A DNA stretch of 64,000 nucleotides, taken from assembly GCA_902826215.1 (NCBI GenBank), contig CADEDY010000001.1, forward strand, positions 310,001 to 374,000, written 5' to 3'. The DNA comes from an uncultured Bacteroidota bacterium (GTDB lineage Bacteria > Bacteroidota > Bacteroidia > Flavobacteriales_F > PHOS-HE28). Shown here one piece after another: positions 1-64,000 of this stretch (the first letter of the stretch is position 1; the number at the start of each line of letters is the position of its first letter). The notes beneath the pieces were generated by a model. The model had not been told where the DNA came from, did not search any database, and worked only from the letters and a program-made list of their open reading frames with translations. The position numbers and the translations under genes were made by a program.

Positions 1-1643
1 CGGAAGGTGTGGAAGGTCCCCTGCGTCCGGTCCATCAGGCACAAGCCCGTGCCACCGGTTCCGATCCACAGCCCACCCGCGCCGTCCTCCAGGATGCTGC
101 GGATGATGTTGCCGGCGATGCTCGTGGGGTCCTTCGGATCGTGGCGGAAGTTGGTGAAGTCGTCGGTGGCTTCGTCATAGCGAGCCAGTCCGCCGTTGTA
201 CGTGCCGATCCAGATCGTACCCGCAGCATCCTCGTAGAGGGTGAGGATCACATCGCTGCCGATGCTGCGCGGGTCCTTCGCCGTGTGCCGGTAGTTCCGG
301 AGCCCACCGCCATCGCTGTTGCGTCGGTCCAGGCCGCTCTTGTCCGAACCCACCCATATGCGGCCCTTGCAGTCCCGCAGGACGCAGCGCGATACATCAC
401 TGCTCCATCCGGTGCGGCTGGCAGGATCGTGTCGCATGGCGCTCAACGTGTTCGTGCTGCGGTCCCATACGTTCACACCACCACCCGCCGTGGCGATCAT
501 GATGCGGCCCTGTTCATCCTCCGCAAGGCCGTACACGAAGCTTTCGGTCAAGCGCACACCATCACCGGTCCTGTCGTCGAGCACATGGAAACGGTCCGGC
601 GCTGGGTCCGTGGAACTGGCCCCCTTGCCGCTGGTGGACACCCAGACGCGGCCGGCGCGATCGCAGTAGGTGGCAAGGACCAGGTCGCTCTTCAGGGCGT
701 GCGGATCGTGGATGTCCTTGTGGTACGCGCCAAGCTGCTGCCGTGCAGCATCCAGCACGTGTAGCCCGTTGAAGGTGCCCACCCACAGTTTGCCGAAGCG
801 GTCCTCGGTGATGCCATACACGAAGGACAGCCCGGGCCAGCTGAGGTCCGTGCGGCCGTTGCCACTGCTGTGCAGGCGACAAAGCCCACCGCCGTAGGTG
901 CCCACCCAGATGTGCCCGCTGAGGTCCTGGTACAAGGCCTTGATGTTGTTCTCGGGCAGGCTGTTCGGGTCCTGCGGATCATGACGGAAATGTGCCGTCG
1001 ATCCACCATCTGCAGCGAGGCGGAACAGGCCGTTCTTCGTCCCCACCCACACCCGCTGGTCGCGATCCACCAGCAGGGTGAACACGAAAGGGGCGGAACT
1101 TGCAGTTGCACCGGGCGCTTCCAAGGCGATCCGCTCGTACACCGCACGATCCGGATGGAAGGCGAAGAGTCCCAACGGACCACCCACCAGTATCCGCCCT
1201 TGGCCGTCCTGCGCGATGCAGAACACCGAGCTCACCTGCGACCGCAGCGTATCCACAGGCAGGCTGGAACGCTTCACCGCGCCCGTGCGCAGGTCCAGCC
1301 GATCCAGTCCACCACCTTCCGTGCCCACCCACAGCACGTCGTCATCATCGGCATACAGCGCGCGGATGTAGCCCTGCGAGAGGGTCCGCTCGTCGTCCGG
1401 GTCATGCGTCCACACCTTCATCGCATGACCGTCCCAGCGGTTCAGTCCGTCCTGCGTACCAAACCACAGGAAGCCCTGCCTGTCCTGGCAGAAGGCGTAG
1501 ATGGTGCCCTGCGAAAGTCCGTCCGTGGTGGTGATGTGATCGAAGCGCTCGGTGGCCCAAGCGCTGTGTTGTGCCGTAACGACACCAGCGTGCCCGAGCA
1601 CGGTGCACAGCACAAAGAGCAGTATGGGGGCGGGTGATCCCAC
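1..1643 (-). CDS. Two-component-regulator-type propeller sensor, N-terminal part (cut by window edge)
   Basis: The reverse-strand frame is open from a GTG at 1643 to the window edge, about 547 codons. The first 24 or so residues form a signal peptide (hydrophobic ILLFVLCTVLG core, then VVTAQ). The rest is a series of propeller blades of the Reg_prop type, recognisable by recurring units such as FLWFGTQDGLNRWDG, VLWVGTEGGGLDR, HIWVGTYGGGLCR and TIWIGTYNGGLARYD. The family is a periplasmic sensor domain usually followed by a transmembrane Y_Y_Y segment and a histidine kinase or LuxR output domain; that part lies outside the window. An in-frame TAG upstream and the absence of any ATG make GTG 1643 the best start. 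No frameshift was seen. The ligand is unknown. Confidence 0.8.
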   Translation of the reverse strand, partial: MGSPAPILLFVLCTVLGHAGVVTAQHSAWATERFDHITTTDGLSQGTIYAFCQDRQGFLWFGTQDGLNRWDGHAMKVWTHDPDDERTLSQGYIRALYADDDDVLWVGTEGGGLDRLDLRTGAVKRSSLPVDTLRSQVSSVFCIAQDGQGRILVGGPLGLFAFHPDRAVYERIALEAPGATASSAPFVFTLLVDRDQRVWVGTKNGLFRLAADGGSTAHFRHDPQDPNSLPENNIKALYQDLSGHIWVGTYGGGLCRLHSSGNGRTDLSWPGLSFVYGITEDRFGKLWVGTFNGLHVLDAARQQLGAYHKDIHDPHALKSDLVLATYCDRAGRVWVSTSGKGASSTDPAPDRFHVLDDRTGDGVRLTESFVYGLAEDEQGRIMIATAGGGVNVWDRSTNTLSAMRHDPASRTGWSSDVSRCVLRDCKGRIWVGSDKSGLDRRNSDGGGLRNYRHTAKDPRSIGSDVILTLYEDAAGTIWIGTYNGGLARYDEATDDFTNFRHDPKDPTSIAGNIIRSILEDGAGGLWIGTGGTGLCLMDRTQGTFHTF

Positions 1644-1875
1644 GCAGGTCGATTTGACCGCCCAAAGGTGCTACTTGCTCGCTAAAGCACATTCGGCATT
1701 TCCAGAAGCGGCAGAAGGTGCTATGCAACGACGAGAGATCACCGTGGTGCCCACCGATGATCGCCTGACCCCGATGACCAGAACGACATACCAAGAACAC
1801 CACGACCGACGGTGCGTTACGAGCTAATTGAAGGCGCTTGGGTGAAGCAGTGAACATCGTAACGATCTTTCGACC

Positions 1876-3693
1876 ATGAAGAAACTCGCTGCCACCCTCG
1901 TTGTCTTCACCCTGTTCACTGCATGTTCCACAGCACCACCCGTGGACGAGACCGCCGATGCCATCCGCAAGGTGGAGACCGGCTTGGGCCCTCGTGTACA
2001 CTTGGTGGGCGACAGCAGTTGGACCATCGAGGAACGCATGGCGCACTACGATGTGCCCGGCGTGAGCATTGCCGTGATCCAGGGCAACAAGATCGTCTGG
2101 ACCAAGACCTATGGTGTGATGGACAAGGAGACGAAGGAACCCGTCACCGCCACTACGCTCTTCCAAGCCGGTTCCATCAGCAAGCCGGTCGCCACCTACG
2201 GTGCGTTGAAGTTGGCCGAGCTGGGCATGATCGACTTGGATGGCGACGTGAACACCCAATTGCGTTCCTGGAAATTGCCGGAGAACGAATTCACCGAGCG
2301 TGTGAGGGTGACACCGAAGATGTTGCTCGGTCATGTTGCCGGGACCTCCGTGCATGGCTTTCTTGGCTACAGCCCTGACCTCCCGGTACCCACGCTCATT
2401 CAAGCGTTGAATGGCGAAGCACCTGCGAACTCACCACCCATCGTGGTGGACAAGCTGCCCGGTGAGAGCCCGCGCTATTCCGGTGGTGGTTATTGCATCC
2501 TTCAGCAGTTGATGATCGATGCGAAAGGCACGGACTTTCCGAGCCTGATGGACGAACTCGTGTTAGCCCCTTTGGGAATGACGCAGAGCACCTATGCCCA
2601 ACCGCTCACGGGCGAACGCTTGGCCCGTGCTGCCACCGGTTACGTACCCGATGGTTCCATGACGAAGGGCAAACGACACACCTATCCGGAAATGGCCGCC
2701 GCCGGGCTGTGGACCACCGCCGAGGATCTCGCCAAGTATGTGATCGACCTGCAACGCACCTACAAAGAGGACAAAGGCAGGGTGCTCTCGCAACCCTCCG
2801 CCGCATTGATGCTCACTCCAAACACCGACCCGAATTGGGGCGTGGGCATGTTCCTGCAGGACCGTATGGGCGAGCCCTACTTCGAACACGGTGGTTGGGA
2901 CGAAGGCTTCTGCGCGCAGGTCATGTCGCACCGCGATAAAGGCTACGGCGTGGTGGTGATGATCAACGCCAACCAGCCCGACTTCTACTGGGAGCTGATC
3001 CGCTCCGTGGCTCGCGCCTACGATTGGGAAGGGTACACACCCAGCTATACCAAGTTGGAGAACGATGCCGCCATGTTGCAAGCCGTGAGCGGTCGGTACC
3101 GCATCGGCAACGATGCCTTCATCACCATATCGCACAGCGGTGGGCACTTGTACCGGCAGCATATGATGGAAGAGGCCGAGGAGTTGTTCCGCATTTCGGA
3201 CAGCACCTTCATCCTTTTGGAGGATGCACGCCCGATCCGATTCAAGAAAGGCGCAGATGGCGGCATGACCCTATTGACCCTGAACGAGAACGATGCCAGC
3301 AAGGTGGAAGCAAGCCGACCACGCATGACCGATGCTGAACAGGTGCCCTTCGAGTTCGTGCTGGCAGGCAAACCGGATGAGGCCCTCGCGGCCTATCGCG
3401 CATTGCGCACCGCCGACCCCAAGGACCCCGCCGTGGAGGAGCGCACCCTCAACGATGCCGGTTACAACCAACTCTTCGCCGGTAGGACCGTGCTGGCTCG
3501 CGACCTCTTCTACGTGAACATGCACCTCCACCCCAAGAGCGCCAACACGTACGATAGCTACGCCGAGGCTTGCCTCAAGAACGGTGAAGACGACCTAGCC
3601 CTCATCAACTACAAGAAGGCCTTCGCCATGTACCCGGCGAACACCCACGCGGCGGAGGTGATCACCGAATTGGAGGCGAAGAAGACGCAGTAG
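1876..3693 (+). CDS. Serine hydrolase, beta-lactamase/PBP family lipoprotein with C-terminal TPR-like tail
   Basis: This 605-residue protein begins with a lipoprotein signal whose lipobox ends at Cys17 (LFTAC). The class C beta-lactamase/DD-peptidase fold follows: the nucleophile motif SISK at about residue 97, a YSG tripeptide where YxN is usual, and HGG (in FEHGGWDEGF) in place of KTG. From about residue 500 to the end the sequence looks like helical TPR-type repeats (EQVPFEFVLAGKPDEALAAY and later ALINYKKAFAMYP). Such proteins are usually periplasmic esterases, peptidases or transpeptidase-like enzymes of unknown substrate, so resistance to beta-lactams should not be assumed. It stands alone, divergent from the propeller gene. 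Confidence 0.85.
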   Translation: MKKLAATLVVFTLFTACSTAPPVDETADAIRKVETGLGPRVHLVGDSSWTIEERMAHYDVPGVSIAVIQGNKIVWTKTYGVMDKETKEPVTATTLFQAGSISKPVATYGALKLAELGMIDLDGDVNTQLRSWKLPENEFTERVRVTPKMLLGHVAGTSVHGFLGYSPDLPVPTLIQALNGEAPANSPPIVVDKLPGESPRYSGGGYCILQQLMIDAKGTDFPSLMDELVLAPLGMTQSTYAQPLTGERLARAATGYVPDGSMTKGKRHTYPEMAAAGLWTTAEDLAKYVIDLQRTYKEDKGRVLSQPSAALMLTPNTDPNWGVGMFLQDRMGEPYFEHGGWDEGFCAQVMSHRDKGYGVVVMINANQPDFYWELIRSVARAYDWEGYTPSYTKLENDAAMLQAVSGRYRIGNDAFITISHSGGHLYRQHMMEEAEELFRISDSTFILLEDARPIRFKKGADGGMTLLTLNENDASKVEASRPRMTDAEQVPFEFVLAGKPDEALAAYRALRTADPKDPAVEERTLNDAGYNQLFAGRTVLARDLFYVNMHLHPKSANTYDSYAEACLKNGEDDLALINYKKAFAMYPANTHAAEVITELEAKKTQ

Positions 3694-3785
3694 GTCACGA
3701 GCCGGAAAGGTCATCCTGGCCTTCGTCCAAAAGGGCATGGATGAAATGGGATGGTCCCAACTCTGGAAGGCAAACGGACCAGTAC

Positions 3786-4220
3786 CTAGACCAGCACCGC
3801 AATCATGGTGATCGGCACGGCCTTCAGCACTTGGCTGATGGGGCAGTTCACCTTGGCTTCCTCGGCGCACTTGTCAAAATCCTCTTTGCTGATGCCGGGC
3901 ACCTTGGCCTTCAGATCCAGGTGGATGCCGACGATGCCGGTGCCGCCTTCTACAGGTCCCAACTTCACTTGCGAGGTGCAATCGAGTTCATCCGGGGTGT
4001 GACCGCCATTCCCGAGCACGAAGCTCAGCTTCATGGTGAAACAGCCGGCATGCGCGGCGGCGATGAGTTCCTCGGGGTTCGTACCGGCCTTCCCATCCTC
4101 GCTCAAGAAGCGGGTCATGAACGAATAGGGGGTGTCCTTCAGGACGCCGCTGGTGCTTGTGAGGTGGCCGGTGCCTTCTTTGCCGGTGCCTTTCCAAATG
4201 GCTTTGCTTGATCGGATCAT
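3786..4220 (-). CDS. osmC: OsmC family peroxiredoxin-like protein
   Basis: The 144-residue product has the OsmC/Ohr fold signature: a glycine-rich N-terminal strand region (AIWKGTGKEGTGHLTSTSG), then NPEELIAAAHAGCFTMKLS carrying the first catalytic cysteine, and CPISQVLKAVPI carrying the second near the C-terminus. OsmC enzymes reduce organic hydroperoxides with a Cys pair in the cytoplasm. The ATG at 4220 is preferred over an upstream in-frame start at 4265 because the family begins with a sequence like MIRSSKAIWKG. It converges on the beta-lactamase-like gene, with about 90 bp between them. Confidence 0.9.
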   Translation of the reverse strand: MIRSSKAIWKGTGKEGTGHLTSTSGVLKDTPYSFMTRFLSEDGKAGTNPEELIAAAHAGCFTMKLSFVLGNGGHTPDELDCTSQVKLGPVEGGTGIVGIHLDLKAKVPGISKEDFDKCAEEAKVNCPISQVLKAVPITMIAVLV

Positions 4221-4354
4221 GGTTCGTGTTGTGCTTGGTTTCTTGCGTCGGTGAAAGTAGAACACCCTGCAAGCGAATTGGTTTGAAAGCGATCAGCCGA
4301 TCCCGTGGAACGGGTTGGTCAAGGCTGTCCGAGTTGCTTCCGTCGTTCGGACGA

Positions 4355-5050
4355 TCACAGCACGGACACCCCGTTCTCATCGGTGGTGAGCACCTCGCTC
4401 AGGTGATCGAAGAAAGGGCGGATGCTCCGGTACGCGTTGTCCATGTTAGCCGGAAAGTCCGCGGAGAGCACTTCGCGATCGGAGAACGGATGGCGGAACA
4501 GGAACTGGTTGCGGCGCAACAGGTCGATGCCGGGGTGGTCCTTGGCGTAGCCTTTCGGTGCCGTCTTCACACCCTCGCCGATGATCTCGCCAAAGGTGTC
4601 GCGCAGCCTCTTCGCCTTCAGCAGTTTCCGCCAGGTCTCCAGGTCCTGGTCGATATCCACCCGAATGCGTTTCAGGTCGGCGGGCTCCGGGGCGAAGAAG
4701 CCGCAGGCCACGAAGGAATCACCCGGTTTGATCCGGAAGTGATAGCCCCCGCGCAGGGCCGGTTTCGCGCGACCGATGCTGCCCCCGAACCAGGTCTTGT
4801 AGGGCGGCTTGTCCTTGTGGAAGCGGGTATCGTTGTAGATCCGGTACATGCTCTCCTTACCGGTCTCGGTGGAAAGCCGGTCGTGCTTGCGCATGCGCTC
4901 GAGCAACGCGTCGATCACCTCGCTGACATTCGCCCTCGCGCCGTCGTACGCATCCTTGTGTGCTTGGAACCAGTCGCGGTCGTTGTGCCGTTCCAAGTCC
5001 TTCAGGAAGGTCAACGTCGCTGGCTTTATCCGGGTGTTCACATCGGCCAT
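4355..5050 (-). CDS. DUF2461 / TIGR02453 family protein
   Basis: A 231-residue soluble protein of the DUF2461 family. It is recognised by its N-terminal block (TLTFLKDLERHNDRDWFQAH) and the central block with RIYNDTRFHKDKPPYKTWFGG and GGYHFRIKPGDSFVACGF. No catalytic function is established for the family. It has no signal peptide or membrane segment. The ATG at 5050 lies only four bases downstream of a perfect TAnnTTTG promoter box, so the transcript may be leaderless. Confidence 0.88.
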   Translation of the reverse strand: MADVNTRIKPATLTFLKDLERHNDRDWFQAHKDAYDGARANVSEVIDALLERMRKHDRLSTETGKESMYRIYNDTRFHKDKPPYKTWFGGSIGRAKPALRGGYHFRIKPGDSFVACGFFAPEPADLKRIRVDIDQDLETWRKLLKAKRLRDTFGEIIGEGVKTAPKGYAKDHPGIDLLRRNQFLFRHPFSDREVLSADFPANMDNAYRSIRPFFDHLSEVLTTDENGVSVL

Positions 5051-5054
5051 GCTG

Positions 5055-5062
5055 CAAAGCTA
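5055..5062 (-). promoter_or_regulatory. Bacteroidota -7 box for the DUF2461 gene
   Basis: Reading the reverse strand, TAGCTTTG matches the Bacteroidota primary sigma consensus TAnnTTTG exactly. It sits four bases before the ATG of the DUF2461 gene. I see no convincing -33 TTTG. Confidence 0.5.
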
Positions 5063-5093
5063 CTTGCGCATCAGCAGGAGCTCTTCGATCCAG

Positions 5094-6434
5094 TTACCGC
5101 TTCAAATACCGCACCTCACCGGGCTTCAACCAGTACTCGTCGCCGTTGCTGCCGAGCGGTCGAAGGATGATCGTATCGCCACTGAATTGCCAGTTGAATG
5201 CATAGCTCGTATCCGCAGTGCCGAAGTGGAGCGCATCCATGTCGTTCGCATAAGGGTGCAGCGTTCCGAAATAGTCGTGGAAGCTGAATTCGCGCCATGC
5301 TGGATGACCACTCATCATGCCGTTGTTCGAAATACTGAAGGGCTTGCCTGTATCCAATGGCATGTAGTTACCAGCGAACAGCGTGCGCATCAAATAGCTG
5401 TGGTAGTTCATTTGGAAACCGAAACGATCATCGAGACGGTCGGTCAAGGACGACTCGGAATGCAGCAAGCGGCGATAATGCAACGTACCGTGGCGCTCGG
5501 GTCGCTCCACATCGGTCCAATGCACAAGGATCCGGTCGCTCTTAGGATCGTGAACGAAGGTCATCGATGCATAGTCGTTCAGTTGGAGCAGTGTATCGCC
5601 AGCGCTTGCGCGCGAAGCACGTTCGCTCGGGAGCAGCGTACCAAAACGCCCCACCGAATCCGGACCGACACGCAGGAGCAAGGCGGACCACACCGGCGGT
5701 GGCATCCGGTACGCGCCGATGCGCTTGTGTACCTGGATGCTGTCGTGGAATTCCACGAGGATCCAGTCGCCGGTGGGGTCGACAGCGGGCGGATCCAAAA
5801 GAACAGGGATCCTGTTCTTCCGCGCATCCAACGTCACGCGCATGTTGAACATACTGTCCTGTGGATGCAGCGGGTCGGCCACATGCACGAAGCCATCCGT
5901 GCCGATCACCATGCGTTTGCTGAAACGCCATTCCTTGTCATCGAGCCGGAAGTCTTCTCTCAACAGGCGTATCGTGTCACCGGCTATTTGATACGTGCCG
6001 TAGTACCGATCACTTCCGAATAGATTCAATTCACTCGCCTTGTACGTACCATCTGATCGCAGATCGATGGCTACGACATTATTACCGCCAGCGTACGAAG
6101 TGCTTAAGACGACAGGAACGGAATCGCGCTTGTAGGTGAGAAAATGAAAGGTCAGTGCTATTGCCCCCGCCATGGATAAGATGCCCAATGACAACAGTAT
6201 GTCACGACGAGAGCGTGCGCTCCAGTTGAAGCCAGCAGAAAGAAGAATGGAAAATACCACGAGGCCGAATATCCCGAACACGACCAATGTCTTCACCTCG
6301 TCGAAAACGAACGAACCGGGTGACCAATACCCCGCCACCACATGCTGGATCACGACAATAGCTGCGATCAGCGCGCTGAAGGTCCAGATGGCCTTTCGCC
6401 TGTTTGAAATTTCGGGATCCTTGGTATTGGTCAC
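5094..6434 (-). CDS. Unknown membrane protein with three N-terminal TM helices and a large periplasmic domain
   Basis: I do not recognise this 446-residue protein. Three hydrophobic helices occupy roughly residues 13-32, 42-67 and 73-98 (cores IWTFSALIAAIVVI, TLVVFGIFGLVVFSILL and ILLSLGILSMAGAIAL). The remaining 340 residues are rich in beta-prone, aromatic sequence with lipocalin-like phrases (SDRYYGTYQIAGDTIRLL; FNWQFSGDTIILRPLG). GTG 6434 is chosen as the start because a TACTTTCG box lies eight bases upstream (6442-6449). The open frame continuing to 6668 would run through low-complexity sequence with no protein character. Confidence 0.65.
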   Translation of the reverse strand: MTNTKDPEISNRRKAIWTFSALIAAIVVIQHVVAGYWSPGSFVFDEVKTLVVFGIFGLVVFSILLSAGFNWSARSRRDILLSLGILSMAGAIALTFHFLTYKRDSVPVVLSTSYAGGNNVVAIDLRSDGTYKASELNLFGSDRYYGTYQIAGDTIRLLREDFRLDDKEWRFSKRMVIGTDGFVHVADPLHPQDSMFNMRVTLDARKNRIPVLLDPPAVDPTGDWILVEFHDSIQVHKRIGAYRMPPPVWSALLLRVGPDSVGRFGTLLPSERASRASAGDTLLQLNDYASMTFVHDPKSDRILVHWTDVERPERHGTLHYRRLLHSESSLTDRLDDRFGFQMNYHSYLMRTLFAGNYMPLDTGKPFSISNNGMMSGHPAWREFSFHDYFGTLHPYANDMDALHFGTADTSYAFNWQFSGDTIILRPLGSNGDEYWLKPGEVRYLKR

Positions 6435-6631
6435 AGTGGATCGAAAGTAGTGCAGTGTACAGGTCGAATTCTTAGGTCGAACCCGACCAATAGCGACGAA
6501 TGCCCCGTTAGACCACTGGCCAAGGCCACCCCAAGCCGGCCAACACCCACCACCTATGCCGAACGGCCCATCGGAGCTACGCGCATACCCATACCGATAG
6601 GCCGAGGGCCCATGGCCTGCTGCCCAGGACC

Positions 6632-6841
6632 GATCGCTTCGCGCCATTTCCTGATCGTAGTTCGCCAATTATCGATCAGGATGCGGGGTATCTCGATCGT
6701 TCTGTCGCGTTTCTTGATCGATGTCTCGCGTATTTCGATCAAGTTGCCGCAATTATCGATCGTTCTGTCGCGCATCTCGATCAAGTTGCCGCGTATTTCG
6801 ATCGATATTTCTCGCATATCGATCGGTATTTGCGGTTGGTC
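6632..6841. repeat. Ten-unit 21-bp GATC-phased repeat array
   Basis: GATC occurs at 6632, 6653, 6674, 6695, 6716, 6737, 6758, 6779, 6800 and 6821, exactly 21 bp apart ten times. The remaining 17 bases are degenerate but related; frequent versions are GTTCTGTCGCG, AAGTTGCCGCG and cores ending TATTTC or TATC. Because 21 is a multiple of three, both strands stay open and would encode heptads (plus strand SI.L.RI; minus strand SIEIRGN, TIDNCGN), but the flanks do not look like protein. It fills the 651-bp gap (6435-7085) before the FnIII gene at 7086, together with the palindromes at 6886-7003. Confidence 0.85.
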
Positions 6842-6885
6842 CGTGGCATTTCTGGCCCCGAAGGGGAGCGGCCCGCGGCCTGCTG

Positions 6886-7003
6886 CACGCTTCGTGCACG
6901 GCTTCGGCACCATTTCTTTTGGGCATTTAAGTGCACCGGGTGCACCCCCCGCAATTGCTGGGCCCAAGGCAAAAGAAGGTGCACCGAAGTGTACCGGGTA
7001 CAC
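6886..7003. repeat. Paired 15-bp palindromes within a larger imperfect inverted repeat
   Basis: GTGCACCGGGTGCAC at 6931-6945 and GTGTACCGGGTACAC at 6989-7003 are perfect palindromes around a central G and differ at only two symmetric positions. A smaller inverted repeat, TGCACG-ctt-CGTGCA, lies near 6886-6900. The flanks (CTTCGGCACCATTTCTTTTGGGC near 6902 and a complementary GCCCAAGGCAAAAGAAG stretch near 6962) form an imperfect long stem around the first palindrome. This could be a MITE-like relic or a pair of operator sites for the FnIII gene 80 bp downstream. Confidence 0.55.
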
Positions 7004-7085
7004 CAATTTCCATTGCAACAACGCGGCTGCACAACGCATAAAAGGCCCCGGAACGCGGAAAACAAACCGCACAAAAACAAACACG

Positions 7086-7718
7086 ATGAGCATCATCAAA
7101 ACATTCCTCGTCAAGCTGGGCCTCTCCGGCCTCACCTCATCGGCCTTGGTGGAAAAAGGCCGCAACCACGTCACCATGCTTACGGACAACCCCAACTACC
7201 CCACGTTGCAGTCGGAGTTGGCGGATACCACGAAAGCGTGTGACGACCTGGACGCCGCCAACCAGGAAATGTTGTTCAATGGTGGTAAGATCGCTTCGGA
7301 GAAGAAGCGCGAACTGGACAGCGCCCTGCGCATCCGCCTCACCGGCATCGGCCAACAGGTACAGGTGATCAGCGGTGGCGACAAGGCGAAGATCCTCAGC
7401 GCCGGTTTCGAAGTCCGCAAGAGCGCCGAACCCATCACCAAGCTCAGCCAACCACAGGACCTTCGCTCCAGCCTCCCCGGCTTCAGCGGTCTGGTGGATC
7501 TGGACTGGGAAGTGGTGCGTGGCGCGCGTTACTACAACGTATGGTTCACGGCAGGCGACCCCACCACGGCCCAATGGCAGCTGGCGGGTAGCACCACCAA
7601 GAGCCGCTACACCATGGAGAAGTTGACGCCCGGTACCACCTACAGCTTCCGTGTGAATGCTGTGGGAGCCCGCGCCGAAAGCATCTTCAGCGACATCACA
7701 TCCATCATGGCCGCCTAA
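7086..7718 (+). CDS. Small alpha-helical plus fibronectin type III protein (paralog 1)
   Basis: The 210-residue protein lacks a signal peptide. Residues 1-130 are helical and charged and end in the motif ILSAGFEVRK. Residues 135-210 form one FnIII-like domain, with the family pattern YNVWFTAG, WQLAGSTTKSRYTMEKLTPG and TTYSFRVNAVGARA. It is a clear paralog of the product at 46376, which has the same architecture and an ILSSGFEVKR motif. ATG 7086 is chosen because family similarity between the paralogs starts just after it, although the frame stays open upstream through the 21-bp array. Function is unknown. A strong terminator follows. Confidence 0.75.
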   Translation: MSIIKTFLVKLGLSGLTSSALVEKGRNHVTMLTDNPNYPTLQSELADTTKACDDLDAANQEMLFNGGKIASEKKRELDSALRIRLTGIGQQVQVISGGDKAKILSAGFEVRKSAEPITKLSQPQDLRSSLPGFSGLVDLDWEVVRGARYYNVWFTAGDPTTAQWQLAGSTTKSRYTMEKLTPGTTYSFRVNAVGARAESIFSDITSIMAA

Positions 7719-7747
7719 AGGCAGCCACCGCGTTCCAACTCTCTTAT

Positions 7748-7787
7748 CGGCCCCGGCCACCGCAAGGTGCGCCGGGGTCGGTGTTTT
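7748..7787 (+). terminator. Intrinsic terminator after FnIII paralog 1
   Basis: A GC-rich hairpin pairs CCCCGGC (7751-7757) with GCCGGGG (7771-7777), continues inward through CACC-gcaa-GGTG, and is followed by GTGTTTTCTG. It lies 30 bases after the stop codon. Confidence 0.7.
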
Positions 7788-7918
7788 CTGCCCCCCTTAA
7801 TGAACCGGAGGCTGTGCAGATCCCGCCCTCCGGGGCCGAACCGAACAAGGCCACCGCGCTGCTATTTTCGATTCATGCTCCGTGACCATCCGTACCATGC
7901 TGTTGTACACCACACCCG

Positions 7919-8275
7919 ATGGAGGACACCCCCACACCCCGCCCCCCGGAGATCCAGCCCTTGCTGGAGCTGATCACTGATCTGCATATCCTTATGCAAC
8001 GGCTCAACGCCATGCTGGTGCCGGAGCAAACCCCGCCCGCCCAGGCTCGCCCACCGGCCTCGCGACCTGCCGAACCCATTGTGCTCAGCCCGCGGATGCG
8101 CGAATTCCTGGGCCTTTTGTGCCACCCCAAGGGCTACACCTACAAGGAGACCGCCGCCATGATGAATGTTTCCCTAAGCAACCTGCGCAAGTGGCGCGAT
8201 CGCATCCGCGACCGCTACGGCCCCGATGGCAAAACCGCCATCGCCCTGTGGGCGAAGCAGAATGGGTTGGGGTAG
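7919..8275 (+). CDS. Small LuxR/GerE-like helix-turn-helix protein
   Basis: The 118-residue product has a proline-rich N-terminal half (residues 1-55). The C-terminal half resembles a LuxR-type DNA-binding domain: LSPRMREFLGLLCHPKGYTY, then KETAAMMNVSLSNLRKWRDR and a final IALWAKQNGLG helix. No receiver domain is present, so this is either a stand-alone regulator or an output module whose sensor is encoded elsewhere. A TATTTTCG box, one mismatch from TAnnTTTG, lies near 7863-7870. Its neighbours are the FnIII protein upstream and the split kinase downstream. Confidence 0.7.
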   Translation: MEDTPTPRPPEIQPLLELITDLHILMQRLNAMLVPEQTPPAQARPPASRPAEPIVLSPRMREFLGLLCHPKGYTYKETAAMMNVSLSNLRKWRDRIRDRYGPDGKTAIALWAKQNGLG

Positions 8276-8279
8276 GGGG

Positions 8280-8296
8280 GCGAGTCGTAGACTCGC
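8280..8296. repeat. Short palindromic hairpin GCGAGTC-gta-GACTCGC
   Basis: A perfect seven-base stem with a three-base loop lies directly behind the LuxR-like gene. It resembles a REP-type unit but lacks a T-tract, so it is not a convincing terminator. Confidence 0.45.
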
Positions 8297-8503
8297 GGTA
8301 GTGGGGGGGTGTCGTCAACAGCCTTGCTGCAACAGAACGCTGATGGGGGAAAGGAGTTGGGGAAGTTGTTGATAAGCGCTACATAGTCGGTGCGGCGGGC
8401 AAGATGATGCGGAAGTGAGCGCGTGAGGAAGGCACAGACCTACGTCAACCGTGAGCCAACGACGTATAGGATCACTTTCTTTGTAAGGTTATTCAAACCG
8501 ATC

Positions 8504-8683
8504 ATGGATTCGTACAAGGCCAAAGAGTGGGAACAGCGCCTAGCAGGAAAGTATCTCCTAGACTATGAGATAGTGAAGTATGTTGGCAATGGAAAGTCCG
8601 CCGTCGTATTCAGAGCAGTTCGTCCCAGCGATGGTATGGAAGTAGCAATCAAGATATTCGACGATACTCTGATTGAGCGATAA
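8504..8683 (+). pseudogene. Ser/Thr protein kinase, N-terminal fragment (ends at in-frame TAA)
   Basis: The first 59 residues hold the start of a eukaryotic-type kinase: the glycine loop YVGNGKSAVVF and the ATP-lysine motif VAIKIFD. The frame stops at TAA 8681-8683. Continuing in the same frame gives GAALQEHRIAQEL..., which is what the alpha-C helix region should look like, so a single codon (probably Tyr) seems to have become a stop. An in-frame ATG at 8423 is also possible, but the kinase homology fits ATG 8504. Confidence 0.7.
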
Positions 8684-8692
8684 GGGGCGGCC

Positions 8693-10111
8693 TTGCAGGA
8701 GCATCGCATCGCTCAAGAATTGAAACTACAGGGACATGGAATTCCTAATCTTATTGACATTCTCGCAGGTGGCAAAGAGGCGATCGATAACGTTGAGTAC
8801 CACTATGTCGTCATGCCATTCCACAAGGGGACAACACTGTCTTCGTATATCAGGCAGAGTGAATACGACAACGACTTCATTCGGAAGGTGCTTGGAACAT
8901 TGACGTCTGTTACAGAAGCGCTTCTGGCGCTTGGTATCGCACATCGGGATGTCAAGTCTGAGAACATCATGATTGATGATGAGGGCAATCTCGTTCTTAT
9001 GGATCTGGGTGTTCTCAAACTAATCGCCACCGAGTCAATTAGCGATGATGCTCATCGGGAATTTGTCGGTACACTCCGCTATGCGCCGCCTGAGTTTATT
9101 ACTCGTAAGGAAGCTGATAATTTGGAGGGGTGGAGGTCGATAACCTTATATCAGATTGGTGGAGTTCTTCACGATTTAGTAGTAAAGGAGGAACTCTTCA
9201 AGGATAGCTATCCGTATCCAAACTTGGTAGTTTCGATTCTGGAGGATGCTCCACCGGTAAGTAACTCACTTGTTGACTTCGAACTCGTGCAATTAACTCG
9301 AGACCTGCTTACCAAAGACTGGAAGAAGCGCCTTGCGAGTTGTCCTGTAGATAGGCTTATGAGACTCGCCGTGGCTGGAGCTAAGAACCTACCTAGCATC
9401 GATCAGTACGTTGAGGACATTAGGAAGATGTCGCAAGGACATCGAATGAAGATTGAAGAGGCCGAGCAACATAGAAGGACCAGATATGAACGCAATAGGA
9501 ACAGTGGGGCATTGTCCATGCGGTTCCAAACGCTCGTGAATGGGTGCTTCGAATTCGGTAAGGGACTAGGATTGTACGGGCACTATGAAATTTCCAAGCC
9601 CACCACTGACGAGGTAACCGAGGTGAATGGTACATTCACTAAAGCAGTCAGCTATATAGTAACCATACAAGGAAAACAGGCTCAAGGATTCTTAAATCAT
9701 TTGATGATTTTGGTGAAGGTTACCTGTGACGAACAGAGTTCGGGTTCCATCTCAATGTTAGGTATATTTCCGGGAGCGATGTTCAAGTATAACGAAGCCG
9801 ACCCAAAGAAGAAATTCTCAGCCTTGTCGAAGGAACTTCTGAAAGTACACCAAGCGGTCAGAAAGTCAAACGGGAGCATTGAGATTAGGCTTGATACAAT
9901 TTTTGAGGGGACCATTTCCTTGGATGACCAGTTCAGAGACAAGATTCGGGAGCAATGGCTGAAGCTTTTGAAGTTGGCGCTGGAGAAGGTCGCCGACAAA
10001 GTCACCCTCACACTCGACCGGGCTTTGCGCCATCAAAAAGGAGAAATCCGTACGTATGTGCCAGTTAGGGTCGAAGAGCCTATCGTTATACGACCGGAGA
10101 GCCACGATTAA
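8693..10111 (+). pseudogene. Ser/Thr protein kinase, catalytic core and unknown C-terminal domain (same frame as upstream fragment)
   Basis: This part carries the kinase catalytic loop HRDVKSENIMID, the DLG metal motif (LVLMDLGV) and the activation-loop end GTLRYAPPEF. After the kinase fold (about residue 235) come about 235 residues I do not recognise, containing HYEISKPTTDEV and the final YVPVRVEEPIVIRPE. It shares frame 2 with the fragment at 8504-8683 and is separated only by the TAA and three codons. It has no ATG near its 5' end (TTG at 8693), supporting one interrupted gene rather than two. The region is visibly more AT-rich, with less biased codon use than its neighbours, suggesting recent transfer. 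Suppressed stop, decay and sequencing error all remain possible. Confidence 0.7.
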
Positions 10112-10114
10112 GTT

Positions 10115-10223
10115 CGTCACTCGCGTGACGGATTGCAGCGGAAAGCCCGCAAGCAAGGCGGAACGACGAGTGCGGCCTTGCAGCGGAAAGCCGGACCCCG
10201 AGGCTTTGCGAGGGGGCACGCCC
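10115..10223. repeat. Dispersed-type intergenic element with duplicated 15-mer
   Basis: The element opens with the hairpin CGTCAC-tcgc-GTGACG (10115-10130). It then carries two copies of TTGCAGCGGAAAGCC at 10133-10147 and 10178-10192, 45 bp apart, and ends in a GC-rich CCCCGAGGCTTTGCGAGGGG inverted stretch. From memory, similar 'GCAGCGGAAAGCC' elements recur between genes in Bacteroidota genomes. It separates the convergent kinase and EF-Tu-barrel-like genes. Confidence 0.55.
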
Positions 10224-10227
10224 ACAT

Positions 10228-10542
10228 TCACAACAACTTGGTCACTCTTCCGTGCGCGAAGATCCCGCCATCCCATAGCTGGATCTCTGTTCCTACTTCG
10301 AGTTGCGGCAACACGGCAGCCGGGGAGAGGAACTGAAGTTGAGCGACAACGGTCGAACCGAGCTCAATACAGTCTGGCTGGCTTGGGAACACTATTCGAC
10401 AATCCCAGTTCCCACTTGGCAAGACCAAAGGGCAACTGAAGTATCCGTTGATCGACCAGTTGAGTGGTTTCGTTCTCGCCGACTGGTCTTTCGGAAGCAA
10501 TGTGATAACAGCTTCCACTTCAGGTCTTGGTGAATAGCTCAT
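10228..10542 (-). CDS. Small EF-Tu C-terminal-barrel-like protein
   Basis: The 104-residue product fits stand-alone versions of the EF-Tu domain-3-like beta barrel: PEVEAVITLLPKDQSAR, a central WDCRIVFPSQP, LGSTVVAQLQFLSP, and the terminal EIQLWDGGIFAHGRVTKLL in which the final GRVTKLL strand is typical. The role of such single-domain proteins is unknown. It is convergent with the split kinase and only 10 bp from the formate dehydrogenase stop codon. The assignment rests on fold-like sequence pattern only. Confidence 0.6.
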   Translation of the reverse strand: MSYSPRPEVEAVITLLPKDQSARTKPLNWSINGYFSCPLVLPSGNWDCRIVFPSQPDCIELGSTVVAQLQFLSPAAVLPQLEVGTEIQLWDGGIFAHGRVTKLL

Positions 10543-10551
10543 CGCACAAAG

Positions 10552-13410
10552 TCACGCCTTCGCTACCACTTCCCCAGCCTCCCGCAAATGCCCCTTCCTC
10601 GCCTTCCTGATCCTACAACTCACCACCTTGTACTCCGGACACATCGCCAGTGAATCGCTCACGCTGCTGGTGATCAGGTTCAGCATCATTTCCGGGAAGT
10701 GGAAGGTGCTGCTGAGGATGCCGGGCTTCACCTCGTCGGTGATGCGGGCCTTGATGTCCACCTTGCCACGCGGGCTTTCCACGCAGACCATGTCGCCCTC
10801 GGCGATGCCGTGTTGGGCGGCGTCGTCGGGGTGGATGAGCATCACGTCCTCGGTGAGGATCTCGCCGTTGCCGGTGCGTCGCGTCATGGCGCCGCAGTTG
10901 TAGTGCTCCAACTCGCGGTTGGTGGTGATGATGTAGGGGTAGTCCTGCTCGTTGGTGCGCACTTCGGGGCTCTTCTCCCAGGCGTTGAAGATGAACTGGC
11001 CGCGACCGCGCTTGAAGGTCTCGGTGTGCAGGATCTCGGTGCCTTTGCCGTCCTCAGCCACGGGCCACTGCTTGCCGTTGATGCCGAGCTCGTCCCACTT
11101 CACACCCTTGAAGAAGGGCACGATGCGGCTGATCTCGGTGAGCACCCACTCGGGATCGTAGGTGGCGCTGGCGTTGCCGGAGCGGCGACCGGTCTTCGCG
11201 GCATAACGCTCCATGATGTCGCAGATGATCTGGCCATCGGGCTTGGTGCCTTCCACAGGTGGCACGGCGGCGTTGACGCGTTGGATGCGGCGTTCGCCGT
11301 TGGTGAAGGTGCCGCTCTTCTCCAGGAAGCTGGCGCCGGGCAGCACCACGTGGGCGAGCTTGGCGGTCTCGGTCATGAAGAGCTCCTGCACCACGAAAAG
11401 CTCGAGCGCGCCGAGGGCCTTGCGCACGTGGTTGGTGTTGGGGTCCGTCTGGCCCATGTCCTCGCCGCACACCCACATGGCCTTGAGCTTGCCGGCGAGC
11501 GCGGCATCATACATCTGGGGGATCTTCCAGCCGACGTGGCTGGGCACCTCCACGCCGTAGAAGGTGTTGTAGAGCTGCGCGTACTCGGGGTTGTCCACGG
11601 CGAAGTAGCCTGCGCCCTGATGCGGCTGGCAGCCCATGTCGGCGGCGCCCTGCACGTTGTTCTGTCCGCGCAGCGGGTTCACACCCACGCCGCGGCGGCC
11701 GATGTTGCCGGTCATCATGGCGATGTCGGCGATCTGCATCACGGTGAAGGTGCCCTGGAAATGCTCGGTGACGCCCAGGCCGTGGAAGCTCATGGCGTTC
11801 GCTGAACTGGCGTAGGCGATGGCGGCCTTGCGCACCAACTCGCGGTCCACGCCCGTTTCGCGCTCCATGGCGGCGATGTCCACGGTGAGCAGCTCGCGCT
11901 TGAAGTCCTCCCAGCCCTCGGTGCGCGTGTCGATGAACTCCTGCTTCACCAGTCCCTCGCTCACGATGTAGTGCATGAACATGTTGAGCAGCGCCACGTT
12001 GGTGCCGGGGCGCAGCTGCAGATGGTACTTGGCGTAGCGGGCCAGCTCGGTGCGGCGCGGGTCGATCACGATGAGCGTCTTGCCCTTCATGATCTGCTGC
12101 TTGATCTTGGCGCCGGTCACCGGGTGCGCGTCGGTGGGGTTGGCGCCGATCACCATGATGGTGTCGGTGTACTCCAGGTCGATGATGCTGTTGGTGGCCG
12201 CGCCGGTGCCAAAGGTCTTCTGCATGCCGAGGGCCGTGGGGCTATGGCACACGCGCGCACAACTGTCGATGTTGTTGGTGCCGGCCTGCACGCGGAAGAA
12301 TTTCTGCATCAGGTAGTTCTCCTCGTTGGGGCAGCGCGCGCTGCTGACGCCACCGATGGCATCGCCGCCGTGCTTCTCCACGATTTCGGCGAAGCGGTCC
12401 ACGATGTAATCGTAGGCCTCATCCCAAGTCGCGGGAACGAGTTCGCCGTTCTTCCGAATGAGTGGTGTGCGCAGCCGTTCGGGGTGGTCGTAGAAGCGGA
12501 AGGCGTAGCGGCCTTTGAGGCAGGTGTGACCCTGGTTCGATGCCGCATTGTAGGGCGCAGTGATGGCGGCCACACGACCGTCCTTCACCTTCACCTCCAG
12601 GTTGCAACCCACGCCGCAGTACGTGCAGATCGTGCGCACAACACTATCGGCCTTGGTCTCCTTGCTCTTGAACACATCGGTGATGGCGCTCGTCGGGCAG
12701 GCCTGCGCACAGGCACCGCAGCTCACGCAGTCGCTGTCCTTGAAGCTCTCGCCGGTGCCCTTCGCGATCCAGCTGTTGAAGCCGCGTCCGGCCATGGTAA
12801 GCACGAACTCGCCCTGCACCTCGTCGCAGGCGCGCACACAGCGGTAGCAGTTGATGCAGCTCTCGAGGTCGCTTACCATGTAGGGGTGGCTCGTATCCTT
12901 CGCGAAGCGCGCATCGGGTCCGGCGGCATCCAGCGGTAAGGCCCCTTTCGGGTAGCGCACGCTGTCCATGTCGAAGCCCGTTTGCTGCACCACGTTGTAC
13001 AGCTCGTTGGCGCCGTGGTCCTCGGTCTTCAGCTTCGCCACCGGGTAGTTCGTCAGCACCAGCTCCACGATGTTCTTGCGCAAACGTTTCATGCGCTCGC
13101 TGTGCGTGGTGATGTATTGCCCGTTGGCCACCGGCGTGTGGCAGCTGGCCATCACTTTCGTGGGTCCGTCCTCTTTCAGCGCAACTTCCACACTGCACAC
13201 ACGGCAGCTACCGAAGGGCTCCAGGTTGGGCGCATCGCAAAGGGTAGGAACCGGATCGGGACCCATGTTGCGGCGCAGCAGATCGAGGATGGTCTCGCCT
13301 TCCACGATGGGCGTCGCTTTGCCATTGATGTAGGCCACCTTGGTGTCAGTCGGCGCTACCTTCTGGGTATGTGCGGACTTCGATCGGGAGGTGGGTTCGT
13401 TCGTGGACAT
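10552..13410 (-). CDS. fdsA: Formate dehydrogenase catalytic (alpha) subunit, Mo/W-bisMGD type
   Basis: At 952 residues this is a full-length NAD-linked FDH alpha subunit. In order: a [2Fe-2S] domain (CDAPNLEPFGSCRVC, ASCHTPV), two ferredoxin-type [4Fe-4S] motifs (CINCYRCVRACDE and CVSCGACAQACP), the MopB [4Fe-4S] motif (CTYCGVGCNLEV), the molybdopterin domains, and a C-terminal molybdopterin-binding domain. The metal ligand is Cys in CARVCHSPTA, not selenocysteine. It is the last gene of a four-gene reverse-strand operon whose first gene encodes the diaphorase subunit. The reaction is formate + NAD+ to CO2 + NADH, potentially reversible. The fdsA versus fdhA naming is by analogy. Confidence 0.92.
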   Translation of the reverse strand: MSTNEPTSRSKSAHTQKVAPTDTKVAYINGKATPIVEGETILDLLRRNMGPDPVPTLCDAPNLEPFGSCRVCSVEVALKEDGPTKVMASCHTPVANGQYITTHSERMKRLRKNIVELVLTNYPVAKLKTEDHGANELYNVVQQTGFDMDSVRYPKGALPLDAAGPDARFAKDTSHPYMVSDLESCINCYRCVRACDEVQGEFVLTMAGRGFNSWIAKGTGESFKDSDCVSCGACAQACPTSAITDVFKSKETKADSVVRTICTYCGVGCNLEVKVKDGRVAAITAPYNAASNQGHTCLKGRYAFRFYDHPERLRTPLIRKNGELVPATWDEAYDYIVDRFAEIVEKHGGDAIGGVSSARCPNEENYLMQKFFRVQAGTNNIDSCARVCHSPTALGMQKTFGTGAATNSIIDLEYTDTIMVIGANPTDAHPVTGAKIKQQIMKGKTLIVIDPRRTELARYAKYHLQLRPGTNVALLNMFMHYIVSEGLVKQEFIDTRTEGWEDFKRELLTVDIAAMERETGVDRELVRKAAIAYASSANAMSFHGLGVTEHFQGTFTVMQIADIAMMTGNIGRRGVGVNPLRGQNNVQGAADMGCQPHQGAGYFAVDNPEYAQLYNTFYGVEVPSHVGWKIPQMYDAALAGKLKAMWVCGEDMGQTDPNTNHVRKALGALELFVVQELFMTETAKLAHVVLPGASFLEKSGTFTNGERRIQRVNAAVPPVEGTKPDGQIICDIMERYAAKTGRRSGNASATYDPEWVLTEISRIVPFFKGVKWDELGINGKQWPVAEDGKGTEILHTETFKRGRGQFIFNAWEKSPEVRTNEQDYPYIITTNRELEHYNCGAMTRRTGNGEILTEDVMLIHPDDAAQHGIAEGDMVCVESPRGKVDIKARITDEVKPGILSSTFHFPEMMLNLITSSVSDSLAMCPEYKVVSCRIRKARKGHLREAGEVVAKA

Positions 13411-13497
13411 GGGCGAATGATGATGTACGAAGATAACGAAGTGCAGAGGCCTCCGCAGCAGACGCCGGATACGGTACGAACTATGAAGATGGACCGT

Positions 13498-14040
13498 TCA
13501 AACGGGTTCCAGGTCGATCACCGCCTCTGGCGGAATCTCCTTTCGGATCATATCACCGGCTTTCACCGTTCCGCCAACCATCACTACTCCCATGACACCC
13601 GTCTTCCGCAAGAGCTTGCCATCGGGCAGTTCAATGAGGGTTGCCTTCATCAGACCTGGACGCAAACCGTCCAACTGAGTGCATGGGTTGCGCAGCCCCG
13701 TCACTTCGATGATGACGCTTTCGCCGATGTGCAGCCGGGTGCCACGCTTCATTGACAGTAGGTCGATCCCCTGAGTGGTGATGTTCTCGCCCATCGCTCC
13801 ATATGGAATGTCGAAACCCATCGCCCGCAATTCATCATGCAGTTCAGCGTGGATCAAGTGTACCTGCCGCGCGTTGGGCATGTCGGGGAATTTCGCGGCG
13901 CGCGACCGGTGCTGCACCGTGGCACCTGCATGGACATCGCCTTGCACCCCATATCCGGCGATCAGCTCGATCGATCCCTGTGCTTCCTTCTCAATGCCAC
14001 GTTCGGCGCTCTTGCTCACTGCGATCACACGTGGATCCAT
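13498..14040 (-). CDS. MOSC domain protein in the formate dehydrogenase operon
   Basis: The 180-residue protein consists of a single MOSC domain. GYGVQGDVHAGATVQHRS contains the family's GD-x-HxG block, and VTGLRNPCTQLDG carries the conserved cysteine thought to hold a sulfur or persulfide. MOSC proteins act in molybdenum-cofactor sulfur chemistry. Lying between the cyclo-ligase and the catalytic subunit, it probably helps mature the Mo site of this formate dehydrogenase, analogous in role to FdhD-type sulfuration (inference). Confidence 0.85.
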   Translation of the reverse strand: MDPRVIAVSKSAERGIEKEAQGSIELIAGYGVQGDVHAGATVQHRSRAAKFPDMPNARQVHLIHAELHDELRAMGFDIPYGAMGENITTQGIDLLSMKRGTRLHIGESVIIEVTGLRNPCTQLDGLRPGLMKATLIELPDGKLLRKTGVMGVVMVGGTVKAGDMIRKEIPPEAVIDLEPV

Positions 14041-14094
14041 GGCTGACGAATGGTAGGATATGGAGCGAAGTTAAGATCGCTTCGTTGAGTCCGA

Positions 14095-14649
14095 TCAGCG
14101 CGATAAGTCACCGCTCACCACGCGTTGCACTGGATGGTCATGCGCTTCTACGGGAAGGATATCCACCAACTGAAATGGAAAGCAGACAGCCACGCTGTAC
14201 GCCTTCGGATGCTGCTTCAAGAAATTGTCGTAGTACCCCGCGCCATACCCAAGCCGATCGCCCTTGGCGGTGAAGGCGAGGCCGGGGACAAGTATCAGAT
14301 CGAAGGTCCCGGTATAGGGTTCATCACCATCAGGATGGCGCGTGCCGAAGATCCCCGGCACCAAGTGCTCTTGGCCTAGGTAGCGGTAATGCTCCAGCAC
14401 CCGTCCCTTCAAGGTCTTCGGGGCATAAATGGCGATGCCTTCAGCGAGCAGTTCGTCGAGCACGGGGAAGAGGTCCACCTCGGAACCCATGGGCAGGAAG
14501 CTGTGCAGCACGCGCACCTTCCGTTCGCGGATCAGTGTGCGTAGCTCGTTCTGGATGGCAGTGCTCTGAGCGGTGTGCGCAGCAGGGTCCATCGCATCGC
14601 GTAATGCGAGCATGCGTTGACGTAGTACTTTCTTTTCGGCGGCGATCAT
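14095..14649 (-). CDS. 5-formyltetrahydrofolate cyclo-ligase
   Basis: This 184-residue enzyme converts 5-formyl-THF and ATP to 5,10-methenyl-THF. Diagnostic blocks are EKKVLRQRMLALRDAMDP at the N-terminus, PMGSEVDLFPVLDELLAEG in the middle and the nucleotide-binding DRLGYGAGYYDNFL near the C-terminus. ATG 14649 is chosen; the longer frame to 14673 would need a TTG and would overlap the upstream gene's stop. Its position inside a formate dehydrogenase operon is unusual and links formate and folate one-carbon pools. Confidence 0.9.
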   Translation of the reverse strand: MIAAEKKVLRQRMLALRDAMDPAAHTAQSTAIQNELRTLIRERKVRVLHSFLPMGSEVDLFPVLDELLAEGIAIYAPKTLKGRVLEHYRYLGQEHLVPGIFGTRHPDGDEPYTGTFDLILVPGLAFTAKGDRLGYGAGYYDNFLKQHPKAYSVAVCFPFQLVDILPVEAHDHPVQRVVSGDLSR

Positions 14650-14669
14650 CGTTGCCAAAGAGCCGACCC

Positions 14670-16355
14670 TCAAGCCTTGAAATACACCTTCAGCTCGTCG
14701 TCGAAAAACTGCAATGCGTTCTTGATGCCGAGCGGCAATCCGCCACCGAGGGCGCAGAGGCTGCCGATCTCCAAGGTCTCCAACAGATCGTCGAAAAGCG
14801 CACGGTCGATGGTGTCGCCGTTCTTTCGCGCACGGTTCAGCAACTCCTCACCGCGCTTACTTCCGATGCGACAGGGGAAGCACTTGCCGCAGCTTTCCAC
14901 TGCAGTGAATTGGAAGAGGTGCTCGAGGTATTCCACCATCGGGAAGTCCTCTGGAATGCTGAGCACACTGGCATGGCCAAGAAGGAACCCTTCCTTCTGG
15001 AACGATTCGAAATCGATGCTCAATGCATCGATCTTGCTCATGGGCACGATGCCACCGAGCGGTCCGCCGATGTGCAAGGCCTTCACCTTTTTCTTGAATC
15101 CTTGACCGAGTTCATCGATCACGGTGCGCAGCGGCGTGCCGCATTCCACTTCGTAGATGCCCGGTCTGTTGAAGGCACTGTCGAGGCTCACCAACTTGGT
15201 GCCATTGCTTTTCTCGGTCCCGAGCTTTGCGAAGGCAGCGCCGCCGTTGGCGATCACCCAAGGAACACAGGCGAGCGTCTCCACATTGTTCACGAGCGTG
15301 GGTCGGTTGAACAGCCCTTGTTGCGCCGGGTAGGGTGGACGCGTGCGCACTTCACCACGCTTGCCTTCGATGCTGTTGAGCAGGGCGGTCTCTTCGCCGC
15401 AGACGTACGCACCAGCAGCCATGATCACCTTGAAGCGATAGTTGAACCCGCTGCCTTTGATGTCCTTGCCGATCCAGCCCTTCGCCTCGAGTTCGGCAAC
15501 GGCCTCCTTCACGATGGCCACCGCTTCGGGATACTCCGCACGGATGTAGAGCACACCGGTATCGGCACCGGCGCAGTAGCCGGCGATCATCATCCCGAGC
15601 AACACCAGATGCGGACGTTGCTCGAGCAGATAGCGATCGCTGAACGCTGCGGGATCGCCTTCGTCGGCATTGCACACGATGTACTTGCGCGGTGTACCGT
15701 TGCCGGTCACATCCTCCGCATCGCGACACGCCTGCAGCTTGAAGCCCATGGGGAAACCGGCACCACCGCGACCGCGGATCGTGGCTGTCCTGATCTCGTT
15801 GAGGATGTCGTTCGGATCGGCTTTCAGCACGCGCTCCCATAGGGCATAGAAGTCATCGGTCGCGGTCATCGGCGCGACCAGGATCGGCCACTCCATAGAG
15901 GTGCCGACATGATAGTGGCCGTTCGCTTCCGTCTTCTTCCCCTGCACCAGCCCATCGATGTGATCGATCGCATCGCCGCTGTAATTGAGGCCACCAATGT
16001 TGAAGGAACTGTTCTCATGGCAACGTCCGAGGCAGCACATGTGGCCGATCTCTTCAGCCTTGAAATGCTTGCTCAGTTCGTGGTGCACCTTGTCTTGCGT
16101 GCCCGCCACCAAACAGGTGCTGCCGTTGCACACATAGGCCTTTACACCCTTGTTGCCACGCTTCAGGAAATCGTAAAAAGAGCTGGTGCCGTACGCGACG
16201 GCCTCGCCCACGAGAAAGTCGTCGGCAACAGCGGTGAGCATGTCGGCGGACGGCGTGCCGTTGCTGGCTTGTGCGGCTTGTTGGAGACGTTCCCACAGGG
16301 CATCGTCGAGTTCCTTACCGTCGCGGCCGCTGAGCGATGTGATGTTCTTGGACAT
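14670..16355 (-). CDS. fdsB: Formate dehydrogenase diaphorase (beta) subunit, NuoE-NuoF-like fusion
   Basis: The 561-residue protein fuses a thioredoxin-like [2Fe-2S] domain (CNGSTC and CCLGRC, residues about 75-125) to a NuoF-like flavoprotein. The latter shows the glycine-rich NADH loop GRGGAGFPMGFK, the FMN-binding NADEGDPAAFSDRYL, and the [4Fe-4S] cluster motif ESCGKCFPCRIG with a distal Cys in SLCALGGG. It passes formate-derived electrons to NAD+ through FMN. It heads the operon; a strong Shine-Dalgarno-like GGGGGAGG precedes the ATG, with a near-consensus TACCTTGG box further upstream. No separate gamma subunit gene is present nearby. Confidence 0.9.
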   Translation of the reverse strand: MSKNITSLSGRDGKELDDALWERLQQAAQASNGTPSADMLTAVADDFLVGEAVAYGTSSFYDFLKRGNKGVKAYVCNGSTCLVAGTQDKVHHELSKHFKAEEIGHMCCLGRCHENSSFNIGGLNYSGDAIDHIDGLVQGKKTEANGHYHVGTSMEWPILVAPMTATDDFYALWERVLKADPNDILNEIRTATIRGRGGAGFPMGFKLQACRDAEDVTGNGTPRKYIVCNADEGDPAAFSDRYLLEQRPHLVLLGMMIAGYCAGADTGVLYIRAEYPEAVAIVKEAVAELEAKGWIGKDIKGSGFNYRFKVIMAAGAYVCGEETALLNSIEGKRGEVRTRPPYPAQQGLFNRPTLVNNVETLACVPWVIANGGAAFAKLGTEKSNGTKLVSLDSAFNRPGIYEVECGTPLRTVIDELGQGFKKKVKALHIGGPLGGIVPMSKIDALSIDFESFQKEGFLLGHASVLSIPEDFPMVEYLEHLFQFTAVESCGKCFPCRIGSKRGEELLNRARKNGDTIDRALFDDLLETLEIGSLCALGGGLPLGIKNALQFFDDELKVYFKA

Positions 16356-16452
16356 GCGTTGATCCTCCCCCTGTGCGGAGAAGCCCCAAGGTAGGAACAG
16401 AAGCGGTGAGCCACGCTGCGCGCTGCGCGGAAGGGGCTGTCCGTCCGGTCGA

Positions 16453-16872
16453 TCAGCTGGGGAACACCTGGATCTTCACCTCCTTCTCCACCATGTCGTT
16501 GAAGGTGCCGACGTAGCGTGTGGACCGCACGACGTGGTTGTCGATCCAATGGTAGTTGCCGCCGCGCGGCTTGCCGAATACGATGCCATGGTATTTGAAA
16601 CCGTGCTTGTTCAGCCAAGCTTCCGTTACGGTGCGGTGCTCCTCGGTCCGCGATGTGAAGAAGGTGATGATATGCCCTTGGTCGAACCAGCGGTTGCAGG
16701 TCTCCAAGGCATCGGGATAGATCGCGGCATCCGCCATGCGTTCCGGCTCTTCGTTGGGGATGTCCTCGCAGATGGTACCGTCGATGTCGATCAAGTAATT
16801 CTTCATGCCCTCGGGCAGGCCGGGGCTGGCTTTCTTGCCATTCTCGAAAAGATCTTTCAGCGGTGCGGACAT
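16453..16872 (-). CDS. HAD-superfamily phosphatase-like protein
   Basis: This 139-residue protein has the HAD nucleophile motif DIDGTICED (about residue 28), a TSRTEEHR block matching HAD motif II (Ser/Thr), and a downstream acidic motif region NYHWIDNHV. Close relatives are often loosely annotated as phosphoheptose isomerase or LNS2-like; the sequence supports only a small HAD hydrolase or polynucleotide-phosphatase-like fold. ATG 16872 is chosen because the open frame up to 17079 lacks protein character. It is divergent from the cytochrome gene at 16970. Confidence 0.75.
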   Translation of the reverse strand: MSAPLKDLFENGKKASPGLPEGMKNYLIDIDGTICEDIPNEEPERMADAAIYPDALETCNRWFDQGHIITFFTSRTEEHRTVTEAWLNKHGFKYHGIVFGKPRGGNYHWIDNHVVRSTRYVGTFNDMVEKEVKIQVFPS

Positions 16873-16969
16873 CGGGTGCGGTTGAACTACGAAAGTAGCC
16901 GTTGAGCAATAGTAGGGATTGCATGTTCTCCGGGATCTACCCACATTTATGTCACCAAACCACTCTCCC

Positions 16970-17953
16970 ATGAAAAAGCTGTTGAAGATCATCGGCGTGC
17001 TTTTGCTCGTCGTCGTCGTTGTTGCACTTGGGGCGATCACGTACATCACCCAAGCCCTCCCGAATATCGAAGCACCCACCGACTTGAAGGTGGAGGTGAC
17101 ACCCGAGCGTGTGGAACGAGGTGCCTATCTGGCGTACAGCGTATGCGTGTGCATGGACTGCCACAGCACGCGGGATTGGAATGCCTTCGCCGCACCACTT
17201 GTGGAAGGAACGCTCGGGAAGGGCGGTGAGAAGTTCGATCGAACGATGAACTTCCCCGGTGAATTCTACTCCAAGAACATCACACCATTCGCATTGGCAA
17301 ATTGGAGCGATGGTGAGATCTACCGCGCGATCACCAGCGGCGTGAGCAAGGATGGTCATCCATTCTTCCCGGTGATGCCGTACGGGAATTACAACAAGCT
17401 GGCAACGGAGGACGTGTACAGCATCATCGCCTACCTGCGATCCTTGGATCCGATCAAAACGGAGCCCTATCCTGACAGCGATATCGACTTCCCCTTGAGC
17501 GTGATCATGCGCACCTTCCCGCAACCCGCGCAGCCGATGGAGCGCCCGGCGATGACGGATCCACGCTATGGGGAGTACGTTACGAATGCCTCGGCCTGCA
17601 TCGAGTGCCACACGAACATGGTGAAAGGGGAAAAGGTCGGTGAGAGATTGGCTGGCGGTTTCGAGTTCCTATTTCCCAATGGTGGCATTGTTCGGTCGGC
17701 GAACATCACACCGAGCGAGGATGGTATCGGTCGTTGGAGCAAGGAGCAATTCATCCAACGCTTCACCATGTACCAGGACAGTGCCTATGTGGCCCCTGCG
17801 GTGAACTGGGAACGCGGTGACATGCAAACGCCCATGCCGTGGATGATGTATTCCACCATGACCGAGACCGATCTAGGTGCGATCTACAACTACCTCATGA
17901 CGGTGCCTGCCGTGAATGGCGTTGTCGAGAAGTGGACGCCTCCGGGATCGTAG
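16970..17953 (+). CDS. Membrane-anchored diheme c-type cytochrome
   Basis: The 327-residue protein begins with an uncleaved or signal-anchor helix (residues 4-27, core LKIIGVLLLVVVVVALGA). It has two CxxCH heme sites, CMDCH near residue 64 and CIECH near residue 210, each followed by a PVMPY or TPSEDG-type cytochrome c fold. It resembles the cytochrome subunit of alcohol and sugar dehydrogenases. No dehydrogenase subunit is adjacent, so its partner is unknown. REP-type palindromes follow directly. Confidence 0.85.
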   Translation: MKKLLKIIGVLLLVVVVVALGAITYITQALPNIEAPTDLKVEVTPERVERGAYLAYSVCVCMDCHSTRDWNAFAAPLVEGTLGKGGEKFDRTMNFPGEFYSKNITPFALANWSDGEIYRAITSGVSKDGHPFFPVMPYGNYNKLATEDVYSIIAYLRSLDPIKTEPYPDSDIDFPLSVIMRTFPQPAQPMERPAMTDPRYGEYVTNASACIECHTNMVKGEKVGERLAGGFEFLFPNGGIVRSANITPSEDGIGRWSKEQFIQRFTMYQDSAYVAPAVNWERGDMQTPMPWMMYSTMTETDLGAIYNYLMTVPAVNGVVEKWTPPGS

Positions 17954-17973
17954 GGCAACGACTTGGGAAGATC

Positions 17974-18081
17974 TTCTGCGACCCCGCTGGGGTCGAATGC
18001 CGAACGGCCTTTTCTTTGGTATGGGACCCCTCTGGGGTCGATCTGGACCATGTAACGTTCAACCCCAGCGGGGTCGCAGAA
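17974..18081. repeat. REP palindrome cluster (BIME-like) next to a RAYT-type transposase
   Basis: Three short GC-rich hairpins lie in 108 bp: CGACCCC-gct-GGGGTCG (17979-17995), GACCCC-tct-GGGGTC (18025-18039) and ACCCC-agc-GGGGT (18062-18074). The 20-mer TTCTGCGACCCCGCTGGGGT at 17974-17993 recurs exactly, inverted, at 18062-18081, the head-to-head layout of a bacterial interspersed mosaic element. The transposase gene starts 16 bp away. Confidence 0.75.
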
Positions 18082-18096
18082 CCGACGAAGAAGTTC

Positions 18097-18552
18097 TCAA
18101 TCCAAATACCTCGGATCGAATTCAACGTTGTTCTCCTTCAGGAACGATCTCAGTTCATCCCTGAATGAGGGTGTTCCGGTTTTGCCGTGATGCTGTTCCT
18201 GGCCATCCACATAATGGCGAACACGTTGGACATCGTCGCTGCTTACCGTGAAGGCGTAGTATCCTTCCTGCCAACGGAATCCCATCTTCCCATGCCGGTC
18301 TTGAACATGGATGGTCGACGCCTTCTTCAACTCCCGCACCACATCGCTGATCCGATGATCCGGGCGATGACCGACCAGAAGATTTACGTGATCTTCCCAT
18401 CCGTTCACTGCGAGGGCAACACCTTTCAATCCCCGGATCGCACCACCCATGTAAGCCCATAACTCGTCGCGGATCTCCTTGTCCAGCCACGGCACGCGTT
18501 GGTGCGTGGAGAAGACCATGTGGTAGTTGAGGCTGGTGCAGGTATTCGGCAT
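18097..18552 (-). CDS. REP-associated / IS200-like Y1 transposase (RAYT)
   Basis: The 151-residue protein has the IS200/IS605 TnpA fold: N-terminal SLNYHMVFSTHQRVP, the metal-binding block GWEDHVNLLVG, ISDVVRELKKAS, and the tyrosine region WQEGYYAFTVSSDDVQRV followed by QEQHHGKTG and the C-terminal FDPRYLD. In this family the metal motif is normally HUH (HVH or HIH); here it reads HVN, so one metal ligand is changed. The neighbouring REP palindromes fit RAYT biology. ATG 18552 lies two bases after the stop of the small gene upstream, so it may be co-transcribed with that reverse-strand run. Confidence 0.82.
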   Translation of the reverse strand: MPNTCTSLNYHMVFSTHQRVPWLDKEIRDELWAYMGGAIRGLKGVALAVNGWEDHVNLLVGHRPDHRISDVVRELKKASTIHVQDRHGKMGFRWQEGYYAFTVSSDDVQRVRHYVDGQEQHHGKTGTPSFRDELRSFLKENNVEFDPRYLD

Positions 18553-18554
18553 GG

Positions 18555-18734
18555 TCACAGATCCTCCGGATCGATATCCTTGTCCCGCTTCTGCTGTGCC
18601 TTCTTCTTCTTGTTCGGCACCACCTTTTCGCGAAAACGACCATCCAGCGCACCGGCTGCTTTCTGCGCCTCGCGTTTCGCGGCGCGTTCGATCGCGTCGA
18701 GCTCCTTCTTCGTTATCCGCTTCTTCTTGGCCAC
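18555..18734 (-). CDS. Small lysine-rich protein (59 aa), GTG start
   Basis: A 59-codon frame starts at GTG 18734 and encodes a highly basic helical protein: MAKKKRITKKELDAIERAAK, then an AGALDGRFREKVVPN middle, KKKKAQQKRDKD and an acidic end DIDPEDL. It fits tightly between the transporter gene (19 bp upstream) and the transposase (2 bp downstream). I do not recognise a family. The composition suggests nucleic acid or ribosome contact, but that is speculation. Confidence 0.55.
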   Translation of the reverse strand: MAKKKRITKKELDAIERAAKREAQKAAGALDGRFREKVVPNKKKKAQQKRDKDIDPEDL

Positions 18735-18752
18735 TGTACCGGTCGCTGTTGA

Positions 18753-19541
18753 TCACTGTTCGTCCGCTCGGCGTAACGCAGCTGCACGCATCGCCAAAGC
18801 CTTCTCCTTGCCGAGGTAGCGCTCCACGCCAGCATGCACAAGATAGATCAAAGGTGTGCTGAGGATCGCCACGACAAGCTTGTAACTGTAGGCCGTCAAC
18901 ACCAGTGCCGTGGCCATCGGGAAGGACATTCCTTTGAAGATCCAGAAGGCCACGTAGGTGACGACCACACTGTCGAGGAGCTGGCTTATCAAGGTGCTGC
19001 CTGTTGCGCGCAACCAGATCCGCTTATCCCCGGTGATGCGTTTGATGCCGCGGAAAACGAAGGCATCCACCAACTGACCGACCACGAAAGCGGTGAGCGA
19101 ACCGATGATGATGTTCATGCCTTGACCGAAGATGCTGGTGAACGCGGCTTGCATGTTCGACACGCCTTGCGCCGCGCTGCTTGTGATCCACCACCCCTGG
19201 TCAGGTGGCATGTGGATCGCGAAATACATCACCACGAAGGCGAAGGCGATCAAGGCGGTGGTGAGTAAGGTGAGGAAACGCACGCCACGCACGCCGTAGT
19301 AATCATTGATCACGTCGGTCATGATGAAGACGATCGGCCACGGCAACACGCCCACGCTGAGCACGAAGGACAGATGCTCTTGACCGAGCAAACTGAAGTC
19401 GGCCTTCTGCAGACCCAACAGCGTCTCTAACTGGAACAGTTTCACACCGATCATCTCCGCGATCAAGGCGTTCGCCACGAAGAAACCACCGAGGATGAGG
19501 TACAACCGCGTGGCCTTATCGCCGAGGATGGAGTGGATCAT
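18753..19541 (-). CDS. yhhQ: Queuosine precursor transporter (YhhQ family)
   Basis: The 262-residue inner-membrane protein has six or so hydrophobic helices and the family blocks LYLILGGFFVANALIAEMIG, VLPWPIVFIMTDVINDYYG and GQLVDAFVFRGIKRITGDK. The family imports preQ0/preQ1 for tRNA queuosine. ATG 19541 overlaps the antiporter's stop codon (ATGA), so the two are translationally coupled; the frame extending to 19751 is antiporter shadow. Confidence 0.92.
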   Translation of the reverse strand: MIHSILGDKATRLYLILGGFFVANALIAEMIGVKLFQLETLLGLQKADFSLLGQEHLSFVLSVGVLPWPIVFIMTDVINDYYGVRGVRFLTLLTTALIAFAFVVMYFAIHMPPDQGWWITSSAAQGVSNMQAAFTSIFGQGMNIIIGSLTAFVVGQLVDAFVFRGIKRITGDKRIWLRATGSTLISQLLDSVVVTYVAFWIFKGMSFPMATALVLTAYSYKLVVAILSTPLIYLVHAGVERYLGKEKALAMRAAALRRADEQ

Positions 19542-20476
19542 GCGAAGGTCAGCTGCACGATGAACAGCGCATAGAGGATCACGAAGAGCCAGCCTTCCCA
19601 ATGCGAAATACGCTTGTCGTTGGTGAGGAGGTAGAAGAACAGACCGGCACCGAGCATCACGGGCAAGGAGAAGGTGAGCAGTGCATCGGGCACATGCACC
19701 GGACCGACGAACGAAGCGATCGAGGGGACCATGAGCGAGTTGAAAACGCACGAGCCCAGAACGTTGCCCACGGCCATTTCGGAACGACCACTGCGGATCG
19801 CAGAAACGTTCACGGCCAACTCGGGCAAGGTGGTGCCCAGGGAAAGGACCGTGAGTGCGATCAAGGCGGGGGAGATGTTCGCTGCTTCGGCCAAATGCGT
19901 GATGGAGGCTACCGTGCGGTCCGCACCGAAGAAGATGGCCACGGCTGCGATGAGGAGGATCACCAGGTCGCGGGCGGGTGCGGGCTTGCGCGCCTTCGGT
20001 CCGGCATGGACCTCCTTGAATTCGTCGCCACCATTGCGGATCAAGTACACGCTGTAAACGCCATAGGCCAGCAAGCCGAAGAGCCCTTCGACCCAGGTGA
20101 TGCTTCCGTCGTGGGCAACCACCGCGAAGAGGAAGAATGCACCGAGCAGGTAGTGCATGTCGATCATGATGTAGCGGCTGCCGAGCTTCACCTCAGGTCG
20201 CGACAGCAACGCGGCGATACCCGTGATGAGCAACAGGTTCGAGATGTTGGCACCCATCACGTTCCCACCCACGATCTCCGATGCGCCAGCATGGACGGCC
20301 AGTATCGCCGAGATCGATTCCGGCAATGAGGTTCCTATGCCGACTATGAAGACGCCGACCACGAATGGCGAAAGCCCCATCCAATGTCCAACGCGCTCTG
20401 CGGCTTTCGTGAAATGTTGCGCAGCGAACAAGAGCACCACCAAGGAAACGAGGAAGGTCAATGCGTCAACGAGCAT
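19538..20476 (-). CDS. Calcium/sodium antiporter (CaCA family, YrbG-like)
   Basis: The 312-residue integral membrane exchanger has ten or so helices in two inverted repeats. Each repeat has the CaCA alpha signature: GIGTSLPESISAI with GGNVMGANISNLLL in the first half, and SLGTTLPELAVNV with VGNVLGSCVFNSL in the second. These acidic and amide residues coordinate Ca2+ and Na+. It precedes the queuosine-precursor transporter with a four-base overlap and follows the MOSC gene at 12 bp, suggesting one transcript. Confidence 0.92.
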   Translation of the reverse strand: MLVDALTFLVSLVVLLFAAQHFTKAAERVGHWMGLSPFVVGVFIVGIGTSLPESISAILAVHAGASEIVGGNVMGANISNLLLITGIAALLSRPEVKLGSRYIMIDMHYLLGAFFLFAVVAHDGSITWVEGLFGLLAYGVYSVYLIRNGGDEFKEVHAGPKARKPAPARDLVILLIAAVAIFFGADRTVASITHLAEAANISPALIALTVLSLGTTLPELAVNVSAIRSGRSEMAVGNVLGSCVFNSLMVPSIASFVGPVHVPDALLTFSLPVMLGAGLFFYLLTNDKRISHWEGWLFVILYALFIVQLTFA

Positions 20477-20488
20477 CAGCGGTTCGGT

Positions 20489-21301
20489 TCATCGTTCGGC
20501 CAAGATCGTGATCGGATCCGTCACGGCGATCTTTCCTTTCGGATCAGCGACCGCGTTCATCCCGAAGTCCACTTTCACGCTGCTCCCTGAAATGCGTTTG
20601 CGATAGGTCACCAAGGTGCGCAAGGGCTCTTTGTTGCGTTCTCCGGTCGACTGGTCCGTAGTGGTGATCACACAACGGGCACAAGGCTTCACCATGTGGA
20701 AGGTGACTCCGCCGATCGCGATCGAACGCCATTCATCTTCTTGGAATGCAGGACCACCAGCGACGACGATATTCGGTCGAAAGCGTTCCATGCCTATCGG
20801 CGTTTCCATTCGGCCGTTGAGGTCATTGAGCGAAGCCTGAGAGATGATCAAGAACGGGAAGCCATCGCTCAAGGAAGTGATCGCTGTGGCATAGTGTGGA
20901 TCGGTGGGTCGTACGCTGCGATCCGGCATGTACACCACGGTGCACACGAGGCCGAGTTGCGCGGAGAGCTGATCGCTTGCTGCTTGTGGTCCGGCGATCA
21001 CCTCAACGCGATCATCCCACACGGTCGTCGACATCGCCTCACCATCTGCGATCGTCCACGGAAGATCGATCGTTGCACCATCGCGAACATCCGTGATGCG
21101 GAACCCATGCTCCATGGGTGAGGTGTGGAGGCACGCCATCACGGCCACTTCGCGTTGACTGATGAAGCGGCCATCCGCATCCACCAGCATCCAACGTCGG
21201 TCATGGGCGAAACCGCGATCGGTCAACTGGGCCTCATTGACCGCAAATCCGCCCAACGACTTCACCGGATAGACATGGAGTGATGCAACGCACAAGCTCA
21301 T
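20489..21301 (-). CDS. MOSC domain protein with N-terminal beta-barrel domain (YcbX-like)
   Basis: The 270-residue protein has a MOSC_N beta-barrel (YPVKSLGGFAVNEAQLTDRG, DRRWMLVDADGRFISQRE) followed by a MOSC domain whose active cysteine block reads MVKPCARCVITTTDQ. Relatives such as YcbX and mARC reduce N-hydroxylated compounds using molybdenum cofactor. It overlaps the preceding multiheme cytochrome gene by four bases. No ferredoxin domain is fused at the C-terminus, unlike E. coli YcbX. Confidence 0.88.
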   Translation of the reverse strand: MSLCVASLHVYPVKSLGGFAVNEAQLTDRGFAHDRRWMLVDADGRFISQREVAVMACLHTSPMEHGFRITDVRDGATIDLPWTIADGEAMSTTVWDDRVEVIAGPQAASDQLSAQLGLVCTVVYMPDRSVRPTDPHYATAITSLSDGFPFLIISQASLNDLNGRMETPIGMERFRPNIVVAGGPAFQEDEWRSIAIGGVTFHMVKPCARCVITTTDQSTGERNKEPLRTLVTYRKRISGSSVKVDFGMNAVADPKGKIAVTDPITILAER

Positions 21302-23244
21302 TGTCGCATCACGCGCTTCAATACCGGCGACCCATTGACCGACAAATGCACGTAGTAGATGCCGGCAGCGACAGGCAATCGAATGCGCCAGCCACTGCGA
21401 TAACGCTCATTCACCAACGGTACCGCTCTTCCGCGCGCATCGTACAACGCGAGGATCTCCAAACGTTCGTAGCTCACTGCTTGGATCTGCACCCATCCAT
21501 CGGTTGTAGGATTGGGCAACACGACGATCCGCTGCGCAATGGGTTCAGCCACGCCCAATGGACCGATGCCCAACGAATCCGCAGTGACCAACGTGGGTGT
21601 GCCATCGCTCGCATCGAGCATGGTTCGGAAGGTGTCGATGCGTGCCGCGTGGTTGCTGAACATCTCGGCGTTCCATGCAGGTGGCATGGATTGGTAGAAT
21701 ACCCGCGCCGTTGCGTAGAGCGTGCCGGTCGTTCCGTTCATCGGAATGTGGTAATGGACCACATCGGTTCCACTTCCCTCTTCATTGTCCAGCGTTCGGT
21801 TGAAATCCGGATCGATCAACGCGGACCCTGCGATCAACGTCGTGTCATAGCTCGGATGTAATGTGGTGAAGCCGAGCGGCACCAAGCGGTTGTCCTTCAA
21901 CGGATCCTTCGCGCGTTCCAGCACCGTGGTGAAGTCACCATTCACGTCGCCCATCACGAGTTCGTAGATCTGCACTTGATCGGGTTGTTTGATCACATCG
22001 TAATGCGGCTCGTACGGCGTGTCATGACCGATCACTTCATAGGTGCCATCGATCCGCCCGCTCGCGAAAACGGTATCGCCATCCACATCACGAACAACGA
22101 ATTCCACGAAAGCCCGTCGCGATGGATACCCGCTCGGAAAGCGGTGTCCAGCGCGATTCTCCAAACGCACGTCGAAGTAAGCCGTATCGGCCGTGCGGTC
22201 GATCAGGTCCACGTCTACATCGAGCGCACGCTGAGTGAGCATCGCACGGGTGCGTGCGATCGTGCTATCGAACTGTGCTTCTGTAGCGGGGATCCCCAGT
22301 GCTTCGCGGTTCGCCTTCAGGATCTCCAGCATGTGCACGTTCGCGCCAGCGAGGTGGTGCAAACCGAAGGGTGTTTGCCCGTTAAGGAAGGCATACTCCG
22401 CCGCGAGGATCACCGGCCCGTCGATGCGTGGCATATGGCAGGTGTTGCACTGGGTGCCTGTGGCACTGTACACACTGTTCTTCCATTCGTGGTAAGTGGC
22501 CTGTTCCACGAACCGATCGCCGGTGAGGTTGCCTTCGAGGTCCAAGGTCTCGGTGATCAACGTGTGGCAACCCGCGCAGACCTTGCTGTTCACGATGTGA
22601 TCGCCGAAGCCAGGTGTGATGCCCACGAAGAACTCCATGATGTTCGGGTTGATCTGGTCATCGGAGAACGGACCATACACCCGTGCGCTATCGAAGTGCA
22701 GTTCTCCGCTGAAGGTGCTGCCAGTGTTCATCGTGCTCTGCATGTGGCAGGCCAAGCAGCTCACGCCATCGCTGGCCAGAACGCTCGTGTCCAACATCGC
22801 ATGTGTGAAGGACTGTCGCCCCGAAAGAGCTTCTTCATACACCGCCAACGGAGCGTGGCAACTCAAACACTTGTTGCTGATGGCGTCCGCATGATCCGGG
22901 TTGATCAGGAGCTCATGCTCCAGTTTTGCCCGGAAGAACGGATCTCGCGCGCTGTTCGCCATCAATGTGCTGCGCCAATCGTTCACCACGTTCACATCAT
23001 TCCCGGTGGCGGGGTCGATGCTGGCTTGGCCCAAGAGGTCGCGGCCATGGCATCCCGAGCAACGGCCGCTGGTCCAGAAGTAGCCGCTTTGCACCACGGG
23101 TAGCGAATCCGTCGTGGCGCGGTAGAGCGCCAATTCGATCCGGCCATGTGGGCCGCGTACCGGTCGATTGGCCTCGGTCCATCCAGCGAACAGCAAGATC
23201 ACCGCTAGAAGGCTTGAGAGGAGAAGGAATTTCCGTGCACGCAT
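21298..23244 (-). CDS. Secreted pentaheme c-type cytochrome with T9SS sorting domain
   Basis: The 648-residue protein starts with a signal peptide (FLLLSSLLAVILLFAGW). It carries five CxxCH heme sites: CSGCH, CLSCH, CLACH, CAGCH and CNTCH, all in the first 300 residues. A beta-rich middle follows, then a C-terminal type IX secretion signal of about 75 residues with the typical LALYDARGRAVPLV, AAGIYYVHLSVNGS and a basic KRVMRQ end. This implies export through the outer membrane and surface attachment or release. A TAACTTTC box, one mismatch from consensus, lies a few bases upstream of ATG 23244. Electron partner unknown. Confidence 0.88.
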   Translation of the reverse strand: MRARKFLLLSSLLAVILLFAGWTEANRPVRGPHGRIELALYRATTDSLPVVQSGYFWTSGRCSGCHGRDLLGQASIDPATGNDVNVVNDWRSTLMANSARDPFFRAKLEHELLINPDHADAISNKCLSCHAPLAVYEEALSGRQSFTHAMLDTSVLASDGVSCLACHMQSTMNTGSTFSGELHFDSARVYGPFSDDQINPNIMEFFVGITPGFGDHIVNSKVCAGCHTLITETLDLEGNLTGDRFVEQATYHEWKNSVYSATGTQCNTCHMPRIDGPVILAAEYAFLNGQTPFGLHHLAGANVHMLEILKANREALGIPATEAQFDSTIARTRAMLTQRALDVDVDLIDRTADTAYFDVRLENRAGHRFPSGYPSRRAFVEFVVRDVDGDTVFASGRIDGTYEVIGHDTPYEPHYDVIKQPDQVQIYELVMGDVNGDFTTVLERAKDPLKDNRLVPLGFTTLHPSYDTTLIAGSALIDPDFNRTLDNEEGSGTDVVHYHIPMNGTTGTLYATARVFYQSMPPAWNAEMFSNHAARIDTFRTMLDASDGTPTLVTADSLGIGPLGVAEPIAQRIVVLPNPTTDGWVQIQAVSYERLEILALYDARGRAVPLVNERYRSGWRIRLPVAAGIYYVHLSVNGSPVLKRVMRQ

Positions 23245-23321
23245 GTCAGCGGCCGAAAGTTAGCGGGAAGCCAGCGGCTTTCCTGTTCCTCAACCAACGC
23301 AGAACGACCGTGGATCGTTCA

Positions 23322-23408
23322 TCAACCCAACCAGACCAGGACGCCCAAAGCGAAGAGAGCGATCCACAACAAGAAGGTCAGCTGGCGTTGGCGTACGAAT
23401 GCGGTCAT
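23322..23408 (-). CDS. Possible 28-residue single-pass membrane peptide
   Basis: A short frame reads MTAFVRQRQLTFLLWIALFA followed by LGVLVWLG and a stop: a basic head plus one hydrophobic helix. It lies in the 282-bp gap between the divergent cytochrome and MORN genes, where nothing else is visible. Coding status is unproven; the hydrophobic composition is the only support. Confidence 0.3.
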   Translation of the reverse strand: MTAFVRQRQLTFLLWIALFALGVLVWLG

Positions 23409-23526
23409 GATGTCCTTCCGACGAAAAGCGCATCATGCGTCACACGCAAAGCGGATCACAATGCGTTGTTGATCCAAGACACGTGCAGTGATCTACAAAG
23501 GTGCCGAGCGCTGTTACTTTCGTGCC

Positions 23527-25203
23527 ATGTTCGTGAGGCTATTCATCCGTGTTCGCCTGTGGGCGGTGCTCGTTCTCGTCTGCGCATGCACTGCCCTGTC
23601 CGCCGTTCGTGCACAAGGCGTGCAGCCTTTCGTGGAGCACTGGGATGCGAAGAAGACCATCAAGAAGAGCGAAGGTCTGTTCGTGAACGGTCGCGAATGG
23701 GGCGAGTGGAAATTCTACGACCCCGATGGTCGCCTGATGGAGCAGGCCGATTTCAAGAGCGGCGAACGTGACGGCCATGTCCGCATTTTCTACGACAACG
23801 GAAAGGTGCAGCACGACGGTTGGTTCAAGCGCGGCGTGGAGGACAGCGTGCGCGTGAGCCGCTATGCCGATGGCAGCATCATGGAGCGTGGACATTACGC
23901 CGATGGGACGAAGACCGGGGTATGGCACTATTACTACCCGGACAGTCTGCCCTACCTCGTGGAGCGCTACACCGACAGCACCACCGTCGTCCTCGATGCC
24001 TGGGACCGCGACGGCAAGCAGATCGTGGTGGATGGCAACGGCACCCTGCGCAGCTACTTCGCCAGTGGCGCACCGCTGGAAGAGAGCACCTACACCAGCG
24101 GCGTGAAGGACGGCCCGTACACCGAATTCCATCCCGCTGGCAACCCCAAGGTGAAAGGCCAATTCCGCAACGGCAAGAAACACGGGGAATGGAACTATTG
24201 GTACTCCGACAACAAGCCGGAGAAGAAGGATGCGTTCAACAAAGGTGTGCTGCACGGCCACTACCAGCTCTGGTTCCGCAGTGGGCAGCTGAATGTGGAG
24301 GGCTGGCACAAGGCCGGTGAAAAGGACAGCCTGTGGACCTGGTGCACCACGCTGGGCAAGAAGGATCAAGAAGGGCCTTTCAAAGCGGGGCACCGCGAAG
24401 GGGTTTGGAAGTACTGGTACCCCAACGGCCAATTGAGCAGCACTGGAGCCTTCGCCGCCGACAAGGAAGAAGGCGAATGGGTCTACTTCTACGACGGTGG
24501 CCAGTTCTGGAAGAAGGGAACCTACAAGCAAGGCGTGAAGGATGGCGTATGGACCACTTGGTTCGAGAGTGGCCAGAAGTTGCAGGAAGGACCTTATGTG
24601 AACGGCAAGGAAGATGGTGAATGGCACAGCTGGTTCGAGAGCGGACAACAGCAGACCATCGGCACGTTCAAAGAAGGGAAGATGAATGGCATTTGGCTGG
24701 GCTTCTTCCCCGATGGCCAGCCCGACTTCGAAGGCACCTACGCCGATGACCTCAAGAACGGCCCGTGGAAGCTCTTCACTGAAAGCCCACCGGGCAAGGA
24801 CATCGGGGGGCGGGTAAAGGAGGAAGGCAGCTACGCGGCAGGCAAGAAGAGCGGACGCTGGGTCACCTACAACGTCAACGGCATTGCGGTGGCGGAAGGC
24901 AGCTACGTGGAGGGTACACCCAACGGTCAGTGGGCCTACTTCGATGATGCCGGCGTGAAGATGCGCGAACAGGGTTTCCTCAATGGCGACCCGAACGGCC
25001 TATGCACAGTGTACGACAGCCGCGCCCGCATCATCCAACAGATGAACTACCGCAACGGCAAGCTCCACGGCACCATGACCTTTTACGGTAAGGACGGCAA
25101 ACCCGTGAAGACCACCGAGTACGAAGATGGCTTCGTGAAGAAGGCGTTGCCGACGGCGCCGAGCGAGAAGCCGAAGGGTGGTGGGGTGCCGGGAGGGCGG
25201 TGA
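23527..25203 (+). CDS. Exported MORN-2-repeat protein (YwqK-like)
   Basis: The 558-residue protein has a signal peptide (LWAVLVLVCACTALSAVRAQ) and then almost entirely consists of 20-24-residue MORN_2 repeats. Examples are NGREWGEWKFYDPDGRLMEQ, NGKKHGEWNYWYSDNKPEK and NGKEDGEWHSWFESGQQQ; I count about 18. Such repeats form extended beta-hairpin ladders. In Bacteroidota these are often called YwqK-family antitoxins, but no toxin gene is adjacent, so that label is not supported here. ATG 23527 is chosen because the signal peptide starts there and a TACTTTCG box lies just five bases before it. Confidence 0.85.
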   Translation: MFVRLFIRVRLWAVLVLVCACTALSAVRAQGVQPFVEHWDAKKTIKKSEGLFVNGREWGEWKFYDPDGRLMEQADFKSGERDGHVRIFYDNGKVQHDGWFKRGVEDSVRVSRYADGSIMERGHYADGTKTGVWHYYYPDSLPYLVERYTDSTTVVLDAWDRDGKQIVVDGNGTLRSYFASGAPLEESTYTSGVKDGPYTEFHPAGNPKVKGQFRNGKKHGEWNYWYSDNKPEKKDAFNKGVLHGHYQLWFRSGQLNVEGWHKAGEKDSLWTWCTTLGKKDQEGPFKAGHREGVWKYWYPNGQLSSTGAFAADKEEGEWVYFYDGGQFWKKGTYKQGVKDGVWTTWFESGQKLQEGPYVNGKEDGEWHSWFESGQQQTIGTFKEGKMNGIWLGFFPDGQPDFEGTYADDLKNGPWKLFTESPPGKDIGGRVKEEGSYAAGKKSGRWVTYNVNGIAVAEGSYVEGTPNGQWAYFDDAGVKMREQGFLNGDPNGLCTVYDSRARIIQQMNYRNGKLHGTMTFYGKDGKPVKTTEYEDGFVKKALPTAPSEKPKGGGVPGGR

Positions 25204-25253
25204 GAGGTTGGTCCTATATGAGGCCCGTACTTCGCACATTCCCCGCCGATTGT

Positions 25254-25261
25254 TACATTTG
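25254..25261 (+). promoter_or_regulatory. Bacteroidota -7 box for rimP-nusA-infB
   Basis: TACATTTG matches TAnnTTTG exactly. It lies about 75 bp before rimP, with the terminator-like hairpin in between. Confidence 0.55.
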
Positions 25262-25285
25262 CGCCCGTAAGTCGGTGGAAGAGGA

Positions 25286-25309
25286 AGAGGGGACCGCCCC
25301 TCTTTTTTG
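25286..25309 (+). terminator. Leader terminator / attenuator candidate upstream of rimP
   Basis: AGAGGGG (25286-25292) and CCCCTCT (25297-25303) form a perfect seven-base stem around an ACCG loop and run into TTTTTG. The hairpin sits after the promoter and before the rimP start codon, so it would act on the operon's own leader. Termination of the upstream MORN gene is an alternative, but that gene's stop is more than 80 bp away and the promoter lies between. Confidence 0.6.
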
Positions 25310-25335
25310 TTCTGATACCGGCGGAAAGGCGGACG

Positions 25336-25800
25336 ATGATAAGCGTGGAACAAGTGCGCAACAGCGTGGAACAGCACCTACAAGGCACCACCCATTTCGT
25401 GGTGGCCGTGGAAGTGCGTCCGGGCAACAAGGTGGTGGTGGAGGTCGATAACGACCGGGCCATCACCCTGCAGGAACTCGCGGACCTGAACAAGGTCGTA
25501 CGCGAGGAACTGGGTGCCGAAGCTGATGATTGCGAGTTCCAATTCAGCAGCCCTGGCATGGGGCGGCCCTTCAAGGTGGAGCGTCAGTACCAGAAGCATA
25601 CCGGCCGGTTGGTGCAGGTGCAACTGGCCGATGGCAGCACCTTGGAAGGCAAGCTGGAGCGCTACGATGGCACCACTTTGGACCTGCGCATCCAACACCC
25701 GAGCAAGGTGAAGGGACGCTTACCGAAGCTGGACACCGAGGTCACCACCTTCCCCGTTACCGACATACGATCGACAAAAGCAAGCATCACGTTCAATTGA
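25336..25800 (+). CDS. rimP: Ribosome maturation factor RimP
   Basis: This 154-residue protein matches RimP (DUF150): an N-terminal alpha-beta domain with KVVVEVDNDRAITLQELADL and CEFQFSSPGMGRPFKVERQY, then an SH3-like C-terminal domain (GRLVQVQLADGSTLEGKLER). RimP assists late assembly of the 30S subunit. It heads the conserved rimP-nusA-infB operon, with nusA starting eight bases after its stop. Confidence 0.95.
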   Translation: MISVEQVRNSVEQHLQGTTHFVVAVEVRPGNKVVVEVDNDRAITLQELADLNKVVREELGAEADDCEFQFSSPGMGRPFKVERQYQKHTGRLVQVQLADGSTLEGKLERYDGTTLDLRIQHPSKVKGRLPKLDTEVTTFPVTDIRSTKASITFN

Positions 25801-25807
25801 TCGGGCA

Positions 25808-27046
25808 ATGAGCACTTTCAACCTCGTCGAGTCCTTCGGCGAATTCAAGGACATCAAGAACATCGACCGCGTAACCATGATGGGCATCCTGGAGGATGTC
25901 TTCCGCGGTGTGGTGAAGCGCCGCTTCGGGGAAGACGCCAAAGTGGACATCATCATCAACCCCGACAAGGGTGATCTGGAGGTGTGGCTCAACCGCATCA
26001 TCGTTGAGGATGGCTTCAGTGAGGATGACAACCTGGACATTGAGCTCTCCGAGGCTCGCAAGATCGAACCCGACTTCGAAGTGGGCGAGGAGGTGAGCCA
26101 AGAGGTGAAGATCGAGGACTTCGGTCGCCGCAACATCCTGAGCCTGAAGCAGAACCTCCAGAGCCGGATCATGGAACTGGAGAAGGATCACCTGTACAAC
26201 AAGTACAAGGAGCGTGTCGGCGAGATCATCACCGGCGAGGTGTACCAGATCTGGAAGCGCGAGACCCTGATCCTCGATGACGAGAGCAACGAGCTGATCC
26301 TGCCGAAGGACCAGCAGATCAAGACCGACTTCTTCAAGAAGGGCGACAATGTGCGCGCCGTGGTGTGGAAGGTGGAGATGCGGAACAACACCCCCGTGGT
26401 GATCTTGAGCCGCACCGCGCCTGAATTCCTCGAGAAGTTGTTCGAACAGGAAGTGCCCGAAGTGGCCGATGGCCTCATCACCATCAAGCGCATCGTGCGC
26501 GAGCCCGGTGAGCGCGCCAAGGTGGCGGTGGAGAGCTACGATGACCGTATCGATCCAGTAGGTGCCTGTGTGGGCATGAAGGGTTCACGTATCCATGGCA
26601 TCGTGCGCGAACTGCGCAACGAGAACATCGATGTGATCAACTTCACCACCAACGACCAATTGCTGATCCAGCGGGCACTGAGCCCTGCCAAGGTCGGTGA
26701 CATCAAGTTGGACATGGAGCACAAGCGTGCCGAGGTCTACATGAAGCCGGATCAAGTGGCCTTGGCCATCGGAAAGGGTGGACACAACATCAAACTGGCC
26801 GGTAAGTTGACCGGTTTCGATATCGACGTGTATCGCGAAACCGACGAGGTCACCGACGACGTGAGCTTGGACGAGTTCGGCGACGAGATCGATCAGTGGA
26901 TCATTGACGAATTCAAGAAGATCGGTCTGGACACGGCACGCAGCGTGATGGACCTGACAACGGATGAATTGGTGAAGCGCACGGACCTCGAAGAAGAGAC
27001 CATCATCGAGGTGCGCCGTATTTTGAACCAGGAATTGGAGGCGTAA
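25808..27046 (+). CDS. nusA: Transcription termination/antitermination factor NusA
   Basis: The 412-residue NusA has the RNA-polymerase-binding N-terminal domain (residues 1-125, with MMGILEDVFRGVVKRRFGED), an S1 domain (ITGEVYQIWKRETLILDDES), KH1 (DPVGACVGMKGSRIHGIVRE) and KH2 (VALAIGKGGHNIKLAGKLTG). A short helix-hairpin-helix-like end (DLTTDELVKRTDLEEETI) replaces the long acidic repeats of E. coli NusA. NusA modulates pausing and termination, so it could act on the hairpin in its own leader. Confidence 0.96.
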   Translation: MSTFNLVESFGEFKDIKNIDRVTMMGILEDVFRGVVKRRFGEDAKVDIIINPDKGDLEVWLNRIIVEDGFSEDDNLDIELSEARKIEPDFEVGEEVSQEVKIEDFGRRNILSLKQNLQSRIMELEKDHLYNKYKERVGEIITGEVYQIWKRETLILDDESNELILPKDQQIKTDFFKKGDNVRAVVWKVEMRNNTPVVILSRTAPEFLEKLFEQEVPEVADGLITIKRIVREPGERAKVAVESYDDRIDPVGACVGMKGSRIHGIVRELRNENIDVINFTTNDQLLIQRALSPAKVGDIKLDMEHKRAEVYMKPDQVALAIGKGGHNIKLAGKLTGFDIDVYRETDEVTDDVSLDEFGDEIDQWIIDEFKKIGLDTARSVMDLTTDELVKRTDLEEETIIEVRRILNQELEA

Positions 27047-27066
27047 CGCACCGCGGTACGCCGTTA

Positions 27067-27126
27067 GGGGCCGATGATCATCGGCCCGGTGTTTCGGGGG
27101 CGATGAATGATCGCCCGGTATTTCAG
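27067..27126. repeat. Two tandem ~30-bp hairpin units between nusA and infB
   Basis: Unit 1 contains the perfect 20-bp palindrome GGGCCGATGATCATCGGCCC (27068-27087). Unit 2 contains GGGCGAT-gaatg-ATCGCCC (27098-27116). Each is followed by CCGGTRTTTC, so the two are diverged copies of one module. They lie in the 170-bp nusA-infB spacer, which holds no other visible feature. Confidence 0.65.
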
Positions 27127-27216
27127 GATCGTTGCCCCGCATCGATCCACGGAGGAAGAACAGAACGCGATCTTCGGATCGCACACGAAGGAAAGTAGGC
27201 CAACAGGACCGAGTGT

Positions 27217-29901
27217 ATGAGTGAAACGACGGATAAGGGATTGCGACTGAGCAAAGTGGCTCGGGAATTCAACCAGGGTGTACACACCGTGGTGGAGTTC
27301 CTTGAGAGCAAGGGCCATTCAGTGGAGAGCAATCCCAACACCAAGATCCCAGCGGATCTGTACGAACTCCTGCAGAACGAGTTCGGCAACGACAAGGAGA
27401 TCAAGCAGAAGAGCCAAGAGGTTGTTCAGCAGCGGCAAGAGCGCGAGACCATTTCCTTGGTACCACCTCCACCCCCTGCCCCGAAGGAGGTCGCGAAGCG
27501 GAAGGAGGAGCCCGAAGAAGCAGCACCTGTTGCAGCTGCGCCTGCACCCGCGCCGGCAGTAACCCCGGCCGAACCTGTGTTGATCAAGGCGCGCGCCGCC
27601 AAGGCTGCTGGGCCGAAGACCGTTGGGAAGATCGACCTGCCAGCCAAGAAAGGCGCCAAGAAAGCAGCCGAACCTGAAGCGAAGGCCGAGGTCACACCGG
27701 CACCGGTACCGACCGAAGCTCCAGCTCCTGTAGCAGAAGCGCCAGCCGCTCCGGCAACTCCGGTTGCGCCGCCAGCGGATGCTGAGCCAGAAACCATCCG
27801 CGTGAACGTGCAGAAGTTGGCTGGCTTGAAGACCTTGGGCAAGATCGTGTTGCCGGTCGCCAAGGAGCGTAAGCCAAGCGAACGCGACAACGAACGCGGT
27901 CGCCGCAAGCGCATCGTGAAACCGGGTCCTGTGAATGTGGAACGCACGGTTCAACAAGAACAGCGCAACACGCCAGCCCCAGGCCGTCCAGGTGAACTGG
28001 ATGAGAATGCGGTGAAGCGAAAGGTGAGCGAGACCCTCGCCCGCTTGACAGGTGGCAAGAGCAAAGGCGCCAAGATGCGCCGCGAGAAGCGTGACCAACG
28101 TGGTCGTCGCTACGAAGAAGAACAAGCAGCACGCGAGCTGGCAGGCATGACCCTCAAGGTCACCGAGTTCGTTACCGCGAGCGAACTGGCTTCCATGATG
28201 AGCGTGCCGGTAACGGACATCATCAAGGCCTGCTTCAGCTTGGGCATGATGGTGAGCATCAACCAACGCCTCGATGCCGAGACCCTCGCGGTGATCGCCG
28301 AGGAGTACGGCTTCAAAGTGGAGTTCGTCGGTGCCGATGTGCAGGAGACCTTGATGGAGGAGGCCGATGATCCGGATCGTGTGGTAGAGCGCGCGCCGAT
28401 CGTCACTGTGATGGGTCACGTTGACCACGGTAAGACCTCCTTGCTTGATCACATCCGGAAGGCCAACGTGATCGCTGGTGAAGCAGGTGGCATCACCCAG
28501 CACATCGGTGCGTACAGCGTGACCTTGGACAACGGCAAGCGCATCGCCTTCCTCGATACACCGGGTCACGAAGCGTTCACCGCAATGCGTGCTCGTGGTG
28601 CACAGGTCACCGACATCGCCATCATCGTGATCGCGGCGGACGACAGTGTGATGCCACAGACACGCGAAGCCATAAACCACGCGCAAGCGGCGGGTGTGCC
28701 GATGGTATTCGCCTTCAACAAGATCGATAAGCCTGGTGCCAACGCGGAGAAGATCCGTGAGCAGCTGAGCCAGATGAACATCCTCGTGGAGGAGTGGGGT
28801 GGGAAGTACCAGACCCAGGAGATCAGCGCCAAGCAAGGCAAGGGCGTGGATCAACTGTTGGAGAAGGTATTGCTCGAAGCGGATCTCCTCGACCTCAAGG
28901 CCGACCCCGGCAAACGGGCGCACGGTGTTGTCATCGAGAGCACCTTGGAGCAAGGTCGTGGCTATGTCACCACCCTGCTTGTGGATGCAGGTACGTTGCG
29001 GAAGGGCGACGTGATCCTTGCCGGCCAGTACAGCGGTCGTGTGCGGAACATGTTCAACGAACGCGGCCAGCAGGTTTCTGATGCACCGCCTTCAACGCCG
29101 GTCTCCATCCTCGGTCTGGATGGTGCACCCAATGCGGGCGACACGTTCCAGGTCTTCGAGGACGAGCGCGACGCACGGACCATTGCTACTCGCCGCCAGC
29201 AATTGCAGCGGGAGCAGGGCATCCGTACACACAAGCACATCACGTTGGACGAGATCGGTCGTCGTTTGGCGATCGGCGATTTCAAGGAACTCAACCTCAT
29301 CGTCAAAGGCGACGTGGACGGTTCCGTCGAAGCCCTCACCGATTCGTTGTTGAAGCTCAGCACCGAACAGATCAAGGTGAACGTGATCCACCGCGCGGTG
29401 GGTCCGATCGCCGAGAGCGACGTGTTGCTGGCGACAGCTTCCAACGCGATCATCGTCGGCTTCCAAGTGCGCCCCACACCGGGTGCACGCAAGCTCGCCG
29501 AAACGGAAGAGATCGACATCCGGATGTACTCCATCATCTATGCTGCGATCGAAGAGATCAAGCAAGCCATGGAGGGCATGTTGGCACCGAAGGAAGTGGA
29601 GAAGGTGATCGGTACCGCCGAGGTGCGCGAAACCTTCCGCATCAGCAAGGTGGGCACTGTGGCAGGTTGCTACGTGCTCGACGGCAAGCTCGATCGCAAG
29701 AACAAGGTCCGCCTCATCCGGGATGGCATCGTGATCTACACCGGCGACCTCGATACCCTCAAGCGTTTCAAGGACGATGTGAAGGAGGTCACCCATGGAT
29801 ATGAGTGCGGCCTCAACATCAAGAACTTCAACGACATCAAGGTGGGCGACAACCTCGAAGCCTTCGAGATGATCGAAGTGAAGCGGACGTTGAACGATTG
29901 A
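27217..29901 (+). CDS. infB: Translation initiation factor IF-2
   Basis: The 894-residue GTPase has an IF-2 N-domain ([20 protein letters not shown]), a long low-complexity Ala/Pro/Glu linker (residues about 85-300), and the G domain with the P-loop [12 protein letters not shown], the G3 motif [16 protein letters not shown] and the G4 motif NKIDKPGA. The C1 and C2 domains follow, with the end region [17 protein letters not shown] binding fMet-tRNA. It is the last gene of the rimP operon and is followed by an intrinsic terminator. Confidence 0.97.
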
Positions 29902-29918
29902 TCCTGACTGAACAGATC

Positions 29919-29955
29919 GAAGACCGGTACCTGAAAAGGACCGGTCTTCGTGTTT
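29919..29955 (+). terminator. Intrinsic terminator after infB
   Basis: GAAGACCGGT (29919-29928) pairs perfectly with ACCGGTCTTC (29940-29949) around an 11-base loop and is followed by GTGTTTC. It may also serve the convergent SPOR gene. Confidence 0.65.
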
Positions 29956-29970
29956 CTGACCGTCGGTCAG

Positions 29971-30405
29971 CTACTCTGCCTCCATCCGTGGCATCTCGAT
30001 CTCGTCGGGAACGATATAGCTCCCAGGATAGGCCACCTTCAGGTCACGAAGAAGGCGCTCTGCTTCGAGTCGGGTGCGCAAGTCACCCACACGCAGCCGG
30101 AAATTCGGTGCCAGCCAACTGAGGTAGGCGGGGATCTCCGGATTCTTCAGGAGGAAGGAGCGCTTGGTCGCTTCGGCGGTTGATCGATCACCGAGAAAGA
30201 TCTGCACCCGATAGCCCTGTTGCGCATGATCCCGCTCGGAATAGTCCTTCAACAAGGCATCGATACGGGGTGTGGTGTTGATCGTTACATGCCCTGGTTG
30301 CGCAGTTAACGGGGAATCGACCGGCGTGTTCCGGATCGCTGGATCGGCCTGCGCGAACACAATTTGCGGCGCCAACGCGACAAGAAGAAAGAGGTGACGG
30401 ATCAT
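29971..30405 (-). CDS. SPOR domain protein, exported
   Basis: This 144-residue protein has a signal peptide (MIRHLFLLVALAPQIVFAQ) and a C-terminal SPOR domain (GYRVQIFLGDRSTAEATKRS, then RLRVGDLRTRLEAERLLRDL). SPOR domains bind denuded peptidoglycan at division sites. ATG 30405 is preferred to a GTG three codons upstream. A TACTTTTA box (30421-30428 on the reverse strand) may be its promoter. It is divergent from actA and shares the operator-like palindrome at 30481. Confidence 0.82.
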   Translation of the reverse strand: MIRHLFLLVALAPQIVFAQADPAIRNTPVDSPLTAQPGHVTINTTPRIDALLKDYSERDHAQQGYRVQIFLGDRSTAEATKRSFLLKNPEIPAYLSWLAPNFRLRVGDLRTRLEAERLLRDLKVAYPGSYIVPDEIEMPRMEAE

Positions 30406-30480
30406 GGAGAACACGGGGCTAAAAGTATGCCGCTGATCGTCTGTGCGGCCTCTCTCGCTAGGTCATCGTAACGGCTTCCT

Positions 30481-30501
30481 TATTTAGAACAACTCTAAAT
30501 A
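30481..30501. promoter_or_regulatory. Perfect inverted repeat TATTTAGA-N5-TCTAAATA upstream of actA
   Basis: Two eight-base arms flank ACAAC, giving an AT-rich operator-like dyad in an otherwise GC-rich region. It lies 76 bp before the actA -7 box and between divergent genes. The form resembles metalloregulator or redox-regulator sites, but the regulator cannot be named from sequence alone. Confidence 0.55.
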
Positions 30502-30556
30502 GTGACATCCCTGTGGCAACCTTAACAACCGACGGTCCCCCTATTGCTTCGCCTTG

Positions 30557-30564
30557 TATTTTTG
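30557..30564 (+). promoter_or_regulatory. Bacteroidota -7 box for the actABCDEF-cox operon
   Basis: TATTTTTG matches TAnnTTTG exactly and is followed by CGG. It lies 16 bp before the proposed actA ATG at 30580. This argues against the upstream in-frame TTG at 30544 as start. Confidence 0.6.
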
Positions 30565-30579
30565 CGGCCGGACAAACGG

Positions 30580-31938
30580 ATGGATGTCCCTCCTAAAATG
30601 CTCGGAATGCCGCTTGTAGCAAGGATTTCAGAACGTTCCACCGGGCTCTTATACGCAACCCTCGCCGCCGTACTTTTCCTGTTCTCGGGCATCGCACACG
30701 CGCAACCAGCGGATGCAGCCCTCTACGCCACCGGCGAAAAGCTCTTCAAAGGGAATTGCGCTTCGTGCCACAAGCCCGATAAGGACCTGACAGGTCCAGC
30801 GATGAAGGGGGCCCGCGCTCGTTGGGATGTCAAAGGGGACATCTATGCATGGGTCAAGAACAGTTCGGCTTACCTGAAGACCGGCAACCCTTACGCTACC
30901 GAGCTCTTTGCCAAGTGGAACAAGAGCGTGATGACCGCGCAGGCCCTCAGCAACGAGGAGATCGACGCGGTCCTTTATTACGCGGACAACTACGCACCGC
31001 CTCCCCCGAAGCCCGGTGCTGTCGATGCATCTGCGTCCACGGGAACCAATGACGAAGGCTCCAACTGGCCTTGGCTCGTTGTCATCGCACTGCTCCTTCT
31101 CGTCGTAGGTATTTCGTTGAGCGGTGTGCGCACGAGTTTGGACAATGCCGTTCGCGAGGCAGAAGGCAAGGAGCCACTGCCGGACATGACCACCGGTCAG
31201 AAGTTCCGTCAGTGGGCTTGGAACAACAAGGCCTTTGCAACGATCCTCGGTCTGTTCGTCGTCGTCTTCATCACCCTGAAGCTGTGGGATGCAGCTTGGG
31301 TGGTCGGTGTCTACGGTGGTGACGAAGTGCCGCACTACAAACCCGAGCAGCCCATCCTTTTCAACCACACGCTGCATGCAGGCAAAGTGGAAGCAGGCAA
31401 CTTGGCCATCAACTGCCAGTACTGCCACAGCAGCGCGGAGAAGAGCAAGCACGCAGGGATCCCGAGTACGAACGTGTGCATGAATTGCCACCAAGCGGTC
31501 GCTGAGGGACGCTCCCCAGAAGGAACCAAGGAGATCGCGAAGATCTACGCTGCAGTGGGTTGGGATCCGGCAACGCTGAAATACACCGGTAGGACCGAAC
31601 CCGTGAAATGGGTGAAGGTCCACAACCTGCCTGATCACGCCTACTTCAACCACGCACAGCACGTTGCGGTGGGCAAGCTGGAGTGCCAGGAGTGCCATGG
31701 CCCCATCGATGAGAAGATGGATGTGGCCGAACAGTGGGCACCGCTCACCATGGGCTGGTGCATCAACTGCCACAATACGAAGGATGTGAAGATGGCCGGT
31801 AACGGCTACTACGACGAGGTTATGGCCCGCTTGGAAGAGACGGATATGGGCCACGCCGAATTGAAGAAGTATTTGGAGGACGAGAAGATCAGTGTGAGGG
31901 AACTTGGCGGCTGGGAATGCGCCAAGTGTCACTACTAA
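30580..31938 (+). CDS. actA: Alternative Complex III subunit ActA, multiheme cytochrome c
   Basis: The 452-residue subunit has six CxxCH sites. One is in an N-terminal monoheme domain (CASCH, after the signal-like LYATLAAVLFLFSGIAHA). Five lie in the C-terminal half (CQYCH, CMNCH, CQECH, CINCH, CAKCH). Two further hydrophobic segments separate them (WLVVIALLLLVVGISL and FATILGLFVVVFI). ActA is the periplasmic electron conduit of ACIII. The extra N-terminal monoheme domain fused to the pentaheme part is a Bacteroidota-type arrangement. ATG 30580 or 30598 is possible. Confidence 0.93.
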   Translation: MDVPPKMLGMPLVARISERSTGLLYATLAAVLFLFSGIAHAQPADAALYATGEKLFKGNCASCHKPDKDLTGPAMKGARARWDVKGDIYAWVKNSSAYLKTGNPYATELFAKWNKSVMTAQALSNEEIDAVLYYADNYAPPPPKPGAVDASASTGTNDEGSNWPWLVVIALLLLVVGISLSGVRTSLDNAVREAEGKEPLPDMTTGQKFRQWAWNNKAFATILGLFVVVFITLKLWDAAWVVGVYGGDEVPHYKPEQPILFNHTLHAGKVEAGNLAINCQYCHSSAEKSKHAGIPSTNVCMNCHQAVAEGRSPEGTKEIAKIYAAVGWDPATLKYTGRTEPVKWVKVHNLPDHAYFNHAQHVAVGKLECQECHGPIDEKMDVAEQWAPLTMGWCINCHNTKDVKMAGNGYYDEVMARLEETDMGHAELKKYLEDEKISVRELGGWECAKCHY

Positions 31939-31954
31939 GAACGAAACGCGCCGC

Positions 31955-34900
31955 ATGTCGAGCACGAAGCGATACTGGAAAGACCTCGGGGAACTGCATC
32001 AGCAACCCGAAGCGATCAAGGGCCGTGAGAACGAGTTCCCGCAGGATCTGGCCATCGATCAGGTACTGGGCGACGCCTCCTTCAATGGAGCGAGCACCGG
32101 CCGTCGGGACTTCCTCAAATTCCTGGGCTTCGGCCTGGGGGCCGCCACCTTGGCCGCCTGCGAAACCCCTGTGATCAAGAGCATTCCCTACGTCAACAAG
32201 CCTGAGGACATCACCCCGGGTGTGGCGAATTGGTATGCCAGCACCTTCTATGATGGAGAGGATTTCGCCAGCATCCTAGTGAAGACCCGCGAGGGCCGTC
32301 CGATCCACATCAAGGGCAACCCCCGTTTCGGTCTCAACCGCAATCCAGCGCTTCCGAAAGGTAGCATCAACGCCCGCATCAACAGTTCTGTGCTTTCGTT
32401 GTACGACAACGAGCGTTTGCACGGGCCGATGAAGAAGGGCGCCGAAGGCATGGCTGCAAGCACATGGGCCGAAGCCGACAAGTCGATCGCCGCAGGGTTG
32501 GATGCCGCTGCTGGCAAGCGCATGGTGGTCCTCACGGGCACCTTGGCCAGCCCGAGCAGTGCCGCCGCCCTTGAGCAGTTGAAGGCGAAGTATCCGACGC
32601 TGGAGCTCGTTCAGTACGATACCATCAGCTACAGCGGCGTCACCAACGCCAACCTGAAGAGCTTCGGCAAGCGGGTGTTCCCGAGCTACGATCTCACCAA
32701 GGCCGATGTGGTCGTGAGCGTGGATGCCGACTTCCTAAGTAGTTGGGGAAACACCACAGAAAGCACGTGGCAATACGCCAGCCGTCGTCAGCCGGGCAAG
32801 GGCATGAACCGCCACTTCCAGTTCGAAGCGCGGATGAGCCTGAGCGGTGCCAACGCCGATGTGCGCGTGCCGTTGAAGGTGAGCGAACTGCCCAAGGCTG
32901 TGATGGCCTTGCATGCCCACATCAGTGGTAGCGGATCCGGTGCGGACGCGGCCATGATGAAAGCCACGGAAAGTGCTGCGAAAGCGTTGATGGCTTCCAA
33001 AGGCCGCAGCGTGGTGGTGGCCGGCAGTAACAACGAAGGTGTTCAGGTGCTGGTGAACAGCATCAATAGCATTCTCGGCAACTACGGCAGCACCATCGAT
33101 ATCGACCGTCCTTCCACCCTTCACCAAGGGAACGATGCCGAAGTTGCGCGCTTGGTGGAAGGCATGAACAGCGGTGCCGTTGGCGCGTTGCTCATCGCTG
33201 GTGTGAATCCGGCCTACAGCTTGCCGAATGCCGATCAGTTCAAGGCCGGTCTGGCGAAAGTGCCCCTGACGGTGAGCTTCAGCGGGTACGCTGATGAGAC
33301 CGCCAGCCTGTGCGGTTGGATCTGCCCGGACAACCACTACCTCGAGAGTTGGAACGACTTCATGCCGAAGGCAGGTCATTACACCTTGGGTCAACCTGTG
33401 ATCAGCCCGCTGTTCGACACGCGTCAATGGCAGGAGAGCCTCTTGCGCTGGTCGGGATCTTCCGTGGCCTATTATGATCTCATTCGTAGCACGTGGCAAC
33501 AAGGCATGGCCCAGTACGGTGGCCTCGCCGAGATGTTCACGAACACGTGGAACCAAGCGGTACACGACGGCGTGTACGAGCCTGCTGGCATCCCAGCTGG
33601 GGTGAACACGGCGGTCTTCGCTGCTGATGTTTCCGCAGCAACGGCGATGGCCACCGCATCGACCACCGGTGCTGGCGAATTCGAATTGGCGCTCTACACC
33701 ACCGAGGCCATCGGCAGCGGTCGCCATGCGAACAACCCCTGGTTGCAGGAGATGCCCGATCCGCTCACCAAGATCACGTGGGACAACTACGTGTGCATGG
33801 CGCCAGCGGACATCGAGCGGATGGGCCTCAACATGTACCTCGGCGAGCAAGCACCAGCAAGCCTCGTCACGGTGAAGGCCGGTGAGCGTGAGATCACGTT
33901 GCCTGTGGTTCCGACACCTGGACAGCGCACAGGAACGGTTGCGATCGCACTGGGCTATGGCCGTGGTGCGAACGGCGAGAAGGTCGGTCGTGCAGCCTGC
34001 ACCACGGATCACATCGGGGATTTCGTTCCTGTTGGAAAGAATGCCTACCCGATGACCAGTTGGGTGAATGGCGCAGTGGGCTACGAGGCCTTGAACGTGA
34101 CAGTGACCGCGACCGGAGATACCTACCCGGTGGCCATCACGCAAACGCACCTCACGGATATGGATCGCCACAGCGTGGTGAAGGAAACCAATTTGGCCAC
34201 CTTCCTCACAGGCGACAAGAAAGCGTACAACCATGCGCATGAACTCGGTGTTCACGAGGATGTGAACGGCGACGGCGTGATCAACGCGTTGGATAAGAAA
34301 CCCGTAGCCGAATTCGACCTGTGGGAAGAGCATCCGGTCGAAGGCGTTGGGCACCGTTGGGGCCTCAGCATCGACCTGAACGGCTGCATCGGTTGCGGAG
34401 CCTGCATCACGGCCTGCAACAGCGAGAACAACATCTCGGTGGTCGGCAAGGACGAGGTGCGCCGCAGCCGCGAAATGCACTGGTTGCGTTTGGATCGTTA
34501 CTACAGCAGCGCCACCACCAAGGAGAGCGCCAAGGAGGATGGCCTGGGCAAGATCGACATGTACCTCAAGATGGAGGTGCCCGAGGAAAGTCCCACGGTC
34601 GTCTTCATGCCGGTGATGTGCCAGCATTGCAACCACGCACCGTGCGAAACGGTTTGTCCGGTTGCTGCTACCACGCACAGCAACGAGGGCCTGAACCAAA
34701 TGACCTACAACCGCTGCATCGGCACACGGTACTGCGCGAACAACTGCCCGTACAAGGTGCGCCGCTTCAACTGGTTCAACTACGTGAGCGAGAAGTTCGG
34801 CGAAGTGAACCCCGCTTGGGACGATCTGGGCCGTATGGTGCTGAACCCCGACGTAACGGTCCGTTCTCGCGGTGTGATCGAAAAGTGCAGCATGTGTGTG

Positions 34901-35161
34901 CAGAGCATCCAAGCGGGCAAGTTGGCCGCGAAGAAGGCTGGAACGCCGGTGCAGGACGGTGCCATCGAGACCGCTTGCAGCTCAGCATGTGGAACCGGCG
35001 CCATCGTGTTCGGCGACCTGAACGACAAGAAGAGCAAGGTGCTCGGTCTCGCCACAAGTGACCGGAGCTACCACATGCTCGAAGAGATCGGCGTGAAACC
35101 CAACGTGAACTACCTGGTGAAAGTGCGGAACACCGAAGAGGCGGCCGCACATCACGCCTAA
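31955..35161 (+). CDS. actB: Alternative Complex III subunit ActB, molybdopterin-like/iron-sulfur fusion
   Basis: The 1068-residue protein starts with a Tat-type signal (GRRDFLKFLGFGLGAATLAAC) whose end doubles as a lipobox. A molybdopterin-oxidoreductase-like domain lacking cofactor ligands fills residues 60-770. The C-terminal ferredoxin domain carries four cysteine clusters: CIGCGACITAC, CQHCNHAPCETVC, CIGTRYCANNC and CSMC...CSSAC. An EF-hand-like loop, DVNGDGVINALD, is inserted at 34259-34294 just before the iron-sulfur domain. ActB relays electrons within the complex. Confidence 0.94.
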   Translation: MSSTKRYWKDLGELHQQPEAIKGRENEFPQDLAIDQVLGDASFNGASTGRRDFLKFLGFGLGAATLAACETPVIKSIPYVNKPEDITPGVANWYASTFYDGEDFASILVKTREGRPIHIKGNPRFGLNRNPALPKGSINARINSSVLSLYDNERLHGPMKKGAEGMAASTWAEADKSIAAGLDAAAGKRMVVLTGTLASPSSAAALEQLKAKYPTLELVQYDTISYSGVTNANLKSFGKRVFPSYDLTKADVVVSVDADFLSSWGNTTESTWQYASRRQPGKGMNRHFQFEARMSLSGANADVRVPLKVSELPKAVMALHAHISGSGSGADAAMMKATESAAKALMASKGRSVVVAGSNNEGVQVLVNSINSILGNYGSTIDIDRPSTLHQGNDAEVARLVEGMNSGAVGALLIAGVNPAYSLPNADQFKAGLAKVPLTVSFSGYADETASLCGWICPDNHYLESWNDFMPKAGHYTLGQPVISPLFDTRQWQESLLRWSGSSVAYYDLIRSTWQQGMAQYGGLAEMFTNTWNQAVHDGVYEPAGIPAGVNTAVFAADVSAATAMATASTTGAGEFELALYTTEAIGSGRHANNPWLQEMPDPLTKITWDNYVCMAPADIERMGLNMYLGEQAPASLVTVKAGEREITLPVVPTPGQRTGTVAIALGYGRGANGEKVGRAACTTDHIGDFVPVGKNAYPMTSWVNGAVGYEALNVTVTATGDTYPVAITQTHLTDMDRHSVVKETNLATFLTGDKKAYNHAHELGVHEDVNGDGVINALDKKPVAEFDLWEEHPVEGVGHRWGLSIDLNGCIGCGACITACNSENNISVVGKDEVRRSREMHWLRLDRYYSSATTKESAKEDGLGKIDMYLKMEVPEESPTVVFMPVMCQHCNHAPCETVCPVAATTHSNEGLNQMTYNRCIGTRYCANNCPYKVRRFNWFNYVSEKFGEVNPAWDDLGRMVLNPDVTVRSRGVIEKCSMCVQSIQAGKLAAKKAGTPVQDGAIETACSSACGTGAIVFGDLNDKKSKVLGLATSDRSYHMLEEIGVKPNVNYLVKVRNTEEAAAHHA

Positions 35162-35176
35162 GGACAAAAGAGGACC

Positions 35177-36565
35177 ATGCATTCAGAAGCAGCGATCCGC
35201 GAGCCGCTCATCCTGGGCCACAAGACGTACCACGATATCACCAGTGATATCGTCAGCCCGATCGAGAACAAAGCCCCACGGGGTTGGTACATTCTGTTCA
35301 CCATAGCGGCGCTCATCGCTGCCTATGGAACGGGGTGCATCCTGTATCTCATCAGCAAGGGCATCGGTGTATGGGGCCTGAACAAGACCGTTGACTGGGC
35401 ATGGGACATCACCAACTTCGTATGGTGGGTAGGTATCGGTCACGCCGGTACGCTCATCAGCGCGGTGCTTCTCCTGTTCCGTCAGAAATGGCGCATGGCC
35501 ATCAACCGCTCTGCGGAAGCGATGACCATTTTCGCTGTGATCATGGCGGCGACCTTTCCCGGGATCCACATGGGCCGGATCTGGATGGCTTATTGGGTGT
35601 TCCCTTTGCCCAACCAGTTCGGTAGCCTTTGGGTGAACTTCAACAGCCCGCTCCTTTGGGACGTGTTCGCGATCAGCACCTACTTCAGCGTGTCGCTCGT
35701 GTTCTGGTACATCGGTCTGATCCCTGACTTTGCCACGATCCGTGATCGGGTGACCAAGCCGGGCATGAAGAAGATGTACAGCCTCCTCAGCTTCGGTTGG
35801 ACCGGAAACGCCAAGGCCTGGACACGCTTCGAGGAAGTGAGCTTGGTGCTCGCCGGTATCGCAACGCCGCTGGTGTTCTCGGTACACTCCGTGGTGAGCA
35901 TGGACTTCGCCACCTCGATCATTCCGGGCTGGCACACCACCATCTTCCCGCCCTACTTCGTGAGTGGTGCGGTATTCAGCGGATTCGCGATGGTGCAAAC
36001 GCTCCTGCTCATCATGCGGAAGGTGATGAAACTGGAGAGCTACATCACCATCAAGCACATCGAGTACATGAACATCGTGATCATCGTCACGGGCTCCATC
36101 GTGGGGGTGGCGTACATCACCGAGCTCTTCATCAGCTGGTATAGCGGTGTGGAGTATGAGAGCTACGCGTTCATCAACCGTGCGACAGGCCCCTACTGGT
36201 GGGCATACTGGAGCATGATGACGTGCAACGTGATCAGCCCGCAGCTCTTCTGGGTGCGTAGCTGGCGCCGCCACTTGGGCTTCACCTTCTTCATGAGCAT
36301 CATCGTGAACATCGGTATGTGGTTCGAGCGCTTCGTGATCATCGTCACGAGCTTGCACCGCGATTACCTGCCAAGTAGCTGGAACATGTTCCACCCGACA
36401 TGGGTCGATGTGGGCGTGTTCCTCGGCACCATCGGTATTTTCTTCACCCTCTACCTGCTCTTCGCCCGGTTCTTCCCGGTGCTGGCGCTCAACGAGGTGA
36501 AGTCCATTTTGAAGACCAGCGGCGAGAGCTATAAGAAGCAGGCTGCGGATCACTCCCACCATTGA
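35177..36565 (+). CDS. actC: Alternative Complex III subunit ActC, NrfD/PsrC-like quinol-binding membrane protein
   Basis: The 462-residue protein has ten predicted helices of the NrfD/PsrC fold, beginning GWYILFTIAALIAAYGTGCI. Conserved blocks include WWVGIGHAGTLISAVLLLFR, FPGIHMGRIWMAYWVFPLP and VVSMDFATSIIPGWHTTIF. ActC and ActF together hold the menaquinol site and putative proton channels. It lies 15 bp behind actB. Confidence 0.95.
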   Translation: MHSEAAIREPLILGHKTYHDITSDIVSPIENKAPRGWYILFTIAALIAAYGTGCILYLISKGIGVWGLNKTVDWAWDITNFVWWVGIGHAGTLISAVLLLFRQKWRMAINRSAEAMTIFAVIMAATFPGIHMGRIWMAYWVFPLPNQFGSLWVNFNSPLLWDVFAISTYFSVSLVFWYIGLIPDFATIRDRVTKPGMKKMYSLLSFGWTGNAKAWTRFEEVSLVLAGIATPLVFSVHSVVSMDFATSIIPGWHTTIFPPYFVSGAVFSGFAMVQTLLLIMRKVMKLESYITIKHIEYMNIVIIVTGSIVGVAYITELFISWYSGVEYESYAFINRATGPYWWAYWSMMTCNVISPQLFWVRSWRRHLGFTFFMSIIVNIGMWFERFVIIVTSLHRDYLPSSWNMFHPTWVDVGVFLGTIGIFFTLYLLFARFFPVLALNEVKSILKTSGESYKKQAADHSHH

Positions 36566-36570
36566 TCATC

Positions 36571-37104
36571 ATGGCGAACAAGGTCATCTACGCGGTTTAC
36601 GAGGATCCAGAGCAACTGAAGGATGGGGCGCGTAAGCTCGTATCCAACGGGGTGAAGGTGAAGGACACGTTCTCGCCCTTCCCCATCCACGGCATCGATC
36701 CCATCATCGGCGTGAAGCGCACCCGCTTGGCGATCGCCGCATTCATGTTCGGCATCACCGGTACCTGCCTGGCGTTGTTGGGGATCTGGTACTTCAATAT
36801 CTTCGATTGGCCGATGAACATCGGTGGTAAGCCGAGTCAGGCGCTCTACAAGAACCTTCCTGCCTTCATCCCGGTCACCTTCGAATTCACGGTGCTCTGT
36901 GCTGCGCATGGTATGGTGATCACCTACCTGATCCGCAACAAGACCCTGCCCGGTATGCCGGCCCGCAACCCGGACCCACGTAGCACGGACGACAAGTTCA
37001 TCATCGAGGTTCGCACATCGGACAACCACGGCCACAGCGCCGAGGCAATCACCGACCTGATGCGTTCCACCCCGGTGTTCGAGATCAACGAACGCCAGTA
37101 TTGA
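36571..37104 (+). CDS. actD: Alternative Complex III subunit ActD (DUF3341)
   Basis: The 177-residue membrane subunit begins with a cytoplasmic ferredoxin-like domain (VIYAVYEDPEQLKDGARKLV, then SPFPIHGIDPIIGVKRTRL). Two helices follow (AIAAFMFGITGTCLALLGIW and PVTFEFTVLCAAHGMVITYL). ATG 36571 follows the actC stop by five bases. Confidence 0.93.
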   Translation: MANKVIYAVYEDPEQLKDGARKLVSNGVKVKDTFSPFPIHGIDPIIGVKRTRLAIAAFMFGITGTCLALLGIWYFNIFDWPMNIGGKPSQALYKNLPAFIPVTFEFTVLCAAHGMVITYLIRNKTLPGMPARNPDPRSTDDKFIIEVRTSDNHGHSAEAITDLMRSTPVFEINERQY

Positions 37105-37106
37105 CC

Positions 37107-37787
37107 ATGAGCAAGAGCAAGCGTACCCCGGCCATGACCCTCAGCGCACTCGCGTTGGTGGTGTTGTCCATGGCCTCCTGCGGTGGCGATCCGAACAGCC
37201 CCGGCGTTGAGTACATGCCCGACATGTACCGTAGCCCGGCGATCGAAGCGTATGTGGATTTCGGCCAGGACCCGTACATGTTCACGGAGGAGGTCGCCAT
37301 GGAGCAGCGCCAGCGTCAAGGAGCGCGCCTGCCGGTTGCGGGCACCATTCCATTCGCGGCCGATCCAGCGAAGGCCGAATTCAACATGCCGTATGCCTAT
37401 CCGAATACAACGGATGGCTACGAGGCGGCTGGGATGTACTTGAAGAGCCCGATCGAAATGACGGAGGCCACTGTGGAGCAGGGCAAGGCGATCTACACCA
37501 AGTTCTGCATGCATTGTCATGGTGAGAAAGGGGAGGGTGATGGTGGCGTGGTGAAGAACGGCAACTACCCGACACCACCGAGCTACACCGCTGCATTGAA
37601 GGACCTGCCGGAAGGCAAGATCTTCCATTCATTGGTATACGGAAAGAACGTTGCGATGGGCTCGCATGCCTCGCAACTGAACAAGGAGGAGCGTTGGTTG
37701 GTGGTGCAGTACGTGAAGTACCTGCAGAATGGAGGAAAGATGCAGCTGGAGACAGCTGCGACCACCGCGACAACCGCAGTGAATTGA
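37107..37787 (+). CDS. actE: Alternative Complex III subunit ActE, monoheme cytochrome c lipoprotein
   Basis: This 226-residue lipoprotein has a lipobox ending at Cys (VLSMASC) and a single CMHCH heme site (YTKFCMHCHGEKGEGDGG) with a downstream methionine region (GKNVAMGSHASQL). It hands electrons from ActA to the oxidase or a soluble carrier. ATG 37107 follows the actD stop at two bases. Confidence 0.93.
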   Translation: MSKSKRTPAMTLSALALVVLSMASCGGDPNSPGVEYMPDMYRSPAIEAYVDFGQDPYMFTEEVAMEQRQRQGARLPVAGTIPFAADPAKAEFNMPYAYPNTTDGYEAAGMYLKSPIEMTEATVEQGKAIYTKFCMHCHGEKGEGDGGVVKNGNYPTPPSYTAALKDLPEGKIFHSLVYGKNVAMGSHASQLNKEERWLVVQYVKYLQNGGKMQLETAATTATTAVN

Positions 37788-37815
37788 ACATTTGGACGAC
37801 AACGGAACAGAAGCG

Positions 37816-39081
37816 ATGAACTTCACCCTCAGCAATCGGGCACGCAGCATCACCTTCGGGTTGATGATCCTGGGCGCATTGGCCACTGTGGTCGGTGTGA
37901 TGGGCGACCACTCGGAGCATCACCAGCATTCCTGGGCCAGCCTGCTCATCAACAGCTTCTTCTTCATCGGTATCTCCTTGGGCGCCTTGTTCTTCTACGC
38001 CTTGCAGAATGCCACGGAGACCGCATGGACCGTTCTGCTGAAGCGCGTTTATGAAGCCATCTACAGCTACTTGCCCGTCGGTGCGCTCACCATGGTGGTG
38101 GTGCTGGCCGCAGGCAGCATGCATATGCACCACATCTACCATTGGATGGACCACACGCTCTACCACGAGTTCATGGTGGGCGAGGGGCACGATGCGCAGT
38201 ATGTGGATGAAGCGATCCAAGGCGCTGTGGCCAACCCCAACTACGACGAGCTGATCGCCAACAAGAAGGCCTTCCTCAACCAACCCTTCTTTTGGATCCG
38301 CACGCTGCTCTACCTCGGTGTGTTCTTGTACTTCGCTCGTTGGTTCCGCGCGCAGAGCTTGCAGATGGACAAGGAGACAGGCGACAGCTTGGTGAAGCGT
38401 ACGTTGTTGAATTACCGCCGCAGTGCATTGTTCCTCGTGTTCTTCGCGGTGTTCAGCAGCACCTTGGCTTGGGACTGGATCATGAGCATCGATACGCACT
38501 GGTTCAGCACACTGTTCGGTTGGTACGTCTTCGCAGGCATGTTCTGCAGTGCAATGACCACCGCCGTTATCCTCGTTCTGTATTTGAAGCGGAAAGGCTA
38601 CCTGCCTCAGGTGAACAACAGCCACATCCAGGATATGGGCAAGTGGGTATTTGCGACGAGCTTCCTGTGGAGTTACCTCTACTTCAGCCAGTTCATGTTG
38701 ATCTGGTACAGCAACATTCCGGAGGAGGTGACCTACTTCATGGCGCGTATCGATCACCATCCGATGCTGATGTGGTCCGTGTTCTTCATCAACTTCGCTG
38801 TGCCCATGGTGTTGCTCATGAGCCGCGATGCCAAGCGCAATCCGCGGTTCCTCATCGGTGTGGGCAGCCTCATCCTCATCGGTCACTGGCTGGATGTGGT
38901 CCTGATGGTGATGCCGGGTTCCGTAGGACATGATTTCCACGGTGTTGGCATTTTGGAGGTAGGTATGTTCCTCGCTTTCCTGGGCATGTTCCTTTACGTG
39001 GTCTTGAACAGCTTGACCAAGGCACCGCTGACCGTTGTGAACCACCCGTATTTGGAGGAGAGCATCCATCACCAGATCTGA
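37816..39081 (+). CDS. actF: Alternative Complex III subunit ActF, integral membrane protein
   Basis: The 421-residue protein has ten hydrophobic helices with paired-helix architecture similar to ActC. Recognisable blocks are ALATVVGVMGDHSEHHQHSW, SLGALFFYALQNATETAWTV and VNNSHIQDMGKWVFATSFLW, followed by YFSQFMLIWYSNIPEEVTYF. ATG 37816 is preferred over an upstream in-frame TTG. Confidence 0.94.
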   Translation: MNFTLSNRARSITFGLMILGALATVVGVMGDHSEHHQHSWASLLINSFFFIGISLGALFFYALQNATETAWTVLLKRVYEAIYSYLPVGALTMVVVLAAGSMHMHHIYHWMDHTLYHEFMVGEGHDAQYVDEAIQGAVANPNYDELIANKKAFLNQPFFWIRTLLYLGVFLYFARWFRAQSLQMDKETGDSLVKRTLLNYRRSALFLVFFAVFSSTLAWDWIMSIDTHWFSTLFGWYVFAGMFCSAMTTAVILVLYLKRKGYLPQVNNSHIQDMGKWVFATSFLWSYLYFSQFMLIWYSNIPEEVTYFMARIDHHPMLMWSVFFINFAVPMVLLMSRDAKRNPRFLIGVGSLILIGHWLDVVLMVMPGSVGHDFHGVGILEVGMFLAFLGMFLYVVLNSLTKAPLTVVNHPYLEESIHHQI

Positions 39082-39092
39082 TCCGCGAACGC

Positions 39093-39251
39093 ATGGAGAA
39101 GTTCCTTCTAGTGATGATATCGGCCACGGCCATTTGGGCAGCTTACCAACTGGTCCACGTGCATCGCTTGTCGTTGGAACTTCAACGTGTGGGCATTTCG
39201 AAATTGAACAAGACCACCCTTTCACGGGTTGATACATTGAGTGAACGATGA
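39093..39251 (+). CDS. Small membrane protein (52 aa) between actF and coxB
   Basis: A 52-codon frame starts at ATG 39093, 12 bp after actF, and its stop overlaps the coxB start (ATGA). It reads MEKFLLVMISATAIWAAYQL then a polar tail (VHVHRLSLELQRVG ... SRVDTLSER). One N-terminal helix plus a short soluble tail resembles accessory subunits of oxidases. The tight coupling on both sides argues it is translated. I cannot name a family. Confidence 0.6.
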   Translation: MEKFLLVMISATAIWAAYQLVHVHRLSLELQRVGISKLNKTTLSRVDTLSER

Positions 39252-40501
39252 CGAAGTTGTTGATCCTGATCGTCGTGGTGCTGGGCATCCTTGCGGTGGC
39301 CCAGCTTGCCCGCGTTTACGAATTGACCTCGCGTTTGCGTGGCAAGCGGGAAGAGGATATTTCTCCTAGCGACAACCGATTCAACGGGCGTATGATGTGG
39401 GCGTTCGCCGTGGCCTATTTCGCCTTCTTCGCATGGCTGGTCTTCCATTATCAGGACAAGATGTTGCCAGTGGCCGCAAGCGAGCAGGGCGTGGAGACCG
39501 ATTGGTTGATCAACTTCAACTGGGTGATCCTGCTCATCGCGTTCGTGATCACCAATGTGTTGTTATTCTGGTTCGCCGGTAAGTACCTCTACAGCAAGGA
39601 TCGCCGTGCCTTCTGGCAGCCGCACAACAACAAGTTGGAATTGGCATGGACGATCGTGCCGGCTGCGGTTCTCGCGGTCATCATCATCTACGGGCTGCGT
39701 ACGTGGCACACGATCACTGCCCCAGCTGGTCCGGATGCCCAACTGGTGGAGCTGTATGCCCGTCAATTCGATTGGACCGCACGTTACCCCGGGGCCGATG
39801 GAGGTTTGGGGGCCACCGACATCCGCTTGATCAATGGCAGCAACCCGCTTGGTATCGTTACGCCGGAGAGCGTGGCGACCCGGTTAGCGGAGCTCGACCA
39901 AGAGATCAACGCTACGGATAGTGTGCTTGCGCACGCCATCCTCGCGGAGACGAAGAGCCACGAGCTCACGGAGTCCGTGGGTCGCATGCGGAGGAACAAG
40001 ACACGGATCATCAACTTGCGTAACTTGATGGAGCAGGATATCAAGGAGAAGGGCGCCGCCAGCACCTACCTTCATGGTGCCGATGACATCGTGATCAAGG
40101 AGTTCCACCTGCCGATCCGCAAGGAGGTCGAGATCCTGATCCGTAGTCAGGATGTGATCCACAGCGCGTATCTGCCCCACATGCGTATTCAGATGAATGC
40201 CGTTCCAGGAATGACCACCCGCATGAAGATGGTTCCGACCATCACCACGGACAGCATGCGCATGGTGATGAAGGACGAGGAATTCAATTTCATCCTGCTC
40301 TGCAACAAGATCTGTGGAGCGTCGCACTACAACATGCAGATGCCTTTGGTGGTCACTTCCGCCGAGGAGTACGATGCATGGATGAAGGATGCCATGACGA
40401 AGCCTTTCCAGCCCGTTGCTGAAGCGGTTTCGCCGGAGGCTCCAACGATGGGGGCTGATAGTGCGACTGCCGCACCTGTGGCCGTTGTACAGGCACATTA
40501 G
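39248..40501 (+). CDS. coxB: Cytochrome c oxidase subunit II
   Basis: The 417-residue subunit has an extra N-terminal helix (LLILIVVVLGILAVAQLARV) and then the usual TM hairpin (WVILLIAFVITNVLLFWFAG and WTIVPAAVLAVIIIYGL). The periplasmic cupredoxin domain carries the CuA ligands in CNKICGASHYNM with the upstream His in VIHSAYLPHMRIQMNAVPG. No CxxCH is present, so no cytochrome is fused and the electron donor must be ActE/ActA or a soluble cytochrome. Confidence 0.95.
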   Translation: MTKLLILIVVVLGILAVAQLARVYELTSRLRGKREEDISPSDNRFNGRMMWAFAVAYFAFFAWLVFHYQDKMLPVAASEQGVETDWLINFNWVILLIAFVITNVLLFWFAGKYLYSKDRRAFWQPHNNKLELAWTIVPAAVLAVIIIYGLRTWHTITAPAGPDAQLVELYARQFDWTARYPGADGGLGATDIRLINGSNPLGIVTPESVATRLAELDQEINATDSVLAHAILAETKSHELTESVGRMRRNKTRIINLRNLMEQDIKEKGAASTYLHGADDIVIKEFHLPIRKEVEILIRSQDVIHSAYLPHMRIQMNAVPGMTTRMKMVPTITTDSMRMVMKDEEFNFILLCNKICGASHYNMQMPLVVTSAEEYDAWMKDAMTKPFQPVAEAVSPEAPTMGADSATAAPVAVVQAH

Positions 40502-40530
40502 TCGAACTGAACAGAAAGGAGTAGATCACC

Positions 40531-42324
40531 ATGGGTGCCACGACACTAGCACACGCCGAAGGCCACGCGCACAACGCGCATCACCACGAGGAGAGCTTCG
40601 TTTCGAAGTACATCTTCACGCATGATCACAAAATGATCAGCAAGCAGTTCTTGGTGACTGCGATCTTCATGGCCTGGGTAGCGGTGATCATGTCCTTGAT
40701 CTTCCGCTTGCAGCTGGCATGGCCGGGTGAAGGCTTTGCATTCACGAATTTCTTCTTGGGCGACAAGTGGGCACCCGGTGGTGTGCTCGACCCCAATATG
40801 TATCTGGCGCTGGTCACGATCCATGGCACCATCATGGTGTTCTTCGTGCTCACAGGTGGTCTAAGCGGCACCTTCGCCAACCTGTTGATCCCCTTGCAAG
40901 TGGGAGCGCGTGATATGGCCTCGGGCTTCATCAACATGCTGTCGTACTGGTTCTTCTTCCTCAGCAGCATGATCATGCTGGCCTCGCTCTTCGTGGAAGG
41001 CGGACCCGCGTCGGCCGGCTGGACCGTTTATCCGCCTTTGAGTGCACTACCCAAAGCGATCCCTGGATCCGGTATGGGTATGACCCTCTGGTTGGTAAGC
41101 ATGACCCTTTTCATTGCCAGCTCGTTGATGGGCGGCTTGAACTACGTGGTCACCATCATGAACCTGCGCACCAAGGGCATGAAGATGACGCGCCTACCGC
41201 TGACGATCTGGGCCTTGTTGCTCACGGCCGTATTGGGCATCCTCTCGTTCCCGGTGTTGTTGAGCGCGGCGCTCTTGCTGCTGTTGGACCGCACATTGGG
41301 AACCAGTTTCTACCTGAGCGATATCCACATCGCTGGTGAAGCTTTGGATCATAGTGGTGGTAGTCCGGTCCTGTTCCAGCACTTGTTCTGGTTCTTGGGT
41401 CACCCCGAAGTGTACATCGTGTTGTTGCCTGCGTTGGGTATCACCTCCGAGATCATCTCTACGAATGCGCGGAAGCCCATTTTCGGGTATCGCGCCATGA
41501 TCGGTTCCATCCTGGCGATCGGCTTCCTCAGCTTCATCGTATGGGGTCACCACATGTTCGTCACGGGCATGAATCCCTTCTTAGGATCCGTCTTCGTGTT
41601 CACCACCTTGTTGATCGCGATCCCTTCAGCGGTGAAGGTGTTCAACTACATCACCACGTTGTGGCGAGGCAACATCATCTTCACGCCAGCCATGCTGTTC
41701 AGTGTGGGCTTGGTAGCCACCTTCATCGCTGGTGGTTTGACCGGTATCATCCTTGCGGATAGCGCCTTGGACATCAACGTGCACGATACCTACTTCGTGA
41801 TCGCCCACTTCCACATTGTTATGGGTATGAGTGCCATCTTCGGGATGTTCGCCGGGATCTATCACTGGTTCCCGAAGATGTATGGCAAAATGATGAATAC
41901 CAAGATGGGCTATGCCCACTTCTGGATCACCTTCGTTTGTGCATTCGGGGTGTTCTTCCCGATGCACTTCATCGGTTTGGCTGGTGCACCACGTCGCTAC
42001 TACAGCTACAGCGAGTTCCCCATGTTCAATGGTGTGGTGGATCTGAATATACTCGTTACGATCTTCGCTATCGTCGGAGCATTGGCTCAAGTGCTGTTCA
42101 CCTACAATTTCTTCTACAGTGTGTTCCGTGGACCTAAAGCGGTGCAGAACCCCTGGAAGAGCAACACCTTGGAGTGGACCACACCGGTGGAGCATATCCA
42201 CGGGAACTGGCCCGGACCATTGCCTGTGGTGTATCGCTGGCCCTACGATTACAGCAAGCCTGGTAAGGCGGAAGATTGGGTCAGCCAGATCACGCCACTG
42301 GAGGACGGAGAAGAGGAGCATTGA
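40531..42324 (+). CDS. coxA: Cytochrome c oxidase subunit I (aa3-type, A1-like)
   Basis: The 597-residue catalytic subunit has twelve helices. CuB and cross-linked Tyr lie in WFLGHPEVYIVLLPALG, whose Glu defines the A1 (D-channel) type. The CuB pair is in FIVWGHHMFVTGMNP, and the heme ligands in HDTYFVIAHFHIVMG. A good Shine-Dalgarno (AAAGGAG) precedes ATG 40531. Subunit III and assembly factors are absent from this window. Confidence 0.96.
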   Translation: MGATTLAHAEGHAHNAHHHEESFVSKYIFTHDHKMISKQFLVTAIFMAWVAVIMSLIFRLQLAWPGEGFAFTNFFLGDKWAPGGVLDPNMYLALVTIHGTIMVFFVLTGGLSGTFANLLIPLQVGARDMASGFINMLSYWFFFLSSMIMLASLFVEGGPASAGWTVYPPLSALPKAIPGSGMGMTLWLVSMTLFIASSLMGGLNYVVTIMNLRTKGMKMTRLPLTIWALLLTAVLGILSFPVLLSAALLLLLDRTLGTSFYLSDIHIAGEALDHSGGSPVLFQHLFWFLGHPEVYIVLLPALGITSEIISTNARKPIFGYRAMIGSILAIGFLSFIVWGHHMFVTGMNPFLGSVFVFTTLLIAIPSAVKVFNYITTLWRGNIIFTPAMLFSVGLVATFIAGGLTGIILADSALDINVHDTYFVIAHFHIVMGMSAIFGMFAGIYHWFPKMYGKMMNTKMGYAHFWITFVCAFGVFFPMHFIGLAGAPRRYYSYSEFPMFNGVVDLNILVTIFAIVGALAQVLFTYNFFYSVFRGPKAVQNPWKSNTLEWTTPVEHIHGNWPGPLPVVYRWPYDYSKPGKAEDWVSQITPLEDGEEEH

Positions 42325-42347
42325 GCTTTCTTTCCCTTCACGCTTTG

Positions 42348-42383
42348 GAATGTCCGCATCTTTGGGTGCGGACATTCTCTTTT
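42348..42383 (+). terminator. Intrinsic terminator after coxA
   Basis: GAATGTCCGCA (42348-42358) pairs perfectly with TGCGGACATTC (42367-42377) around an eight-base loop and runs into TCTTTTC. It closes the act-cox operon; the next gene starts five bases later. Confidence 0.75.
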
Positions 42384-42387
42384 CAGG

Positions 42388-43023
42388 ATGCGGTATCTGG
42401 CGATCCTCCTCACTTTCCAATTGCTCGGGCACGCTGATGCGCAGTTGCTGGACAGCATCGCCTTGTTCACGCAGGAGCCCGGAAGGCCCACGTTCGCGAT
42501 CGATTCCCGCGGCAGTTTCATCAGTAATCGGAACGTACGCCTGCTCGGGTTCAAGGTTGGCCTGGAGCATGCGGGGCGTGTGCGCTATGGAATTGGCTAC
42601 AGCTTTCTAAGGACCCCTGTTGAAGGAGAGGCGCAGGTACTGGATGGAGGAGTACAACGAACCGTGACAACCCGTTTGCGCTTGGGATATGTCACGCCTT
42701 TCTTCGGCTACACCTTCTATCGGCGCGGTCCGTGGGAGGTTAGCATACCGGTACAGATAGGGATCGGTAATGGGTCGGTGGTCTATGATGCATTGGCCGG
42801 TGAGCGCGTGAAGCTCAAACGGGCGTTCGTATTCCTTTATGAACCGGCCATGGTCGCCCAATTCCGGTTCCTGAAGTATTTCGCCATCGGCGGTGGACTC
42901 GGCTATCGACTGGCCATTACGAACGTTGGATTGGACCAGCGACTCAATGCTCCGGTCTACATCGTCGGACTGCGGATCTTCTTCAGCGACGCGTATCGGG
43001 ATTGGCAGGAAGGCATGGAGTAA
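42388..43023 (+). CDS. Exported outer-membrane-beta-barrel-like protein, unknown
   Basis: The 211-residue protein has a signal peptide ([19 protein letters not shown]) and alternating hydrophobic strands ([54 protein letters not shown]) typical of small outer-membrane barrels. I recognise no specific family. It starts immediately after the coxA terminator and ends 13 bp before ruvB. Confidence 0.65.
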
Positions 43024-43036
43024 TTTCGGGGCGTAC

Positions 43037-44062
43037 ATGGCAGAAGGATTCGACCCCCGCAGCGAACAACGCGCTTCTTCGGACAAGGAGTTGGAGCAAG
43101 TGCTTCGTCCCCGACAATTCACCGAATTCGCTGGACAGAAGGTCGTCACCGACAACCTGAAGGTCTTCGTGCAAGCGGCCAAACAACGCGGTGAAGCGCT
43201 CGACCATGTGCTGCTGCATGGCCCTCCGGGCCTTGGTAAGACCACCTTGGCCAACATCATCGCGCAGGAAATGGGCGTGGGCTTTCGGGTGACGAGCGGA
43301 CCAGTGCTCGACAAGCCTGCGGATCTCGCCGGATTGCTGACGAATCTGGAGCCGCACGATGTGCTCTTCATCGACGAGATCCACCGCCTCACACCCGTGA
43401 TCGAGGAGTACCTGTACAGTGCCATGGAGGATTACCGGATCGACCTGGTGATCGATGCAGGTCCGAATGCACGGACGGTGCAGATCGCTCTGAACCCCTT
43501 CACCTTGGTTGGCGCAACAACCCGAAGTGGATTGCTGACGGCTCCGCTGCGTGCGCGCTTCGGCATCAACAGCCGGTTGGACTATTACGATTCGGCAACA
43601 CTGAAGGGGATCATCAAACGCAGTGCGGGTCTGTTGAATGTGCCCATCATCGACGAAGCCGCTGACGAGATCGCACGCCGCAGTCGCGGAACACCACGGA
43701 TCGCGAATGCCTTGCTCAGGCGCGTGCGTGATTTCGCACAGATCCAAAGCGATGGCACCATCGAGCTGCCGATCGCGCAGCACGCCCTGAAAGCCTTGAA
43801 CGTCGATGCTCACGGCTTGGACGAAATGGACAACCGCATTCTCGGAGCGATCATCGATAAGTTCGCAGGCGGTCCCGTAGGATTGAACACTGTAGCCACG
43901 GCAGTCGGTGAAGAGGCCGGAACGATAGAAGAAGTCTACGAGCCCTTCCTCATCATGGAAGGCTATCTGCAACGCACGCCGCGTGGAAGACAGGCCACAG
44001 AGCGCGCCTATAAGCACCTAGGGCGAGTGCCAAGCGCGAAGCCGGGGAGTTTGTTCGAGTAG
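43037..44062 (+). CDS. ruvB: Holliday junction branch migration ATPase RuvB
   Basis: The 341-residue AAA+ motor has the RuvB opening ([16 protein letters not shown]), Walker [14 protein letters not shown], Walker [11 protein letters not shown], sensor 1 LVGATTRSG and a C-terminal winged helix ([20 protein letters not shown]). ATG 43037 is chosen by homology; the frame extending to 42893 is shadow of the barrel gene. Confidence 0.97.
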
Positions 44063-44085
44063 CGCGGGATCGGACAGGATCTGGG

Positions 44086-44679
44086 ATGGCGAGAACGCTA
44101 ACCATACGCAACATGGTCTGCGACCGGTGTAAGTCGGCCGTGCAACGTATGCTCACAAAACACAAGTTGGAGTGGACGCGTCTGGAGCTCGGCGAAGTGG
44201 AGCTGAAGCGGACGATCGGAATGGAGGTATTGAAGGCCTTCGGAACCGATCTGGAGAAAGGAGGCTTCGGATTGGTGATGGACCGCGATGCGCAACTGAT
44301 CGCGCAAGCGAAGGCTGCCATCGTGAAGCAGGTACACCACGGTGAAGGCAAGCGCGTCGAACTCGTTAAGCTCGTACAGGCAGCCACCAACAAGGAGATC
44401 TCCACCGTGAGCAAGCTCTTCAGCGAAGTGGAGGGCATCACGCTGGAGCACTACTACCTCCTACAAAGGCTTGAGCGGGTGAAGGAATTGATCCGCTATG
44501 GCGAGCTCACCTTCAGCGAGATCGCGTTCGCCACGGGCTTCAGCAGCGCGGCGCACTTGAGTGCGCAGTTCAAGCAGCTCACGGGAATGACGCCGACCGC
44601 TTTTCGCGGCACTCATGACCCCCGAAAGGCCTTGGATAAACTAAGCGGTCCTTTGATGACGTTTTCCCGAAAGGCTTAG
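44086..44679 (+). CDS. HMA-like domain fused to AraC-type DNA-binding domain
   Basis: The 197-residue protein begins like a heavy-metal-associated domain (IRNMVCDRCKSAVQRM, CxxC) and ends in an AraC helix-turn-helix pair (RVKELIRYGELTFSEIAFAT, SAQFKQLTGMTPTAFR). Known HMA domains bind Cu(I) or Zn(II) through CxxC, so a metal-sensing regulator is plausible. A cognate target is not adjacent, but a metal-efflux island lies 6 kb downstream. Confidence 0.8.
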   Translation: MARTLTIRNMVCDRCKSAVQRMLTKHKLEWTRLELGEVELKRTIGMEVLKAFGTDLEKGGFGLVMDRDAQLIAQAKAAIVKQVHHGEGKRVELVKLVQAATNKEISTVSKLFSEVEGITLEHYYLLQRLERVKELIRYGELTFSEIAFATGFSSAAHLSAQFKQLTGMTPTAFRGTHDPRKALDKLSGPLMTFSRKA

Positions 44680-44737
44680 CCGACAAGGGTTTTGGGCACA
44701 TGCAATAAACAAAATGAGCCACTGGAACGGATTTTTG

Positions 44738-45772
44738 TCAATAAGTAGGTGAACTAAAGCGGTGTTCCCAAGGACGGAAATTCACCCAGGTGAACGGGCC
44801 GATCCGTGCCGAGGTGTGTGTTTGCACGTTCGTCATCAGGTCGTCCACGTAGTTTTCCCAGTTGGGCCATATGGACTTCTTTGGCAACGGTTCCGGGCTG
44901 ATGAGCAGGTAGGCGCGCAGTTGGCTCAGCCAACACGCGTATCCTTCGGTATGATGGATCCGAAGCTTCTTGCTCCCCTTTGGCAGCGGAGGCAAAGGCT
45001 CGCTCGTTTCGGCCTGTTCGCGGTGCACGTGGATGATGATGCGTAGGCCGCGAAAATGCCGGTTCAAGAGCTCCACGAAGGACTTGAGATCCTTTGGCTT
45101 CCGATAGGAGCGCCACCTTGCGGACGCGCTTTCGAGCTGATCGGCAAGTGCTGCACCGAACGGGCCGTCCATGCTGAGGTGGAACGGGACACGGTAAGGG
45201 ACGAATCGATCGCGTGCGCGACTTTCCACGCTCCTTTCACCGATCGCGAAAGCACGTGTGTGCCGATCAAGATGTACGCCCAGCAACTGGTGTTGATGCG
45301 CCGTGTTGGCAGGCTGCACGGAGCCAAACATGGCATCCGGCTCGACCGGGTCTCCGTATCCGGATCGCTGTAAAAGTCTGATATGACGGCTTACCACCGA
45401 TCGGGACACACCTGCCTTATGGGCGATCCACGTCTGGGTCCACCTTGGCTTCGGTTGGTATATATAGGTCATCAATAGATGCATCAGGTCCGAGCGCTTC
45501 TGCTTGGTCAAGGTGGATGGGCGGCCTTGGCGGGGCATGTCCTCCAAGCCGAGCAGCCCTTCATTTCTGAAACGTTCGCGCCATTTCGCCACGGTGGCAC
45601 GACCCAGGCCGGTCTGTTCCATGATCGCATCCAAGGTGGCCCCGGCCAAGCTCATCAGGATCACTTGGGCACGCACACTAAGCACAGGTCGGCTCGCCTG
45701 CGATGAGGCCCAGGCCTGAAGCTTCATCAGTTCCTCATCGTTGATCACGAAGGCGCGTGAAGGGCGTGCCAT
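44738..45772 (-). CDS. IS630-family transposase-like protein lacking the DDE residues
   Basis: The 344-residue protein has the IS630 N-terminal helix-turn-helix tandem (LSVRAQVILMSLAGATLDAI, GLGRATVAKWRERFRNEGLL, RQGRPSTLTKQKRSDLMHLL). In the catalytic half, alignment by eye puts GERSV where IS630 has VDEKS, IHVHRE where it has VLDN, and CWLSQLRAYL where it has SWLNQVEIYF. On that alignment all three acidic residues are lost. The frame is intact. I found no convincing terminal inverted repeats, so it may be an old insertion or a domesticated DNA-binding protein. Confidence 0.7.
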   Translation of the reverse strand: MARPSRAFVINDEELMKLQAWASSQASRPVLSVRAQVILMSLAGATLDAIMEQTGLGRATVAKWRERFRNEGLLGLEDMPRQGRPSTLTKQKRSDLMHLLMTYIYQPKPRWTQTWIAHKAGVSRSVVSRHIRLLQRSGYGDPVEPDAMFGSVQPANTAHQHQLLGVHLDRHTRAFAIGERSVESRARDRFVPYRVPFHLSMDGPFGAALADQLESASARWRSYRKPKDLKSFVELLNRHFRGLRIIIHVHREQAETSEPLPPLPKGSKKLRIHHTEGYACWLSQLRAYLLISPEPLPKKSIWPNWENYVDDLMTNVQTHTSARIGPFTWVNFRPWEHRFSSPTY

Positions 45773-45889
45773 GGGTCGCACTTGAATTAGTTCATGAATA
45801 TACGCCCATCGGGTATTCTCTGTCGTTTTATTCGGATCCAGAGGTCCGTCAATTTGTTCCGCAAGAGCATGAAGCACCGAGCGCCACAG

Positions 45890-46225
45890 AACGATACGAG
45901 CGAGCCGACCACTGCTATCGGCGGCGCTGGCACGCTTGCATCGCCCGTTGTGCGGAACGTTACGCTCGGGCAAGCGATCGCTTCGATCTCTGTTGCGATC
46001 GCTTTCGTGATCAATACGCTTGCAACAGGCACGTATGCGATCGCTTCAAGCGTTGGATCGAACGCACTAAGCGCACAAAGGCATGCAACAGCGGCCCACT
46101 CGTTCATTCCACGCTCCGGTGCATACGCGGCAGCGATCGTTACGCTCCAAGAAGAGCCCCGTGCATGTGCAATGCGCGTTGGATCGTTCCGGCACCAAGG
46201 GCAAGCAACCGTTGCAATGGTGACC
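45890..46225. repeat. Second 21-bp-period degenerate array
   Basis: Related cores recur at 21-bp steps: GCGATCGCTT at 45974, 45995 and 46037; ACGCTTGCA at 45932 and again at 46016 (four periods apart); TCGAACGCAC at 46058; TCGTTC at 46100 and 46184; GCATACGCGG at 46121; GCATGTGCAA at 46163. It is more degenerate than the array at 6632, with about 15 units. It fills most of the 603-bp gap 45773-46375, which holds nothing else visible, ahead of FnIII paralog 2. Confidence 0.7.
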
Positions 46226-46375
46226 GTACCCTATTGTGCGCGGCCCCCACCGGCATGCCCGTACCCAAGCGGACACGCATACCGGGCACGTGGTCCTCCG
46301 GTAGGCGCTGCACGCCATCGCACATGGAAAGAAGTGACCAACGTTCGATCTACACAAACACCAACAACCGCCATC

Positions 46376-46993
46376 ATGGCAACATTAGCTAAGAACATAA
46401 GAGGCCTTAACGCTGCCCAAGTGGTCAGCAAGGTGCGTTTCATCGAAGAACGCATGAAGAACAATCCGGCCTATCCGGAACCCACACCCACGCTCGGCGA
46501 TATCGCCACGGCACGCGAAGCACTGGAAGCGGCGATCACCGCCGCCAAGGACGGTGGTCGCACGGCTACGGCGATCCGTCGCGCACGGCAACGCGAACTG
46601 ATCCTGCTGCTGAACCAGCTGGGCGGCTACGTTTCGTCCATTGCGGAAGGCAACGCACTGGCCATCCTGAGCAGTGGCTTCGAGGTGAAGCGCACCGGCC
46701 GCCCTACCGGTGAGCTGGAACCCACCCGCGACCTGCGGGCCATGATCAGCGCCTTCAAGGGGCGCGTGGACCTGCGCTGGGATCCGGCGAAGGATGCGAT
46801 CGCCTATCACATCTACTTCAGCAGGAACGAGCCCACGGATGATACCAGCTGGGAGCTGGCCGGGGTGAGTACCAAGGCCAGCTTCAAGGTCACGGGCCTG
46901 GAGTCGGCCAGGACCTACTGGTTCCGCGTAGCGGCGATAGGTACCACAGGCATGGGACCCCTCGGTGAGGTAGCCCACAGCCTGGTGCGCTAA
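46376..46993 (+). CDS. Small alpha-helical plus fibronectin type III protein (paralog 2)
   Basis: The 205-residue protein has the same layout as the product at 7086: a helical N-terminal region (VSKVRFIEERMKNNPAYPEP ... REALEAAITAAKDGGRTATA) with an ILSSGFEVKR motif at about residue 103, then one FnIII domain (VDLRWDPAKDAIAYHIYFSR, WELAGVSTKASFKVTGLESA, RTYWFRVAAIGTTG). No signal peptide. The frame remains open upstream through the 21-bp array, but homology with paralog 1 begins near ATG 46376. A strong terminator follows. Confidence 0.75.
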   Translation: MATLAKNIRGLNAAQVVSKVRFIEERMKNNPAYPEPTPTLGDIATAREALEAAITAAKDGGRTATAIRRARQRELILLLNQLGGYVSSIAEGNALAILSSGFEVKRTGRPTGELEPTRDLRAMISAFKGRVDLRWDPAKDAIAYHIYFSRNEPTDDTSWELAGVSTKASFKVTGLESARTYWFRVAAIGTTGMGPLGEVAHSLVR

Positions 46994-47065
46994 GCGCAGT
47001 TGGGGCCAGGGCCGTTCGTGCGGCACCCGGCCCCGGTACTGTGCTGCCCACACCCAACGAGGAAT

Positions 47066-47100
47066 GGCGGCCCTGCGAAAGTAGGGCCGCCGTTGTTTTT
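47066..47100 (+). terminator. Intrinsic terminator after FnIII paralog 2
   Basis: GGCGGCCCT (47066-47074) pairs perfectly with AGGGCCGCC (47083-47091) and is followed by GTTGTTTTT. Confidence 0.75.
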
Positions 47101-47180
47101 GTGGCCTACGCCTACCATGATCGCCTTCAAGATCCGCCCCAGCACATCACCAACCGCTCCGATCCCCCATCTTCGTTCCC

Positions 47181-50100
47181 ATGTCCACCATCGGCCCGCA
47201 GGGCATTCAAGCCTTTATTACCAAATGGGAAGTAAGCGGCGCCGCCGAACGGGCCAACGCGCAGCTCTTCATTGCGGAACTATGCGACGTGATCGGTGTG
47301 GAACTGCCGCAACCGAAGACACCCGATGAACACGCCAATGCCTACGTCTACGAGAAGACCATTCCGAGCGTAACGGACACCACCAACTTCATCGACTGCT
47401 ACAAGCGCGGGCACTTCGTACTGGAAACGAAACAGGGAGCGGATGCCGTACGGGCGGATCATGATCCGCCCTTCAGCGCTGCTGGCGAACACCGCCAGCG
47501 TGCGCTGAAAAAAGGCCACGGTATACGCGGCACCAAAGGCTGGGACACCGCCATGCTGAAGGCCCGCGAGCAGGCGCAACGCTACGCCCGCGCCTTGCCC
47601 AAGGAAGAGATCGCCGATGGCCGTCCGCCCTTCATCCTGGTGGTGGATGTGGGCCACAGCATCGCGCTGTACACCGATTGGAGCCGCATGGGCGGCGAGT
47701 ACATCCCGTACCCCGACCCGGCCACCTACCGCATACCGCTGAAGGACCTTTTGCGCAGCGAGGTGCGCGAACTGCTGCACGCCGTATGGACCGATCCGCT
47801 TGCGCTGGACCCCGGCCGACGCAGCGCCAAGGTGACGCGCGAGATCGCCGATCGCTTGGCGAAACTTGCCCGAAGCCTCGAAGGCAACCCCGGCTCGGGG
47901 GCCGGGGTGACGTACTCGCCGGAGCACGTCGCGAACTTCCTGATGCGCTGCCTCTTCACCATGTTCAGTGAAGATGTGGACCTGCTGCCACACGGCTCCT
48001 TCACCAAGCTCTTGGGCGAACTGAAGAGCGACCCCAGCACCTTTCCGGAGATGATGGAGAACCTCTGGGGCACCATGAACACCGGTGGCCTCAGCCCCAT
48101 CCTGCGCAAGAAACTACCGCGCTTCAACGGCGGGCTCTTTGCCCATACCGACGCCATCGCCTTGGATGCCGACCAGATCCAACTGCTCATCGAAGCCGCC
48201 ACCGCCAACTGGCGCGATGTGGAACCCGCCATCTTCGGCACCTTGCTGGAACGTGCGCTGGACCCCCGCGAACGCCACAAGCTAGGTGCGCACTACACGC
48301 CGCGTGCCTACGTGGAACGCTTGGTGAACCCCACCGTGATCGACCCGCTGCGCGAGCAATGGAAGAGCGTGCAGGTGGCCGCGCTGCAACTCGCGGAGGA
48401 CGGCAACGAGAAGAAGGCCATCAAGCAAGTCGAAGCCTTCCTGCACGAACTGGCCACCGTGAAAGTGCTGGACCCCGCCTGCGGCAGCGGCAACTTTTTA
48501 TATGTGACCTTGGAGCTGTTGAAGCGGCTCGAAGGTGAGGTGCTGAACACCCTGCACGAGCTGGGCGCCACCGCCAAGATGGAATTGGAAGGCGTGATGG
48601 TAACGCCCGCCAACTTCTACGGCATCGAGCTGAACCCGCGCGCCGCCGCCATTGCCGAGCAAGTGCTGTGGATCGGCTTTCTGCAATGGCACCTGCGCAC
48701 CCATGGCAACCTGCACAACCTGCCCGAGCCCATCATCAAGGACCTGCACAACATCCAATGCCGCGATGCCGTGCTGGACTACGACAGCAAGACCGAACAG
48801 CGCGATGCCAACGGCGCCGTGGTGACCAAGTGGGATGGACGTACCACCAAGCCGCACCCCGTTACCGGCGAAGAAGTGCCCGACCCCGAAGCCCGCGAGC
48901 CGGTGTACACCTACAGCAACCCGAAGCCCACCAAATGGCCTGCTGCGGATTACATCGTGGGGAACCCGCCGTTCATAGGCACCTCGATGATGCGCGAAGC
49001 CTTGGGCGATGGATACACCGAAGCATTGAGAGGTGTGTATGAACACGTGCCGGACAGCGCCGACTTCGTGATGTGCTGGTGGGATAAGGCCGCCGAACTC
49101 ACCCGCACCGGCAAGGCGAAACGCTTCGGCTTTATCACCACGAATAGCCTGAAGCAGACCTTCAATCGCAAGGTCCTGCAACACCATATGGCCCAGAAGA
49201 AGCCGATCTCCTTGGCCTTCGCGATACCGGACCACCCTTGGGTGGATAGTGCCGATGGTGCAGCCGTGCGCGTGGCAATGACCATAGGTGTACCCGGCAA
49301 TGTGCAAGGCATGTTACATAAGGTGGTGAAGGAAGTAGAGTCGAAAGCTGATGATGCTTCAGAGGTTACTATCGCATCGCAAGGCGGAAAGATCTTCGCT
49401 GACCTTACAATTGGTTCGGACGTTGCTAGTTCAATCGGCCTTGTCGCAAATGAAGAAATCAGCAGCCGAGGTGTTCAAGTGATCGGCGCTGGCTTCATTG
49501 TTACACCTGAACGCGCGAAAGAACTCGGACTTGGTCGCGTCGCTGGTTTAGAGAAACACCTTCGTCTCTATCGCAACGGTCGTGACATCACAGCGGAAGC
49601 GCGCGATTCAATGGTGATCGACCTATTCGGGCTTTCCTCATCCGAGGTGAAGGACCGCTTTCCGGAAGTATACCAGCATGTGATTGAAACAGTAAAGCCG
49701 GAACGAGATCAGAACAACCGCGCTTCATACCGGGATGCTTGGTGGATCCATGGTGAACCCCGCAAGAGCTTCAGGCCCGCGCTTGCTGGATTGGAGCGCT
49801 ATATCACCTCGCCAGAAACAGCGAAGCATCGCTTCTTCGTCTTCCTTGACAAGAGCATACTGCCGGACAATGCATTGGTGAACATCGCTCTTGATGACGC
49901 CTACTATCTGGGCATATTGAGCAGCAACATCCACATTACATGGGCTTTGGCAACCGGTGGCACATTGGAAGATCGGCCGCGCTACAACAAGACCCGCTGC
50001 TTCGAGACCTTCCCCTTCCCAGCGAGCACCCCGGCGCAGCAGGAGAAGATCCGTGCCTTGGGCGAGCAGTTGGATGCGCACCGCAAGCGGCAGCAGGCGC

Positions 50101-50711
50101 TGCACCCCGGCCTTACGATGACGGGGATGTACAACGTGTTGGAGCGCGTTCGCGAACTCGAGACTCCGGGTCAAGCCCGGAGTGACGTACCGTCGTTGAA
50201 CGCCAAAGAGAAAGTGATCTACGAGCAAGGGCTGGTGGGCATCCTGAAGCAACTGCACGACGAGCTGGATGCCGCCGTGGCCGATGCCTACGGTTGGCCT
50301 GCAGACCTGAGCACCGACGCCATCCTTACCCGCCTCGTAGCTCTTAACGCCGAACGCGCTGCCGAAGAAGCCCAAGGCCACATCCGCTGGCTGCGGCCGG
50401 AATACCAGTACAAGGGTGCAAGCAACAGCAAACAAGCAAGCCTCGCGGTGGACACGGTGGTCGCTGTGGTCGCGTCCACAGCGTCCACATTGTCCACCCG
50501 CCAATGGCCCAAAGACCTACCGGCCCAAGCCGCTGCGCTTACCGAAGTGCTCGGCACCTTGGTCGCACCCGCTACAGTAGAGGAGATCGCCGCGCTCTTC
50601 GAAGGCAAGCGGAGTAAGAAACGGGTGGATGAGATGCAGCGGTTGTTGGAGACTTTGGCGGCGGTGGGGCGGGCGCAGCAGGTTGAGGGTCAATGGTCAA
50701 GTGGTGGGTGA
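47181..50711 (+). CDS. Type IIL/IIG (MmeI-like) restriction enzyme-methyltransferase fusion
   Basis: At 1176 residues this single chain combines nuclease, adenine methyltransferase and target-recognition domains. The nuclease motif is D72-x9-E82-x-K84 ([16 protein letters not shown]), the same spacing as MmeI. The methylase has the SAM motif [10 protein letters not shown] at about residue 430 and the N6-adenine motif NPPFIG at about residue 594. The TRD-like part follows (residues 800-950), then a helical end. No separate specificity or methylase gene is adjacent. Between nuclease and methylase, and again near residue 995, palindromic DNA is inserted in frame (47452-47509 and 50163-50183). 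Confidence 0.88.
47452..47509. repeat. In-frame palindrome plus hairpin inside the restriction enzyme gene
   Basis: GGGCGGATCATGATCCGCCC (47452-47471) is a perfect palindrome. It is directly followed by a stem of TTCAGCGC (47472-47479) with GCGCTGAA (47502-47509) containing an inner CTGGCG/CGCCAG stem. Together they encode about 19 residues ([20 protein letters not shown]) just after the nuclease motif. Confidence 0.65.
50163..50183. repeat. In-frame REP-like palindrome ACTCCGGG-tcaag-CCCGGAGT
   Basis: A perfect eight-base stem with a five-base loop lies inside the coding sequence and encodes TPGQARS. The core CTCCGGG/CCCGGAG resembles dispersed palindromic elements seen in many bacterial genomes. 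Confidence 0.6.
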
Positions 50712-50808
50712 TCGGTCGTGCCGGAAAACGGAACGGTCCGTACATCCCAATTTGTGCAAAGGCGGGACCTGTTCCGCAGTGAAGTGGGTAGGCATTCCGA
50801 GGGTAGGC

Positions 50809-50816
50809 TATCTTTG
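50809..50816 (+). promoter_or_regulatory. Bacteroidota -7 box for the first metal-efflux operon
   Basis: TATCTTTG matches TAnnTTTG exactly and lies seven bases before ATG 50824, so the leader would be nearly absent. Confidence 0.55.
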
Positions 50817-50823
50817 CCCACCG

Positions 50824-51177
50824 ATGCGAACCTTGCTTTTCACATGCACCTTAGTGCTCTATGGCTTCAGTGCCACGGATATGCACGAGTGGGTGCGTGT
50901 ACCGCAAGTGTTCGTGCACCTCTTGGAGCATCACAGCGCATTCGGCCACCACGATGCGGAGCATGGTCAGGAGGATGCGCACGACGGCGATCATGACCCC
51001 TTCGATGACGGTTGCCATGAAGTGTTCTGCGCCTGCACGGGTGCGTTGTTCCTTCCTCTGGAACAGGGTGTAGTGCTGAGTGTCCGGAGCGAAGGTTTCG
51101 CGTTGGGCTCCCTCTGGATCACGCGCCAGCTTGAAGGCTTTTCGGGTTCGGCTTGGAATCCGCCGAAACAGGCATAA
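50824..51177 (+). CDS. Small exported His/Cys/Asp-rich protein preceding RND pump
   Basis: This 117-residue protein has an N-terminal signal (MRTLLFTCTLVLYGFSATD) and a potential metal-binding stretch rich in His and Asp (EHHSAFGHHDAEHGQEDAHD) followed by DDGCHEVFCACTGALF. Small proteins of this kind are frequently found before CusA/CzcA genes in Bacteroidota. Its position as first gene of the efflux operon suggests periplasmic metal binding (inference). Confidence 0.65.
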   Translation: MRTLLFTCTLVLYGFSATDMHEWVRVPQVFVHLLEHHSAFGHHDAEHGQEDAHDGDHDPFDDGCHEVFCACTGALFLPLEQGVVLSVRSEGFALGSLWITRQLEGFSGSAWNPPKQA

Positions 51178-51276
51178 GGCGTCTTGAGCGCCTGCGCACG
51201 GTGAGGCTTTGCCCCGTGTGAACTTCTCCTTTTTTGGTCTTTGCATTTGCCCCACAGGGGCGCTTAACGCATTCCC

Positions 51277-54200
51277 ATGCTTGATCGTGTCATTCGTTTT
51301 TCCATTGAGAACAAGCTGATCATCGGCTTGCTCACCTTACTTCTTGTGGCGTGGGGCAGTTGGTCCCTCACCAAGTTGCCCATTGATGCCGTGCCGGACA
51401 TCACCAACAACCAGGTGCAGGTGATCACCAACGCGCCAGCGCTCAGTGCCTTGGATATTGAACGGCTTGTGACCTTCCCTGTGGAGCAGACCATGGCCAC
51501 CATACCGCGGATCACGGAGATGCGTTCCTTCAGCCGTTTCGGGCTGAGCGTGATCACCATCGTTTTCGAGGACGATGTGGATGTGTATTGGGCTCGCCAA
51601 CAAGTGGCCGAACGCCTTACTGAGGCCAAGGAACAGATACCGCCGGGCGCTGGCACCCCCGCCATGATGCCCGTGACCACCGGACTGGGCGAGATCTACC
51701 AATACGTGTTGCACGCCGACAGTGCGCATGCCAAGGAATACGATGCCATGAAGCTGCGCGAGATCCAGGATTGGATCGTCAGGCGGCAACTGTTGGGCGT
51801 ATCCGGTGTGGCGGATGTGAGCAGCTTCGGCGGCTTTGTGAAACAGTTCGAAGTGGCACTGGACCCTGCCCGTTTGCGCAGTACGGGGATCACCCTTGCC
51901 GAGATCCTGCAGGCCTTGGAACGCAACAACCAGAATACCGGTGGCGCGTACATCGACAAGAACCCTCGCGCCTGGTTCGTGCGGAGCATCGGTCTGGCGG
52001 GCACCATGGAAGACCTGAACGCCATTGTGGTGAAGAACACACCCGATGGTGCGCCGATCCTGATGCGTGATGTGGCCACCGTGCAGTTGGGCCACGCGGT
52101 ACGCTACGGAGCAATGACGCGCAATACCGAAGGAGAGGTCGTGGGCGCTATCGTGATGATGCTGAAAGGAGCGAACAGCAATGAAGTGATCGCCAATGTG
52201 AAGGAGCGGATCGAGCAGATCAAGAAGACCCTGCCGGAAGGTGTGGTGATCGAGCCTTTCCTGGACCGCACCAAATTGGTGAACAGCGCCATAAGCACGG
52301 TAACGAAGAACCTGGCCGAAGGAGCCTTGATTGTGATCCTGGTGTTGGTGCTGATGCTCGGGCAGTGGCGTGCCGGACTGATCGTGGCCAGCGTGATCCC
52401 CTTGGCCATGCTCTTTGCCATCGGGTGCATGCGGGCATTCGGGGTAAGCGGCAACTTGATGAGCTTGGGCGCGATCGACTTCGGCCTTATCGTGGATGGT
52501 GCCGTGATCATCGTGGAAGCCACGCTCCACCATCTGCATCGCGGCAAACGGGAAGTGGTGCTCACACAAAAGGACATGAATGGCGAAGTGTATGAAGCGG
52601 CGTCGAAGATCAGAAGCAGTGCGGCCTTTGGTGAGATCATCATCCTGATCGTGTACCTACCGATCCTGGCCTTGGTGGGTGTGGAAGGGAAGATGTTCAA
52701 GCCGATGGCACAGACCGTTTCCTTCGCCATTGCCGGCGCCTTCATCCTCTCGCTTACTTACGTCCCAATGATGAGCGCATTGTTCCTGAAGAAGACGATC
52801 AGGAACGAGCAGACCATGAGCGACCGGTTCATAGCATGGGTACAACGCGGGTATGCCCCTTTGCTCGAACGCGCTTTACGTGCCCGCAAATTGGTGGTCG
52901 TCATCAGCATAGCGCTCTTTCTGGGTGCGCTCGCCTTGTTCATGGGCATGGGTGGTGAATTCATTCCAACATTGGACGAAGGGGACTTCGCCGTGGAGAC
53001 CCGTGTCCTTACGGGCAGCAGCGTTTCCCACACGGTGGATAAGACCTTGCAAGCCAGCGAAGTGTTGCTGAAGAATTTCCCGGAAGTGGAACAGGTGGTG
53101 GGCAAGATCGGATCCAGCGAAATTCCCACCGACCCCATGCCGGTAGAGGCCTGCGACTTGATGGTGATCCTGAAGGACAAGGACGAATGGACCACAGCAA
53201 ACACCCGAGAGGCGCTTGCCGATTCCATGGCCAAGGCGCTCGAAGTATTGGCCGGAGTGAGCTTCAGTTTCCAACAACCCATACAGATGCGATTCAATGA
53301 ACTGATGTCCGGTGCCAAGCAGGATGTGGTCCTGAAGATCTACGGCGAGGACCTGGATGAACTCACCCGTTATGCCAAACGCGTTGGTGCCATCTGCCGC
53401 ACCGTGCCCGGTGCACAGGATATTTATGTGGAACAGGTAAGCGGTCTGCCGCAGATCGTTATGGATATCGATCGCCAGCGTCTGGCACGGTTCGGGCTGA
53501 GTGTAGAAGAAGTGAATGCGACCATGCGTGCGGGCTTTGCTGGGCAGGAAGCAGGTACCTTATATGAAGGCGAGCGGCGGTTCAGTATCGTGGTCCGGTT
53601 AGAGCAGGGTCACCGGCAAAGCATCGAGGACCTGCAGCGGCTCTTCGTTACCAGCAGTAGCGGCGTGCAAGTTCCGTTGGGGCAGGTGGCTGATATCCGC
53701 TTGGTGGACGGTCCCAACCAGATCCAACGGGATGATGCGAAGCGACGGATCACCGTGGCCTTCAATGTGCGCGGCCGCGATGTGGAAAGCATCGTGGAAG
53801 AAGTGAAAGGAAAGATCACTACGGATATCACTTTCAAGCCAGGCTACTACGTGACCTATGGAGGCATGTTCGAGAACTTGGTGGAAGCGCGCGGGCGGCT
53901 GGCCATTGCCGTACCGGTGGCCTTGTTCCTGATCCTGATCCTATTGTACTTCACCTTCGGCAGCATCCGGCAGGGCCTATTGATCTTCAGCGCCATACCG
54001 CTCAGCGCCATCGGCGGGGTGCTGGCCCTTTGGCTCCGTGGCATGCCGTTCAGCATCAGCGCGGGTGTGGGTTTCATCGCCTTGTTCGGCGTGGCGGTGC
54101 TCAACGGGATCGTGCTCATCGGTGAATTCAACCGCCAGAAGAAGGAGGGCCATGACCTGCTTGAAGTAGTACGCCGCGGGGCCGCTGTACGGCTGCGTCC

Positions 54201-55611
54201 GGTACTGCTTACGGCCATGGTGGCATCCTTGGGCTTCCTGCCCATGGCCTTGAGTGGCAGCAGTGGGGCTGAAGTACAGCGCCCTTTGGCCACCGTGGTG
54301 ATCGGTGGTCTTCTTACGGCCACTTTGCTCACCCTGCTCGTGTTGCCCGTGCTCTACGTGATGTTCGAACCAAGGGGAAAGCGGCCCAAGCGTGGTACAG
54401 CTCCTGCCGCGCTGCTCGTTCTGCTGCTTGCCGTGCCATGTGCAACACAAGCACAACAGCCAATGTCCTTGGAGCAGGCCATGGCACAGGCGATCGCCAC
54501 CCACCCCCAGCTGAAGGCGGCAACGCTCCAAGTGGAAAGCAAGGAGAGTCAGCGGACCGGAGCTTTCGAGCTCGGCAATACGCAACTGGTGATCCTGAAC
54601 GGACAATACAACAGTGCACTTACCGATCGCAGTTACGCCATCAACCAACCGCTGCCCCTGTTGCAATGGAGCGGGTCCCGGAAGCTGAGCAATGCCGACC
54701 TGCAACTCAGTGAAGCAGCACTGACCCTCACCCAGAGCCAACTGCTCTACAATGTGCGCGTGGCATTCGCCGATGTGCAACGGCTGCAAGCATTGGTGGA
54801 TCTCCGCACCCGACAGGACAGCGCGCTGACCGGATATCGGGACGTGATGGAGCAACGCTACAAGGCCGGGGATGTCCCCCAGCTGCAAGCATTGAACGCA
54901 CAGGTGCAAGCCTTGGAAGCGAACAACGCCTTGCTCAGCACCCGCGCAGAACTGGATGCGGCGGCCAAGCATCTGCAACTGCTCATTGGTGCGGCAGAAC
55001 CCGTTCGCTCCGTTGCAGCGTTGGTCGCGCTGCCAGCGCCACTCACTGGTGAGGTCCCTGCGGATGCTCCCGCAGTTGCTTTCATGCGTCAACAGGTCGA
55101 AGTGGCCCAGGCGCACAAGCGTGTGGAACAGGCGAAGTTGCTACCCGAGTTCGGTATCGGGTACTTCGATCAATCGCTCATCGGCACACCGTTGAACGAT
55201 GGCCGATCCGCAACGAGCAGCGACCGGTTCACTGGTGTCCAGTTGAGCGTAGGTATTCCCTTGTGGTTCGTTCCGGGCGTTGCGCGCACCAAGGCTGCCG
55301 ATCTGCAACAAAAAGTGGCCGAGCAGGAATTGGCAAGCACCATGCTCCAGCAGCAAAGCGCCATGGCCGAAGCACAGGCCGAGCTTGAACGGCGGACCAG
55401 GGAAGTGACCTATTACCAAGAGCAAGCGCTACCGCAGGCACGCACGGTGAGAGAACAGGCAGCGCGTGCAATGCGATCCGGCCAGATCGCACAACTCGAA
55501 TTCCTACAAGTGATCGGCCAAAGCTTGACCATCGAAGAAGGCGCTGTGAACGCGCTCCATGCCCAACATCTTGCCGTGGGCCGCATCCTCTACATCACCG
55601 GCGAGAATTGA
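51277..55611 (+). CDS. czcA: CzcA/CusA-family heavy-metal RND pump fused to a TolC-like outer-membrane domain
   Basis: Residues 1-1045 form an HME-RND pump: N-terminal helix (FSIENKLIIGLLTLLLVAWG), the TM4 proton-relay block DFGLIVDGAVIIVEA near residue 401, and twelve helices overall. After a second signal-like segment (AALLVLLLAVPCATQAQQ, about residue 1048) the last 390 residues are a TolC/OEP domain (MAQAIATHPQLKAATLQVES, LLYNVRVAFADVQRLQALVD). The DFGxxxDGA form is typical of divalent-cation (Zn/Co/Cd/Ni) exporters. The fused pump-channel layout is known in Bacteroidota. Confidence 0.92.
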   Translation: MLDRVIRFSIENKLIIGLLTLLLVAWGSWSLTKLPIDAVPDITNNQVQVITNAPALSALDIERLVTFPVEQTMATIPRITEMRSFSRFGLSVITIVFEDDVDVYWARQQVAERLTEAKEQIPPGAGTPAMMPVTTGLGEIYQYVLHADSAHAKEYDAMKLREIQDWIVRRQLLGVSGVADVSSFGGFVKQFEVALDPARLRSTGITLAEILQALERNNQNTGGAYIDKNPRAWFVRSIGLAGTMEDLNAIVVKNTPDGAPILMRDVATVQLGHAVRYGAMTRNTEGEVVGAIVMMLKGANSNEVIANVKERIEQIKKTLPEGVVIEPFLDRTKLVNSAISTVTKNLAEGALIVILVLVLMLGQWRAGLIVASVIPLAMLFAIGCMRAFGVSGNLMSLGAIDFGLIVDGAVIIVEATLHHLHRGKREVVLTQKDMNGEVYEAASKIRSSAAFGEIIILIVYLPILALVGVEGKMFKPMAQTVSFAIAGAFILSLTYVPMMSALFLKKTIRNEQTMSDRFIAWVQRGYAPLLERALRARKLVVVISIALFLGALALFMGMGGEFIPTLDEGDFAVETRVLTGSSVSHTVDKTLQASEVLLKNFPEVEQVVGKIGSSEIPTDPMPVEACDLMVILKDKDEWTTANTREALADSMAKALEVLAGVSFSFQQPIQMRFNELMSGAKQDVVLKIYGEDLDELTRYAKRVGAICRTVPGAQDIYVEQVSGLPQIVMDIDRQRLARFGLSVEEVNATMRAGFAGQEAGTLYEGERRFSIVVRLEQGHRQSIEDLQRLFVTSSSGVQVPLGQVADIRLVDGPNQIQRDDAKRRITVAFNVRGRDVESIVEEVKGKITTDITFKPGYYVTYGGMFENLVEARGRLAIAVPVALFLILILLYFTFGSIRQGLLIFSAIPLSAIGGVLALWLRGMPFSISAGVGFIALFGVAVLNGIVLIGEFNRQKKEGHDLLEVVRRGAAVRLRPVLLTAMVASLGFLPMALSGSSGAEVQRPLATVVIGGLLTATLLTLLVLPVLYVMFEPRGKRPKRGTAPAALLVLLLAVPCATQAQQPMSLEQAMAQAIATHPQLKAATLQVESKESQRTGAFELGNTQLVILNGQYNSALTDRSYAINQPLPLLQWSGSRKLSNADLQLSEAALTLTQSQLLYNVRVAFADVQRLQALVDLRTRQDSALTGYRDVMEQRYKAGDVPQLQALNAQVQALEANNALLSTRAELDAAAKHLQLLIGAAEPVRSVAALVALPAPLTGEVPADAPAVAFMRQQVEVAQAHKRVEQAKLLPEFGIGYFDQSLIGTPLNDGRSATSSDRFTGVQLSVGIPLWFVPGVARTKAADLQQKVAEQELASTMLQQQSAMAEAQAELERRTREVTYYQEQALPQARTVREQAARAMRSGQIAQLEFLQVIGQSLTIEEGAVNALHAQHLAVGRILYITGEN

Positions 55612-55636
55612 TCGACAACGAAAAAGCAACATTCCG

Positions 55637-56887
55637 ATGAACACCATCACACACCATATCCAAGCGTTCGCCGTGCTGGCAGTGCTCTTTGGCGCCTGCA
55701 ACAGTTCCACCCCGCCGGAAGGCACCGAAGAACACCATGAAGAAGAAGGCGTAACGGTCGTTCTTGACGCAGCTCAATTCACATTGGCCGGGATCGAATT
55801 GGGGAAACCTGAACTACGCGCCATCAGCGGAAATGTACCCGTGTACGGCAAACTGGATTCACCCCCACAGAACCTTGTGAGCATCAGTCCCACGCTCGGT
55901 GGCTTCGTGCGAAGCACCGACCTACTGGAAGGCTTGCGGGTAAAGAAAGGCCAAGTGCTGGCCGTGTTGGAACACCCCGACATCATCACCCTGCAACAGG
56001 ACTACTTGGAGAATAGAAGCATGTTGGAGATGCTCCGGCAGGATGATGAACGCCAGCAGGCATTGGCCGAGGGGGATGTGAGCGCAGTGCGGACACGCCA
56101 GGAGGCCAGCAGCAAGTACCGCGTTGCGCAAGCCCGTGATGCAGCATTGAGGGAGCGGTTGAAGATGATCGGCATCGATGCCGGTACGCTCACACCCGCA
56201 ACGCTGCGAAGCACCATGAACGTGTACTCACCGATCAACGGATACGTAACGGAAGTAGCCGCACACATCGGTAAGTTCATGGGGCCGGAATCGGTGCTAT
56301 GCCGTATCGTTGACACCGAACACTTGCATGCAGAACTGGTGGTGTTCGAGCGCGACGTGCCCAAGCTCCGCGTTGGCCAGAAGATCCGGTTCACACTGGC
56401 GAACGAGACCACGGAACGCACTGCGAAGGTGTATTTGATCGGTCGGCAGATAGACACGGACCGCACCATTCGTGTGCATGGCCATTTGGACGATGAGGAT
56501 GGTGAACTACTGCCCGGCATGGCCCTGAACGGTGTGGTGGAGTTGGACAGTGCGCAGGTCTGGACCGTGCCTACGGAAGCCGTGGTTGAAATAGAGGGCA
56601 GGTCCTACGTATTTGCGCAAGAAGCACATGCCGGGAACGTGGACCAAGCACACGCAGAAGAAGAGGAACATGGCCATGATCATGCGGAACCCGAACCGGC
56701 TGCGAAAGACCAAGCATATCACTTCGAAGGGGTGGAAGTACGTGTAGGGGTCAGTGAGTTGGGGCACACCGAGGTTGCCGCTGTGAAAGGCGTGCCGCTT
56801 CAGGATCGTGTCATTGTGACCCAAGGTGCATACAGCTTGCTCAGTGTATTGCAGAACAGCGAAGAAGAAGGTGGACATGCGCATTGA
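55637..56887 (+). CDS. czcB: RND efflux periplasmic adaptor (membrane fusion protein)
   Basis: The 416-residue lipoprotein (lipobox LFGAC) has the MFP layout: an N-terminal barrel strand (TVVLDAAQFTLAGIELG), a lipoyl half with VKKGQVLAVLEHPDIITLQQ, a helical hairpin and a second lipoyl/barrel (VYSPINGYVTEVAAHIGKFM). His-rich segments near residues 30 and 345 (HHEEE; HAEEEEHGHDHAE) could bind metal. It lies 25 bp behind the fused pump gene. Confidence 0.9.
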   Translation: MNTITHHIQAFAVLAVLFGACNSSTPPEGTEEHHEEEGVTVVLDAAQFTLAGIELGKPELRAISGNVPVYGKLDSPPQNLVSISPTLGGFVRSTDLLEGLRVKKGQVLAVLEHPDIITLQQDYLENRSMLEMLRQDDERQQALAEGDVSAVRTRQEASSKYRVAQARDAALRERLKMIGIDAGTLTPATLRSTMNVYSPINGYVTEVAAHIGKFMGPESVLCRIVDTEHLHAELVVFERDVPKLRVGQKIRFTLANETTERTAKVYLIGRQIDTDRTIRVHGHLDDEDGELLPGMALNGVVELDSAQVWTVPTEAVVEIEGRSYVFAQEAHAGNVDQAHAEEEEHGHDHAEPEPAAKDQAYHFEGVEVRVGVSELGHTEVAAVKGVPLQDRVIVTQGAYSLLSVLQNSEEEGGHAH

Positions 56888-57018
56888 TCCTGCCATGTTG
56901 TACCAGCCCGTTCGAAAATACCGATCGACACGATGTACGCACCAAACATGATAATACCTGATCGCGGCATTGATGTGCAGGACCGCTCGCATCCCTTGCC
57001 CGTAGCACGCCATAACAG

Positions 57019-58914
57019 ATGAACACGGAACACGTCCATAGCGCCGAAGCGAAACGGGAACGATCCACAATTCGCGCCTACTTGCCTGCCATCGCCTCCT
57101 TCCTCCTGCTCGTCGGTGGCATCGCCATCGATCAACTTGCACCGCGGTTCTACCAAGAGGAGTGGCAACGGCTCGCATGGTATCTAATGGCCTATTTGCC
57201 GGTTGGGCTTCCGGTGCTTGTAAAGGCAATAAAAGCGATCGCCAAGCGCGATGTATTCAGCGAATTCTTCTTGATGAGCTTGGCCACCATCGGCGCATTC
57301 TTCATCGCCGAATATCCGGAAGGCGTTGCGGTAATGCTCTTCTATGCCGTGGGCGAACTGTTCCAGGATGCGGCCGTGGACCGTGCCAAGCGGAACATCA
57401 AAGCACTTCTTGATGTACGGCCCGATACCGCGAACGTAATGCAGAATGGAAACCCGGTGGAAACCGCAGCCGCTGAGGTCAACATCGGGGACATCCTCCG
57501 GATACGCGTAGGCGATCGAGTGCCACTGGACGGCAAGTTGCTCAGCGATCGAGCTTCCTTCGATACCTCCGCCCTCACGGGCGAAAGCGTCCCGCGTACC
57601 ATTGCGAAGGACGAAACGGTGCTCGCTGGCATGATCGCCACCGACAAGGTGGTGGATATGGAAGTGACCAAGACCTTCGGTGAAAGCAGCCTCGCGCGCA
57701 TCCTCGACCTGGTGCAGAATGCCGCCAAAAGCAAGTCGCCCACGGAACTCTTCATCCGCCGCTTCGCGCGGATCTACACACCCATCGTGGTGGCGCTGGC
57801 CGTGGGCATCATTCTGGTGCCGATGCTCTTCGTGGATGCATACCTATTCAACACTTGGCTCTACCGCGCACTCATCTTCCTTGTTATCTCATGCCCCTGC
57901 GCACTGGTCATCAGCATACCGCTGGGCTACTTCGGTGGCATCGGTGCGGCTAGTCGCAAGGGCATTCTCCTAAAGGGTGGCAACTACCTCGATGTGCTTA
58001 CCAAGGTGAACACCATCGTGATGGACAAGACCGGAACGCTTACCGAAGGTGTGTTCGCCGTCCAGGAAGTGAAGCCCGCAGCAGGTTTCACTGAAGGCCG
58101 TTTGCTCGGCGTGGTGAAAGCGATGGAAACGCACAGCACGCACCCGATCGCGCAAGCGGTGCTGAAATATCCGCAGGGCGATGCGGTGGGCGATGCCACC
58201 AACGTGGAAGAGATCAGTGCCCACGGCATGCGTGGCACTGTGAATGGTGAGGAAGTGTTGGTCGGCAACGCCCGGTTGTTGCGCAAGTTCAACGTGCCCT
58301 ACCCGGCGGAAGTGGATGCCGTAGAGGACACCATCGTGGTGTGCGCTATCGGCGGTGCGTACGCGGGCTACCTCACCGTGGCCGACAAGATCAAGGACGA
58401 TGCGAAGGAGACCATTGCCCTGCTCAAGGACCAAGGTGTTCGCGAGATCGTAATGCTCAGCGGCGATAAGACGGCCATAACCCACCGCGTGGCAGCTGCA
58501 CTTGGCATCCATAAAGCGTTCGGTGATCTTCTGCCTGAGGACAAGGTTGCCAAAATGCAGGAAACGAAGAAGGATCCCACCGCCGTGGTGGCCTTCGTGG
58601 GTGACGGTATCAACGATGCTCCGGTGCTGGCCCTTAGCGATGTGGGCATCGCCATGGGCGGTCTGGGTAGTGATGCCGCCATAGAGACCGCCGATGTCGT
58701 ATTACAGAATGATCGGCCCAGCAGCATCGTCGAAGCGATCCGCATCGGCAAAGCCACCAAGCGTGTTGTCACCCAGAACATCATACTCGCCTTTGGCGTG
58801 AAAGCCATTGTACTCGTGCTTGGCGCCGGTGGTTTGGCCACGCTCTGGGAAGCGGTGTTCGCCGATGTGGGCGTGGCGTTGCTGGCCATACTGAATGCGA
58901 GCAGGATGCGATGA
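57019..58914 (+). CDS. P1B-type heavy-metal ATPase (Zn/Cd/Pb-like)
   Basis: The 631-residue pump lacks an N-terminal HMA domain. Motifs in order are TGES (ALTGESVPRT), CPCALVISIPLGYFGGIG in the transport helix (about residue 292), DKTGTLTEG (phosphorylated Asp near 335), THPIAQA and GDGINDAPVLA (about 528). The last helices contain the Lys/Asp pair (AFGVKAIVLVLG, FADVGVALLAI) characteristic of P1B-2 exporters of Zn2+, Cd2+ or Pb2+. It supplies cytosol-to-periplasm export feeding the RND pumps. Confidence 0.93.
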   Translation: MNTEHVHSAEAKRERSTIRAYLPAIASFLLLVGGIAIDQLAPRFYQEEWQRLAWYLMAYLPVGLPVLVKAIKAIAKRDVFSEFFLMSLATIGAFFIAEYPEGVAVMLFYAVGELFQDAAVDRAKRNIKALLDVRPDTANVMQNGNPVETAAAEVNIGDILRIRVGDRVPLDGKLLSDRASFDTSALTGESVPRTIAKDETVLAGMIATDKVVDMEVTKTFGESSLARILDLVQNAAKSKSPTELFIRRFARIYTPIVVALAVGIILVPMLFVDAYLFNTWLYRALIFLVISCPCALVISIPLGYFGGIGAASRKGILLKGGNYLDVLTKVNTIVMDKTGTLTEGVFAVQEVKPAAGFTEGRLLGVVKAMETHSTHPIAQAVLKYPQGDAVGDATNVEEISAHGMRGTVNGEEVLVGNARLLRKFNVPYPAEVDAVEDTIVVCAIGGAYAGYLTVADKIKDDAKETIALLKDQGVREIVMLSGDKTAITHRVAAALGIHKAFGDLLPEDKVAKMQETKKDPTAVVAFVGDGINDAPVLALSDVGIAMGGLGSDAAIETADVVLQNDRPSSIVEAIRIGKATKRVVTQNIILAFGVKAIVLVLGAGGLATLWEAVFADVGVALLAILNASRMR

Positions 58915-58938
58915 ACGAATAGTAGATAGTTGCAGGAC

Positions 58939-59307
58939 ATGAAGATCCATTGGACAATGCCGACACCGGTCAGACCGTACTACGAAGCGGGGCTGCGCAA
59001 GAGCGAAGAGGCTCGCATGCGTGGCGACATGCAACTCGAATGGCATCATTTGGAGCGTGCTCATATCCTGGGGCAGCGCTGGCCCCGTGAACACAATGCC
59101 GTGCATTGGCGCATGCTCGTGTTCGGTTTCCGGACCAAGAACACGCGAGAGATCATCGGGCAGTTGCCGCGTCTGATCCTTGGCGGGGTGAAGAGCTTCG
59201 TGGGTCCTGTGCCGATCGGCAATACGGGCGGGGCGGATGTGCCTGCAATGCGGACCATGCCTTTGCCACAGGACCTGAGTGCACTGCTGGAAGGTGATCA
59301 GAAATAG
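58939..59307 (+). CDS. DUF3703 family protein
   Basis: The 122-residue protein shows the DUF3703 pattern: YYEAGLRKSEEARMRGDMQL, EWHHLERAHILGQRWPREHN, then AVHWRMLVFGFRTKNTREII and the glycine-rich end (RLILGGVKSFVGPVPIGNTG). The family is commonly encoded with heavy-metal efflux genes; its function is unknown. ATG 58939 is chosen over a TTG three codons upstream. Confidence 0.82.
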   Translation: MKIHWTMPTPVRPYYEAGLRKSEEARMRGDMQLEWHHLERAHILGQRWPREHNAVHWRMLVFGFRTKNTREIIGQLPRLILGGVKSFVGPVPIGNTGGADVPAMRTMPLPQDLSALLEGDQK

Positions 59308-59471
59308 CTGGACACCCCGAACTGGAAGCCCGCTGTGGTGGACGGAGGGTTGCCCAAGAGGTCGTATTGGCGTTGGTAACGGTAGTTCAAACGGATCACG
59401 GTCTCCGCTGACGGCCTGAAACTGATGGCCGGGACAACTGCTAAGAACCTGGGTCCGGAAGGAGAGATCAT
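59298..59471 (-). pseudogene. C-terminal remnant of an outer-membrane barrel protein
   Basis: The reverse strand reads MISPSGPRFLAVVPAISFRP, then SAETVIRLNYRYQRQYDLLG and ends GFQFGVSSYF before TGA: alternating strands ending in Phe as in outer-membrane beta-barrels. Upstream the frame is broken by a TGA about five codons before the Met, after MMNEPITSFGE. Nothing else is visible in the 299-bp gap 59308-59606. It overlaps the DUF3703 3' end by ten bases. Interpretation is by eye. Confidence 0.4.
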
Positions 59472-59606
59472 GATCGGCGATGCAAGTCATTCCCCGAATG
59501 ATGTAATCGGTTCGTTCATCATTGTGGTGACCTTTGGCATGCAAGAATGGACGCGTTCCGATGTTGATATCAATCCCAATGCACCTACCTTGTTGATTCA
59601 TACCAC

Positions 59607-60020
59607 ATGATCCGCACCAGCATATCCATCCTCCTCGGTCTCCAGCTCCTGCTGGCGTGTGTGCCGTGGACGGTGCGTACGCATTGGTGTGGTGGGCATG
59701 TGGCCGAACGGACGCTCTTCGGTGGAACACCTGGTTGCGGGATGGAAGAAGGTGAGTTGAGCTGCGCGAACGAATTGCCAGCGATCACAGCCATTCCGTG
59801 TTGCGAGAACGATGTGTTGCAGTTGGATGCCGTGCCTTCCTTCGTGAAAGTGGCGCAGGAGTTCGTGAATTTTCCCGAGGTACCCGTCCACGATCTGAGC
59901 GGATCTACGGGTTTGCTTTCCTGCGAGGCCGATGATGCCTTCACGCACCCACTGCATCCGCCTGATATTTTGCCCACAGGCCGGGACATCCTGGTCCGCG
60001 CGCAGCACTTTCTGATCTAG
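59607..60020 (+). CDS. HYC_CC_PP-like small exported Cys-rich protein
   Basis: The 137-residue protein has a signal peptide (ISILLGLQLLLACVPW) and the ordered motif set of this Bacteroidota family: THWCGGHV (HYC variant), IPCCENDV (CC) and HPLHPPDIL (PP). Relatives are found beside CusA/CzcA pumps and are thought to bind metal in the periplasm. It heads the second RND operon. Confidence 0.75.
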   Translation: MIRTSISILLGLQLLLACVPWTVRTHWCGGHVAERTLFGGTPGCGMEEGELSCANELPAITAIPCCENDVLQLDAVPSFVKVAQEFVNFPEVPVHDLSGSTGLLSCEADDAFTHPLHPPDILPTGRDILVRAQHFLI

Positions 60021-60114
60021 ATCTTCTCGTGTTACGGTGACCGATCATGTATCGGCCGCCTTCGCCTGCTCACTTGCGTGATGCAGCTGTCGATCCACGA
60101 GAATTTCCAGATCA

Positions 60115-63100
60115 ATGCTCAACAAACTCATCCATTACTTCCTCGCGAACAAGCTGGTGACGGCCCTGCTGTTGCTGCTGCTTGTGGGCTGGGGACTGGT
60201 CACCGCGCCCTTCGGTTGGGAGATCGGTGTACTGCCCAGCGACCCGGTGGCCGTGGACGCCATACCCGACATCGGCGAGAACCAGCAGATCGTCTTCACG
60301 AACTGGCAGGGCCGTTCGCCGCAGGATATCGAGGACCAGATCACCTATCCGCTTACTACAAGCTTGCTGGGGATCCCGGGCGTGAAGTCCATCCGTAGTT
60401 CATCGGTCTTCGGCTTCTCCAGCATCTACGTGCTCTTCAACGAGGACGTGGAGTTCTATTGGTCACGTTCGCGCATCCTCGAGAAGTTGAGTGCGTTGCC
60501 CACCAACCTACTGCCGGACGGTGTGCAGCCCGCGTTAGGCCCCGATGCGACGGCGCTAGGGCAGGTCTACTGGTACACCCTTGAAGGACGTGATCCGGAC
60601 GGGAACGTGACGGGCGGCTGGGATCCGCATGAGACCCGAAGCGCGCAGGATTTCATCGTGAAGTATGCATTGAACGGTGTGGAAGGCGTGAGCGAAGTGG
60701 CCTCCATCGGCGGCATGGTGCAGGAGTACCAAGTGGATGTGGACCCCGAGGCGCTCAAGGCCTTCAACATCCCGCTGCATCAGGTGATGCTCGCCGTGAA
60801 GAACAGCAACCGCGATGCGGGCGCGAAGACGATCGAGGTGAACCAAGTGGAATACCTCGTGCGCGGCCTCGGTTACATCCGATCGATCAGTGATATCGAA
60901 CTAGCGGTCGTCACCGTTCGTGACAACGTGCCTCTGCGCGTGAAGGATGTGGCGCGGGTATCGCTCGGACCTGCTACACGACGGGGCCTGTTGGATAAGG
61001 GCGGTGCCGAAGTGGCCGGCGGTGTGGTGATCGCGCGCTACGGAGCTAACCCCATGGCCACGATCCTTGCGGTGAAGGAAAAGATCGCGCAGATCGCGCC
61101 CGGGCTGCCCTCCAAAGTGCTGGCCGATGGCACGAAGAGCCAACTCACGATCGTGCCTTTCTACGATCGCACCCAGCTGATCCATGAAACGCTCGGCACA
61201 TTGGAAGAGGCCTTGTCGCTGGAGATCCTGGTCACCATCCTCGTGATCCTCATCATGGTGATGGAGCTGCGCACCTCGCTCATCATCGCATCGCTCTTGC
61301 CGATCTCCGTGCTCATGGTCTTCATCGCCATGCGCTACTTCCACGTGGATGCGAACATCGTGGCGCTCTCCGGCATCGCCATCGCGATCGGCACCATGGT
61401 GGATCTCGGCATCATCCTCTCGGAGAACGTGATCCGACATATGGACGAGGACAAGGGACGCAGCAAGCTTTTCGATGTGGTCTACAACGCTTCTGCTGAA
61501 GTTGGTTCAGCGATCGTCACTGCGGTCTCCACAACGATCATCAGTTTCATCCCGGTCTTCACCATGGTGGCTGCGGAAGGAAAGTTGTTCCGGCCGCTCG
61601 CCTTCACCAAGTCCTTCGCGCTCCTAGCGGCCGTGCTGGTGGCGCTGTTCATCCTGCCTTCGTTGATCCAATTGATCTTCGGTGTGGATGGCCGCAAGCA
61701 TTGGACGCGCATCACCCTGCGTGCTTTGATGGTCGTGGGCGGGATCGTGGCCTTGGTCTTCGGGCAGCTTTGGGCAGGGATCACGTTGCTCGCCTTGTTC
61801 GCCGCGCACACCGTGGTGGATCGCAGCAAGAGCGAACATCCACTGATCAAGATCCTGCCCTTCGCGGTGATCGTCGTTGCCGTGGCCTGGTTGCTCGCCG
61901 ATCTCTGGCGACCCCTGGGCGTGGAGCGATCGCTCTTCGTGAATTTCCTGTTCGTCGGCGCTTGGGTCGGGTTGATCCTCGGACTTTTCCAGGCGATCCA
62001 GCATTATTACGAACGCATCCTGCGATGGTGCTTGGATCATAAGGCGGCCTTCCTGTCGATACCGGTCGTGATCGTGTTGTTCGGTGCCATGATCTGGCTC
62101 GGCTTCGGGCGCGTATTCTCACCACTGTCGAAAGCCGCGAACGCTCTGGGCTGGTCGATCGAGACGTCATCGCCTTGGAACTCAATGGCGCAATCCTTCC
62201 CCGGTGTTGGCAAGGAATTCATGCCCTCGTTGGACGAAGGCAGTTTCCTGTTGATGCCTACAAGCATGCCGCATGCGGGTGTAGAACAGAACACGCGTGT
62301 GGTGCAGCAATTGGACATGCGCGTGGCGGCGATCCCGGAAGTGGAAATGGTGGTCGGTAAAATGGGGCGCGCGGAGACCGCCTTGGACCCCGCGCCGATC
62401 AGCATGTACGAGAACATCATCAACTACCGGTCGGAGTATGTCGTGAACGAGAAGGGGCATCGACAGACCTTCAAGGTGGATAGCAAGGATCGCTTCATCC
62501 TCAGTACGGGCGATACACTCAGCCAAGAGGAAGCACTTACCGCCGACTTCGATCGAAGCACTTTGATCCCCGCGGATCGCGGTCGCTATTTCCGCAACTG
62601 GCGCGCGCACATCAATACCACATCGGACATCTGGGACGAAGTGGTCCAAGCCACCAAGTTGCCCGGCGTCACTTCCGCACCCAAGTTGCAACCCATCGAA
62701 ACGCGCTTGGTGATGCTGCAGACCGGCATGCGCGCGCCCATGGGCATCAAGGTCTTCGGGCCCGACCTGCCAACGATCGAGGCCTTCGGTCGCGAGTTGG
62801 AGAGCATATTGAAGCAAGTGCCTTCCGTGAAAGCCGAAGCCGCTTTCGCGGACCGGATCGTCGGCAAGCCCTACTTGCAGTTGCGCATCGATCGCGAGGC
62901 GATCGGACGTTACGGCCTCACCGTGGAGGACATGCAACGCACCATCGAGACCGCGATCGGGGGCATGGTCAACACCACCACCGTGGAAGGACGTGAACGC
63001 TATCCGGTGCGCGTGCGGTATCCACGCGAACTGCGCGATTCCCCTGACAAGCTTGCGCGGATCCTGGTGCCTACACCTACCGGCGTGCAGGTGCCGCTCG

Positions 63101-63915
63101 GCGAATTGGTGCATGTGGAATACGAACGCGGCCCACAAATGATCAAGAGCGAGGACACCTTCCTCGTGGGCTATGTGCTCTTTGATAAACGCGAAGGATA
63201 CGCGGAAGTGGATGTCGTGGAGGATGCACAACGCGCGATCCAGCAGCGTTTGGACAAAGGCGAACTGACCTTGCCTGCCGGTGTGAGCTACCGCTTCTCG
63301 GGCAGCTACGAGAACCAGGTGCGCGCGGAGAAACGCCTGGCCATCGTGGTACCGCTGGTCCTCGTCATCATCTTTCTCATCCTCTATTTCCAATTCAATT
63401 CGGTCACCACGTCGCTCATGGTATTCACCGGTATCGCAGTCGCTTTCGCCGGTGGCTTCATGATGATCTGGTTATATGGGCAGGACTGGTTCCTCAATAT
63501 GAACGTCGCGGGTGCGAACCTCCGCGATCTGTTCCAGATGCATACAGTGAACCTCAGTGTTGCTGTGTGGGTGGGATTCATCGCGCTCTTCGGCATCGCC
63601 ACAGATGACGGTGTGCTCATGGCCACCTACCTCGATCAGAACTTCGCGAAAATGCCCACCGAGGATCGCAAGGGCATACGAACAGCCGTTGTAGCCGCCG
63701 GAAAGAAACGTGTGCGCCCGGCACTGATGACAACCGCGACCACCTTGATCGCCTTGCTCCCTGTGCTCACATCCACCGGTCGTGGTGCAGATATCCTGGT
63801 GCCAATGGCCATCCCATCCTTCGGCGGCATGGTCGTCGCCATCATCACCATTTTCGTTGTTCCCGTGCTGTACAGTGCGCGCATGGAACGGCGGATCAAA
63901 CGGACTGCGTCATGA
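60115..63915 (+). CDS. cusA: CusA-family heavy-metal RND pump
   Basis: The 1266-residue inner-membrane pump is longer than E. coli CusA (about 1047) because of extra hydrophobic segments near residues 525-680. The TM4 block IAIAIGTMVDLGIILSENV matches the CusA (monovalent Cu/Ag) type. Methionines equivalent to two of the three CusA relay positions are present (FLLMPTSMP and RLVMLQTGM), but the third site reads RYGLTVEDM, with Leu for Met. The stop overlaps the next gene's start (ATGA). Confidence 0.9.
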   Translation: MLNKLIHYFLANKLVTALLLLLLVGWGLVTAPFGWEIGVLPSDPVAVDAIPDIGENQQIVFTNWQGRSPQDIEDQITYPLTTSLLGIPGVKSIRSSSVFGFSSIYVLFNEDVEFYWSRSRILEKLSALPTNLLPDGVQPALGPDATALGQVYWYTLEGRDPDGNVTGGWDPHETRSAQDFIVKYALNGVEGVSEVASIGGMVQEYQVDVDPEALKAFNIPLHQVMLAVKNSNRDAGAKTIEVNQVEYLVRGLGYIRSISDIELAVVTVRDNVPLRVKDVARVSLGPATRRGLLDKGGAEVAGGVVIARYGANPMATILAVKEKIAQIAPGLPSKVLADGTKSQLTIVPFYDRTQLIHETLGTLEEALSLEILVTILVILIMVMELRTSLIIASLLPISVLMVFIAMRYFHVDANIVALSGIAIAIGTMVDLGIILSENVIRHMDEDKGRSKLFDVVYNASAEVGSAIVTAVSTTIISFIPVFTMVAAEGKLFRPLAFTKSFALLAAVLVALFILPSLIQLIFGVDGRKHWTRITLRALMVVGGIVALVFGQLWAGITLLALFAAHTVVDRSKSEHPLIKILPFAVIVVAVAWLLADLWRPLGVERSLFVNFLFVGAWVGLILGLFQAIQHYYERILRWCLDHKAAFLSIPVVIVLFGAMIWLGFGRVFSPLSKAANALGWSIETSSPWNSMAQSFPGVGKEFMPSLDEGSFLLMPTSMPHAGVEQNTRVVQQLDMRVAAIPEVEMVVGKMGRAETALDPAPISMYENIINYRSEYVVNEKGHRQTFKVDSKDRFILSTGDTLSQEEALTADFDRSTLIPADRGRYFRNWRAHINTTSDIWDEVVQATKLPGVTSAPKLQPIETRLVMLQTGMRAPMGIKVFGPDLPTIEAFGRELESILKQVPSVKAEAAFADRIVGKPYLQLRIDREAIGRYGLTVEDMQRTIETAIGGMVNTTTVEGRERYPVRVRYPRELRDSPDKLARILVPTPTGVQVPLGELVHVEYERGPQMIKSEDTFLVGYVLFDKREGYAEVDVVEDAQRAIQQRLDKGELTLPAGVSYRFSGSYENQVRAEKRLAIVVPLVLVIIFLILYFQFNSVTTSLMVFTGIAVAFAGGFMMIWLYGQDWFLNMNVAGANLRDLFQMHTVNLSVAVWVGFIALFGIATDDGVLMATYLDQNFAKMPTEDRKGIRTAVVAAGKKRVRPALMTTATTLIALLPVLTSTGRGADILVPMAIPSFGGMVVAIITIFVVPVLYSARMERRIKRTAS

Positions 63916-64000
63916 GAACGGCCATCCTACTTTTTCTGTTCTCGGTCACGCTTTTGAACGCGCATGCACAGGATCTGAGTGCTCATCTGCAAGCCGCTGC
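63912..64000 (+). CDS. Probable TolC-family outer-membrane efflux protein, N-terminal start (cut by window edge)
   Basis: Only 29 complete codons are visible: a signal peptide (MRTAILLFLFSVTLLNAHAQ) followed by DLSAHLQAA, which resembles the first helix of TolC-type proteins. It overlaps the cusA stop by four bases, and its place after cusA supports an outer-membrane channel or adaptor role. Confidence 0.55.
   Translation, partial: MRTAILLFLFSVTLLNAHAQDLSAHLQAA

Follow-up and report, generated by a model that had tools for sequence, protein, structure and literature searches.

Helically phased repeat arrays precede the genes of a helical-FnIII protein family in five bacterial phyla

What is a degenerate array with a 21-bp period doing in front of a gene for a small protein with a fibronectin type III (FnIII) domain, and do the two belong together as a repeated unit? 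The question was raised by the first-pass annotation of the window, i.e., the whole stretch of 64,000 nucleotides analysed here, taken from the genome of an uncultured Bacteroidota bacterium. Two FnIII paralogs about 39 kb apart had been noticed there, each preceded by a 21-bp-period array and followed by a terminator, and a mobile or duplicated cassette had been suggested. The features of the two loci, designated here as cassettes 1 and 2, are as follows:

6660-6830, no strand: array of 21-bp units with TCGATCGAT-type dyads, cassette 1 (Tandem Repeats Finder, autocorrelation)
6931-7003, no strand: related palindrome pair, GTGCACCGGGTGCAC (6931-6945) and GTGTACCGGGTACAC (6989-7003), between array and gene, cassette 1
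7086-7718, plus strand: helical-FnIII paralog, 210 aa (HMM match; Pfam fn3 27.6 bits)
7919-8275, plus strand: small LuxR-like or sigma-r4-like helix-turn-helix (HTH) protein, 118 aa, partner of cassette 1 (local LuxR-type HMM, E 3e-22)
44738-45973, minus strand: winged-HTH ORF of the transposase type (HTH_29, HTH_32 and HTH_28 domains)
45900-46230, no strand: degenerate array of ~21-bp units with GCGATCGC cores, cassette 2 (autocorrelation, unit rows, repeats)
46231-46375, plus strand: non-periodic spacer or 5' leader from array to gene, cassette 2 (the period signal ends)
46376-46993, plus strand: helical-FnIII protein gene, 205 aa, three-helix N-domain and FnIII domain (HMM family, AlphaFold2, fold match)
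47063-47094, plus strand: intrinsic-terminator-like hairpin with 14 pairs and a T run

The 21-bp period in 45890-46376 is genuine. Its combined match score at 21, 42 and 63 bp amounted to 0.479, the runner-up period reaching 0.333, and it was attained by none of 1000 dinucleotide-preserving shuffles (0/200 when any period from 12 to 40 was allowed). The signal is confined to about 45,900-46,230 with a peak at 45,950-46,150; palindromic cores GCGATCGC start at 45974, 45995 and 46037, spaced by 21 and 42 bp, and about 150 bp without periodicity separate the array from the ATG at 46376. Tandem Repeats Finder did not report this array because its copies are too diverged. The array of cassette 1 is far stronger (0.66; 0/1000 shuffles; palindromicity z 4.3). 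Both arrays seen at first pass are thus real, and so is the terminator described after the gene at 46376-46993.

A partner scan with dedicated HMMs detected no partner HTH gene in cassette 2, and the spot where other cassettes often have one is occupied by the transposase-type ORF. In genome G034, the orthologue of cassette 2 shows 96% identity across the array region, equal to the conservation of the flanks. Cassette 2 is a degenerate, HTH-less example whose array has possibly been decaying after the adjoining transposase insertion; decay is plausible, and it has not been shown. The winged-HTH ORF directly before the array is present too at the orthologous locus L015. Directly after cassette 2 follows an MmeI-like type IIG restriction-modification enzyme (47181-50711, plus strand) with MmeI_N, helicase-spacer, Mtase and TRD domains, and further downstream one ORF of 1444 aa (51277-55611, plus strand) fuses an AcrB-type RND pump with an outer-membrane efflux (OEP) domain. 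As for cassette 1, its HTH protein matched Pfam HTH_28 at 2e-5, just below the HTH_28 cut-off, and a protein kinase-like gene (8693-10111, plus strand) lies directly 3' of the HTH gene.

The AlphaFold2 model of the cassette 2 protein (pLDDT 95.3) reveals three main helices and an FnIII sandwich. The latter superimposes on the FnIII of integrin beta4 (VIA Z 15.5, rmsd 1.6, 90 residues), and the predicted structure meets the beta-sandwich fold criterion of Pfam fn3 (PF00041), for which the protein encoded at 46376 scored 22.7 bits, a genomic paralog 24.6 and the paralog at 7086 27.6, the gathering cut-off being 25. Modelled alone, the N-domain retained a pLDDT of 92.7; a fold search gave no PDB match at E<=0.001 and no recognised DNA-binding fold, and Pfam, NCBIfam, PHROGs and PADLOC have no family for the three-helix domain. 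The whole protein is covered by no NCBIfam, PHROGs or PADLOC family either; the main PHROG matches, to tail proteins, are restricted to the FnIII part, and PADLOC hits to Cas7 and ZorA were weak, concerned single members only and were judged to be chance. Inspection by eye revealed no signal peptide, and this protein of about 205 aa looks cytosolic. A role as a scaffold or in something adhesion-like is no more than a guess.

The assumption that the window held the only two paralogs did not stand. The source genome (4.16 Mb, the window lying on contig C1) contains 11 full-length FnIII gene copies and one fragment, mostly on large contigs. When up to 1.5 kb upstream of the full-length copies were read, eight had clear 21-bp arrays, one (L011) had a 22-bp array and two, namely cassette 2 (L001) and L002, had weak 21-bp arrays; no array was found upstream of the FnIII-only fragment L012. 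The unit sequences of these arrays have nothing in common, as exemplified by GTACATGTAC, GTGCGCAC, TCGATCGAT and GTGTACA cores.

Some sequence elements outside the arrays are shared or recur. Just past the FnIII stop, L007, L009 and L011 carry a common 3' sequence, GCACCGCGCGTTCCCACGAGCGGGGAACAGG, with one or two differences, while their genes and arrays have diverged; it might be a cassette end or a recombination site. In genus loci such as L007, L018, L019, L020 and L077, the last 60 bp before the ATG contain a conserved 5' leader, AAGGGCC...AACCAACGC...AGGCCC, which is common to cassettes with unrelated arrays. Related palindrome pairs, specific to each locus, lie between array and gene at L007, L021, L023, L044, L076, L095, L097 and, in the window, at 6931-7003. 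Such pairs were detected in 12 of the 104 loci scanned and are not general; they could represent a second set of operators.

With an HMM built from the 11 source-genome proteins, the family was found in 33 of the 45 genus genomes examined (E<=1e-6), at 0 to 19 matches per genome, fragments counted, and proved rare elsewhere in the phylum sample. A separate search with non-genus members yielded 63 loci from GTDB genomes of the Bacteroidota, Ignavibacteriota, Verrucomicrobiota, Acidobacteriota and Planctomycetota; in this out-of-sample set, nearly all full-length members had a 21/42-bp array (one 22/44, one 20/40), and FnIII-only fragments had none, with the exception of L194. Counting only those full-length homologues for which 700 bp or more of upstream sequence were available, we observed an array of 20, 21 or 22 bp (one of them 20 bp) in 132 of 144 across five phyla, 89/97 in the genus and 43/47 in other groups, versus 6 of 145 loci with the same array score downstream. 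Measured from where the array stops to where the HMM match begins, the median distance is 258 bp, and the arrays stop about 250 bp before the gene. The first-pass annotation had proposed precisely such an HMM search with upstream 21-bp scoring, which would have spoken against it if most homologues lacked an array. They are not the majority, co-occurrence is recurrent, and a repeated cassette of array, helical-FnIII protein and terminator is supported; the first-pass annotation had missed that the units are dyads, that a 22-bp class exists and that many loci have an adjacent HTH gene. Genome-wide controls, covering 864 kb of the source genome and not all of it, revealed that strong signals specific for 21 or 22 bp are either FnIII-linked arrays or coding repeats. 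Two other 21-bp signals (L239 near 5428 and L243 near 12296) lie inside long ORFs, where a periodicity of seven residues gives 21 bp.

One site supports the suggested mobility of the cassette. There, in genome G021, a cassette lies between two genes that we take to encode an acyl-CoA dehydrogenase and a XerC/D-like protein, named from sequence without a domain scan. In 21 of 29 other genus genomes, the same two genes are direct neighbours, with a gap of 323-526 bp into which the cassette cannot fit; several of the remaining eight lack the flank sequence. At this one site, the cassette was inserted as a stand-alone unit, which indicates mobility or at least a lineage-specific insertion. Across loci, the flanking genes are of mixed families and in both orientations. 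No match for a family member was obtained in 72,556 plasmid records, and no relative of the helical-FnIII protein was found among phages and viral contigs. We therefore rejected a phage or plasmid origin, for which these collections hold no relatives, as well as the idea of a phage structural protein, the main PHROG matches being those to the FnIII part only.

The arrays themselves were compared over 138 loci. The observed period is 21 bp in 115, 22 bp in 21 and 20 bp in two, one of the latter (L100) being an assembly N-run. They consist of about 7-28 direct repeats whose units abut, with higher-order units of 42 or 44 bp in several arrays, and the spacing of 21-22 bp corresponds to two helical turns. 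Self-complementarity of the unit profile, compared with column shuffles, exceeded z=2 in 61 of 136 arrays and z=3 in 27 (median 1.7), and a second palindromicity scoring placed 74 of 138 above z=2. The excess is clear as a distribution; over half of the single arrays stay below z=2. Complementarity peaks 1.5-4.5 bp from the axis, without an unpaired loop at the centre, and variants within arrays at paired positions comprise 366 G-T and 366 A-C cases, similar in subsets. Since folding of one RNA strand would favour G-U, this equality assigns the dyad to double-stranded DNA. The symmetry is as for the site of a homodimer on double-stranded DNA, for which there are no binding data.

The units are also private to their arrays. 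Unit PWMs of L003, L004 and L007-L011 found no isolated copies in 0.91 Mb of the source genome, and that of L005, the sole exception among the eight strong arrays tested, found two stray ones. A dispersed regulon was therefore rejected, as seven of the eight arrays have no stray units in this ~0.9 Mb. Between loci, units become less similar as the FnIII proteins diverge, and their similarity is close to baseline once protein identity drops below about 65%. All 22-bp arrays are accounted for by a single supported clade of 20 genus proteins and by one Verrucomicrobia protein, and the protein tree requires two or three changes of period versus 19.8 in shuffles. Persisting while unit similarity decays, the period goes with the protein lineage and not with the unit sequence. 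Two outliers were recorded: a 20-bp array in an uncultured Bacteroidetes genome (L177, 3530-3810) and the Verrucomicrobia 22-bp array (L184, 3631-3873), which is independent of the 22-bp clade and for which no XRE partner was found.

An HTH gene adjoins the array in about half of the genus loci. Altogether, an adjacent HTH gene could not be recognised for about 90 of 143 arrays, nearly all non-genus loci lack one, and 19 of 20 HTH-less loci checked have none within about 5 kb either. Pfam analysis of the neighbours gave LuxR/GerE in 7 of 53 upstream neighbours (E<=1e-5) and no enrichment downstream. With dedicated HMMs, an XRE/HTH_3 gene was found adjacent to 18 of the 21 22-bp arrays and a LuxR-like HTH gene adjacent to the cassette at 31 of 120 21-bp arrays and at no 22-bp array; XRE-like matches at 21-bp arrays were three and weak, two of them being the transposase of cassette 2 and its orthologue. 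The observed association of HTH class with period, without real crossover, has a Fisher value of 3e-11; cassette partners had served as seeds for the HMMs, which are biased towards them. The background is low, with five LuxR-like hits in 864 kb, two of them cassette partners, and two XRE-like hits, one of them a cassette partner. Pfam HTH_3 (PF01381) confirmed the 22-bp partners in 4/4 tested (26.5-42.1 bits, cut-off 23); GerE (PF00196) gave no Pfam match for the window partner (P0004) or the L002 fragment, which only the local HMM matched. Phylogenetically, the link between XRE and 22 bp goes back essentially to one clade or evolutionary event, with only two independent contrasts.

Taken together, the module has two invariant parts, a dyad array of 7-28 units and, about 250 bp on, a monocistronic helical-FnIII gene, usually followed by a terminator; the HTH gene next to the array is an optional third part. 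It looks like a self-contained, unnamed DNA-binding switch or structure. Going beyond the observed linkage, period, dyads, array privacy, HTH-period association and insertion at one site, we tentatively propose, with confidence just short of an even chance and without binding or expression data, that the array is operator-like, is cooperatively bound on one face of the helix and controls the helical-FnIII gene. A dimeric DNA-binding protein would recognise the unit dyad, the two-turn spacing would align its copies on one DNA face so that they bind cooperatively, and the resulting complex would switch expression of the FnIII gene; the cooperative one-face binding by a dimer, the regulation and the orthogonality of paralogous cassettes are all inferred. 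The binder is probably, again by inference, the HTH partner where present, and this adjacent protein would be the likeliest candidate; in HTH-less cassettes, the role might fall to an HTH protein encoded elsewhere or to the FnIII protein. With its own unit sequence at each locus, many cassettes could coexist in one genome without cross-talk.

As to what binds the array, a different reading is that the helical-FnIII protein, by its N-domain or as an oligomer, does so in a self-recognising protein-DNA assembly, the HTH genes being accessory. We hold this to be unlikely, without setting it aside. Nothing but the array and the FnIII gene is invariant, also in phyla without an adjacent HTH gene, the period follows the FnIII clade, and the FnIII domain is basic, with a median pI of 9.2; the N-domain, however, has a median pI of only 7.8, and, as mentioned, neither a recognised DNA-binding fold nor a PDB match at E<=0.001. 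Among LuxR-partnered cassettes, units are more alike where the FnIII proteins are more alike (Mantel p<0.0005), which does not hold for HTH-domain identity, i.e., co-evolution of HTH and unit was not detected. Since the FnIII gene lies nearer to the array than the HTH gene does, linkage alone could yield this correlation.

That the array is instead a centromere- or nucleoid-like site, where a nucleoprotein structure is seeded to position or organise the DNA and the FnIII protein serves as a scaffold, appears improbable. An HTH gene, iterated repeats and a third protein resemble the layout of a partition module (PMC5016525, PMC7762940), and helical phasing would fit as well, but the cassette lacks an NTPase, occurs with up to 19 matches per genome and has no homologue that could be found on plasmids or phages. 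Still less credence is due to the arrays as a neutral by-product, tandem repeats made by slippage and tolerated upstream of the FnIII family. Ongoing slippage or unequal exchange is visible in the 42/44-bp higher-order units, and degenerate arrays exist; this explanation is nevertheless strained by palindromes and by arrays that, across five phyla, keep to a single gene family, a single distance and two periods, none of which it would lead one to expect. Very doubtful, too, is an action of the array as RNA, be it a structured leader or a tandem small RNA. Its position upstream on the coding strand and the hairpins in some spacers would suit an RNA; the dyads are loopless, their mismatches favour neither strand, and no Rfam family exceeded its gathering score, on which grounds RNA structure was rejected. 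A heptad-repeat peptide encoded by the array (7 aa x 3 = 21 bp), either fused to the FnIII protein or ahead of it, has practically nothing left in its favour: the frame is indeed open through both window arrays into the gene, as the first-pass annotation had stated for the pair, and other genomic 21-bp periodicities sit in long ORFs resembling coiled coils, but the frame is closed in 9/11 genomic copies and 22-bp arrays (21/138) cannot keep it, which refutes a coding array for the family as a whole and leaves the two open frames as chance in a GC-rich genome.

In our opinion, there is a reasonable, somewhat better than even case for an undescribed, widespread chromosomal module in which a private, helically phased dyad array co-evolves with a helical-FnIII family; the family or the HTH partner would set the period of 21 or 22 bp, the unit sequence would turn over freely, and one genome would hold numerous DNA-protein assemblies orthogonal to one another. 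The literature searched contained no description of the module; our coverage of subscription papers and preprints was thin, and an earlier report is not excluded. If true, genomes of at least five phyla would carry a DNA-protein module without a name, a single genome of one genus having as many as 19 non-identical matches. It would provide a natural library of orthogonal operator arrays, with the regulator beside many of them, a direct test of how arrays hold one period while every base changes, and the first functional lead for a protein family whose N-domain has no Pfam entry.

Compared with known systems, the module agrees with each in part. Proteins of Pfam fn3 share the C-terminal FnIII domain by fold; here, it is fused to a three-helix domain without a family, and no signal peptide was seen by eye. 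CRISPR and TIGR arrays are likewise repeat arrays beside a gene. By definition, a CRISPR array has conserved repeats separated by unique spacers, whereas the cassette period is much shorter and its units abut without unique spacers; no Cas or Nop5-type gene was among the families in the scanned cassette neighbours. Tandem operators of XRE/Cro-CI and LuxR/NarL regulators are dyad sites near a gene of that regulator class. The known ones hold a few sites, whereas the cassette arrays have 7-28 at a strict two-turn spacing, and their period varies with the regulator class. The partition sites of TubR/tubC and ParR/parC also combine an HTH protein, an iterated site and a further protein in one cassette (PMC5016525, PMC7762940); in our case, the third protein is helical-FnIII, no actin- or tubulin-like NTPase or filament protein is present in a cassette that comprises, beyond the FnIII gene, an HTH gene at most, as a type II or III partition system would demand, and it was not found on plasmids. 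Finally, theta plasmids such as R6K and pPS10 carry iteron arrays of 22-bp direct repeats (PMC4980987). The likeness lies in the repeats, direct ones of about 21-22 bp, in the gene for a DNA-binding protein that many FnIII loci have beside them, and in helical phasing, which matters for cooperative binding to iterons and is proposed to do so here. Of the features that define an iteron origin, 17-22-bp direct repeats in an array are met by the cassettes; a Rep family was found neither among the scanned neighbours nor in the FnIII protein, and a plasmid location is not met, given the plasmid records searched and the large contigs that carry most of the genome's own copies. The cassette differs from theta-plasmid iterons in being chromosomal and multicopy, with 7-28 palindromic units that differ from locus to locus.
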